DNA from: a virus
Strand: one strand, 5' to 3'
IMG/VR virus record: IMGVR_UViG_3300046522_000441
Span: 1 to 37,218 of that record
Length of the DNA: 37,218 nucleotides
Shown here: piece by piece, positions 1 to 37,218 of the stretch
How the letters are laid out: every line of letters begins with the position of its first letter
How positions within the stretch are numbered: position 1 is the first letter of the stretch
Translations under genes and position numbers: made by a program
Notes under the pieces: generated by a model
The model's input: the letters and a program-made list of their open reading frames with translations, nothing else
Database searches by the model: none
Told to the model about the DNA's origin: nothing

Positions 1-34
1 GCCGATGGGCGCGAGGATCAGCGTACCCGCCTTG
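1..34. repeat. Terminal overlap of the contig (left copy)
   Basis: Bases 1-34 equal 37185-37218 except for one base (G at 4, T at 37188). Both copies lie in the same frame of gene D. This is the signature of a circular assembly written with an overlap, not a biological repeat. Confidence 0.9.
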
Positions 35-633
35 ATGGTCGCCACGGCGTCGTATCGCCGCCCCAGCTCTCTCACGAACGCGATATCGCTCTTTGCGTGC
101 TGCCGCATCGCCGGAATCTGTGCATCGGCGATCAGCGCATGGACCTTGGGCGTCAGGCCGTGGCGCTTCGCGATCTTGCCCACGATGGCCGACAGCGGCT
201 GCGTGATCCAGTTTTCATCGCGCCGCTTGCGCAGATCCGCCGTCAGGTCGGCCGCGCGTCCGGTGATCGTGACGATATCAGGCGGGCCGCTCCATCCCGG
301 CTCATCTATGCGATAGCTGCCCTTGTCGACCAGCCCGGCGGTCACGCCGCTACCCTTCTGCCAGCCGATGGCGACCGACAGGGTCGCGGTTGGCGGGGGA
401 AGCGCCAGCATTCCATCCTCATCGCCGAGCGTGATATCGAGGCTGTCGGCCTCCTCGCCGCGCTTTTCCGTCAGCGTCAACTCTTTGAGCCTTGGCTTCA
501 TCGCCTCGGTCAGATCCTGTCCGTCTAGCGTGACCTGCCACGCCGCAACGGGCATGATCCATTCGTCGCGACTGGCGGGCTGAAGCGCCGCTGACTGCGC
601 CGCGACGGTGACGCCGAAGGGAAGCGAGGCCAT
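1..633 (-). CDS. D: Late control/tail protein gpD, N-terminal part (runs off the window start)
   Basis: Baseplate hub protein of the P2 contractile tail, the T4 gp27-like ring that sits above the spike. Translating the minus strand from the ATG at 633 gives a protein that follows P2 gpD closely through its first 210 residues, including a PPDIVTI segment and the RRDENW and SAIV blocks that match P2 RREGSW and GAIV. The start overlaps the gpU stop by one base (TGATG), so the two are translationally coupled. The frame stays open to base 1. The same frame continues from the right end of the window, so this is the first part of a gene of about 357 codons split by the arbitrary opening of a circular contig. 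P2 gpD is 387 residues. Confidence 0.93.
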   Translation of the reverse strand, partial: MASLPFGVTVAAQSAALQPASRDEWIMPVAAWQVTLDGQDLTEAMKPRLKELTLTEKRGEEADSLDITLGDEDGMLALPPPTATLSVAIGWQKGSGVTAGLVDKGSYRIDEPGWSGPPDIVTITGRAADLTADLRKRRDENWITQPLSAIVGKIAKRHGLTPKVHALIADAQIPAMRQHAKSDIAFVRELGRRYDAVATIKAGTLILAPIG

Positions 634-1193
634 CAGTCGGTTGCCCGCTCAAGCTCGATCGAGAAATCGACGCGCCGCGCGCCGCCGCCGGGAAGGAACA
701 CGCTTTTCCGTTCGTCGACCGCGGTGATCATATATTGGCCGATAACCACGCCATCGGACTGCACGAAGGGGTAGGCATCGCCGGTCGCCGCCATCTCGCG
801 GATCTGTTGCAGCGATGTATTCGGACCCGTCAGCTCGGGCATCAGCACACCGGGCAGCGAATAGGTATCGAGGCCGGGGCCGAGGAACTGATAGGCGGCG
901 CGCGCGCCGAGGCGTTCGCCGGCAGCGTGGCGCCAGTCGGTGCGCCGGGCAAGCTCCTGCGGCGCGATCGTGTCGAGCCCGAAGACGAACAGGCCAAGCG
1001 AGAACATGGGAATGCGCTCACCGATCGTACCGCCGGCGGCGTCGACCTGGGCAAGGCCGCGCAACTTGGCCGCGATCGTCGCGGCGTTCGCGATCGCCGG
1101 CATGTCGGGCAGGCCGAGCAGGCGCCGCACGTCGCCGAGCTGCGCACTGGCGCCCGTGGCGCGGACGATGCCGCCGATATTACCGATCTGCAT
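633..1193 (-). CDS. U: Tail terminator/tail protein gpU
   Basis: P2 gpU family, needed to finish the contractile tail. The core (SLGLFVFGLDT, QELARRTDWRH, GARAAYQFLGPG, PELTG, RRVDFSIEL) lines up with P2 gpU (GLFVFSLGT, QELQHQLTWRH, GARPAHQYLGPG, PEFTG, RRIDFSMKL). The start ATG at 1193 lies inside the gpT end (14-base overlap) and has an AAGGGG ribosome site 6 bases upstream. Oddity: about 61 residues precede the conserved core, whereas P2 gpU starts at the core and carries extra residues at its C-terminus. An internal Met just before the core is a possible shorter start. Confidence 0.92.
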   Translation of the reverse strand: MQIGNIGGIVRATGASAQLGDVRRLLGLPDMPAIANAATIAAKLRGLAQVDAAGGTIGERIPMFSLGLFVFGLDTIAPQELARRTDWRHAAGERLGARAAYQFLGPGLDTYSLPGVLMPELTGPNTSLQQIREMAATGDAYPFVQSDGVVIGQYMITAVDERKSVFLPGGGARRVDFSIELERATD

Positions 1194-3609
1194 AGCTGCC
1201 CCTTGCCTCGCGCGCGGCGAGCTTCCTGAATTCCGCCATCATCTGCTGCGCGAGCTGCGCGGCATTCTGCCCCGGCTGTTGCTGCAGATGGATCTCGACC
1301 TTTTCGATGACGACGCCGCCGGCTCCCCCACCGCGCGCTCCCCGGCCCGCTGCGGCGCCCGCTGGCGCCATTCCGCCAGCGAAGGGGGATCGTGGCACCG
1401 CGAAGCCGCTGGCGACGCCCTCCGCCATCCTGCGGGCGGAGTCGACGGGGCGGCGCCGGCCTTGGTCGATCCCGACCGCCAGACCATCGGCGACAAAGCC
1501 GCCCATTTGCATGAACAGGCGCGAAGGGGAGTTGATGCCGAGGAACGCCTTTGCGTTGCTCCACGCGCCGCCAATGATCGATTTCAGGGCCGACCAGATC
1601 TTGCCCGGCGCGGCCTTGATCCCGGCAACCAGCCCGTCGATGATCGCGCGGCCGACCCCGATGAAGCTGCCGGCGAATCCTCGCATGAAGGCCAGCCCAT
1701 TGCTCACCGCTGCGCCCACGCCGCGGATACCGTTGGTGAACGCCGTCTTGATCGACGTCCAGTTGCGGATGATCAGCGCCGCCACGATACCCAAGGGACC
1801 GAAGGCGGGCAGAATCAGCATCGCGTTGCGCTTCACGAACCCCATGACGCGGCCGAGGAACGCGACCCCGGCATTGAAAGCGGACTTGATCCCCGACCAA
1901 GCCGAGCCGAGCCAACCCACGGCACCGTGGAACGCGCCCTTGATCTTGTCCCAATGCTTCCAGATCAAATAGGCGGCGATTCCGAGCGCGGTCACGGTCA
2001 GGCCGATGGGGTTCATGAGCAGGGCGCGGCCCACCCACAGCATGGCACGGCCGAAGATGATCGCGCCCTTCGCGAGGAATCCGAAGGCGCGTGACGCGAC
2101 GATGCCGGCGGGGAACACTCGCCGGAACAGGCCGTAAATGGTGGCAAAGGGACCAAGAATGCTGCCGATGGCGAATTGAACGACGCCGAAGCCGATCTTG
2201 AGCGCGATCAACCCGGCAGCGGCTTTGACAATGCCCCTCGCCAGTTCGGGGTTGGCTTCCGACCACGCGAGGACGGCGGTCAGACTTCCTTTCATGCTCA
2301 ACGCCAGTTGATTGACGCTTGGTAGCAGGGTTTTGCCTACCAGTAGCGCGACCTCCGACATTGTGCCGACGAAATCGCCCCATAGGGCGGTGGCGTCTCT
2401 CGCGACACGCAAATCGAATGCGCGGCCGACCGTTCCCTCGCCCTTCATCGCCTGATCGCGAATCTTGCGATAGTCTTTGAGGTTCAGGATCAGCGCTCGG
2501 ATAGCGCCCTGCGCCTGCATATCCTCGAATGCGTAGCCGAGCTTTTTAAGGTCGCCGCCGGTCGCCTTTTCAGTGATCATCGCGATGGCTTCGAGCGTAT
2601 CGTAGCCTTCGGCGCGCAGCTTCGCCATCGCCGCCGGGAGGTCCACGCCGAAGTTCTTCTGAAACGCCTTCACGGTCGCGGGCGAATTGATTTTGGCGAA
2701 CAGGTTCTGAAGGTTATTCGCCGCTTCATCAGCCGTGCCGGCTGTCCGCCTTGTGATCTGCAACGCGGCGGAGAGGTTGCCGACTGCACTCAAGCCCGCT
2801 TCGCCGAGCGCGTTGAGCTGAGCTGTTAGACCGGGAAAATGCCGGGCCATATCCCGCACTTCGAACGCGCCCGCGTTTCCCGCTCTGGCCATGATGTCGA
2901 GCGCACGCCCGGTATCGCTCACCGCAACTTTGAGGTTCTGAAGATTGGAAAAGGCAGCATTGGCGCCGTCCGCCATGTCAACCTTGAACGCCGTCGCCAT
3001 TTTTCCGATGGGCGCGATCATGAGGGCCGCTGTGCGAGGATCAAGGCCGAAGCTGGCCAAGACGTCGACACCAGCACGCATCTCTTCGGGCAACCTTTTC
3101 GCGGCGCGCGCGGCGCGGAGGATCGTATGCTCCAGCTCGGCCGTCTGCCGATTGGTCAATTCGGCCTTCTGCTGCAGATCGACCATGCCAGAGGAGAAAT
3201 TGCCGGCCTCGCGCACGGCGAGGGCGAAGGGAGCTGCCAGCGCCAGCCCTTCGACGATGTTTTCCTGACCTGCGGATTTCAATTCCTCGCCGCGCGCTCG
3301 AATGGCGTCGGCCTGTGCGGTGATTTCGAGCAATCGCTTCTGCTCGGCTATCCTTTCGTTGGTGCGATAGAGCTGGGACTGCAGCGCGCGCTGGCGGTTG
3401 ATCAGCTCGGACACGTTGCCCGACGCGCCGTCGAGTTCGCGCGAAGTCGCTGCAAGCTCGCGCTTAAGTCGCCCGCTTTCCTGCTGCATGCCCTTCAACG
3501 CTGCGGCGCCCGACCGGCCAAGGCCGATCAGGTTCTTGAGACCGCCGCCGAGCTTGTCGAGCCCGGCGGAGCCGAATTGCACGATAAGGGAAAGCTTGTT
3601 GCTGCTCAT
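1180..3609 (-). CDS. T: Tail tape measure protein gpT
   Basis: Tape measure protein that sets tail length and is probably ejected during DNA entry. At 809 residues it is almost exactly the size of P2 gpT (815). The N-terminal 100 residues are coiled-coil-like and rich in Glu, Arg and Gln. A conserved TP901-type tape-measure core follows at roughly 110-370. Roughly residues 430-620 carry repeated hydrophobic, membrane-spanning-like helices rich in Ala, Gly and Ile. Its position directly after the E/E' frameshift pair is the universal arrangement for tail chaperones and tape measure. The E' frame stops at 3606 and overlaps this start by 4 bases. Confidence 0.94.
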   Translation of the reverse strand: MSSNKLSLIVQFGSAGLDKLGGGLKNLIGLGRSGAAALKGMQQESGRLKRELAATSRELDGASGNVSELINRQRALQSQLYRTNERIAEQKRLLEITAQADAIRARGEELKSAGQENIVEGLALAAPFALAVREAGNFSSGMVDLQQKAELTNRQTAELEHTILRAARAAKRLPEEMRAGVDVLASFGLDPRTAALMIAPIGKMATAFKVDMADGANAAFSNLQNLKVAVSDTGRALDIMARAGNAGAFEVRDMARHFPGLTAQLNALGEAGLSAVGNLSAALQITRRTAGTADEAANNLQNLFAKINSPATVKAFQKNFGVDLPAAMAKLRAEGYDTLEAIAMITEKATGGDLKKLGYAFEDMQAQGAIRALILNLKDYRKIRDQAMKGEGTVGRAFDLRVARDATALWGDFVGTMSEVALLVGKTLLPSVNQLALSMKGSLTAVLAWSEANPELARGIVKAAAGLIALKIGFGVVQFAIGSILGPFATIYGLFRRVFPAGIVASRAFGFLAKGAIIFGRAMLWVGRALLMNPIGLTVTALGIAAYLIWKHWDKIKGAFHGAVGWLGSAWSGIKSAFNAGVAFLGRVMGFVKRNAMLILPAFGPLGIVAALIIRNWTSIKTAFTNGIRGVGAAVSNGLAFMRGFAGSFIGVGRAIIDGLVAGIKAAPGKIWSALKSIIGGAWSNAKAFLGINSPSRLFMQMGGFVADGLAVGIDQGRRRPVDSARRMAEGVASGFAVPRSPFAGGMAPAGAAAGRGARGGGAGGVVIEKVEIHLQQQPGQNAAQLAQQMMAEFRKLAAREARGSYADR

Positions 3610-3797
3610 GTTATCGGTGCCGCCCTTGCTTCAAGCAGTGTTTTCAACCTGCGGACCGCGCGGCCATGCCAGACGATCAGCTCTTCGAGATCCAGCGCCT
3701 CAAGCTCGGACAGCGGCCAATGGAAGATCAGCGCGACGTCGGCGATCAGTTCGTCGACGTCATCTCCCTGATCATCTTCATCTGCGCCGAGCTGAAG
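3606..3797 (-). CDS. gpE' extension of the tail assembly chaperone (reached by -1 frameshift)
   Basis: C-terminal part of the E+E' fusion. It has no plausible start of its own and is entered from gene E by a -1 slip at 3797-3803. After the slip it adds 63 residues ending just inside gpT. It contains the P2_GpE family signature (DVALIFHWPLSELEALDLEEL, then WHGRA; compare the FxWPPSxxDxMsLxEL and W+ERA pattern of the family). The fusion would be about 159 residues. As in P2, lambda G/GT and other long-tailed phages, the short and fused forms together chaperone the tape measure. Confidence 0.85.
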   Translation of the reverse strand, partial: LQLGADEDDQGDDVDELIADVALIFHWPLSELEALDLEELIVWHGRAVRRLKTLLEARAAPIT

Positions 3798-4084
3798 AAA
3801 AAACCGGTGATGACACCTCCCGCCTCGGCAATGTCGTCGGCTTCGAGATTTTCGGCGTCGGAGACGGTCATGGTCGGATCGGAAATGCGCGGCAGCAGGG
3901 TGATGATCGCGTTGACGTCGGCGCGCATCAGATCCTGCAGGTTCAGACCGCGCATCTCGCCGCCCTTGGGCTTGCGGAGGCGGATCTTCGTGATTTGCTC
4001 GTCGCCGCGCGTGAAGCCGGTTTCGAAGGTGCATTCCTTCCAAATGGGCTGGTTGCCTGTCGCGGGAGGGGGAGTGTCGTTCAT
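3746..4084 (-). CDS. E: Tail assembly chaperone gpE
   Basis: Zero-frame product of the frameshifting tail chaperone pair, 112 residues, of the P2 gpE (Phage_TAC_7) type. The start ATG at 4084 has a GAGGA ribosome site. The conserved part contains ITKIRLRKPKGGEMRGL and a DLMRADVNAIITLLPRIS helix. Near its end the codons GGT TTT TTC make a heptanucleotide T TTT TTC in the correct phase for -1 slippage. The gene lies between the tube gene FII and tape measure T, as in all P2-type phages. Confidence 0.9.
   Translation of the reverse strand: MNDTPPPATGNQPIWKECTFETGFTRGDEQITKIRLRKPKGGEMRGLNLQDLMRADVNAIITLLPRISDPTMTVSDAENLEADDIAEAGGVITGFFFSSAQMKMIREMTSTN
3797..3803 (-). promoter_or_regulatory. -1 ribosomal frameshift site in the E/E' pair
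   Basis: Read on the minus strand, the bases are T TTT TTC in the phase X XXY YYZ relative to gene E, around codons 95-96. Sliding back one base enters exactly the open frame that carries the GpE' signature and ends at 3606. P2 uses T TTT TTG at the equivalent place. No single downstream stem was obvious by eye. Confidence 0.85.
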
Positions 4085-4170
4085 GCGGAAATCCTCTTGT
4101 CGTCATGCGGTGATGCGGTTCCCCGCCCCGGCGCACCCGCATGTATGCGCCGGAGCGAAGCTGGTGATAT

Positions 4171-4680
4171 CTAGAGTCCGATGGCGGCGCGCTGGGCGGC
4201 GAGACGGTCGACGCCGTTCACTTTGAAAACCATGCCCGCGATGTCGATCTCGATGACTTCGCGGCCATTGACGATGAGCTTGTAGTAGCTGCAGCTCATC
4301 TTGAACTTATGCTCGGTATCAGAGCCGGGCTTGGCGTTGCCCATGTCGATCTCGTTATGCCGACCGCGCACTACGACCTCCACCGGGGTGACCTGCCCGG
4401 TGCTGTCGTCCTGATAGGCGCCAGCGAAGCGCACGAGTTTGCCGTCGTGGGTGGTCAGGCCAAAGCCGCCGATTGCGGCTGCAACGATTCCGCCGAGCGT
4501 ATATTCCAGCTCGATCTTTTCCTGCCCCATGTCGATATCGACCTCGCCATCCATGCCGGCGGCGCGAAATCCTTCCATCTTGCGCGCCATTTTCGGCAGG
4601 GTGACTTCGGTCGCAATGCCGAGGTGCGACGTCCCGTCGTCGAAGACGTTCATATTCTTGAGCTTGGCGGCAAGGCCCAT
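4171..4680 (-). CDS. FII: Major tail tube protein gpFII
   Basis: Inner tail tube subunit. The 169 residues match P2 FII (172) from end to end: KLKNMNVFDDG, VTLPKMARKMEGFRAAGM, FAGAYQDDSTG, VEVVVRGRHNEID and the closing VNGVDRL with IGL. AAGGA precedes the ATG at 4680. It lies directly downstream of the sheath gene FI in the W-FI-FII-E-T-U-D operon. Confidence 0.96.
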   Translation of the reverse strand: MGLAAKLKNMNVFDDGTSHLGIATEVTLPKMARKMEGFRAAGMDGEVDIDMGQEKIELEYTLGGIVAAAIGGFGLTTHDGKLVRFAGAYQDDSTGQVTPVEVVVRGRHNEIDMGNAKPGSDTEHKFKMSCSYYKLIVNGREVIEIDIAGMVFKVNGVDRLAAQRAAIGL

Positions 4681-4721
4681 GGCCGATTCCTTTCAGATCC
4701 AAACGGGGAGAGCGGCGGCGG

Positions 4722-5840
4722 TCAGGCGTTTGCCAGAGTGCCGTAATAGCGGTCGGTGATGCGCTGATTGAGCGTCAGCTCCTCGGCGGGCGCGCAGGGC
4801 GTATAGTCGTAATCGACCGTCACCTTGCCCGCGGCGAGCTGTGCCGGCGGGTTCAATTCGGGGTCTATCCACGCCCGACCGCCAATCAGCCGACCTTCGG
4901 CGACGAGCTGGCGCAGCCGCGCGTTGATCGTCTCCTCGATATCGCGGAACAGCGACTTGGTGATGGGCTTGTCGATTGCCCACATCAGGCCGGCGCCGAT
5001 TTCGTCCTGAATGGCCTGTGCGGTACGCACGGTGCTTTCGAAGGCGAAAAGCGGTTCATCCGAACAGGTGCGGTTGCCCCAAAAGCGGAAGCCGTTGCTG
5101 CGGATGATCGTTGTGACGTCGGCCGCGTTGAGCACGCCGGCGTCGTTGGCGGCGCTGTGCAGGTCGAAGAAGATCGGCACGGCAAGGCCGGTTACGCCGT
5201 TCATCACGACATTCGACAGCGTCTTATGCCAGCCAACCTCCTCGTCGATCCGGGCGCGCATGCCCATCGCGCGGGCGACAGCGTCGCCGGCGAACGCGGC
5301 CGAGGTGTTCGGCCAGAGCAGCTCCAGCTCGCGCGCACCGAAATTCTCGCGATAGGTGGCCACGTCGGCGAGTGCTTCGGCGACAGCGAGCGCATAGGCG
5401 AAGCCGCGCAGCTTGCCGGCGATCTCCGCCAACTCGGTCGTGACGACTTGTGTATCGAGACCGGGCGCGCCGAGAATGCGTGGACGAACGCCGAGCTGCA
5501 CTTCGGCGCCGAGCAACAGGTTGAGGCCCGCGACAACTGCGGCGTCGAGATCTGCTTCGTCCTCGGGCTCGGTAATACGAACCACGACGACGACGGGATT
5601 GGTCTGGTCGCCGATGGCGGTCAGTGCATCCTTGAGGGTGCCCGTGGTGCCGGCCTTGGCGATCGCGGCACGGACGTCGGTGATCAGCACCGGTTCGTCG
5701 AGCGGGAAAGCGGCGTTGAGCGCGTTGGTCGGGGCACCGACAGCGGCGCCGGCGGTTGCGACCAGGCCGATGATGGCGAGGCTCGACGCGAGGATCGGGC
5801 GGGTGCCGGTGATCGGTTCGTTGAGCTTGATTCCGTGCAT
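4722..5840 (-). CDS. FI: Contractile tail sheath protein gpFI
   Basis: Sheath protein that contracts to drive the tube through the cell envelope. The 372 residues compare with 396 in P2. Recognisable family segments are the N-terminal GIKLNEPITGTRPI, the central WPNTSAAFAGDAVARAM and GWHKTLSNVVMNGVTG blocks, the FRFWGNRTCSDEP block and the C-terminal VDYDYTPCAPAEELTLNQRITDRYY tail. The start ATG at 5840 has an AGGAAA ribosome site that overlaps the end of W. Confidence 0.96.
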   Translation of the reverse strand: MHGIKLNEPITGTRPILASSLAIIGLVATAGAAVGAPTNALNAAFPLDEPVLITDVRAAIAKAGTTGTLKDALTAIGDQTNPVVVVVRITEPEDEADLDAAVVAGLNLLLGAEVQLGVRPRILGAPGLDTQVVTTELAEIAGKLRGFAYALAVAEALADVATYRENFGARELELLWPNTSAAFAGDAVARAMGMRARIDEEVGWHKTLSNVVMNGVTGLAVPIFFDLHSAANDAGVLNAADVTTIIRSNGFRFWGNRTCSDEPLFAFESTVRTAQAIQDEIGAGLMWAIDKPITKSLFRDIEETINARLRQLVAEGRLIGGRAWIDPELNPPAQLAAGKVTVDYDYTPCAPAEELTLNQRITDRYYGTLANA

Positions 5841-5850
5841 GGCAATTTTC

Positions 5851-6204
5851 CTAAGCGGCTAGGGGGATGGCGAGGCGGGTGAAGCTGTTGACGCCGGCAG
5901 GGCGGTCGGTGCGATATCCCTCGATATCGAGCGACACGCGGCCATCGGCGCCGGTGGTGGCAAAGTTGACGCGGGTCAGGCGAATGCGCGGCTCCCAACG
6001 CGCGATTGCGTCGGCGGAGGCAGCGAGGAAGAGCAGGCGGGTCGCGGCATTGATCGGGCGGTCGATCAGTTCGAGCAGCATCGAGCCATAGTCGCGCAGC
6101 ATGACGCGCGAGCCGACTGGCGTGGTCAGGATATCGCCGATCGATTGGGCGAGATGCGCGTCGCCGTCGAGCGGGGCGCCGGTGGAGCGATCCATGCCGA
6201 GCAT
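5851..6204 (-). CDS. W: Baseplate protein gpW (GPW/gp25 family)
   Basis: Baseplate wedge protein related to T4 gp25. At 117 residues it carries the family blocks ILTTPVGSRVMLRDYGSMLLELID and RWEPRI, matching P2 gpW (ILLTPVGSRVMRRDYGSLLSALID and KWEPRV). The start is taken as ATG 6204 (a second Met three codons on is possible). The frame is open upstream to a TAA inside the palindrome at 6248-6276 but has no other start. There is no ribosome binding site in front of the ATG. The palindrome centre is 58 bases upstream, which fits a short or absent leader. In P2, W sits between V and J; here it heads the sheath/tube operon. Confidence 0.94.
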   Translation of the reverse strand: MLGMDRSTGAPLDGDAHLAQSIGDILTTPVGSRVMLRDYGSMLLELIDRPINAATRLLFLAASADAIARWEPRIRLTRVNFATTGADGRVSLDIEGYRTDRPAGVNSFTRLAIPLAA

Positions 6205-6247
6205 GGCGGCGACACTGGCGCTGAGGCCTTGGCCGATGCCATAGGCT

Positions 6248-6276
6248 GCTCCTGTATGAAGCGCTTATACAGGAGC
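6248..6276. promoter_or_regulatory. 29-bp palindrome, candidate Ogr-type late operator (copy 1)
   Basis: Perfect 10-base arms GCTCCTGTAT and ATACAGGAGC around a 9-base spacer. The core reads TGT-N13-ACA; the P2/P4 activator site is TGT-N12-ACA. It lies between W (start 58 bases left of the centre) and the plus-strand gene 6357 (start 95 bases right). Identical to the copy at 11081 and one base different from the copy at 18429. There is no T-run on either side, so it is not an intrinsic terminator. Confidence 0.72.
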
Positions 6277-6356
6277 GAGCGGTTGCGGGATCGCCCTAGT
6301 GGATCGCTGGCCTATTCCAGACAATCCCGGTAGGTTCCTCGCAAGGGGGATACGAT

Positions 6357-6695
6357 ATGAGCTGCAGCAGTCTTTCGGCCGAGGGGGCGGCGCTGATCGG
6401 CGCGGCTATTGGGGGAGCATCAACGATCGTCGGCAACATCGTCACGCACTGGCTCGCGAACCGCAGGAGCGAGAAGTTGGATGTTAAGCGCAAGGCGCGG
6501 TTGCGGACTATGCTTACAGGTGATGAGTACGTCTGGCGAAGCATCGGCGCGCTGAGCTCGGCTATCGGGGCGGACAAAGAGAAGACTGCCAGCCTATTGA
6601 TTGAGATCGATGCCCGGCAATCGATAAGTAACAACGATTCATGGGCACTTGTGTCGCGGAGGCCATTCCCGGATGATATGCAACCCGCCAACTGA
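6357..6695 (+). CDS. Small membrane protein inserted between W and V (cargo gene)
   Basis: 112 residues, no family recognised. Residues about 8-32 form a long hydrophobic, glycine- and alanine-rich segment that could span the membrane once. It is followed by a basic stretch (NRRSEKLDVKRKARLR) that would stay in the cytoplasm. The ATG has a good ribosome site (AAGGGGGA, about 6 bases away). It is encoded against the direction of all surrounding tail genes, ends 3 bases before the V stop, and its base composition is less GC-rich than its neighbours. That is the usual look of a phage moron. A role such as superinfection exclusion is speculation. It starts 95 bases right of the palindrome at 6248-6276, which could drive it. 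Confidence 0.7.
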   Translation: MSCSSLSAEGAALIGAAIGGASTIVGNIVTHWLANRRSEKLDVKRKARLRTMLTGDEYVWRSIGALSSAIGADKEKTASLLIEIDARQSISNNDSWALVSRRPFPDDMQPAN

Positions 6696-6698
6696 TGC

Positions 6699-7253
6699 TT
6701 AGACCGGCGCCCCCGTCTGCGCGCCGCCGGCCTGCACCCCGCCATGCTTGTGACTTTTGAGCGATTTGCCGCCGCCGATGACGTCGTTGTCAGCCGTCAG
6801 CTTGCCGGTGATCGCCACGTCGCCGGTGATCGCGACATTGCCGGTGATGTTCACCTGGTCGGCGGTGACATCGATCATTGATCCGGCAGGGAGCTGCGCG
6901 GTCAGCTTGTGCGCCTCGGGGTCATAGGCGATTCGCGCGCCGTCCTTGAAGAGGATGATCTCCTCGGGGCTGTCGCCAGCGGGTGCGAAGCTGTCGCTCG
7001 GGATGCCGCGCATGACGATACCCCCACCCAGCTCGCCATCCATACAGATGAGCAAGACCTGCTCGCCCTCGCTAGGAGGCGACCAGATGCGGGTTTCGCC
7101 CATGCGGCCTTCCATCCATGGCAGCGGCGGCGTTTCGGTGTCGCCCACTTCGACGACGCACCGTGCCGCCGCCACATCAACAGATTTGACGGTGCCGATC
7201 TGGATCAGCTCGGAGGGATTGAAATCTTCCTCGTCGGTGCGCGCGCGATTCAT
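6699..7253 (-). CDS. V: Baseplate spike protein gpV
   Basis: Membrane-piercing tail spike. The 184 residues have an N-terminal OB-like domain (GTVKSVDVAAARCVVEVGD, WSPPSEGEQVLLI, a block seen in P2 gpV as WWAPSVGEQVLIL). A repetitive triple beta-helix stretch follows (ITGNVAITGDVAITG). The C-terminal SHKHGG contains the His-x-His motif that binds iron at the P2 spike tip. The start overlaps the preceding small gene as ATGA. In P2, V is first in the V-W-J-I-H operon; here it is last, after the tail fibre. Confidence 0.93.
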   Translation of the reverse strand: MNRARTDEEDFNPSELIQIGTVKSVDVAAARCVVEVGDTETPPLPWMEGRMGETRIWSPPSEGEQVLLICMDGELGGGIVMRGIPSDSFAPAGDSPEEIILFKDGARIAYDPEAHKLTAQLPAGSMIDVTADQVNITGNVAITGDVAITGKLTADNDVIGGGKSLKSHKHGGVQAGGAQTGAPV

Positions 7254-7495
7254 TCGCCTTCTGCCGGCGCCTCTTCCTCGATCGGGGCGACGATGACGCC
7301 GAGGTCGATCTTGGCCGCAACGCCGCGGGCCACCTCGGCAACGCGTGCCTTGGTCGCCTTCGCGTCATATTTTCCATCTGCGTTCAGTACGGCGTTGACC
7401 GTGCGGTCATGCACGATGTCGCCGCTTGTGAACTTGACGGGAACCGTGCGCTTTGCAGCGTTGAAGGCGCCTATTTTCGTGGTCAATTCGGTCAT
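7250..7495 (-). CDS. Small protein between tail fibre and spike
   Basis: 81 residues, not recognised. The start ATG at 7495 is chosen because AAGGAA lies 7 bases upstream; a longer frame to 7576 lacks such a site. The protein is soluble, mixed alpha/beta in appearance, with an acidic tail (EEEAPAEGE). It ends with an ATGA overlap onto V. The position directly after the fibre gene is where P2-type phages carry fibre chaperones (gene G), but I see no sequence resemblance to gpG, so that role is only a guess. Confidence 0.75.
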   Translation of the reverse strand: MTELTTKIGAFNAAKRTVPVKFTSGDIVHDRTVNAVLNADGKYDAKATKARVAEVARGVAAKIDLGVIVAPIEEEAPAEGE

Positions 7496-7518
7496 GATCG
7501 TTCCTTTCTTGGCGACTG

Positions 7519-9585
7519 TTAGACGCCGATCGTGCGGATGTAGATGGTGAGGGTGGCGTCTTCGGCGTTGTACCATCGCGTCGCGTAAGGCGGCGCACCG
7601 AGGAAGCCGACGAACATGGTATTATCGGCCGTGGCGTTGAATCCAGCCTTGCCGGTGTAGGTGAAGCTGGGATGACACCAGCTCGTATGAGCGTACGGCA
7701 GGTTCCATGTCGCATAGCTGTCCTGCGCGATGATGACGGTGCCCCAGCATTCTTTTCGGCCCGACGCGTAGATGATATATCCACCCTCCGGGTTGAGGTT
7801 CTGATCAACGATGCGGTCGAACGAAGACGCGTGATAGCCGTCGAGCAGGTCGGCATCGACGCCGCTTCCCGAGCCGTCGACCGTGACCAGGCGGGATAGA
7901 ACCTCGGCAGCGGAGAAGGTCGCGGCGGGCAGGAAGAATGACCCATGCTGTCCGTCGAGCAGATCCGCGTCGACGCCGCTGCCTGAGCCATCGTTACCGG
8001 CATGCCACGCTGTCTGCCCATTGATGGTCATACCCGTGGGGCCAACGATCACGCGGCCTGCGCCCCCAGTCGCGAAGACGTGTCCACCGGTGCCCGTGCC
8101 GCTGTCGCCCGCATGATACCAAATTCGCCCGCTCGCATCGACCGTATAGCCATAGGCCTCGGTCGCGCTGGCCTGCAGGAGATTCAGCTTGAGTTGCTGA
8201 TTGGTGGGCGTGCTGGTGTTCGTGTAGGATCCGTCGAGGCGGATCTGTGTTGGCGCGGCCGTCGGCCCCGCCCCAAGTCCGCCTACCTGTAGCTTGGCGC
8301 CCGGCGCCGCGGTGCCGATGCCGACATTGCCCTGCACGTTGTTCAGCGTGGTCCCCGAAATGCCGCCGCCCGTTATATTCACCGCCTCGGCATTCTGCGC
8401 TGCGATGTTTCCGAAGCCTGTCAGGTTCACTCGATCATGCGAATGGCCGGCGCTGGCGAAGGCGCTGGCGTGTAGCCCGTCGAGCAAATCGGCGTCGAGA
8501 CCGCTGCCAGCACCATCGTTCCCGGCATGCCAAGCCGTCTGACCGTTGATCGTCATCCCGGCGGCGCCGATAATCACGCGCGCGGTCCCGCCGGTCGCGA
8601 AAACATGCGCGCCATTGCCAACTGCCGTGCTGCCGGCATGATACCAAAGACGCGCGTCGCTGTCCGGCGTGATGCCGTAGGCTTCGGTCGCGCTGACATA
8701 GGCTAGGCAAATCTTGAGCTGCTGATTGGTGGGTGTGCTGGTGTTGACGTAGGTGGTGTCCAGACGGATCTGCGTCGGCGCGGGTGTGGCGCCAGCGGCG
8801 CCGCCCACCTGTAACTTGGCGCCCGGCGCCGCGGTGCCGATGCCGACATTGCCCTGCACGTTGTTCAGCGTGGTCCCCGAAATGCCGCCGCCCGTTATAT
8901 TCACCGCCTCGGCATTCTGCGCTGCGATGGATCCGAAACCTGACAGGTTCACTCGATCATGCGAGTGGCCCGCGCTGGCGAAGGCGGTCGCATGCAAGCC
9001 GTCGAGCAGATCTGCGTCGAGGCCGCTGCCCGAACCGTCCTGCGACAACAGCCATCCCAGCACCGATTGCTTGCCGACCATCGGCGTCAGCACGCGCGTC
9101 GGATCGTTGCCAGCCTGCCCTTCAGCCGTCGTGGCAAGTTCGACCAGGCCGAGGATCTCCGTCGTCGCCGGCGGCAGGATGAAGTTGGTATCGCCGAAGA
9201 CGATCATCTGGGCGTCGACGTCGACAAATCCGATATCCAGCGCGAGCAGCATCATCGATTCGGACGTCTTGTTCAGGATCTCGCCAGCCTGCCCATAGGT
9301 TGCAAACAGCGTTCCGTCCGCGAGATAGAGGCCAAATCCGCGCATCGTATAGGCGGCGTTGGTGACGTCGCTCGCGGTGACATGGATCTTGTCATCGTCG
9401 ACGACTACGCCGGCGACCGAGGCAATGCGCTTGATCTCGCCCGGAAGGGCAACCTGCGCGGCGTTCGGGACGAAAACGGCGGCGGTGATGCCGAGCTGCG
9501 CGATCGTGACCGCGTTCGTCCCGGTGTTGGCGGCGTTGACCAGAGCGGCCCGCCCGGCGTTGGTGACGATGATGGTGATGGCCAT
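7519..9585 (-). CDS. H: Tail fibre / receptor-binding protein gpH
   Basis: 688-residue side fibre. Residues 1-160 are the P2 gpH baseplate-attachment domain (ITIIVTNAGRAALVNAANTGTNAV, LPGEIKRI, MRGFGLYLADGTLFATY, FILPPATTEILGLVELA). Residues about 180-540 consist of two near-identical modules of 174 residues, each starting with a DADLLDG motif. Each contains a collagen-like/beta segment (NVGIGTAAPGAKLQVGG) and a W-H-A-G-N turn. Two further DADLLDG motifs precede a C-terminal domain of about 90 residues containing YASGRKECWGTVII, resembling the small beta-sandwich tips of phage fibres, which would contact the receptor. GAGGAA precedes the ATG. Confidence 0.93.
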   Translation of the reverse strand: MAITIIVTNAGRAALVNAANTGTNAVTIAQLGITAAVFVPNAAQVALPGEIKRIASVAGVVVDDDKIHVTASDVTNAAYTMRGFGLYLADGTLFATYGQAGEILNKTSESMMLLALDIGFVDVDAQMIVFGDTNFILPPATTEILGLVELATTAEGQAGNDPTRVLTPMVGKQSVLGWLLSQDGSGSGLDADLLDGLHATAFASAGHSHDRVNLSGFGSIAAQNAEAVNITGGGISGTTLNNVQGNVGIGTAAPGAKLQVGGAAGATPAPTQIRLDTTYVNTSTPTNQQLKICLAYVSATEAYGITPDSDARLWYHAGSTAVGNGAHVFATGGTARVIIGAAGMTINGQTAWHAGNDGAGSGLDADLLDGLHASAFASAGHSHDRVNLTGFGNIAAQNAEAVNITGGGISGTTLNNVQGNVGIGTAAPGAKLQVGGLGAGPTAAPTQIRLDGSYTNTSTPTNQQLKLNLLQASATEAYGYTVDASGRIWYHAGDSGTGTGGHVFATGGAGRVIVGPTGMTINGQTAWHAGNDGSGSGVDADLLDGQHGSFFLPAATFSAAEVLSRLVTVDGSGSGVDADLLDGYHASSFDRIVDQNLNPEGGYIIYASGRKECWGTVIIAQDSYATWNLPYAHTSWCHPSFTYTGKAGFNATADNTMFVGFLGAPPYATRWYNAEDATLTIYIRTIGV
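7993..9040 (-). repeat. Two tandem modules of 522 bp inside the tail fibre gene
   Basis: The start of the DADLLDG coding motif recurs at 9001, 8479, 7954 and 7840 (spacings 522, 525 and 114). A stretch of about 110 bases (near 8295-8406 and 8817-8928) appears identical between the two full modules, while the receptor-proximal parts diverge. This is an in-frame duplication, so recombination could lengthen or shorten the fibre. Confidence 0.9.
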
Positions 9586-9594
9586 GGCGATTCC

Positions 9595-10146
9595 TCAGAC
9601 GGCGGTGGCGGAAAGACGGGTGAGCAGCGCAGGGCGGGCGACGGCGGCGAGACGGATCCCGCCGCTGGCGCTGAGCCCCTGCGTGAAGGTGAAGTGCGAC
9701 CGGACCGGCTTGGTGCGCGTCACCTCGCCGATGATGTCGTCGATGTAGCTGGCGGGCAGCGGGCCGAGGCTTCCGCCTACGGAGAGCGTGATCGTGAAGG
9801 TGTGCGGCGGCGCGGGCGGAACTTGCTGCCACCATTCCTTGAGCACGAGCGAGCCGCCGAAGCTGTCGACGACGTCGAAAACGCTCTTTGCGGTCCCCTT
9901 CCGCCGCTGGATAGCGATTGCCGAGGCGACGCGTTGCCGGCGAACGGCCACCGGCCACCGGTTGTCCCAACTGTCCATCGACAGGCCCCACGCGAGCCAA
10001 GGCAGCATTTCGGGTGGGCAGGTCCATGGGTTCCACAGGCGCGGCGGCAAATTGATGTCGATATCGCCAATGCGACCGGTCGCCTGTTCGAGCGCGCGCT
10101 CAAGCGCCGTGGACGTCGGCGGAAGGATAGAGGGTCGGTCGGTCAT
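9595..10146 (-). CDS. I: Baseplate/tail protein gpI
   Basis: P2 gpI (Tail_P2_I) family, 183 residues (P2: 176). It links the baseplate to the fibre. Family segments seen are LPPTSTALERALE, the LPWLAWGLSMDSWD block and the RRKGTAKSVFDVVDSFGG block. The ATG at 10146 overlaps the J stop as ATGA. The C-terminal residues hold a short extra segment (TFTQGLSASGG) that is not in my memory of P2 gpI. Confidence 0.94.
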   Translation of the reverse strand: MTDRPSILPPTSTALERALEQATGRIGDIDINLPPRLWNPWTCPPEMLPWLAWGLSMDSWDNRWPVAVRRQRVASAIAIQRRKGTAKSVFDVVDSFGGSLVLKEWWQQVPPAPPHTFTITLSVGGSLGPLPASYIDDIIGEVTRTKPVRSHFTFTQGLSASGGIRLAAVARPALLTRLSATAV

Positions 10147-11039
10147 TCACCGGTCCCGGCATGATTGAGCGTCACCGTGGTGCAATGGGCGGCTCTGGTG
10201 CGATCGAGTTCGACGTCGGCTGCTGGGTGCGTCAGGGTGACTTGGCTGACCCCCTCGACGTGCAGCGCAGCAAAAATGGCCGAACGGACGATGTCGCGGC
10301 CGAGGCGCCGCGCGCCTTCGAGATAGGCGGCGAGGCGTGCTTCGGCCTCTGCCAGCACGATGGAGCTGTCGGGTCCGGCGTATGTCTCGATCTGTGCAAC
10401 GATGACGTAGGGAACGATCGTCGCGCCCTGCACGGTGACATGGTCGGTCAATGGGCGCACGTCGTTCGCGCTGACTGCCGCTTCGACAATATCGAGCAGC
10501 GGCGCCGGGGCGGTCCCGTTGCCGGTGCGCGAAAGGACCGTAACGACAACTTCACCGGGCGTCGGCGAGGTGGCCGACGCGTCCAGCACATCGGCGTCGG
10601 CGGACAGCGCATGCCAGATATAGGCGCCCTCTGGACCGGCGACTGAGTAACCCTCGGGCGCGAGGATGATGCGCCGGCGAAAGTCGGCGTCGGTCTCCAT
10701 GACGGCGGGCGTGCCGTTCAGTGGATCCGCAGGCTCGATTTCGAGGCGATAGGCGCCAAGCAGCGCACCCAAATTGTCGAGGTCGCCGCCGGTGGCGAAC
10801 GCGACAAGGCAGCCGCGCGCGCGTTCGTTAAACTGCGCGCGCAGCAGCAGCTCGCGATAGGCACAGACTTCGAGCAGCTTTTGCACCGGATCTGATTCAA
10901 CGGCGGCGGAGAAGTTCGGAAAGCGGGCCAGCATATCCACGCGGAGGGCAGCGAGGATCGCCTCATAATCCAACTGCTCGACGATCTGCGGCGGCGGCAG
11001 GCGCGAAAGGTCGATTGCGGTGGCGGAGGTTGCGGACAT
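10143..11039 (-). CDS. J: Baseplate protein gpJ
   Basis: P2 gpJ, a T4 gp6-like baseplate wedge protein; 298 residues (P2: 302). Conserved parts are IDLSRLPPPQIVEQLDYE, the LLLRAQFNERAR block, GGDLDNLGALLG, and the EVVVTVLSRTGNG block. There is no ribosome site before the ATG at 11039, and the centre of the palindrome at 11081-11109 lies 56 bases upstream. The same start-to-palindrome distance is seen for W and P, so the message may begin at or just before the start codon. Confidence 0.94.
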   Translation of the reverse strand: MSATSATAIDLSRLPPPQIVEQLDYEAILAALRVDMLARFPNFSAAVESDPVQKLLEVCAYRELLLRAQFNERARGCLVAFATGGDLDNLGALLGAYRLEIEPADPLNGTPAVMETDADFRRRIILAPEGYSVAGPEGAYIWHALSADADVLDASATSPTPGEVVVTVLSRTGNGTAPAPLLDIVEAAVSANDVRPLTDHVTVQGATIVPYVIVAQIETYAGPDSSIVLAEAEARLAAYLEGARRLGRDIVRSAIFAALHVEGVSQVTLTHPAADVELDRTRAAHCTTVTLNHAGTGE

Positions 11040-11080
11040 GCCGCCATGGAGCGAACGCGCCTAGCTTGGCGCAACGGCCT

Positions 11081-11109
11081 GCTCCTGTATGAAGCGCTTA
11101 TACAGGAGC
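11081..11109. promoter_or_regulatory. 29-bp palindrome, candidate Ogr-type late operator (copy 2)
   Basis: Exactly the same 29 bases as at 6248-6276 (arms GCTCCTGTAT and ATACAGGAGC, TGT-N13-ACA). It lies between J on the left (start 56 bases from the centre) and the plus-strand FRG gene on the right (start 97 bases from the centre). Those distances are nearly the same as in copy 1 (58 and 95). Confidence 0.72.
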
Positions 11110-11191
11110 GGGCGGGAAGGCACACGCGCCTATCAAAAGATTGATGCCATGGGCAGCGGCGGTCAGGTTTTGAGCAAAATTGGAGATCTGC

Positions 11192-11956
11192 GTGACGGAA
11201 TATAGCATGACTGAATCATCCGCTTTCATCAAATTTGCCGAACAAAGCGGGTTGAACGAAATCTCTGCCTTTCTTCGTGCCGTTTCTGACGGATGGGGAT
11301 GGAAGCTTCTATATCGTGGCCATGCGAATGCATCTTGGACGGCTCTTCCCTCGGCGTTCCGCCCCGGCGCCAGCGGATTGAAATCGGCGGCGCAGCTATC
11401 GCGTTGGAGAAGCATGGCGCAGCGCTTTGCATCGCCGCCACCGGCTGACGAGCTAGCTTATCTTGTGCTCGCGCAGCACTATGGCGTGAAAACGGCCCTG
11501 CTCGATTGGACGAGCAACCCGCTTACCGCTCTGTTCTTTGCGTGCGAGCCTTCAGAGGCGGGGCGCAATCAGCCGGGCGAGGTTCTCGCGATTGAGCGTG
11601 GCCATTTCGCATTTTGCGAGACGACGATGTTTGTTCAGCCGTTTGCGACTGAGCGAGAAAAACCGCTGCTCGTCGATAGCTCAGCGATGAACCCGCGATC
11701 TACGGCGCAGGATAGTTATATGTCGCTTCACATTCCGAAGGAGGCACCATTACCGACCCGATCGATCTTCACGATTCCGTACGACAAGAAACATCAGATC
11801 CGATTGGCGCTGGAGCTTCTTGGACTGACGCCGGAGCGGGTCTACGTCGACCTTGCCGTCGCTGCCTCCCGCATGATGGAATACATTAATTCCATCGACG
11901 CCTTCGACCAATTTATTGACGATCTGAACAAGAAGGTTGCCGAAGAAAATGGCTAG
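11192..11956 (+). CDS. FRG-domain protein (cargo, possible defence or exclusion gene)
   Basis: 254 residues. The FRG domain is recognisable: the LLYRGHANASWTALPSAFR block (Y41-R42-G43 in place of the usual F-R-G) and the AQHYGVKTALLDWTSNPLTALFFA block. FRG proteins of unknown enzymatic activity occur in phages and in candidate anti-phage islands. The GTG at 11192 is chosen because GGAG lies 6 bases upstream; an ATG at 11207 is the alternative. It is encoded against the tail genes between S and J, ends one base before the S stop, and is less GC-rich than its neighbours, which suggests recent acquisition. It lies 97 bases right of palindrome copy 2. Confidence 0.85.
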   Translation: MTEYSMTESSAFIKFAEQSGLNEISAFLRAVSDGWGWKLLYRGHANASWTALPSAFRPGASGLKSAAQLSRWRSMAQRFASPPPADELAYLVLAQHYGVKTALLDWTSNPLTALFFACEPSEAGRNQPGEVLAIERGHFAFCETTMFVQPFATEREKPLLVDSSAMNPRSTAQDSYMSLHIPKEAPLPTRSIFTIPYDKKHQIRLALELLGLTPERVYVDLAVAASRMMEYINSIDAFDQFIDDLNKKVAEENG

Positions 11957-12424
11957 TCAGGCGTCGACCCCGTCTAGCACCGCCGCGAGGATGGCATCGT
12001 CATCATCGGCGCCGAAGCCGAGCAGTTCGCGCGCGGGATAGCGATATTGCGCCGCGCCGCGAATGCGCGCGACGCGGTCGCGTAGACCGAAATGGTGGAC
12101 CTCGGCCGTCTTTGCGACCTTGCCGTTGAACGACAGCTCGACATGGTCGGCGCTGGCGTCGACATTCATGTTTCGCGCCAGCCGGATCTTGGGGAACATG
12201 CGGCCCTTTTTCTTGACGCGATCCTTCTTGCGATCGCGCAGCGGGCGCGGCTTGCGCGGTTCCATCGTCGAGCCATCGGGTTCGACATTGCGCGCGATCC
12301 GTTGGGCATTGGTGCGCCGAAGGGCGAGGCCGATCTTGCGTGCGATCTTGCGCATATTGCCATCGCCGAAGCGCTTGGCGATGGCCGCGACCCATGGCGC
12401 GAGCTGGTTGAAATTGTCGGTCAA
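11957..12424 (-). CDS. S: Tail completion protein gpS
   Basis: P2 gpS (phage virion morphogenesis) family, 155 residues (P2: 150), needed to join tail to head. Its centre is strongly basic (RKPRPLRDRKKDRVKKKGRM) and it contains the conserved HHFGLRDRV block followed by YPARELLGF, as in P2-type homologues. The ATG overlaps the R stop as ATGA. It ends head on against the FRG gene. Confidence 0.92.
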   Translation of the reverse strand: MTDNFNQLAPWVAAIAKRFGDGNMRKIARKIGLALRRTNAQRIARNVEPDGSTMEPRKPRPLRDRKKDRVKKKGRMFPKIRLARNMNVDASADHVELSFNGKVAKTAEVHHFGLRDRVARIRGAAQYRYPARELLGFGADDDDAILAAVLDGVDA

Positions 12425-12909
12425 GGTGCGTCGAGCGGGACGAGGCGCTCGCCCTTCCAGAAGATTTCCTTGAGCAGCACGGTCGGGACGGGCGCGAATT
12501 CGTCGGGGAAGCTCTCCGGCTCTTCTACAACCTGCAGGTTATAGCCCTCGCCGTCATCCTTCGGAACGCGGCGCACAGCTTCGCTTAGATCTAGATCTAT
12601 CGACAGATCCATTGCCATGTTCGTGACAATATCGGCCTCGAAGGTGTAGCCGGACGCCGCTTGGCTGGCGACGGCGTCGGGCTGATATCGGCGCAGCCAT
12701 TCGTTGAGCAGCGCAAAGATGATCACCGGCTCGTCCGTCCAGTCGACCACCACGATATTCAGCCGATATTCCAGCTCGAAGGAAAAGCTCTCCGTTTGCC
12801 GGGTCCGCACCTTTCCCTTGTCGATCCACATGCGCAGCCGCTCGGGATCACGGGCAAGCTCGGGCAGATATGCGGTCAACATCGTGCGAATGGCGGCGGG
12901 CTTGAGCAT
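12421..12909 (-). CDS. R: Tail completion protein gpR
   Basis: P2 gpR family, 162 residues (P2: 155). The pattern LKPAAIRTMLT, LRMWIDKGKV, SFSFELEYRLNIVVVDWTDE and LLNEWLRRYQPD is the family signature. It acts with gpS in tail completion. The ATG overlaps the Rz stop (TGATG). Confidence 0.92.
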   Translation of the reverse strand: MLKPAAIRTMLTAYLPELARDPERLRMWIDKGKVRTRQTESFSFELEYRLNIVVVDWTDEPVIIFALLNEWLRRYQPDAVASQAASGYTFEADIVTNMAMDLSIDLDLSEAVRRVPKDDGEGYNLQVVEEPESFPDEFAPVPTVLLKEIFWKGERLVPLDAP

Positions 12910-13544
12910 CAGGGCGCGCCCGGTGCCGGTGGGCTGGTCTCAACCGCCGTCGCCGCCGTAACGAACCCGATCAGCGATTCTAGCTGGGCGTAGGCGGCAG
13001 CGACGTCGACGAGGTCGGCGACAGGAACGACGGCAGTTTCGGCATCGTACACAGTTCCGGAGGGCAGGGCGGGAGCGCCGGGCAGATCGGCGCCGCCGGC
13101 GCCACGCGGATTGGTTCGACCGGGCTGTGCGTGCAGCCACTGAGCGAGAAGAGCGCGATTGCGATCGCGAAGCGTGTCATTCGCATGGAGAGCCTCCTGA
13201 TATTGCCCGCGCCATTCGGCTTCGATGGCGGCGCGGTTGAATTCTGCGAGGTCGGCGGCGCCCTTTGCGGCTGCAGCGACGCGGGCCTTGGTTTCCCCGT
13301 GCGCGTCGCGCTCGCCCTTCACCGCAAGGCGCAGCTCGTCGCGCGCTTGGTCGATGTCATGCGCGCGCCACCAACCCAAGACGGCGACAATGGTGAGGAA
13401 CAGGACGAGGGCGCGCACGGGGCGCTCGAACAGCCATTCGACCAGATCGAGCAGCCAGTGAAGCGGCCTGCCCTTGAGCGCCACGGTGCCGACGACGAGC
13501 GCGACCAGCGGGCCAAGCGTGGTGAGGGAGAGCAGAGAGAGCAT
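12909..13544 (-). CDS. Inner-membrane spanin (Rz-like, LysB equivalent)
   Basis: 211 residues with hydrophobic segments at about 5-22 and 45-60, then a long charged alpha-helical, coiled-coil-like periplasmic stretch (RAHDIDQARDELR to about residue 135) and a low-complexity Pro/Gly-rich end. With the nested lipoprotein at 12980-13186 it forms the two-component spanin that disrupts the outer membrane after holin and endolysin act. The start overlaps the endolysin stop as TGATG. Confidence 0.8.
   Translation of the reverse strand: MLSLLSLTTLGPLVALVVGTVALKGRPLHWLLDLVEWLFERPVRALVLFLTIVAVLGWWRAHDIDQARDELRLAVKGERDAHGETKARVAAAAKGAADLAEFNRAAIEAEWRGQYQEALHANDTLRDRNRALLAQWLHAQPGRTNPRGAGGADLPGAPALPSGTVYDAETAVVPVADLVDVAAAYAQLESLIGFVTAATAVETSPPAPGAP
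12980..13186 (-). CDS. Outer-membrane spanin lipoprotein (Rz1-like), nested inside Rz
   Basis: 68-residue lipoprotein read in a different frame inside the i-spanin gene. The signal peptide (RMTRFAIAIALFSLSGC) ends in a lipobox LSGC with Cys18 as lipidation site. The mature part is very proline-rich (PAAPICPALPPCPPELC), as in lambda Rz1 and P2 LysC. An excellent ribosome site, AGGAGG, lies about 6 bases before the ATG at 13186, which is strong evidence that this internal frame is translated. Confidence 0.87.
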   Translation of the reverse strand: MRMTRFAIAIALFSLSGCTHSPVEPIRVAPAAPICPALPPCPPELCTMPKLPSFLSPTSSTSLPPTPS

Positions 13545-14149
13545 CAGCCGATTGCCCCGATGCGGCTATCGACCCAGCCGACCATGAAATCCTCAAACTT
13601 CGTCCCGCCATCGGCGAGCTTGAAATAGTGCATGAACTGCAGGCCATTGAGCGCTTTGAGCATCAGGCGGCGTGCGCCGACCTCGCCGCGCTTGCGGCGG
13701 AGCGCCTGAAACGCGCCGATGCTGGCTTTGCCGACCTTTCCATCCTCGCCGATGTCGGCATAGTCGACGCCGCGGCGGTTGAGGACGTTGAGCGCCTGCT
13801 GAAACCAAAGGCCAGCTCGCGCTTGCCCGGCATTGACCCCGCTATCGATGACCTCTTCGGCAACGTGGACGTCGATTTCGGCGATCGCGAGGAAGCCGGG
13901 CTTCACGATATATTCGCGGAAATAGATCTCGCGGGCCACCGACTGCGGAAGGGCGCGCATATCACCCATGTAGCCATTCGCGCGGGCGACACGCTGCGTG
14001 ATGCCCCAATTGGTCGCGCCGCCGGGATCGGACGGATGGTTCACATAGCCCTTTTCGCGGGCGAGGATTCCATCGATCATGGCCGCGACGGCAGGATTCA
14101 TGATCTTGGCTATGGCCGCAGCCGAGGCGAATGGGGGCAAGTCTGTCAT
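13544..14149 (-). CDS. Endolysin, GH108-type N-acetylmuramidase
   Basis: 201 residues from the ATG at 14149, chosen because GGGAG lies 7 bases upstream; the frame is open further up without a site. Residues 25-110 are a glycoside hydrolase 108 domain. The catalytic glutamate is E32 in AREKGYVNHPSDPGGATNWGI (family consensus EGGYVNDPxDPGG), with Lys in place of the first Gly after it. The C-terminal part (GEDGKVGKASIGAFQALRR) is the PG_binding_3 domain normally paired with GH108. P2 uses an unrelated endolysin (gpK), so this module is replaced. Confidence 0.92.
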   Translation of the reverse strand: MTDLPPFASAAAIAKIMNPAVAAMIDGILAREKGYVNHPSDPGGATNWGITQRVARANGYMGDMRALPQSVAREIYFREYIVKPGFLAIAEIDVHVAEEVIDSGVNAGQARAGLWFQQALNVLNRRGVDYADIGEDGKVGKASIGAFQALRRKRGEVGARRLMLKALNGLQFMHYFKLADGGTKFEDFMVGWVDSRIGAIG

Positions 14150-14316
14150 GGGCGGTCTCCCTTGTTGGAGTTGCGGATCTGCGAAAACATGCCGAGCGGC
14201 GGTTCGCCGCCCCGGCGAAGCTGGCAATTGTGCCAGACGGCCTTGACCGCGGCGCCGATCGAGAAAATCGACGCGAAGCCGACGAGGATGAGGAGAAGGG
14301 GAGGAAAATCAGCCAT
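14146..14316 (-). CDS. Small membrane protein of the lysis cassette
   Basis: 56 residues. The N-terminal third is a single membrane-spanning helix (PPLLLILVGFASIFSIGAAV), followed by a charged tail. The ATG at 14316 has GGAG 9 bases upstream, and the end overlaps the endolysin start as ATGA. Its location between the three-helix holin and the endolysin suggests a second holin, antiholin or lysis regulator (P2 LysA position), but no homology is recognised. Confidence 0.75.
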   Translation of the reverse strand: MADFPPLLLILVGFASIFSIGAAVKAVWHNCQLRRGGEPPLGMFSQIRNSNKGDRP

Positions 14317-14695
14317 AGCCTTGATCTCCGGGTTTGGACGAACCCCCGACCGCATCGGGCAGACCGAGCCGCTGGCGAAACAGCCATTGGACCCCGTCGA
14401 GCAACAAGGTGAAGCCGATCGCGCCGAGGCCCATCGACAGCAGCACCGACATAATCGGTTCGGCCTGCCGGTGGACGGTGACGGCGACGGCAATGGTGGC
14501 GAAGGCTGGCAGCGCCGAAAGCTCGGCATAGGCGAGCCAGCGGCGGCGGCGGCGCCAGTGGACCGCGAGCACAGGATCCGAAGGCGGGTCGGGTGCCATC
14601 TTCCACAGAAGGACGCCGAGCTTGCCGCCGACTACGGTCGCGCCCGCGATCAGCGATGCGAGCCACCAAATCAGAAAATCACGCCAGTCGTTCAC
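14309..14695 (-). CDS. Putative holin (three membrane helices)
   Basis: 128 residues with three hydrophobic segments at about 6-30 (FLIWWLASLIAGATVVGGKL), 55-73 and 80-105 (MSVLLSMGLGAIGFTLLLDG). That is the class I holin topology of P2 gpY. The start is taken as the GTG at 14695 because GGAG lies 8 bases upstream; the frame is open to 14770 without a better site. It is directly after X and before the lysis genes, as in P2 X-Y-K. Confidence 0.78.
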   Translation of the reverse strand: MNDWRDFLIWWLASLIAGATVVGGKLGVLLWKMAPDPPSDPVLAVHWRRRRRWLAYAELSALPAFATIAVAVTVHRQAEPIMSVLLSMGLGAIGFTLLLDGVQWLFRQRLGLPDAVGGSSKPGDQGYG

Positions 14696-14699
14696 CTGA

Positions 14700-14915
14700 T
14701 CAGCTCCAAAGTTGCACGGTTTCGAGCGTGCGGGGCGCGGGGGAACGGGCTGGCAGGGCCACCTCGTCACCTTCCGCCAGCACGACGCTGGTCAGGCGTG
14801 GATTGAGCGCGAGGACGTCCTCGATCGCGTCGGTGGTGCCGAGCGTGCGCCAACACAGCGCGTCCAGCGTTTCGCCGGCGCGGGCGGTCGCGGTCGAGGG
14901 CAGCACGATGCCCAT
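14700..14915 (-). CDS. X: Tail protein gpX (LysM-like)
   Basis: 71 residues (P2 gpX: 67). The compact LysM-type fold signature is visible: ARAGETLDALCWRTLGTTD, then VLALNPRL and LAEGDEVALP. In contractile-tail systems these proteins clamp the spike complex to the tube. The ATG overlaps the L stop as ATGA. Confidence 0.92.
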   Translation of the reverse strand: MGIVLPSTATARAGETLDALCWRTLGTTDAIEDVLALNPRLTSVVLAEGDEVALPARSPAPRTLETVQLWS

Positions 14916-15391
14916 CAGATCAGCTCCACCGCGATGCGCGTGGTGCCGAGGATGTCGCGCACCGCGTTGAGCGCGATGGCCTTCATGTCGGGGGCGACCA
15001 GCGATTCTTCCTCGATCCGGTCGACCTCGTCGTTGGTTGCCGAGCTGTCGCGGGCCAGCTCGGCCAGCTCTGCCGCGGCATAGAAGCGCACGGCGCGGAC
15101 GAAGAGCATCGAAAGCCGATGTTCGTCGTCGATCTTTTCGGTGGGTTTCACGCTCGCGATCGAGGCGATGCCGGCGGCGACCCATTCGGCCTTCCAGTCG
15201 TGGAGCTGCATCGTCACCGTGAGGACGCCGCCGCGCAATGCTTCGACCAGGCGCGCATGCGGGACTTCGCCGCGCAGCCGCATCGCGGAGCGCACGGCGT
15301 TGACGTCGATATCGGGAAACCAGCCATCGGCCTTTACCACCGCGTTGGCGGGGGATTGTGGTGCGGGCGGCATCGCCACAAATCCGTTCAT
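14915..15391 (-). CDS. L: Head completion/stabilisation protein gpL
   Basis: 158 residues from the ATG at 15391 (GGAG 9 bases upstream); a TTG at 15406 in the same frame is less likely. P2 gpL family (169 residues) with the blocks GWFPDIDVNAVRSAMRLRGEV and RAVRFYAAAELAE. It stabilises the filled head. Confidence 0.92.
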   Translation of the reverse strand: MNGFVAMPPAPQSPANAVVKADGWFPDIDVNAVRSAMRLRGEVPHARLVEALRGGVLTVTMQLHDWKAEWVAAGIASIASVKPTEKIDDEHRLSMLFVRAVRFYAAAELAELARDSSATNDEVDRIEEESLVAPDMKAIALNAVRDILGTTRIAVELI

Positions 15392-15492
15392 GACCGAAGT
15401 CTCCAAATCAAAGTGCGGGGGTGAGGATCAGGCAACCGATGGACGGAAAATTCCGCCCGGATCCCGAACCGCCCCCGCGGCGCCGTGGGGCG

Positions 15493-16221
15493 TCAGGTGG
15501 GGGGCGTGAGGTTTTTCAGCTCACGCTCCAAATTCTCGATGTCCCTTTTGACGCCGGCCTTGTCGTCAAGGATGAGCGCGCGCTTGAATGCGCCGACCGC
15601 TGCGCTGATGAGCGCAGGCTTGCCGCCGGCGGTGGCGCCCTCGGCGTCCGGGTCGAATGCGTCGGCCTCGGCCATCAACTTGCGGCCGATAGCCTTCATC
15701 AGCTTCGCGCGGACTTGATCGGGCATGTCATGTTCGTCGGTGAGAACCTGCGTGGCGATCAGCGTGCCATGATCAACGGCCTCGACCAGTTTGAGGCTCG
15801 TATCGGCAATTTCTTCGGCGATGAGGGTGGCGGGGGTGCGTTTGTAGCGCTCGGGCAGCGACAGGCCATGGGTGAGGACATGCGCGCCGATCTGCAGCGC
15901 CATGGTCCAATTCTGGACGTCGATGTTCCAAACTAGCATAGTCGCGACGACTTCATCCTGCGCCGCCTTGCCCTGTTCGCCGGCGACGAGGGCGCCGAGC
16001 ACCCAATCATCGTAACGCCCGATCATTTCGGCCTTGGCCTTGATTTTCAGCTCGACCGACTGCGTGTTCGAAAGGCGTTGCAGATCCTCGCCAAGCTGTT
16101 CGAGCATGGCGGCATATTCAGGATTCGAGACGGGCGGCGCGGCAGCGGCGGTGGCGATCACTGCGGCGCTGGCAAGGGCGCCAGCGGCGTGACGGGCGAG
16201 GTGGCGGGAAACGAGGCTCAT
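15493..16221 (-). CDS. M: Terminase endonuclease (small) subunit gpM
   Basis: 242 residues (P2 gpM: 247). In P2, gpM cuts cos. The recognisable core is IGRYDDWVLGALVAGEQG, TMLVWNIDVQNWTMALQIG and LTHGLSLPERYKRTPATLIAEE, which follow the family closely. AGGAG precedes the ATG. About 158 bases separate it from N and show only a weak GTCCC/GGGAC hairpin. Confidence 0.94.
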   Translation of the reverse strand: MSLVSRHLARHAAGALASAAVIATAAAAPPVSNPEYAAMLEQLGEDLQRLSNTQSVELKIKAKAEMIGRYDDWVLGALVAGEQGKAAQDEVVATMLVWNIDVQNWTMALQIGAHVLTHGLSLPERYKRTPATLIAEEIADTSLKLVEAVDHGTLIATQVLTDEHDMPDQVRAKLMKAIGRKLMAEADAFDPDAEGATAGGKPALISAAVGAFKRALILDDKAGVKRDIENLERELKNLTPPT

Positions 16222-16379
16222 GCGGGCTAGCTCCTGTGCTGTTTGGCGGTCCTATCCGGCGAACGGCCGACCGGAGCGTTGATGTCCCATCGGGACCGCC
16301 CCGGCCTTCTGTCTTGGGTCCGGCGGCACCAGCCCGGATGCCAGTTGCCACCATCAACCCCTCTCGGTGTATCCGGGCG

Positions 16380-17426
16380 TCAGGGCTTCTTGCCGATGAC
16401 GATATTCTCGACGAATGCGGTGGGATCGTAATCTTCGACGACGTAATCTTCGTTCGTCGATTCATAGTTGGCGATGCGGTCGGCCTCCGGCTCGTCCTTC
16501 AGGAACCGGCGGCGAGCGCCCTCCTGATAATAGATGGACAGGTTCGACAGCTTGGTGATGAGCAGCGCTCGCGCCGGGAAAAAGGGCACACGGACCGCAG
16601 GAAGCCCACCAAGCTGCTTTTCGGAGCGCAGGATGCGGTCCGCGGCTTCGACTTCAGTGGCCTTGTCGCCTGCAGAGTTGACGATGTTGAAATATTTCTC
16701 GTCGACCAGATCATGCCCGACGATCACCACAAGGTCGGTATCGCCGCGCATCCATTCCGGGATCATCTTCTTCGCGTCGAGCACGAGCGCGTCGAGGTTT
16801 TGATAGTCGACGTCGACGCCGACCGCTCCGGGCGAAACGTAGATTGCCTTGCCGGCGCCCGACAGGTCACCGTCGTCAAGAACATGCGCGGGGGCATTGG
16901 TGCGGATTTTGTGCAGCCAGCCCTCGTTGACGTCTTGGAGGTTGGGGTTCGCGGCGCGGTCGGTGGTGGGGGCGGCGGATACGCCGTGCCAGCCGATCAT
17001 GATCCGGTCGCGGCCCTGCTGCTTTGCGATCGCGTCGCGAACCATCGTCTGGAACTCGGGCTTGTGGCGCCAGCTATCGAGCTTCGAGTAGCGCAAGGCG
17101 TAGTCGAAGTTCGTCTGGCGGCAGGTGTAGCGTCCCTTGTCGCTGCTGTCGGTCGGATCGGTCGGGTTGCGACGCCCGGCGCCGCTGGTGTCCGTGCGAC
17201 CTGCGATCGTGCGCGTAACCCCAATGCCGACCTTGTCGCCCGACTGCTGAATTACGGGGACAATATTGATCTGCTGCAGGAATTCGCTTCCGGCCTTGAT
17301 GACCTCTTCGAGTTTCTGCTCGACCGCCGGGTTGACGGTGAACTGCGTGGTGGCGCTTTCGACGCCGTTGATCAGCGCAATCTGCGACACATAGGCGTTG
17401 AAGAGGGCGCGGGTGACATTTTGCAT
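16380..17426 (-). CDS. N: Major capsid protein gpN
   Basis: 348 residues (P2 gpN: 357). Conserved parts include TRALFNAYVSQIALINGV, the QINIVPVIQQSGDKVGIGV block, RQTNFDYALRYSKLDSW, the IMIGWHGVSAAPTTD block, and LIYQEGARRRFLKDEP-like residues near the end. AAGGAA precedes the ATG. It assembles on gpO scaffold into the procapsid. Confidence 0.96.
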   Translation of the reverse strand: MQNVTRALFNAYVSQIALINGVESATTQFTVNPAVEQKLEEVIKAGSEFLQQINIVPVIQQSGDKVGIGVTRTIAGRTDTSGAGRRNPTDPTDSSDKGRYTCRQTNFDYALRYSKLDSWRHKPEFQTMVRDAIAKQQGRDRIMIGWHGVSAAPTTDRAANPNLQDVNEGWLHKIRTNAPAHVLDDGDLSGAGKAIYVSPGAVGVDVDYQNLDALVLDAKKMIPEWMRGDTDLVVIVGHDLVDEKYFNIVNSAGDKATEVEAADRILRSEKQLGGLPAVRVPFFPARALLITKLSNLSIYYQEGARRRFLKDEPEADRIANYESTNEDYVVEDYDPTAFVENIVIGKKP

Positions 17427-17475
17427 GATCGTTTCCTTGGGCGTCGGGCGGTTGGTGCGGGGTTAGATTGTTGGG

Positions 17476-18357
17476 TCAGCAGTCGGTCTTGACGAACTGC
17501 GCTTCGGCGCCGGTCGCCAGCGGACGGCTGTGATGGCTGGTCGCGGGCGTGGCGCTGATCTGTTCCTTGAGGGTCGACACTTCGCCGCGGATTGCGGTCA
17601 GCGCCGTCCCTGTGTCGGTCGCCAGCTTGTTCACGGCGCCGGCCATCTGGCCCATCGCCGCTCCGAATGCGGCGGCGAATTCGACGCCGCCTTGCGCGCC
17701 GGGCTGGGGCAGGTCTTCGGGCTTTGGCTCGGGCTGAGGCGCGGGTGCGGGCGTGGCAGGGGTGAAACGGTCGAGTAACGACTTGATCGCGCCGAAAACG
17801 CCGGTGGGATCCGCAGTCTGCTGATCGTCGACCAGCTCGATCGTGGTTTCGGTTGCGACCGAGAAGAAGTTGCCCGGCTGCTGTTTGCGCGCTGCGAGCG
17901 GGCCTTTGTCGCCGAGCTTGGCGGAAAATTCGAGGATATCCGTGCCGAGCGAGGCGGGATTGTCGGTGGCGGCGATGCCCATCAGATAGGCCATGCCCGT
18001 CCCGGCAAAGGCCGGATTGACCTCGATCGACGTGTAGAGCTTCTGGCCCTTTTTGATCAGCTCGATCAGCGGGTCGAGGGCTTCGATCTCGGCGAACAGG
18101 GCGAGGCGTTTTTCGGTCTTGCCGCCGAGTTCGATGTCGACGATTTCGGTTTTGACCGACAGCACGTCGCCATAGCTGCCGAAGGGGGCGTTGGCCGACA
18201 GCGGGACGGCGCCGCGGATATGTTCGAGGTTGATTCGCGCGCCATAGGTGGCGCGATTGTAAGTCGCGGCCATTTCTTCGAGCCACTTGCGGTCGATCAC
18301 CCGACCGTCGACGGTGGCGCCTTCAACGGCGACGCGGAAAAATTTCGACTTGGTCAT
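17476..18357 (-). CDS. O: Capsid scaffolding protein and maturation protease gpO
   Basis: 293 residues (P2 gpO: 284). The start is the ATG at 18357 (GGAG upstream, and MTKSKFFRVAVEG matches the P2 start). The frame is open further up but that part is not conserved. The serine protease triad of P2 gpO (D19, H48, S107) is present as D17 (VDGRV), H46 (INLEHIRG) and S110 (LYTSIEV). The C-terminal half is a Pro/Ala-rich linker followed by the scaffold helix (GAVNKLATDTGTALTAIRGEV). Its leader from the palindrome centre is 86 bases, longer than for W, J and P. Confidence 0.95.
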   Translation of the reverse strand: MTKSKFFRVAVEGATVDGRVIDRKWLEEMAATYNRATYGARINLEHIRGAVPLSANAPFGSYGDVLSVKTEIVDIELGGKTEKRLALFAEIEALDPLIELIKKGQKLYTSIEVNPAFAGTGMAYLMGIAATDNPASLGTDILEFSAKLGDKGPLAARKQQPGNFFSVATETTIELVDDQQTADPTGVFGAIKSLLDRFTPATPAPAPQPEPKPEDLPQPGAQGGVEFAAAFGAAMGQMAGAVNKLATDTGTALTAIRGEVSTLKEQISATPATSHHSRPLATGAEAQFVKTDC

Positions 18358-18428
18358 GACAGGCTCCGGGCTGGCGTGGTTCGGTTCGTCCGTGTTCACC
18401 ACTGCCGCGCGCGGGGTCGCAACGACTT

Positions 18429-18457
18429 GCTCCTGTATGACGCGCTTATACAGGAGC
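18429..18457. promoter_or_regulatory. 29-bp palindrome, candidate Ogr-type late operator (copy 3, between O and P)
   Basis: Same element as copies 1 and 2 with one base changed in the spacer (GACGCGCTT). The arms extend here to 13 bases (18426-18438 and 18448-18460). It lies between the divergent O and P genes. The P start is 59 bases to the right of the centre and the O start 86 bases to the left. In P2 the O and P promoters are divergent and both depend on Ogr. Confidence 0.75.
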
Positions 18458-18501
18458 AAGTGGGAGGATGGTTCGCGGTACGCGCATAGTTTGCGCGGGC
18501 C

Positions 18502-20361
18502 ATGCCATCCCCGCCGCCCTTCATCCCGCCCGCGACGGCGACCGCGATCCGACCGCCGGAGGTCACCCCCGACGCGCCGGCGCCGCCGCGTCGTCGCGCA
18601 CGATCGCTCTATTGGCAGGGCTGGGGAATCTCGCAGATTGCAGAGGAGCTGGATCTTCCGATCAGCACGATCAGCAGTTGGAAGGGGCGCGACAAATGGG
18701 ATGAAGCGTCGAGCGTCCAAAAGATCGAGGATCACCTAGAATGTCGCCTCGCGATGCTGATCGCGAAGGACAAAAAGACCGGGCACGATTTCAAGGAAAT
18801 GGACGCCCTGTTCCGCGGACTTGAGAAAACCGCGCGCCGTCAGAAATTCCTCAACGGTGGGAACGAGGTCGACCTCAACCCGAATGTTGCCAATCGCAAT
18901 GCGCCCGAGGTGAAGGATAAGAAGAAAAAGGGCAAAAACCTGATTGACCGCGAGGGGCTTGAGCAGCTCGAAGCGGCATTCCACCGCGATAATTTCTTCT
19001 ATCAGGAGACGTGGTGGGCGAACGTCAGCCGGCGGACGCGCTTCATCCTCAAAAGCCGCCAGATCGGCGCGACGTGGTATTTCGCGCGCGAGGCGCTGCT
19101 ATGGGGCCTCAAGACTGGCCACAACCAGATATTCCTTTCGGCGAGCCGCAATCAGGCGAACGTCTTTCGTGAATATATCGTCGCCTTCGTCGAAGCCGAG
19201 CTGGGCATCACGCTTCGCGGCAACCCGCTGGTCATCCAGCGTGGCGTAGATGACAAGGGCGAGCAGCTCGCGCCTTTCACCATGTATTTTCTCGGGACCA
19301 ATTCCCGAACCGCACAAAGCTACAGCGGCGATGTCTATATCGACGAAGCCTTCTGGATCTATGGTTTCGAAAAGCTCGAAACCGTCGCCAGCGGGATGGC
19401 GACGCACAAGCGGTTTCGAAAAACCTATTTCTCGACGCCATCGGTTATTGCGCACGAGGCCTATGCCAAATGGTCGGGCGAAAAATACAATCATCGCCGG
19501 GCCAAAGCCGACCGCGCGAAGTTCGATATCAGCCACGCGGCGCTGAAAGACGGCGTTGAGGGTGCGGATCGCATCTGGCGCCAAATCATCACGATCGACG
19601 ACGCGATCGCCGGCGGTCTTGCGGACCTGGTCGACCGCGACGAGCTGATGTTCGAATATTCGCTCGACGAATTCGACCTCCTCTTCCTGTGCCACTTCCT
19701 CGACGACAGCCAGTCGGTGTTTCCGCACCAAATGATGATGCGCTGCGGCGTCGATGTCTTTCGCGAGTGGAAGGATTTCAACGAATATTCCCGTCGTCCC
19801 TTCGGAGAAGGCGAAGTCTGGATCGGCTACGATCCGAACGGAGAAAGCGGGCAGGGCGATGAAGCGGGACTGATCGTCGCGGCGCCACCGGCGAAGGCGG
19901 GCGGCAAGTTCCGTCTGCTCGAAAAGAAGCGGTTCCGCGGCAAGGATTATCAAGAGCAAGCGGCCGAGATCAAAGCCATGTGCGGGCGCTATAACGTCAC
20001 TCATATCGCGATCGACACAACCGGGATCGGCAGCGCGGTCTATAGCCTTGTGAGCGCGTGGTTCCCCGCGGTGCGCGCGATACGCTACTCGCCCGAGGTC
20101 AAGGCCATGATGGTCTACAAGGCCAAAAAGGTGATCGCCGATGGTCGCCTGCAGTTCGCGTCGCATTGGCAGGACGTGATCAACAGCTTCATGTCGATCC
20201 GCCCGCACGTCACGCGCAGCAACAAATCCGTCACCTTCGTCGCCAGCCGATCCGGTTCCACCGGACACGCCGATCTCGCGTGGGCGGCGATGCATGTTCT
20301 TTTCAATGAAGCGCTCGATCCGAATGCGGTCGCGGCGCAAAGCGTAGTGGAGTTGTGTTGA
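18502..20361 (+). CDS. P: Terminase ATPase (large) subunit gpP
   Basis: 619 residues (P2 gpP: 590). The N-terminus (about 35-75) is a helix-turn-helix (YWQGWGISQIAEELDLPIST) as in P2-type terminases. The ATPase has the variant Walker A LKSRQIGATWYFAREALLWG and Walker B VYIDEAFW. The C-terminal nuclease-like part includes the IAIDTTGIG block. An in-frame TAG at 18487 fixes the start at 18502. No ribosome site is visible before it, which fits a leaderless message from palindrome copy 3. Confidence 0.96.
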   Translation: MPSPPPFIPPATATAIRPPEVTPDAPAPPRRRARSLYWQGWGISQIAEELDLPISTISSWKGRDKWDEASSVQKIEDHLECRLAMLIAKDKKTGHDFKEMDALFRGLEKTARRQKFLNGGNEVDLNPNVANRNAPEVKDKKKKGKNLIDREGLEQLEAAFHRDNFFYQETWWANVSRRTRFILKSRQIGATWYFAREALLWGLKTGHNQIFLSASRNQANVFREYIVAFVEAELGITLRGNPLVIQRGVDDKGEQLAPFTMYFLGTNSRTAQSYSGDVYIDEAFWIYGFEKLETVASGMATHKRFRKTYFSTPSVIAHEAYAKWSGEKYNHRRAKADRAKFDISHAALKDGVEGADRIWRQIITIDDAIAGGLADLVDRDELMFEYSLDEFDLLFLCHFLDDSQSVFPHQMMMRCGVDVFREWKDFNEYSRRPFGEGEVWIGYDPNGESGQGDEAGLIVAAPPAKAGGKFRLLEKKRFRGKDYQEQAAEIKAMCGRYNVTHIAIDTTGIGSAVYSLVSAWFPAVRAIRYSPEVKAMMVYKAKKVIADGRLQFASHWQDVINSFMSIRPHVTRSNKSVTFVASRSGSTGHADLAWAAMHVLFNEALDPNAVAAQSVVELC

Positions 20362-21365
20362 TGACCGAAGCGATGACCGCCGACCCGGCAATGAAAGTCG
20401 AGGCGTTTACGTTCGGCGATCCCGAGAGCGTGCTCGACCGAGGCGAGTTCCTTCTGATGCTCGAAGCGGCCGACGCCGGGCGCTACTATGTCCCGCCGAT
20501 CTCTATGATTGGGCTGGTCAAAGCGTACCGCATGTCGGCGCACCACGGGAGCGCAATCGCGCTCAAGCGCAACCTGTTGAGCATGTCGCTGCGCCCGTCC
20601 AAACTGCTGCCCCATGCCGAGTTCGAAAAGCTGGCGACCAATTTTCTGGCGACGGGCAACTGCTACCTCGAACAGATCAACAACATCGCCGGGCGGCCGA
20701 TGGCATATAAGAACAGCCCTGCGATCCACACGCGCGTTGGTAAAGAGCCGGGGCAGTTTTGGTTCAACCCGCCGGGCAAGCCCGACCATGAATTCAGACG
20801 CGGGTCGGTCTGCCATGTGCTCGAACCGGATCTCGCGCAGGAAATCTATGGCGTGCCCGAATGGTATGCCGCGCTGCAAAGCGGCCTGCTCAATGAGGCC
20901 GCTACGCTGTTCCGCCGCCGCTATTACAAGAATGGCAGTCACGCCGGCTACATCTTCTATGTCAACGAAGAGGGGCTGAGCGAACCCGACAGCAACGCGA
21001 TCCGCGAGGCGATGCGCCAGTCGAAGGGACCGGGCAATTTCCGCAACCTCTATCTCCACATCCCGAAGGGGAAGGAGAAGGGCGTCCAGATCATCCCCAT
21101 CAGCGAAGTTGCCGCGAAGGATGAGTTCATCGGGATCAAAAATGCGACGCGCGACGATATCCTTGCCGCGCACCGGACGCCGCCCCAGCTCATCGGCGTG
21201 GTGCCGAGCAACGCCGCCGGCTTCGGAAGCATCACCGATGCACAGCGCGTATTCTTCGGCAACGAGATCGTGCCGCTGCAGCGCCGCTTCATGCAAATCA
21301 ACGAGCATGTCGGCTTCGAGCTGCTCGCGTTCGATGACTATGCGCCGAGCGCCGCCGCTGCGTGA
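20361..21365 (+). CDS. Q: Portal protein gpQ
   Basis: 334 residues (P2 gpQ: 344), the portal through which DNA is packaged. Family blocks include the PPISMIGLVKAYRMSAHHGSA segment, LSMSLRPSKLL, SVCHVLEPDLAQEIYGVPEW, and the RDDILAAHRTPPQLIGVVPSN block. The ATG overlaps the P stop (TGATG). Confidence 0.96.
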   Translation: MTEAMTADPAMKVEAFTFGDPESVLDRGEFLLMLEAADAGRYYVPPISMIGLVKAYRMSAHHGSAIALKRNLLSMSLRPSKLLPHAEFEKLATNFLATGNCYLEQINNIAGRPMAYKNSPAIHTRVGKEPGQFWFNPPGKPDHEFRRGSVCHVLEPDLAQEIYGVPEWYAALQSGLLNEAATLFRRRYYKNGSHAGYIFYVNEEGLSEPDSNAIREAMRQSKGPGNFRNLYLHIPKGKEKGVQIIPISEVAAKDEFIGIKNATRDDILAAHRTPPQLIGVVPSNAAGFGSITDAQRVFFGNEIVPLQRRFMQINEHVGFELLAFDDYAPSAAAA

Positions 21366-21371
21366 CGAAAT

Positions 21372-21444
21372 TCCCGTTGCTGGAGGTTTTTCCCCGTGCG
21401 GGGAAAAACTGCCGGCGACGGGGGACGAGCTGGGAGGCAGCTCG
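21372..21444. other. Structured region after Q, candidate cos
   Basis: An imperfect inverted repeat has 24-base arms (21372-21395 and 21400-21423) around a GTGC loop. The inner 10 pairs (21386-21395 with 21400-21409) are perfect: GTTTTTCCCC and GGGGAAAAAC. A second perfect 7-base hairpin follows at 21426-21444. In P2, cos lies directly beyond Q, and the cohesive ends of P2 and 186 contain GGCGAGGCGGGGAAAG and GGCGTGGCGGGGAAAG. Here CGTGCGGGGAAA reads very like the 186 version with one base missing. There is no T-run after the stem, so it is not a standard terminator. The cos call is inference from position and this resemblance. Confidence 0.5.
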
Positions 21445-21540
21445 AACCGGCGGATCCTACCCCGCCATGGCCTCAACTGGATCCGAATCAAGGTCCACCC
21501 CGCCGTTGCCGGCGAGGGAACATATAGAGAACAGATAGCC

Positions 21541-22365
21541 ATGGAGTCTACACAGCAGCTTTCCCCTGATTTCCCGATGACGCCGGTCGCGAAGGTCAAA
21601 CCCGTCGCGCCATATATTGGCGGAAAGAAGAACCTTTCATCCCGCCTGGTCGAACGTATCGACGCCGTCCCGCACGTCACTTACGCCGAGGTCTTCGTTG
21701 GCATGGGCGGCGTTTTCCTGCGGCGCGTGCAGCGGCCAAAGGCCGAGGTCATCAACGATTGGTCCGAGGATCTGTCCACCTTCTATCGGATCCTGCAGCA
21801 CCACTATGTCGCGTTCCTCGACATGCTGCGGTTTCAGATCACGACGCGCGCCGAGTTCGAGCGGTTGACGCGGGTCGACCCTACAACGCTCACCGACCTG
21901 CAGCGGGCGGCGCGCTTCCTCTACCTGCAGCGCCTAGCCTTCGGCGGGAAGGTTGCGGGCCGCAACTTCGGCGTCGACATGGGCCGGTCGGCCCGGTTCG
22001 ACGTGACCAAGCTCGGGCCGATGCTCGAAGATCTGCACGAGCGGCTTGCCGGCGTGACGATCGAGCGCTTGCCATGGCAACGGTTCGTCGAGCGCTACGA
22101 TCGCGCCGGAACGCTCTTCTATCTCGATCCGCCCTATTTCGGGTGCGAACGCGACTATGGCGACGGCATGTTCGAGCGCAGTGAGTTCGAGGCGATGGCC
22201 GTGTTGCTCCGCAAGATCAAAGGCCGCTTCATCCTGTCCATCAACGACAAGCCCGAGGTGCGCGAGATCTTCGACGGCTTCGCGTTCGAGGAGGTGAGCT
22301 GCCGCTATACGGTCGGCGGCACCGCAAAGGCCGGCCCGTTCGGCGAGCTGATCATCTCGAATTGA
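21541..22365 (+). CDS. DNA N6-adenine methyltransferase (D12/Dam class)
   Basis: 274 residues. Dam-type order of motifs: an N-terminal VAPYIGGKKNLSSRLVERI block, motif I EVFVGMGGVFLRR, a target-recognition region in the middle with FGGKVAGRNFGVD, and catalytic motif IV DPPYFGCERDYGD. It transfers a methyl group from S-adenosylmethionine to adenine in a sequence I cannot predict. The likely use is protection from restriction or control of replication. It is encoded downstream of Q on the same strand, across the cos candidate, so in the linear virion it would be at the other end of the genome. Confidence 0.9.
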   Translation: MESTQQLSPDFPMTPVAKVKPVAPYIGGKKNLSSRLVERIDAVPHVTYAEVFVGMGGVFLRRVQRPKAEVINDWSEDLSTFYRILQHHYVAFLDMLRFQITTRAEFERLTRVDPTTLTDLQRAARFLYLQRLAFGGKVAGRNFGVDMGRSARFDVTKLGPMLEDLHERLAGVTIERLPWQRFVERYDRAGTLFYLDPPYFGCERDYGDGMFERSEFEAMAVLLRKIKGRFILSINDKPEVREIFDGFAFEEVSCRYTVGGTAKAGPFGELIISN

Positions 22366-22396
22366 CCATATCGGTGAGGCCACCGAAATGATCACC

Positions 22397-22424
22397 GCGG
22401 GCGCTGACCATCGTCAGCGCCCGC
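22397..22424. terminator. Hairpin between convergent genes, candidate terminator
   Basis: An 11-base perfect stem (GCGGGCGCTGA with TCAGCGCCCGC) around a CCATCG loop lies between the methyltransferase stop and the convergent gene at 22428. It lacks a clear T-tract on either side, so termination efficiency is uncertain, but the position suits a two-way terminator. Confidence 0.55.
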
Positions 22425-22427
22425 CCC

Positions 22428-23177
22428 TCAGTCGCTGTGTCGCGGCAGGCGTGCCGGGGGCGAATACGCATAGAAGGCATCGTAATCATCCGGTTTTAGG
22501 CGATGAAAACGAACAAGTGTCGAGAGAACGTGCTCAGGCCTGCCAGCCGACACTTCGTAGCCCCGCCGAAGATGCGACGCGTCGGAAGACAGATTGAGAT
22601 CGGCAACGTGCTGATCGAGACTCTGACGGTGGGGCCACTTCGGCAGCACATGCCCCGTTACCAATTGGAACCGCAATAAGTCGTTGCGTAGCGCTCGTCG
22701 ATCGGTGTCCCGCTCGATCCGTCTGACAAACCCGTTCAATCCATCTAACTGATGAGCAGACCAAAACGCCTCCGCTTCGGGGAACATCGCAATTTCAGTC
22801 GGTATGATCTCCATGTGAGCGGCGTCGTTGTTTATCGCCATCGCGACCAAGCTCGGCGGCCCGCCTCGTGGCTGGATCCAAGGGGCGCCGTCTAACAGAG
22901 TGTGCTTGGCGTGAAGGATTTCGTGCGCAAGCATATGAGCTGGGATCGGGTCGTCGCTCGCCAGCACCAAAATTGCACGCGCGCTCTTACCGTCCGTGTC
23001 GATCTCCATCGCTGCAGGCGCCATATTCACGGCCCGGTGAACGTTCAGCGGCATAGGCTTGACGCCGATTCCACTGCCGCAACGGTCCTCGATCTGCTTC
23101 ACAATGTGCTGCATTTCGGACGGGAGAATATTCAGTAACGAAGCTTCCATGCGTAGGTCTTTATCGCTTGCGATCAC
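22428..23177 (-). CDS. HExxH-motif protein, possible metallopeptidase
   Basis: 249 residues from the GTG at 23177 (an ATG at 23150 is the alternative). The clear feature is a zincin-type motif, HMLAHEILHAKH (H85-E86-x-x-H89), followed about 30 residues later by INNDAAHMEIIPTE, which could provide the third metal ligand. The C-terminal 120 residues are helical and basic/aromatic without recognised similarity. I do not recognise the family; ImmA-like or other gluzincin relatives are possibilities. It overlaps the end of the upstream gene 23161-23556 and is probably co-transcribed with it, hence placed under the LexA box at 23568. Peptidase activity is inferred from the motif only. Confidence 0.7.
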   Translation of the reverse strand: MIASDKDLRMEASLLNILPSEMQHIVKQIEDRCGSGIGVKPMPLNVHRAVNMAPAAMEIDTDGKSARAILVLASDDPIPAHMLAHEILHAKHTLLDGAPWIQPRGGPPSLVAMAINNDAAHMEIIPTEIAMFPEAEAFWSAHQLDGLNGFVRRIERDTDRRALRNDLLRFQLVTGHVLPKWPHRQSLDQHVADLNLSSDASHLRRGYEVSAGRPEHVLSTLVRFHRLKPDDYDAFYAYSPPARLPRHSD

Positions 23178-23556
23178 GTTCGGCCAGCGGTCGCATCAGT
23201 GCTTCGCTGCTCGGTCCGAGATGGTCGTTGCGCCTTCGCTTCTTCTGCGCCCACAGGCCGTGAAAGAATGCCTCGGTTTCCTGTTGCCATGTTCGCCCCG
23301 TGCCGGTCGACGACGGCAATGGGGGAGGGGGTGGGGGGCTCGCCGGCAAGAGCAAAACATCATCGGCGGTACGACAGATCCGGCAGGGATAGCGCAAGCG
23401 CGCCGACTGCAGGTCGAACGACCAGCCCCGGTCCAGAAAGTGATGCAAGGCCTCGATCGCGCTAACCGCGGATCCGCGCACGCAGGTGAAGCACCAGCGC
23501 CGCATCCATAGGCCGCGCCATGCCAGCTCCTCTATCGTTTCGAATCGCCGCGTCAC
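23161..23556 (-). CDS. Unknown protein with a Cys pair and proline-rich linker
   Basis: 131 residues from a GTG at 23556; the exact start is uncertain because no ribosome site fits it well. The middle contains RYPCRICRTADDV, a CxxC knuckle, then a poly-proline stretch (SPPPPPPLP) and a basic helical tail. No family recognised. Overlapping it in another frame, an ATG at 23522 with a near-perfect AGAGGAG site would make a 19-residue peptide ending at 23462, perhaps a coupling leader. A LexA-type box ends 12 bases upstream of the GTG. Confidence 0.5.
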   Translation of the reverse strand: MTRRFETIEELAWRGLWMRRWCFTCVRGSAVSAIEALHHFLDRGWSFDLQSARLRYPCRICRTADDVLLLPASPPPPPPLPSSTGTGRTWQQETEAFFHGLWAQKKRRRNDHLGPSSEALMRPLAERDRKR

Positions 23557-23567
23557 GGTCCAGCTTG

Positions 23568-23582
23568 GAACATATCATGAAC
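23568..23582 (-). promoter_or_regulatory. LexA box of the alphaproteobacterial type
   Basis: On the minus strand the bases read GTTC-ATGATAT-GTTC, an exact GTTC-N7-GTTC. It lies just upstream of the 23161-23556 and 22428-23177 gene pair, which suggests SOS control of these accessory genes. Confidence 0.65.
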
Positions 23583-24226
23583 ATGACGACAAGAGCGCAG
23601 CGCGCGCCATGCGACAGACCGAGCTTGCCGCGCCGAGGCCGATCAACCGTGAGAGGTCTCACCTCGACCCCGCGCGCCGCGCTCACCCCCACGCCTCGCC
23701 TGCGCTCTCTTTTCATGGTTTCGACGCACATGGGCGGGCGTGAGATGCCGCCGTTCGGCGAGCGGTAGAGGGCCATGTGCACTCCGACCGATCCGACGCG
23801 CCTGAACGCAGGTCATCGCATGACGCTGATTTCTGGGGCCGTTTTCATGGTCATCAAGCAATCGTACCTACCCCGTGTCGGCTGGGCCTAACCTTCCTCA
23901 CTCGGCATAGTCTCTGATATCAAGATGCTGATATGTAACGTAAATTATATTAGATTTGCCATCTAATTGGCGCCTAACTTTTTGATGGGTCCGATTAAAA
24001 ATCGTTCAAAATCAATAGGTTAGCTTACCTAAAAGGTTAGATTGATTATACCTAATTTGGTTAGATGGAAATGCGGTCCCGGTTAGGTCGTAAGCCCTTG
24101 ATAATCGGCGCTTGTTAGATAGGTTAGGTCGTTCCCGTCACCCCCCGAATAATGAATTGGAAAGTGCGGCTAGAAATTACCACAGCGGCAAGGTGCAGAT
24201 CTTCACGCTGCGAACGTGCAGGAGAT
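23583..24226. other. Intergenic region of about 640 bases
   Basis: No convincing gene is visible. Open frames here (for example 23462-23782 minus, 23520-23768 plus) are basic, low-complexity shadows without ribosome sites. The left 300 bases are GC-rich like the rest of the genome. From about 23930 to 24131 the sequence becomes strongly AT-rich and repetitive (described separately). Confidence 0.6.
23930..24131. repeat. AT-rich region with repeated GGTTAG motifs, candidate origin
   Basis: GGTTAG occurs at 24018, 24035, 24059, 24081 and 24122, TGTTAG at 24113, and inverted CCTAA-type copies at about 24028 and 24051. Further related CTAAC/CTAAT words lie at about 23887, 23951 and 23973. Longer repeats are GGTTAGGTCGT (24081 and 24122) and GGTTAGAT (24035 and 24059). 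The base composition contrasts sharply with the GC-rich flanks. Repeated short motifs beside AT-rich DNA fit an origin for the P4-like primase-helicase, or accessory binding sites for recombination. Function is inference. Confidence 0.55.
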
Positions 24227-24232
24227 ATGAGT

Positions 24233-24430
24233 ATGGACGAGGCGGACAGCGGCGATCGCGTCTTCATGATCATGGGCGTCGACGATCAGGGCGATACGCA
24301 CCTCGTCGGGACAAGCGACCCGGACCGCGCTCACGCGCACTATAAGAGGATGGCGACGACTATGAGGAGCGTGCGCGGCAATGGCGCGTTCAATGAGATC
24401 GGTCGACCGGACGCCGGTTCAGAGAATTAG
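24233..24430 (+). CDS. Small unknown protein convergent with the integrase
   Basis: 65 residues from the ATG at 24233, chosen because AGGAG lies 8 bases upstream (ATG 24227 is too close to it). It begins with an acidic MDEADSGD segment followed by RVFMIMGVDDQGDTHLVGTSD and a helical basic part. This suggests a small alpha/beta protein. No family recognised. It ends 5 bases before the integrase stop, tail to tail. Confidence 0.6.
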   Translation: MDEADSGDRVFMIMGVDDQGDTHLVGTSDPDRAHAHYKRMATTMRSVRGNGAFNEIGRPDAGSEN

Positions 24431-24435
24431 GGCGA

Positions 24436-26067
24436 TCACGCCGCCATCGCGCGCAGCATCGTACTGCACCGCATAAATCCTACTCCCGCAACCAATTTTA
24501 CAGTACGGTCGCTAGAGGCCGAAGCCCCCCCAACAGATTGAAGCATCGCGGCGAGGACGCCGTGTAGCTCAAGTATAGCGCCGCGGCCCTCGGGGTTCGG
24601 TGACATGACCACCTTGCCGATATGCGGGCGCAGGCTCGCCCGAAATTCATCGGTGTCATATTCGCCGCTGTCGAGGTTCGCCTGCGCGTTTTCGATCCAG
24701 CGCCGGTATTCGAGCGCTATGCCGGGATGGAAGGCGAGCAGATTGATCGCTTCGCCTTCGTCTATTTCGGCCTGAATGTTTCGGCGCTCGGCGTAGGCGT
24801 CCATGAGCTTCGTCTTGAGTTCCTGATACTCCCCGAGACCATCGGCGATCGCATTTGTCAGACGATCGACGCGCCCCTGCGCTTTGACCATGCGAGCTTC
24901 CGCCCTTGCTCGGTGCGCTTGACGACGGCGGTTCTCTTCGTTCGTCAGAATGCGCCACTCATCGACAAACTCTTCGACCCATTCCGGGGTGAGGAGCTTA
25001 TGTTTAAGCGCGTCGAGGACGCGGCGCTCAAGCTCCGCCGTCCTGATCGACGCCGCATTCGAACACATCCCCGTGTTTTTGCGGGTCGAGCAGTACCAAT
25101 AGTCTTTCGCATGGATCGTGACGTTGCCGCCGCAGATCCCGCACTCGACCAACTCAGACAACAGGCGTTTCGGCCGTCGCTGCCAACTGGGCGGCACCAC
25201 GGCGCTTTCACCGAAACGGGTGGCGACCGCTTGGAAGGTTTCTTCGTCAACTATACGCAAATCATCGACCTGCGTTGTGATCCACAATTCGGGCGGGTTG
25301 GCCTTCGACAAACGTCGACGCGTGATGGGGTGCTTTTCAAACCGTTGTCGATTGTAGACGATCCGACCCGCGTAGAGCGGATTGTGCAGCACGCCGTTCG
25401 CGCGCTTCTTGTTGCCGAGGATAGTGCTGGCGTTCCATTTTCCGCCGCGCGGCGACCTTATACCCTGTTCATTGAGCCGCTTTGCGATCGATAGGGGCGA
25501 GGATCCGGCGAGAAACTCGGTGAAGATTCGACGGATTACCTCAGCCTCATCTTCCTCAATTTCTGACCAGCCCGCCTCCGGGCGCCCGCGCGCGTCGAGC
25601 TTCACCACGGGCCGGTAGCCATAGCTGCGTCCGCCGGGGATCCGCCCGGCCTTGGCGTTGCCGATTTGGCCGCGGCGCACCTTATCGCCAAGATCTTTGA
25701 GAAAGAGCGCCGCCATGGTGCCTTTGAGGCCGACGTGGATTTCGCTGACTTCGCCATCGGAAAGCGTGACCAGGCGTGCGCCGGCATGGCGAACCAACTT
25801 GAAAATATGCGCGATATCCTCCTGATCTCGCGAAAGGCGGTCGATAGATTCCGTAAGGATGACATCAAAGCGATCGAGCGCGCCGATCAGCGCATTCAGG
25901 CCGGGCCTATCCCGTGTTGCACCGCTGATTGCGAAATCGGGAAAGACCTGATCGACCGTCCAACCTTCTCGCTCGGCGCGTTCGGCACACAGGTGCACCT
26001 GATCGTCGACCGACCTTTCGTTCTGCTTATCAGTCGAGAATCTGGCGTAGATGGCGCAGCGGACCAT
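24436..26067 (-). CDS. Large serine recombinase (integrase)
   Basis: 543 residues from the ATG at 26067 (GGAG 7 bases upstream). The N-terminal resolvase domain has the catalytic Ser10 in AIYARFSTDKQNERSVDDQ and the conserved TESIDRLSRDQED helix. The recombinase domain includes GGRSYGYRP and the NEQGIRSPRGGKW block. The zinc ribbon is CGICGG then YWYCSTRKNTGMC. A coiled-coil helix pair (about 375-455) and a C-terminal domain complete the large-serine-integrase plan. Members integrate phage DNA at attB with a directionality factor for excision. P2 and most relatives use a tyrosine integrase, so this is a module swap. It is the last gene of the leftward early operon, separated from the methyltransferase by 122 bases. 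Confidence 0.94.
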   Translation of the reverse strand: MVRCAIYARFSTDKQNERSVDDQVHLCAERAEREGWTVDQVFPDFAISGATRDRPGLNALIGALDRFDVILTESIDRLSRDQEDIAHIFKLVRHAGARLVTLSDGEVSEIHVGLKGTMAALFLKDLGDKVRRGQIGNAKAGRIPGGRSYGYRPVVKLDARGRPEAGWSEIEEDEAEVIRRIFTEFLAGSSPLSIAKRLNEQGIRSPRGGKWNASTILGNKKRANGVLHNPLYAGRIVYNRQRFEKHPITRRRLSKANPPELWITTQVDDLRIVDEETFQAVATRFGESAVVPPSWQRRPKRLLSELVECGICGGNVTIHAKDYWYCSTRKNTGMCSNAASIRTAELERRVLDALKHKLLTPEWVEEFVDEWRILTNEENRRRQAHRARAEARMVKAQGRVDRLTNAIADGLGEYQELKTKLMDAYAERRNIQAEIDEGEAINLLAFHPGIALEYRRWIENAQANLDSGEYDTDEFRASLRPHIGKVVMSPNPEGRGAILELHGVLAAMLQSVGGASASSDRTVKLVAGVGFMRCSTMLRAMAA

Positions 26068-26130
26068 GCGGGGTCTCCGGCTGGGGTGAATCAAGGTCGC
26101 GCATCTTGGCCTTAAATATCAGGCGCGCAA

Positions 26131-26178
26131 GTGCCCGCGCCGGATGATCGACGCGATCATTCGCAGGCGCGGGGACAC
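26131..26178. other. Long imperfect inverted repeat upstream of the integrase, candidate attP or hairpin
   Basis: Left arm 26131-26150 and right arm 26154-26178 are inverted copies around ACG, with two small insertions in the right arm (GTG, CCCGCGCC and GATGATCG against their complements). attP sites of large serine integrases are imperfect inverted repeats of about this size next to int. The same DNA could instead form a transcript hairpin between the methyltransferase and integrase genes; it lacks a T-run. Confidence 0.35.
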
Positions 26179-26189
26179 GGGTTTTCATT

Positions 26190-26837
26190 TTAGGCGGCAA
26201 CCTCGGCCGAGCGAGGCGGAATCCAGAATGTCGGAGCGTGCGGCATCGGTTCGGCCTGCAGATCCCACACCACCCACATGAAATCGACCTTGCCGCCTTT
26301 TTGCGCGCGCTTGCCGAGCTGCTCGATTACGTCGCCGGGCGGCATGCTGGGCCGCTCGCACAGAATATAGATACCGCTCGGGCGATGGTCGCGCTCGAAC
26401 AGGTTATAGCGGCCATTGCTCGCGAGCCATTTGACGGGCAGCAGCGCGGCAACCTTGTGCGTTGCAACCTCGATCGCGCGGCGGATGCATTTCTCGGCGA
26501 GGCCGCGAACGAGCGCCCCGTTCTGGCGGCTGTACGGCGGATTGAAGAAAACAGAGAGAGCGTTGCTCGCTTCGAGCAAGTGCCGCTGATCCCCCATCCA
26601 ATCGTGGATGCCGAGGAAGCGCGGCCCTTCATAGCGCTCAAAAAGGTCGGTTCCGTATGCCTGATGCCCGCGTTCGGCGAGCGCTTCGACGACATTGCCG
26701 GATCCGCAGCAAGGATCCAGATAGGTGACGCCCTCGTCGAGAGGCAGGTAGTCGGCGAGCCGGTGCGTCACCCAGCGTTCTTCGACATACCAATCCCAAG
26801 GGTGGCGGCTATTTGCGGAGGAAAGTTCGGCGCTCAT
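26190..26837 (-). CDS. Second DNA adenine methyltransferase-like protein
   Basis: 215 residues. The SAM-binding motif I is YLDPCCGSGNVVEALAERG and the catalytic motif IV is FFNPPYS, the order and spacing of a single-domain N6-adenine methylase. There is little room for a target-recognition domain. It may recognise a short site or act on a structured or RNA substrate. The ATG overlaps the preceding tiny membrane gene as ATGA. It is distinct from the D12 enzyme at 21541. Confidence 0.85.
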   Translation of the reverse strand: MSAELSSANSRHPWDWYVEERWVTHRLADYLPLDEGVTYLDPCCGSGNVVEALAERGHQAYGTDLFERYEGPRFLGIHDWMGDQRHLLEASNALSVFFNPPYSRQNGALVRGLAEKCIRRAIEVATHKVAALLPVKWLASNGRYNLFERDHRPSGIYILCERPSMPPGDVIEQLGKRAQKGGKVDFMWVVWDLQAEPMPHAPTFWIPPRSAEVAA

Positions 26838-26974
26838 TTTTGATTCCGTTCGCGATCAAGGCGGGCGCGCTCAGCGCGAAGATGAAGGAAACCGACCAGA
26901 TAGAAGCCGATCAGCAGCGGCAGCGAGATCAGCATGCGGAAAGGCAGGGTGATGGCACGGACGATGCGCTTCAT
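26834..26974 (-). CDS. Tiny membrane protein (46 residues)
   Basis: Starts at ATG 26974 and ends with an ATGA overlap onto the methyltransferase. It has a basic N-terminus (MKRIVRAI), one hydrophobic helix (FRMLISLPLLIGFYLVGF) and a highly charged tail (RAERARLDRERN). This is the shape of a single-pass inner-membrane peptide. No family recognised. It overlaps the 26971-27147 stop as ATGA, so coupling on both sides supports it being a gene. Confidence 0.65.
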   Translation of the reverse strand: MKRIVRAITLPFRMLISLPLLIGFYLVGFLHLRAERARLDRERNQK

Positions 26975-27147
26975 TTGAGCCTCCAGCCCGCGATACGGCG
27001 CACGTAGGCGTCGCCGCGTCGCACTGTGTTTCGGATTTGCTCAGCATCGGCGCCGCCGATCGCGAGGGCACGGATACGGTCGTTGATCACGATCGCGTCG
27101 AGGTGGCGCTGCTGGCGTCGGGCGGTTCGGGCGAGGACCACAATCAT
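26971..27147 (-). CDS. Small basic protein (58 residues)
   Basis: ATG at 27147 and stop at 26971-26973, both in ATGA overlaps with neighbours. It is rich in Arg and Gln (RTARRQQRHLDAI) and ends GDAYVRRIAGWRLK. It looks like a small helical nucleic-acid-binding or accessory protein, but no family is recognised. Confidence 0.6.
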   Translation of the reverse strand: MIVVLARTARRQQRHLDAIVINDRIRALAIGGADAEQIRNTVRRGDAYVRRIAGWRLK

Positions 27148-27464
27148 TCCGCTGTCTCGCGAGCGATTTCGCGGTCGATGGCGTCGATGAAGCCGATGGC
27201 GACAATGATGCCCTGCAGGGCTTTCTTGCGCGCAGCGGGCAGGATTCGGCGTTCGCGCGACCCGAGGGTGCGCTCGGCTGCAATCTGCAGGAATGCGGTC
27301 GCTCTCTCGCCGAGCGCGGGGAGCGGCATCTTGTCGTCGGCCTCTGCATTGTGACCGAAAACAACCACCGACCGGGCGCGCTCGCGCATCAGCTCGAGAA
27401 AGATTTCGACCAGTGCGGGGCTCAACACCTCGTCGACAGGGAAATCGGGAATCGGGGCGCTCAC
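27144..27464 (-). CDS. Unknown early protein (106 residues)
   Basis: Starts at a GTG (27464) that overlaps the previous stop as GTGA, and ends ATGA onto the next gene. Helical and charged, with FLELMRERARSVVVFGHNAEADDKMPLPALGERATAFLQIAAE as the central feature, preceded by an acidic/Pro-rich start. Proteins with a similar GHxxExD-type segment occur in phage early regions, but I cannot assign a function. Confidence 0.65.
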   Translation of the reverse strand: MSAPIPDFPVDEVLSPALVEIFLELMRERARSVVVFGHNAEADDKMPLPALGERATAFLQIAAERTLGSRERRILPAARKKALQGIIVAIGFIDAIDREIARETAE

Positions 27465-27580
27465 AGGTAGCGGCCTTTGATGCGGCGGACTATCCGCCGC
27501 AGGTAGCGGATCTGCAGGAGTTGCAGGGTGAGGGAGGCCAAAACGAGTGCGCCGATAACTTGGGTCTGAAAATCGGTCAT
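27461..27580 (-). CDS. Tiny membrane protein (39 residues)
   Basis: ATG at 27580, stop 27461-27463. One hydrophobic helix (VIGALVLASLTLQLLQI) followed by a very basic end (RYLRRIVRRIKGRYL). It overlaps both neighbours by four bases (ATGA upstream, GTGA downstream). No family recognised. Confidence 0.6.
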   Translation of the reverse strand: MTDFQTQVIGALVLASLTLQLLQIRYLRRIVRRIKGRYL

Positions 27581-27780
27581 GCTGCCATCCTTTCGGTGAG
27601 CAGGGCGAGGCGCGCCTGATTGCGTTCGATCGACGCACGGCGGGCTTTGATCCTGCAGGTTTCGATGTGGACGAGGCGCCAGAGCTGGTCGGCTTCGTCG
27701 TCGGTGAGGGGGCGGTCGCGGTTGATCGCCTCGAAGGCTGCGATCTGGTTGCGCAGCTCCGCGTCGGTCAGGCGCTTCAT
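27577..27780 (-). CDS. Small helical protein (67 residues)
   Basis: Highly charged, all-helical appearance (RLTDAELRNQIAAFEAI, then PLTDDEADQLWRLVHIET). It overlaps both neighbours as ATGA. Not recognised; coiled-coil-like pairing or DNA-association are possible. Confidence 0.65.
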   Translation of the reverse strand: MKRLTDAELRNQIAAFEAINRDRPLTDDEADQLWRLVHIETCRIKARRASIERNQARLALLTERMAA

Positions 27781-28046
27781 TGGCCGTATCCCATCGACGC
27801 GAGCATCTTGGCGACGAGGTGCCAGACGTGCAGGTCTAGGCGGCGGTGGCCGGTGACCTTGCCCCGCTTCGTGACCTGTTGCCGAAGCATAGCAGCATCA
27901 AGGGCGGCTTCCGACCGGCCCCGGTAAGATTCGCCTTCATAGTCGCCGACATTGTTTGTGCCGCCGACGTTGTGAATCATGGCGCGGGCGAGTTCGGTCT
28001 TTTGACCGTCGACTGCCGACCAAAGCTCAACTCGGATAACAATCAT
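27777..28046 (-). CDS. Conserved-looking small phage protein (89 residues)
   Basis: The N-terminal beta-strand MIVIRVELWSAVDGQKTELARAMI is followed by an HNVGGTNNVGDYEGESYRG turn-rich part and a helical end (LHVWHLVAKMLASMG). This resembles short conserved hypothetical proteins of alphaproteobacterial prophages. The strand-rich start and Gly/Asn loop suggest a compact domain. Function unknown. ATGA overlaps at both ends. Confidence 0.72.
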   Translation of the reverse strand: MIVIRVELWSAVDGQKTELARAMIHNVGGTNNVGDYEGESYRGRSEAALDAAMLRQQVTKRGKVTGHRRLDLHVWHLVAKMLASMGYGQ

Positions 28047-28267
28047 GCCGGGATCTCCTTCACGATGGAGAGTGGCGCGCGCTCACAGTCGAGCCAGAGG
28101 GCGCGGCGGCGCAGCTCGCGGTTGCGATCGGCGGCAGCTTCGCGAGACCGATTGCGGCTGGCGGCGATCGCCGGTGCCTGAGGCGCGGCGGGCGTATGTC
28201 CACCGCGTCCGCTACAGACGAAGGCAGGTGTGCCGAGAATCGAAGTCCGGTGACCGTGCAACTTCAT
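28043..28267 (-). CDS. Small basic protein (74 residues)
   Basis: Composition dominated by Arg, Ala and Pro, with an ASRNRSREAAADRNRELRRRAL helix. It ends as ATGA onto the next gene and starts one base after the P-loop gene stop. No family recognised; the tight operon position is the main evidence. Confidence 0.6.
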   Translation of the reverse strand: MKLHGHRTSILGTPAFVCSGRGGHTPAAPQAPAIAASRNRSREAAADRNRELRRRALWLDCERAPLSIVKEIPA

Positions 28268-28268
28268 G

Positions 28269-28553
28269 TCAGCAAAACCGCCGGATTGCGGCGGGCCTCA
28301 TCTTCCGCAAACCGGCGTCGTCGGCCGATTTGGCATTGCTACGAACATGCGCCGGCAACTCTTCGTAACCGATCACACGCGCGGACCCGCACGCGATCGG
28401 TCGCGTCGTTGTCAGATGCAGGGCGCCGGGGGTGATCCGATGCAGCTTGTGGTCCCAGTCGTCGACGACGCGCTTGAGGCCGAAGTGGCGGGCAATCGCG
28501 CCGGCGTGACGCGTTTTGCCGCACGCCATCGGGCCATAAACAACGACACTCAT
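28269..28553 (-). CDS. Small P-loop protein (94 residues)
   Basis: ATG at 28553. A strand plus Walker A motif opens the protein: SVVVYGPMACGKTRHAGAIA (GxxxxGKT). A VVDDWDH segment follows that could supply an acidic Walker B-like residue, then a LHLTTTRPI strand. At 94 residues it is half the size of a typical kinase or ATPase, so it may be a minimal nucleotide-binding regulator or truncated kinase. The frame is open upstream, but the ATGA overlap with the 28550-28729 gene fixes the start. Confidence 0.72.
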   Translation of the reverse strand: MSVVVYGPMACGKTRHAGAIARHFGLKRVVDDWDHKLHRITPGALHLTTTRPIACGSARVIGYEELPAHVRSNAKSADDAGLRKMRPAAIRRFC

Positions 28554-28729
28554 TTCATATCTCCGATCACCAAAAGGAAGAGGATTGCCGCCGGCAGCAC
28601 GATTACGAGCAGGCCGGCGTAGGCCGCGGCCGCGAGGAAATCGGGCCAGTGGAAGAGCGAGCGGATCTCGGCCGCGGCGCGGTCGGCGTCGGCCGCGTCG
28701 ACCGGGAACAGGTTCAGGAGGCGGCGCAT
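28550..28729 (-). CDS. Tiny membrane protein (59 residues)
   Basis: ATG at 28729. An amphipathic acidic/Ala-rich N-terminus (LNLFPVDAADADRAAAEI) is followed by a strongly hydrophobic C-terminal helix (AAAAYAGLLVIVLPAAILFLL), the pattern of a tail-anchored small membrane protein. It overlaps the end of the acyl-carrier-like gene by 16 bases and the P-loop gene as ATGA. Confidence 0.65.
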   Translation of the reverse strand: MRRLLNLFPVDAADADRAAAEIRSLFHWPDFLAAAAYAGLLVIVLPAAILFLLVIGDMK

Positions 28730-29016
28730 TCGGCACCTCCCGCCGCCGGGAAGGCGGTCATCAACTTGCGCCGGATCAGCACGCTATAGTCGGCGACAGT
28801 CGCGCATTCGGCTGCTTCGTCGTCGGTGAGCACGATGCCGAAGCAATCCTCGACCTTCATCGCGATCTCGACATGATCGATGCTGTCGCATCCGAGATCG
28901 TCGACCAGACGGTGCGATAGATCGACGTGGTGGACGCGAAGCCCGAGGCAGCGCTTCACTGTCGCGCAGAGGCGCTGCTCGATGAAATTGACGTGATTGA
29001 AATCAGGTTTGGACAT
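28714..29016 (-). CDS. Acyl carrier protein-like protein
   Basis: 100 residues. The acyl-carrier signature is present: LVDDLGCDSIDHVEIAMKVE with Ser45 in Asp-Ser-Ile, the site for 4'-phosphopantetheine, then FGIVLTDDEAAECATVADY as in helix III of bacterial AcpP. The size is slightly above AcpP (about 78) because of an extra Ala/Gly-rich tail. A strong ribosome site (AGGGAGGA) precedes the ATG. Carried in a phage replication operon without fatty-acid enzymes, it could borrow host phosphopantetheinyl transferase or act as a decoy. The role is unknown. Confidence 0.8.
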   Translation of the reverse strand: MSKPDFNHVNFIEQRLCATVKRCLGLRVHHVDLSHRLVDDLGCDSIDHVEIAMKVEDCFGIVLTDDEAAECATVADYSVLIRRKLMTAFPAAGGAECAAS

Positions 29017-29040
29017 GCGGGATCCTCCCTTTCTGGCGGG

Positions 29041-29445
29041 TCAGCTGAGGCCGATGGCGGCGCGGTAGGTTTCGAGAATGGCGTCGCGCTCGGCGCGGTC
29101 GTTCGGGTGCATGCGGCGGAGCTTGATCAGCTCGCGCATGATTTTCTTGTCGTAGCCCTGCGAGCCGGCTTCGTTGTAAGTGTCGCGGATATCGTCAGCG
29201 ACGCCCTTCTTTTCCTCTTCCATGCGCTCGATGCGCTCGATGAAGAGGCGAAGCTGATCGTCGGTTGCGCCGGCGTCGCCCGAGCGGATCGTCTTGCCGC
29301 GAGATCCTTCGACGCAGCCGCCGCAGACTGCGAGCGCCGCCTTCGTCATTCCGCTGGTGTGGCGTTCCCAGCCTTCGGGCAGGGTGTCGCCGACCATGAG
29401 GCCCGGCGCGTCGCATTTGGCGCAGGAAATACGGTTTCCGCTCAC
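29041..29445 (-). CDS. GapR-family (DUF2312) protein with an N-terminal zinc-ribbon extension
   Basis: 134 residues from the GTG at 29445, coupled to the previous stop as GTGA. Residues about 62-133 are GapR/DUF2312: DDQLRLFIERIERMEEEKK, then YNEAGSQGYDKKIMRELIKLRR, then ERDAILETYRAAIGL. In Caulobacter GapR binds overtwisted DNA ahead of forks and helps topoisomerases. The first 60 residues add a CxxC (SCAKC), an LPEGWERH strand and another CxxC (CGGC), forming a probable zinc ribbon not present in cellular GapR. The neighbour 29442-29732 has the same type of ribbon. Confidence 0.87.
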   Translation of the reverse strand: MSGNRISCAKCDAPGLMVGDTLPEGWERHTSGMTKAALAVCGGCVEGSRGKTIRSGDAGATDDQLRLFIERIERMEEEKKGVADDIRDTYNEAGSQGYDKKIMRELIKLRRMHPNDRAERDAILETYRAAIGLS

Positions 29446-29732
29446 GGGCGGGCCTCCCGCGCGGGAAGGTCGCTGACGCGCATCAGGACGCCGGCGAAGC
29501 GGGCGGCAAGGATGCCGAGCACCATGCCGGTGGTCGGCCGCTCGAACGGACGGGGTGCGCTGGCGTCGAAATGGCGCTGCTCGATCTGTTCGAGGCAGTT
29601 GCCGCAACGAACCGCGTCATGGCCGCGCGATGTCGTGCAGCGGTCCCATCCGAGCGGAAGGTGCTGGCGATCGCCATAGTGTTCGACGTTGCAATCGGCG
29701 CAGACGTAGATGGCCGGTTGGAAGTTACGCAT
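29442..29732 (-). CDS. Zinc-ribbon protein, paralogous in its N-terminus to the GapR-like neighbour
   Basis: 96 residues. CADC, then LPLGWDRCTTSRGH, then RCGNC form a CxxC...LPxGW...CxxC ribbon like that at the start of the next gene. The C-terminal half has a short hydrophobic helix (TGMVLGILAARFAGVLM), perhaps amphipathic or membrane-associated. A strong GGAGGA site inside the end of the primase gene precedes the ATG. Function unknown; nucleic-acid binding is plausible. Confidence 0.72.
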   Translation of the reverse strand: MRNFQPAIYVCADCNVEHYGDRQHLPLGWDRCTTSRGHDAVRCGNCLEQIEQRHFDASAPRPFERPTTGMVLGILAARFAGVLMRVSDLPAREARP

Positions 29733-29733
29733 T

Positions 29734-32400
29734 TCAATCCTCCATGAGGTCGTTGCGGCCTTCCGGCTGGGCGAAGACCCAACAGTGGATGACCTTGTTT
29801 TCGAGGCGGGTTTTGACGTTCTTCGCCGCTAGGAATCGGCGGCTCTTCGAGCTGCGCAGGAGCAGCTTGAGGTCGTCCATCGGGGGCGTTTGAATGCCGC
29901 GATTGCGGCAACGCTCCTCGAACATCGGCAGGCTGACCGCGATCAGCGTGTCGGATTTGCTATGGAGATTGATCGGGGTGGAACCGATTGGCTCGTTGAC
30001 CTCGAACCAGTCGAAGAGTTCCCAGAATTTCGCGACATGCGGGTGGTCGGCGCTGATGGCCTGATGCCGCTCGGCAATCATTTTCGCGATAAACTGATGG
30101 CCTTGCTCGACCACTTCATCGGGGATCTTGATGCACGCCGCGAGCGCGTCGAGGCCGGCGGCTAGCTGCGCATGGTTTTTGACCAGGCGCTGGTGCGTCA
30201 CGCCCGACAGCTTCGGCAATTCGGTCTCGTGCCGGCGGTACGCTTCAAAGAAGGTCTTGAGCCACTCGTCCTCTTGCCGAACCGTGTGGATGACGAAGGA
30301 CGACAGCTTTTCGGTCGGCCAGCTCTCGATCTCTTCGGCCGCTTTTTTCGTCGCGGGCGACCAGCCTTCTTTGTTGATCGTGAGGCTCATCAGGCGTTCG
30401 AGCAGCGCGGCCGATGCCTTGACGGCGAAGTTCTGCGCGATGATGATTCCGCCGCGAAAGGGCGGGTCATAGGTTTCCATGCCGCCCGACCGGACGCCGC
30501 GAGACCGCACCGCGCGCCCGTTGTAGGCGGTTTTCAGCTCGTCCCACTCGAACCGCTTGGAATGCGGCGTATTCTCGTCGCGGTCGCCCTCGATCAGCAC
30601 GACGGGCAGACCGCCGACCTTGCCGAGATTGCGGGCGATGGCGGCGGAGGTCGCCTTGGTCGGGTCGAAACCTTCGTAGGAATCGCGCCCGTACAGGCGC
30701 CACATGAATTCGAGCAGGGTGGACTTGCCCGATCCCGGCTCGCCGATGATCTGCAAGAAGGCGAGGCTCTTGTGCGCGGCGCGGATCTGCTCCGCGAACA
30801 GCGTCATTTGCCAGAAGGTGAGGGAGACTAGGCCCTTGGCGCCATAGGCGGTCCAGAGTTTCGGCAGCCACTGTGTGTCGAACTGATCGGCATCATATTC
30901 GATATCGAGCAGCCGTTCGGCGGTGCGCAGCTTGACCGCGACCTTGCCAAAATCGAAATAGTCCTCGGCGTTCAGATCATGGACGCGTCCCTTGCGCACC
31001 GCGATATCGCCGAGGATCCAAGCCTCGTGCGATTTGCTGTATCCGGTGAAGTCTATCGGCTCGACGGTCTTGAGGTCGCGCGTCTGGATCTGCATCAGCC
31101 GGTCGAGCTGCCCGGTCGTGCCGGTGAACATGCCCCCGAACGCGAACAGGCGCTTCTTGAACTCGGGTGCGGCGGTGAGCTGTGCGGCCGAGAAGCGGCC
31201 CTTGGCGGTCGGCATCTTGCCGGGAAAGTCGATGCGCAGATAATAGGCGGTGTCGTCGATGACCTCGTCGCGCTCGCGATAGAGCGTACGGAACGCGCAA
31301 TTTGCGATCTCGTCGGCCTCGGCGCACGCACGGATAGCCGCTTTGCGCGTCAGCTCCTCTTTGAGCATAACCTCCGAAATGCGGGCCTGATTGAAGGTCG
31401 CCCACCATGTGCGGTTGTCGAAGGCGAAGCTGAAACCCGTCCAGCCCTTGCGCTCATGGATGAGGCAGGCCTTTTCCGTCGCGCTCGGCGCGATCGTGAC
31501 CATGCCATTCCAGTAATATTCTTCGAAGTCGGTGGCGGTCAGTTTGCCCAACTGCAGCAGGTCGTTCCAATCATGGTCGACGCCGTCGATCAGGCTGGGT
31601 TGCGCGGCACTGGCGGGCCAGCCCTCGTTCTCGGCGCGCTTCACGAAATCGCGCGTCCACTTCACGCCGGCGGCGCCGACGTCGAATGCGAAGACCAGCT
31701 CCGGGCGATGGTTCGGCGTCGGGCCGTTGGCGATTGCTTGCCGCAATTCCTTGAGGAAATGCTCGGGCCAGTTGCTGACGGTCATTGCCGACACCGCAAC
31801 ATGGCCAACCTGTTTCAGCGCCCATGCGTTGAATATGCCCTCGGTAATCTCGATGCGCTCGGCAGTGGCCAGAGTTTCCATCGTGAAATCAGGCGGGATC
31901 CAGCAATAGCCCTTGTAGGATTTCCCGCCGACCGATGGCTTGGGCGCAAAGCGGGCCTTCATGTCGAACCGGCTCGGCTGGTCGATCAGCCGTTCCCACC
32001 ATGTACCGCCGGGCAGCGGGAAGCGCACGGTGGCGGTCCCGATGTTGCGTTCCTGATCGCGGTAATATTCCTGCGTGTAACAGCCGCGCATGCCCGCAAG
32101 GTCGAGGCCGCGGCCATGGTGCAGGAATGCATCGGCGGCGGCGTTCGGGTCGGCCTCGGTCGCCTTGAAACGCTTCGACCAGTCGTTGAAAATGTCGGGG
32201 AAATACTCGCGTACCGACTTCTCATAGCCGCATTTGTTGAGCCGACCGCATTTGAGGACGCGGGGCGTTTCGGCGTGCGTGAACAGCTCCCGCTTGCCGC
32301 ATTCCGGGCAGCGCCCCTTGCGCAGCCACTCCCGCTCGGGCGTGAACTTGAACTCCTGCATCAAAGCGTCGCGCAGTTCTTGGGCGAGGGTTTTGCTCAT
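29734..32400 (-). CDS. Bifunctional primase-helicase (zinc ribbon, TOPRIM, SF3-like ATPase)
   Basis: 888 residues. The N-terminal zinc ribbon has Cys31, 34, 51 and 57 (RCPECGKRELF, then LKCGRLNKCGYEK), as in DnaG-type primases. A TOPRIM-like part follows (about 180-280): the glutamate block RIEITEGIFNAWALK and the strand LVFAFDVGAAGVKW. The helicase core has Walker A IIGEPGSGKSTLLEF at about 550 and the acidic strand LPVVLIEGDRDEN at about 600, then a GGIIIAQNF sensor-like strand. The plan resembles P4 alpha and related phage primases. I see no P2 gpA-type rolling-circle nuclease anywhere in the window, so this is probably the replication initiator. No ribosome site is obvious, and a hairpin lies 38 bases upstream. 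Confidence 0.9.
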   Translation of the reverse strand: MSKTLAQELRDALMQEFKFTPEREWLRKGRCPECGKRELFTHAETPRVLKCGRLNKCGYEKSVREYFPDIFNDWSKRFKATEADPNAAADAFLHHGRGLDLAGMRGCYTQEYYRDQERNIGTATVRFPLPGGTWWERLIDQPSRFDMKARFAPKPSVGGKSYKGYCWIPPDFTMETLATAERIEITEGIFNAWALKQVGHVAVSAMTVSNWPEHFLKELRQAIANGPTPNHRPELVFAFDVGAAGVKWTRDFVKRAENEGWPASAAQPSLIDGVDHDWNDLLQLGKLTATDFEEYYWNGMVTIAPSATEKACLIHERKGWTGFSFAFDNRTWWATFNQARISEVMLKEELTRKAAIRACAEADEIANCAFRTLYRERDEVIDDTAYYLRIDFPGKMPTAKGRFSAAQLTAAPEFKKRLFAFGGMFTGTTGQLDRLMQIQTRDLKTVEPIDFTGYSKSHEAWILGDIAVRKGRVHDLNAEDYFDFGKVAVKLRTAERLLDIEYDADQFDTQWLPKLWTAYGAKGLVSLTFWQMTLFAEQIRAAHKSLAFLQIIGEPGSGKSTLLEFMWRLYGRDSYEGFDPTKATSAAIARNLGKVGGLPVVLIEGDRDENTPHSKRFEWDELKTAYNGRAVRSRGVRSGGMETYDPPFRGGIIIAQNFAVKASAALLERLMSLTINKEGWSPATKKAAEEIESWPTEKLSSFVIHTVRQEDEWLKTFFEAYRRHETELPKLSGVTHQRLVKNHAQLAAGLDALAACIKIPDEVVEQGHQFIAKMIAERHQAISADHPHVAKFWELFDWFEVNEPIGSTPINLHSKSDTLIAVSLPMFEERCRNRGIQTPPMDDLKLLLRSSKSRRFLAAKNVKTRLENKVIHCWVFAQPEGRNDLMED

Positions 32401-32437
32401 AAAAGGGCGGCGGCTTTCGAGGGCAAAGAGAGGGCGT

Positions 32438-32458
32438 CGCCGAAAGCGCGTTTCGGCG
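32438..32458 (-). terminator. Hairpin between Ogr-like gene and primase, possible attenuator
   Basis: An 8-base perfect stem (CGCCGAAA with TTTCGGCG) and a 5-base loop lie in the 91-base gap of the early operon. On the minus-strand transcript it is followed by a short pyrimidine-rich stretch (CCTCTCTTT). This is one of the few non-coupled junctions of the operon, so partial termination between the regulators and the replication genes is plausible. Confidence 0.4.
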
Positions 32459-32491
32459 TGGTTGCGACGGTTTCATGCGGAAAAAGTCAGG

Positions 32492-32767
32492 TCAGGCCGG
32501 GATGGCGACCGGCGGCGGCTCCCCATCCCGGTCGTCGCGGCGATAGCGCCCCGGCGTGACTGGCAGATTGATAGTGACCCCCGGCGGCAAGCTGCTGGGG
32601 ATACTGATGCTGTGAACGAAACTGAGCTGGGCTTTCCAGCGGTGTCCGCACTCGTCGTTGGTGCAGTCGATCCAGATGTCGCGGTGCAGGACCGAGACTT
32701 CCTCACTATTTCGAATGCGACCCTTTGCCTTGCAATACGGGCATCGGGCGGGCGAACCTCGGCTCAT
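32492..32767 (-). CDS. Late-gene activator of the Ogr/Delta zinc-finger family
   Basis: 91 residues. The N-terminal finger is Cys-x2-Cys-x22-Cys-x4-Cys (RCPYCKAKG, then WIDCTNDECGHRWKA), exactly the spacing of P2 Ogr, P4 Delta and 186 B. The following residues (QLSFVHSISIPSS) match the conserved strand of Ogr (FITYESVQRYI). Ogr proteins bind TGT-N12-ACA sites and the host RNA polymerase alpha subunit to switch on late operons. The obvious targets here are the three 29-bp palindromes. Unlike P2, where ogr follows D, this gene sits in the early operon, coupled as ATGA to the CII-like gene. Confidence 0.87.
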   Translation of the reverse strand: MSRGSPARCPYCKAKGRIRNSEEVSVLHRDIWIDCTNDECGHRWKAQLSFVHSISIPSSLPPGVTINLPVTPGRYRRDDRDGEPPPVAIPA

Positions 32768-33258
32768 TGGCGATGCTCCCGCTGGATCATGCGGGCTTCG
32801 GAACGGATGGCGAGCGCGGTAGCGATAACCTGATCGGCCGCGGCCTCGATCTGTGCGGCCTCGTCGGCGTCGACATGGTCATCTTCGTGCGCGTCGAGGA
32901 TCTTTTCGGCGAGCTTGCTGCTCCCCTTCGATTGCTTGGCGAACAATATGAGCAGATCGCGGCCCGTCGCGGCGATGGTCGGCGTCGGCACGAGCTCGCG
33001 CAGGCGCTGGCGAGCAAGGACCGACGTCACATGCGGGTGACCGGGATAGCCGACCGTTTCGGCTTCGAGCGTGGCGATCTCGTCGGCGCGCATGAAGGCG
33101 TCGGTCGTGGTGCTGCAGCAATCGCTCAGGCGCTGTTGCCGGGTGCCGAGCCGCTTGGCCGCAGCTTCCTGCCCGCCATAGGCTTTGACCAGCGCCCGCG
33201 ACGCTTCCTTGATCTCCTGCAGCTCAGGCGGGAGGGTGATGTTGCGCTCAACGCTCAT
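32764..33258 (-). CDS. CII-like regulator (Phage_CP76 / 186 CII family)
   Basis: 164 residues. The helix-turn-helix segment SRALVKAYGGQEAAAKRLGTRQQRLSDCC, followed by the FMRADEIATLEAETVGYPGHP block, is typical of the P2/186-type CII family that activates the establishment promoter for lysogeny. The C-terminal half is a charged helical region, probably for oligomerisation. AGGTGA lies close before the ATG. Confidence 0.8.
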   Translation of the reverse strand: MSVERNITLPPELQEIKEASRALVKAYGGQEAAAKRLGTRQQRLSDCCSTTTDAFMRADEIATLEAETVGYPGHPHVTSVLARQRLRELVPTPTIAATGRDLLILFAKQSKGSSKLAEKILDAHEDDHVDADEAAQIEAAADQVIATALAIRSEARMIQREHRQ

Positions 33259-33572
33259 GCTTCACCTATATAAAAAGCGGTAACATTCTGATTTTTACCG
33301 CCTTTTTCTTCGGCGATATTGCTGTCAGCATGGGTCATGCAACAGCGACGGGCGGGCGTGCTCGGGCAACTGCGACAGGGGATTTCACATGCTGACATCG
33401 AAATGGGGTGCGAACAGGCTGCGGGTATCGGAGGGGAGAAGCCTTCCGCAGCCTGTTCGCGGGCCGGCGCCGCCGATGAACCTGCAAGGAGCAGGCAGCG
33501 CCGGTGCAGCGGCGCGACCACACCGCTGCAAGTTGGTGAACGAAATTGGTGAATCCCCCCGCGAAGCATCAT
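33255..33572 (-). CDS. ORF between Cro-like and CII-like genes, uncertain, with strong secondary structure
   Basis: 105 codons that overlap the Cro-like stop as ATGA at the start (GGAG 4 bases upstream) and the CII-like start as ATGA at the end, the same coupling used along this operon. The product is odd, Cys/Pro/Ser-rich (CSHPISMSACEIPCRSCPS), with only the last 27 residues (from ATG 33338) looking like an ordinary protein. The DNA is dense in palindromes (33396-33540). Either a real, fast-evolving gene or a structured leader RNA that happens to be open. Confidence 0.4.
   Translation of the reverse strand: MMLRGGIHQFRSPTCSGVVAPLHRRCLLLAGSSAAPAREQAAEGFSPPIPAACSHPISMSACEIPCRSCPSTPARRCCMTHADSNIAEEKGGKNQNVTAFYIGEA
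33277..33301. terminator. Dyad with T-runs on both sides, candidate two-way terminator or operator
   Basis: GCGGTAA and TTACCGC, 11 bases apart. Minus-strand reading continues into TTTTTATA and plus-strand reading into CTTTTTC, so both directions resemble weak intrinsic terminators. It lies just upstream of the ribosome site of the CII-like gene, where it could attenuate the early operon, and inside the ORF 33255-33572. A protein-binding operator is the alternative. Confidence 0.45.
33396..33540 (-). ncRNA. Cluster of strong stem-loops, candidate structured RNA element
   Basis: A perfect 15-base inverted repeat (33410-33424 with 33446-33460, loop 21). Nested hairpins lie to its right: GCGCCG with CGGCGC, CCTGC with GCAGG, and TGCAGCGG with CCGCTGCA. 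They occur within 150 bases of the early leader, between the Cro-like and CII-like genes. Possible roles are an antiterminator or attenuator, a regulatory RNA like the P4 immunity RNA, or a single-strand origin. None is proven. Confidence 0.4.
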
Positions 33573-33895
33573 CGCGCTCCGTGCGTGGCGGGAACGGTGA
33601 CGTGCGCAGAGCGGTCATATCCGGGCGCCGCCATATCGACACCGATCCACCGCAGTTCATCGTCCGGCGCAGGCGGATAATTGCGAGGATATATGTCGGG
33701 GCGCAAAGCGTGGCGCGAAACGCCATAGAGGCGCTCGGCATCGAGAACGTGTTCCGCCGGCAATTGCTTCGACTGGTTAATCCAGCGCCATACGCGCGGC
33801 TGCGTGACGCCTAGATCGCGCGCGAGCTTGCTATCGTCGCCCGCTTTTTCGCGGCACCGCAGCAAGGCTTCATATCGGGTGAGCTGTTCGACCAT
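33569..33895 (-). CDS. Cro-like helix-turn-helix regulator
   Basis: 108 residues. The N-terminal HTH (DDSKLARDLGVTQPRVWRWINQSKQLPAEHV) is of the YdaS/Cro type, followed by a tail with the LRPDIYPRNYPP segment. It is divergent from the S24 repressor and first gene of the early operon, as expected for a lytic regulator. The operator dyad at 33903-33922 lies 8 bases upstream of the ATG, so transcription must start within or beside it and the leader is very short. No ribosome site is visible. Confidence 0.85.
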   Translation of the reverse strand: MVEQLTRYEALLRCREKAGDDSKLARDLGVTQPRVWRWINQSKQLPAEHVLDAERLYGVSRHALRPDIYPRNYPPAPDDELRWIGVDMAAPGYDRSAHVTVPATHGAR

Positions 33896-33902
33896 GCGGC
33901 TG

Positions 33903-33922
33903 GTTATACATATACGTATAAC
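33903..33922. promoter_or_regulatory. Immunity operator in the Cro/repressor divergent region
   Basis: A perfect dyad GTTATAC-N6-GTATAAC. A second partial copy with the shared word TACGTATA lies at 33959-33967, next to the repressor start, and a GCAAC-N6-GTTGC dyad lies between them. The AT-rich 73-base divergent region must hold both promoters. The repeated half-site suggests the CI/Cro binding sites. Confidence 0.65.
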
Positions 33923-33977
33923 TGATGCAACGTAAAAGTTGCGTGTGCCGCTATTCGTTTACGTATAGGTGGCGATT

Positions 33978-34676
33978 GTGGCTAAAATCATAGGCTCTCG
34001 GCTGGAAGAACGGATGGTTGCGGCGGGGCTGAACCAGTCCCAACTGGCGCGAATCGTCGATCTGAAACAACCTTCTATCGGGCGGTTGATCGCGGGCGAA
34101 ACGAGAGAAACGGGCAAGCTTCTTGAGCTGGCGGAGGCCGTGGGGTCGACGCCCGAATATCTGACCGGCGTTTCCGACGATCCCGGTCCCGCGTCAGATG
34201 ATGTGCGCGATAAGCGTCGGACCTTTATCACCGCGCCGGAGCGATCACCGACGCCGGAAGAACTTGGCCTGGTCGAAGTCAAGGAAGTCGATCTCGCCCT
34301 CGGGCTGGGCGGTGGCTACATTGACGATGGCGCGGTGATGGAGATTTCTCGCTGGCTGCCGGCGAGCTGGCTGCGCGAACTGACGCGCACCGATCCGGCT
34401 TTCCTCCGCATCGTGCGGACCAAAGGCAATTCGATGAAGCCGACCTTTTCTGACGGCGATCTCGCGATCCTCGACCTGACACAAAATTCGATCCGCGAGC
34501 AGGATGGGCTTTACGCAATTGCGGTTGCGCAGCTCGGCATGGTCAAGCGGATCTGGGCAAATCCTGATGGAAGCTACAAGATCAAGAGCGACAACCCGAA
34601 CGTCGGGCCTGAGAGCGCACATGATGATGAGATGTTCGTGATCGGGCAGGTTGTCGGGAAAATTGGTAAGCCATGA
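33978..34676 (+). CDS. S24 family (LexA/CI-like) phage repressor
   Basis: 232 residues from the GTG at 33978 (AGGTGG 5 bases upstream; GTG 33969 is an alternative). The N-terminal HTH (NQSQLARIVDLKQPSIGRLIAGE) is followed by a linker and an S24 peptidase domain. The latter has the catalytic Ser at about 152 in KGNSMKPTF and Lys at about 190 in GMVKRIW. RecA-stimulated self-cleavage is the family's rule, so the prophage should be SOS-inducible, unlike P2 itself whose C repressor is not of this type. Confidence 0.92.
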   Translation: MAKIIGSRLEERMVAAGLNQSQLARIVDLKQPSIGRLIAGETRETGKLLELAEAVGSTPEYLTGVSDDPGPASDDVRDKRRTFITAPERSPTPEELGLVEVKEVDLALGLGGGYIDDGAVMEISRWLPASWLRELTRTDPAFLRIVRTKGNSMKPTFSDGDLAILDLTQNSIREQDGLYAIAVAQLGMVKRIWANPDGSYKIKSDNPNVGPESAHDDEMFVIGQVVGKIGKP

Positions 34677-34726
34677 CCGGCTGAGCTGGCTTGGTATGGT
34701 GTTAGACTGCGGTAAATGGGGGGCGG

Positions 34727-35476
34727 ATGCCGAAAGTAGCTAAGCGGGGTGAGGCCCTGTGTCCAACGTGTCGTGAGCCGTCATCGGTAGACGCGGTGGT
34801 GTGTCCGAATTGCCACCTGACCTTTACGCAGGCTCAGATCGACGCGCGCAAGCAAGCCGGAGAATATGCGGGTTCGGTCGACAAGGGCGACAAGAAAGCG
34901 ATGACGGTCGGCTGCATCGGGATCGTTGCGGTCATCCTGTTGCTGGCGACCTGCATCGGTAGGGGCGATGAGAAGGGGACGTCGGCCGCGTCGGGGAGCA
35001 GCAAGCCCGCGGCAACAGGCGATCCCAAAAGGGATGCGATCGCGACCTATAAGGCATTGTTGTCGGCGACGGCGGGGTGCGATGCGGCGACGGCGACCAT
35101 GGCCGATGTCATGCAGAGCGGCGACTTGGTTCAGGCGTATCGCGCGGCCGATCGTGCGCAGGATGCCTGCCTCGGCACCGGCAGCGAAATTCGCGCTATC
35201 GACGTTCCCGACAGCATCACGGGAGAGAACGCCACCGCGTTGGAAAAATCGCTTGAAGCCTGCGACACCGCCTACGTGATGAAATGGTCGGGTGCGCGGA
35301 AGCTCAAGGATATCATCGACGGCGACACCAGCCCCTCGGCGCTAGCGGATCTTCAGGATACCACCGAACAGATGCAGCAAGGGCAATTGCTGTGTGTCGG
35401 CGGGGTTATCGCGGTCGCCACCTCGCTCGGTGCGAGCGAGCAGGATCTCGGAATTGCCAGCGGAAAACGGAAATAG
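34727..35476 (+). CDS. Zinc-ribbon membrane protein downstream of the repressor
   Basis: 249 residues. Residues 12-29 form a double-CxxC ribbon (LCPTC, then VCPNCHL). A single membrane helix is at about 58-78 (MTVGCIGIVAVILLLATC), followed by a Ser/Gly/Ala linker and a helical C-terminal domain with four spaced cysteines that could form disulphides outside the cytoplasm. It is encoded on the repressor strand 50 bases downstream, so it is probably expressed in lysogens. A lysogenic-conversion or superinfection-exclusion role is a reasonable guess without direct evidence. G-rich GGGGGGCGG serves as ribosome site. Confidence 0.75.
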   Translation: MPKVAKRGEALCPTCREPSSVDAVVCPNCHLTFTQAQIDARKQAGEYAGSVDKGDKKAMTVGCIGIVAVILLLATCIGRGDEKGTSAASGSSKPAATGDPKRDAIATYKALLSATAGCDAATATMADVMQSGDLVQAYRAADRAQDACLGTGSEIRAIDVPDSITGENATALEKSLEACDTAYVMKWSGARKLKDIIDGDTSPSALADLQDTTEQMQQGQLLCVGGVIAVATSLGASEQDLGIASGKRK

Positions 35477-35482
35477 GCGGCC

Positions 35483-35632
35483 CTACCAGTTCCACCCCAT
35501 GCCCATGAGGCCGCGACCGACATTGGCAACAATGCCGGCTCCGACGACGGCGACCGCGAACCAGAAAAGATGTTCGCGGAATTTGCTCGGCGGGCGTTCC
35601 GGGTCGCGCGGATCGGGCCATGGTCTCGGCAT
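35483..35632 (-). CDS. Small membrane protein coupled to SRAP
   Basis: 49 residues from the ATG at 35632, which overlaps the SRAP stop (TGATG). A proline-rich, charged N-terminus (PRPWPDPRDPERPPSKF) precedes one membrane helix (FWFAVAVVGAGIVANVG) and a short GMGWNW end. It would share the LexA-controlled message of the SRAP gene. No family recognised. Confidence 0.65.
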   Translation of the reverse strand: MPRPWPDPRDPERPPSKFREHLFWFAVAVVGAGIVANVGRGLMGMGWNW

Positions 35633-36264
35633 CAGTGGACAACCATGGCGTCGGCCGCATAGGGCCGCTGCAGGGAAAGCGCCTCGTCGAGACTGCCCGT
35701 CAGCCATTGTTCTCGATCCTCGGCGCGCAGGATTACTGGCATCGCCTTTGGGTGTTTTGGCCCGACCAAGGCATTCGGTTCGCACGTGAGGAAGGAATAG
35801 ACCGGCCCCAAATCCTCGTGCATTTTCCAGATGCCTGCGAAGCATGGATGCGACTGGTCGGTGACGGTAAACCACCAATTGACGTCGCGCGGCGATGTCC
35901 GATGCGCCGCCGCTTTCGGCTCGGCGAAGCGGGTGAACGGCACAAGGCAGCGGTGCGCCGGCTGCGCGATCCACATTCGCCACCATTCGCGACCGAGGTC
36001 GCGCGCGTTCGGGTAATATTCGTAGATCAGGCGGGATTGACCGGGGGCTGGCGCGCGCTTTCGTTCGCGTCCCTTATCGGGGAAACCCCATGTCATCGCT
36101 TCGACAACGCGGCGACCATCGTCTAGGTCGCGAACGATCCAGCCCGGCTTGCCCGGCGCCGCATAGTCCTTTTCGACGGTGAGCTGCGACCGCCAGTCGT
36201 CGGCGGCTTGGAAATGGGCGATGTACTCGGCCCATGTCATGTCGATGCCATAGAGGTTGCACAT
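35632..36264 (-). CDS. SRAP-family abasic-site protein (YedK/HMCES-like)
   Basis: 210 residues. It begins MCNLYGIDMT; Cys2 becomes N-terminal and forms a covalent link to abasic sites in single-stranded DNA. Other family marks are VEAMTWGFP, the RCLVPFTRFAEP block with the active-site Glu, and HPKAMPVIL with the conserved His. It shields damaged single-stranded DNA at forks. A LexA box 51 bases upstream agrees with the family name, SOS response-associated peptidase. Confidence 0.93.
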   Translation of the reverse strand: MCNLYGIDMTWAEYIAHFQAADDWRSQLTVEKDYAAPGKPGWIVRDLDDGRRVVEAMTWGFPDKGRERKRAPAPGQSRLIYEYYPNARDLGREWWRMWIAQPAHRCLVPFTRFAEPKAAAHRTSPRDVNWWFTVTDQSHPCFAGIWKMHEDLGPVYSFLTCEPNALVGPKHPKAMPVILRAEDREQWLTGSLDEALSLQRPYAADAMVVH

Positions 36265-36314
36265 GCGCGGAGTTTGACCCGTCGCCGCGGGGAGTCAATG
36301 GACTCGACAAATGA

Positions 36315-36329
36315 GAACGAAAGTGGAAC
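36315..36329. promoter_or_regulatory. LexA box between SRAP and the divergent gene
   Basis: The bases GAAC-GAAAGTG-GAAC read as GTTC-N7-GTTC on the minus strand, the exact alphaproteobacterial LexA consensus. It lies in the 95-base divergent region and could control both the SRAP gene (left) and gene 36360 (right, 31 bases away). Confidence 0.75.
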
Positions 36330-36359
36330 ATTGAGGCCGGGGCGAATCGGAGAAGCCAA

Positions 36360-36755
36360 ATGTTCCTGTGCAAATCAATGACGCCTCGCGAGCTGGACGC
36401 GCTCGAAGACGAGCTAGCCGTCGCGGCATGCGAAGCGCGCCTGAAATACCCCAGCCATGCCGTCTATACGGACGGCCTGTTCTGGGCGCCGACGCTGACG
36501 ATCCTGATGCCGGAAGAGGGCCGCGAGTATATCGAGGCGGTGCTGCCCGATGGATGGCAGCCGTGCGATGATGCGGCCGAATTCGAATGGTTTATGTGGG
36601 CCGGGCCGACCTATCGGCACGAGCGCCGGCATGGACTGCCCGAGGCGAAGCTCGGCGGCAAGCATAAGGCCTATTCGCGCCCTGCTGCGAACGACGACAT
36701 GGCGTTGCTGCCGCTGTTTGATGAGCCGACATCGGATAATGCGCTAGGCGCCTAG
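36360..36755 (+). CDS. Unknown protein, divergent from SRAP and possibly SOS-controlled
   Basis: 131 residues. GGAG lies 7 bases before the ATG. The N-terminal helix (MTPRELDALEDELAVAACEARLKYP) is followed by a strand-rich part with TDGLFWAPTLTILMPEEG and an aromatic EFEWFMWAGPTYRHERRHGL block. The end is low-complexity and acidic. No family recognised. It ends inside the stop region of gene D, convergent with it. Confidence 0.7.
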   Translation: MFLCKSMTPRELDALEDELAVAACEARLKYPSHAVYTDGLFWAPTLTILMPEEGREYIEAVLPDGWQPCDDAAEFEWFMWAGPTYRHERRHGLPEAKLGGKHKAYSRPAANDDMALLPLFDEPTSDNALGA

Positions 36756-37218
36756 ATCCAGTGTGAGCGACGTCGTGAAACCGCCGCTGCCGTCTATCCG
36801 GTGCGACACCTCGGCAATTTGCCATTTCTGTGCGTCGATCTCGCTCTTGAATCCTGACAATGCGACCGAGCGCTCGGGCATCAAGCTCGCGTCGCCGTAG
36901 GCGAGCGTGAGCGTGAACTCGGCGGCGGTGCGTGCGTCGCGGCGCTTGGCGCCCTCGGCGGCGGCTTTCGCGTCGCTCTCGCTCGCATAGGTGCGCTTCA
37001 ACCGGCGCGGGTTTTTGGTCCCGCCGACCTTCACCACTTCATGTTTGGCCTTCGCCTGGTCGCGCCATTGCGCTTCGACACCGTCGTGCTCATCGCGCGT
37101 TTTCCGCGTCCAGCCATAGCTGCTGCACATGCCCTTATCGATTGTGAGACCGGGGATGGCGGCGCCGCCGGCGGTGGTGCCGACGCCTATGGGCGCGAGG
37201 ATCAGCGTACCCGCCTTG
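36744..37218 (-). CDS. D: Late control/tail protein gpD, C-terminal part (runs in from the window end)
   Basis: C-terminal half of the baseplate hub gene whose start lies at 633. Joined through the 34-base terminal overlap, the frame is continuous: the duplicated segment encodes KAGTLILAPIG in both copies. The C-terminus (LSGFKSEIDAQKW, then GGFTTSLTLDL) matches the end of P2 gpD (VSGFKRVIDEQDW, then GFTTSLELEV). The stop TAG is at 36744-36746. The gene ends tail to tail with the plus-strand gene 36360-36755, overlapping it by 12 bases, and I see no terminator hairpin between them. The only difference between the two copies of the overlap is ATA versus ATC, both Ile. Confidence 0.92.
   Translation of the reverse strand, partial: KAGTLILAPIGVGTTAGGAAIPGLTIDKGMCSSYGWTRKTRDEHDGVEAQWRDQAKAKHEVVKVGGTKNPRRLKRTYASESDAKAAAEGAKRRDARTAAEFTLTLAYGDASLMPERSVALSGFKSEIDAQKWQIAEVSHRIDGSGGFTTSLTLDLGA
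37185..37218. repeat. Terminal overlap of the contig (right copy)
   Basis: Right copy of the 34-base overlap. The single difference from the left copy changes ATC to ATA, both isoleucine, so it may be a real variant in the sampled population or an end-of-contig error. Confidence 0.9.

Follow-up and report, generated by a model that had tools for sequence, protein, structure and literature searches.

A single AT-rich array of iterons, about 272 bp long and inverted at its outer ends, lies at 23873–24146 (plus strand) in the genome of a P2-like phage and is best explained as the replication origin of that phage, served by a primase-helicase encoded in the same genome. The evidence is comparative and strong, and this reading is very likely to be correct. 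The window, that is the whole stretch of 37,218 nucleotides analysed here, encodes a terminase, tail and baseplate homologues, a tape-measure protein, a large serine integrase, a TOPRIM primase and a CI-like repressor. Its two ends, 1–633 and 36744–37217, both belong to one family of tail genes (homologues of gpD), so that the genome appears to be circular and to have been opened inside that gene. The window appears to be the circularly permuted genome of a P2-like sphingomonad phage.

Exact copies of GGTTAG occur on the plus strand at 24018, 24035, 24059, 24081 and 24122; together with the variant TGTTAG at 24113 (plus strand) these form the right set of iterons (24018–24127), and a single inverted copy is found at 23888. 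A span of 250 bp holds six of the eight GGTTAG copies present in the whole 37 kb. When the element was shuffled 2000 times with its dinucleotides preserved, GGTTAG reached at most two copies, compared with six observed, and TTAG at most nine, compared with 12 observed (seven plus, five minus). The GGTTAG repeats are real and not a product of chance. Two longer words are each present twice, GGTTAGGTCGT at 24081 and 24122 and GGTTAGAT at 24035 and 24059. The array region is also the sole part of the genome below 49% GC per 200 bp, with a minimum of 0.37 at 23920 and 0.49 in the next lowest region. An earlier note, made from the sequence alone, had claimed the repeat cluster, the longer repeated words and the singular AT-richness, all of which are borne out by these counts. 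It had placed the array at 23930–24131; an array is indeed there, but the element is larger, as delimited by a profile of 16 homologous loci. Alignments of 16 and of 31 arrays define a left outer arm, GTGTCGGCTGGGCCTAACCTTCCTCACT (23874–23901, minus strand), whose iterons read mostly on the minus strand and which in relatives mirrors the right arm almost perfectly as an inverted repeat. The right outer arm (24112–24146, plus strand) contains a terminal pair of iterons, TTGTTAGATAGGTTAGGTCGTTCCCGTCACCCCCC, spaced by 9 bp, and has the conserved ending TTCCCGACACCCCCC. Between the outer sets of iterons lies the AT-rich core (23925–24060), a candidate melting region with the lowest GC of the genome.

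The same element recurs in relatives with a conserved layout and a changing word. Of the phages that share this cos, L115/G005, G418, G424, L127, G427, G428, G437, G167, G015:C7 and G015:C30 have an AT-rich array of repeats 80–480 bp past it, and in G435 it stands at +557 to +830, behind an inserted gene. Arrays are also found in phages of other hosts selected by their primase (G010, G450, G454 and L051). The arrays align as one element of 268–277 bp in 16 loci, from which the profile was built; a later alignment comprises 31 array/primase pairs. With the window excluded, the profile recovers it at E 2.6e-24 (23886–24146), and leave-one-out profiles recover each member at E <1e-17 except G427, whose words are entirely different. 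Reversed control sequences gave no match to the profile. Plain 6-mer scoring fails to separate the arrays from GC-rich coding repeats, which the alignment profile does, and misses some of them (C30, G435). The words used across arrays are GGTTAG, GTTATG, GTAATG, GTAGGG, GTAAGG, GTTGCG, GTTGGG, GGTAAC, TGATG and TACCGT/TTCCA, and all sites within one array change word together. A 15-mer, CCGCAGAAATCCGCC, is present with up to two mismatches in 18 of the 31 arrays, mostly at one position (~226–241; e.g. G418, G437, G084); it is absent from the window array and rare outside arrays. Ten further primase-selected records yielded four with an array (G010, G450, G454 and, weakly, G472) and none in G008, G448, G462, G467, G474 and G477, where our guess is that the cos–att end has been trimmed.

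The earlier note had treated absence of the motif from relatives with the same primase as evidence against an origin. A search for the literal GGTTAG cluster near the primase in 80 relatives did come back empty and seemed to speak against the idea, most of these loci having missed the cos–att region and the words being different. The element itself is not lost; relatives keep it with another word, and absence of the literal motif is therefore misleading as a refutation. GC skew was uninformative on the origin, being confounded by gene strand.

Sequenced isolates carry the element as well. The profile finds an array beside cos in Mae-JY29 (E 1.5e-29) and in Stenotrophomonas phage Smp131 (E 3.5e-5), and dense AT-rich GGTAAT/GGTAAC arrays can be seen by eye at the same place in Dobby and in Halomonas phage 4908. 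No origin is annotated in the records of the isolates examined, Smp131 and Dobby among them, no named origin for the phage turned up when the Smp131 paper was searched by word, and no description of the element was found in the open-access literature, subscription papers lying outside the search. Very probably, this is a previously unannotated origin family whose layout is kept across many P2-like phages whilst its word varies. Mae-JY29 is recorded as a Microcystis phage (L333), yet its genome has 64% GC, and the array and cos at 11930–12310 are of the type seen in sphingomonad phages; its word is closest to that of G427, its cos block seems to be duplicated, and its host label may be wrong.

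The only consistent partner of the array is the TOPRIM primase-helicase. Among the larger records with the same cos, the primase is present in all eight with an array and in none of the 11 without (C30+C49, counted among the eight, combines two contigs from a single genome); in G424, G428 and L127 the array is present and the record ends before the expected position of the primase. No other gene family tracks the array among same-cos records; the remaining perfect rows come from reading frames antisense to that of the primase. In independent searches of 397 Sphingomonadaceae genomes, one with the array model and one for the primase, the array was found in 25 of the 26 primase-bearing genomes, G139 being the one in which none was detected. 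The 371 genomes lacking the primase gave six strong array matches and two weak ones (G185 and G305) which a second program did not confirm. In 17 cases array and primase share a contig at a distance of 27–38 kb, which is one prophage length; a prophage split at att would be expected to show this geometry. By tblastn the primase is also found in sequenced Peduoviridae (Smp131, Dobby, phi3, ESSI2) and in a few plasmid records. The six strong arrays with no detected primase comprise one at a truncated contig end (G115), two in degraded prophages (G387, G090) and three solitary arrays, G067:C1:1423901-1424119, G409:C1:944008-944255 and G376:C7:199399-199607, around which the stretch that was read contains no structural genes of a phage; the G067 array is adjoined by a cos-like block. 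Solitary arrays are possibly remnants, or satellites borrowing a phage origin. Taken by itself, the co-distribution leaves room for a further role that the array may have beside cos.

The proposed initiator, encoded at 29734–32400 (minus strand), matches phrog_1139 ('DNA primase') at E 1.7e-278, with otherwise weak matches to zinc-ribbon and Toprim families. The primase profile retrieved nothing meaningful from PDB sequences, and structure search alone succeeded. In the AlphaFold model (mean pLDDT 87.7) residues ~78–309 match the primase cores of DnaG and T7 with Z scores of 12–14 (14.2 for the Aquifex primase 2au3 and 14.1 for B. subtilis DnaG). Residues 320–886 match SCCmec Cch (5dgk, VIA Z 23.9 over 469 residues), the best match of the helicase half, and residues 322–881 match SaPIbov1 Rep (8tch, Z 19.1 over 436 residues). 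On the predicted structure, then, a TOPRIM primase is fused to a helicase half which matches the kind found in SCCmec Cch and SaPIbov1 Rep, both self-loading initiators. SaPI Rep recognises its iterons through the C-terminal domain, and the isolated C-terminal domain of Cch2 binds the putative Cch2 origin (PMC7581432).

The word of the array varies with the corresponding domain of the phage protein, residues ~786–881. In a Mantel test on 26 non-redundant array/primase pairs, with no correction for phylogeny, motif distance was correlated with C-terminal domain distance (rho 0.30). The partial correlation was 0.24 given the N-terminal domain (p=0.007) and 0.22 given the helicase domain (p=0.009), and once the C-terminal domain was accounted for the word was not correlated with either the N-terminal or the helicase domain (p=0.38 and 0.42). 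Motif distance is also correlated with spacer distance. Word changes thus track the C-terminal domain, an effect which is modest and uncorrected for phylogeny and which lends support to the origin reading rather than proof.

A number of parallels can be drawn with the origins of the phage-inducible chromosomal islands. PICI origins always have two sets of iterons flanking an AT-rich region, an arrangement reported for PICIs alone (PMC6092414), and the window array has two iteron sets with AT-rich DNA between them. The phage helicase is predicted to share the fold of SaPIbov1 Rep along ~436 residues that take in the C-terminal part, and predicted structure and co-distribution together point to a cognate self-loading helicase of the Rep kind. 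There are also clear differences. The SaPI/PICI origin lies directly 3' of rep, whereas on the circular phage genome the array and the primase gene are separated by 5.6 kb and several other genes. SaPIs and PICIs are satellites, whereas the array belongs to a full P2-like phage, where it sits between cos and att; its ends are long inverted repeats, unlike those of the SaPI/PICI origin; and in the phage a DnaG-like TOPRIM domain, joined to the helicase, serves as primase, whilst SaPI primases are of the AEP type (PMC7581432). The array may therefore be described as working like a PICI/SaPI origin, as a variant and not a member of that class. The putative SCCmec Cch2 origin has three iterons of 5 nt adjoining the gene (PMC7581432), compared with about 12 sites in 272 bp in the phage element. 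The homologous element, its co-distribution with the primase and its PICI-like layout together support the origin candidate that the earlier note had put forward.

The likeness to P4 and P2 is more limited. The protein had been called P4 alpha-type, a label that holds neither by sequence nor by helicase type and is tenable only as an analogy. P4 alpha likewise joins a TOPRIM primase and a helicase in one chain, and P4 type I repeats are 8 bp long, occur in both orientations and are in some cases 9–10 bp apart; P4 crr sits between attP and alpha. The alpha helicase, however, is of the D5 type (Pox_D5, D5_N, DUF5906) and the Pfam domains of the phage protein differ; BLASTP between the two gives just a 41-residue P-loop match, and the family profile misses alpha. 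In P4, ori and crr are separate sites; in the window a repeat scan showed one array and no second set. The phage belongs to the same family as P2, has a cos of the same type and keeps its structural genes in the same order. The P2 origin, by contrast, is a nick site inside gene A, and gpA (Pfam PF05840) is absent from the window phage, as had been claimed.

By analogy with the SaPI/PICI and SCCmec initiators, a mechanism for initiation can be proposed. The phage DNA would first circularise at cos. The C-terminal domain of the primase-helicase would then bind both sets of iterons, which are spaced by 9 bp and face in opposite directions, allowing helicase rings to assemble on either side of the AT-rich core, to melt it and then to unwind outward. 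The same protein would prime synthesis and hand over to the host polymerase, and replication would be of the theta type, not the rolling-circle type driven by gpA.

The surroundings of the array help to separate it from other elements. The cos region (23660–23712, plus strand), a 53-mer conserved in relatives, has the core GCTCACCCCCACGCCTCGCC at 23681–23700, and the reverse complement of this core, GGCGAGGCGTGGGGGTGAGC, resembles the P2 cohesive end GGCGAGGCGGGGAAAGCAC (PMC3931495). It lies downstream of the gene for the gpP-like terminase large subunit (18502–20361, plus strand; PHROG terminase matches), which places cos on the expected side, the same as in P2. A scan with the 20-mer of cos showed the flanks to be shared as well in 31 of 32 viral contigs, L140 being the exception, and a pattern scan found the cos block and flanks also in six Sphingomonadaceae genomes. 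Beside cos, at 22428–23177 (minus strand), a 249-residue protein with a zinc-peptidase-like HEILH motif has no Pfam or PHROG match. On the other side of the array, the likely attP core AAATCCTACTCCCGCAACCA (24475–24494, plus strand) lies within the 3' end of int and agrees at 18 of 20 positions with the 3'-terminal sequence of a Sphingomonas tRNA-fMet; the relative G015:C7 is integrated at tRNA-fMet, as its prophage ends show. The order along the window is cos, array, attP and int, and the array is therefore distinct from both cos and attP. The large serine integrase (24436–26094, minus strand; PF00239, PF07508, PF13408, phrog_95) appears to use the tRNA-fMet 3' end as its core, and the integrase gene itself contains this core within its 3' end; tRNA genes are more usually the targets of tyrosine integrases. 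Between array and int, an ORF of 67 amino acids at 24227–24430 (plus strand) has an AGGAG ribosome site and no family match.

Proximity to cos, at ~190 bp and in a fixed orientation in nearly all relatives, raises the question of whether the array is a packaging element (cosB) with sites for the terminase small subunit. This was rejected on account of the 11 same-cos phages which have no array, the majority of which encode a terminase of the same family. The array of G435 is moreover displaced to +557 by the inserted gene, and P2 has 213 bp between old and the cosR end, which is too little room. Short GATGCA(G/A) repeats flank cos in phages with and without the array alike (e.g. L128, L138, G010, G435) and are better candidates for terminase binding sites. 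A packaging role is thus very unlikely. Less probable again is an operator array for a phage repressor, or for another regulator of the ORF at 24227–24430 or of int. Repeated short words in intergenic AT-rich DNA can be operators, but no other gene family follows the array, and its 272 bp layout is fixed whatever lies downstream, even directly beside host tRNA genes in prophages.

Arrays of iterons with changing words also occur at centromeres, and a partition or incompatibility site for a ParB-like protein might be envisaged; ParB-like genes were however seen by eye in the array-less G420, G431 and G432, and no ParB family follows the array, so that we regard partition as more improbable still. 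The least probable reading is that of an attachment site or of integrase arm sites. Although the array adjoins int, between cos and the prophage end, attP is the separate tRNA-fMet copy at 24475–24494, to which the prophage ends of relatives map; this core is outside the array, which was accordingly rejected as attP or as the crossover site of the serine integrase. The array persists alongside a serine integrase in the window, a tyrosine integrase in L051, Smp131 and Dobby, and different tRNA targets.

If the reading of the array as a replication origin holds, an origin can be assigned to P2-like phages lacking gpA, including the long-sequenced Smp131 and Dobby, and the layout reported as unique to PICIs (PMC6092414) is extended to full phages. 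There is perhaps an even chance that a large group of Peduoviridae uses one homologous origin of fixed architecture (length, site positions and inverted ends), in which the word is replaced everywhere jointly and co-evolves with the C-terminal domain of the initiator. The alignment of arrays and primases represents a natural experiment in which initiator specificity changes whilst origin geometry stays, and the array/primase pairs suggest a set of orthogonal initiator/origin pairs.
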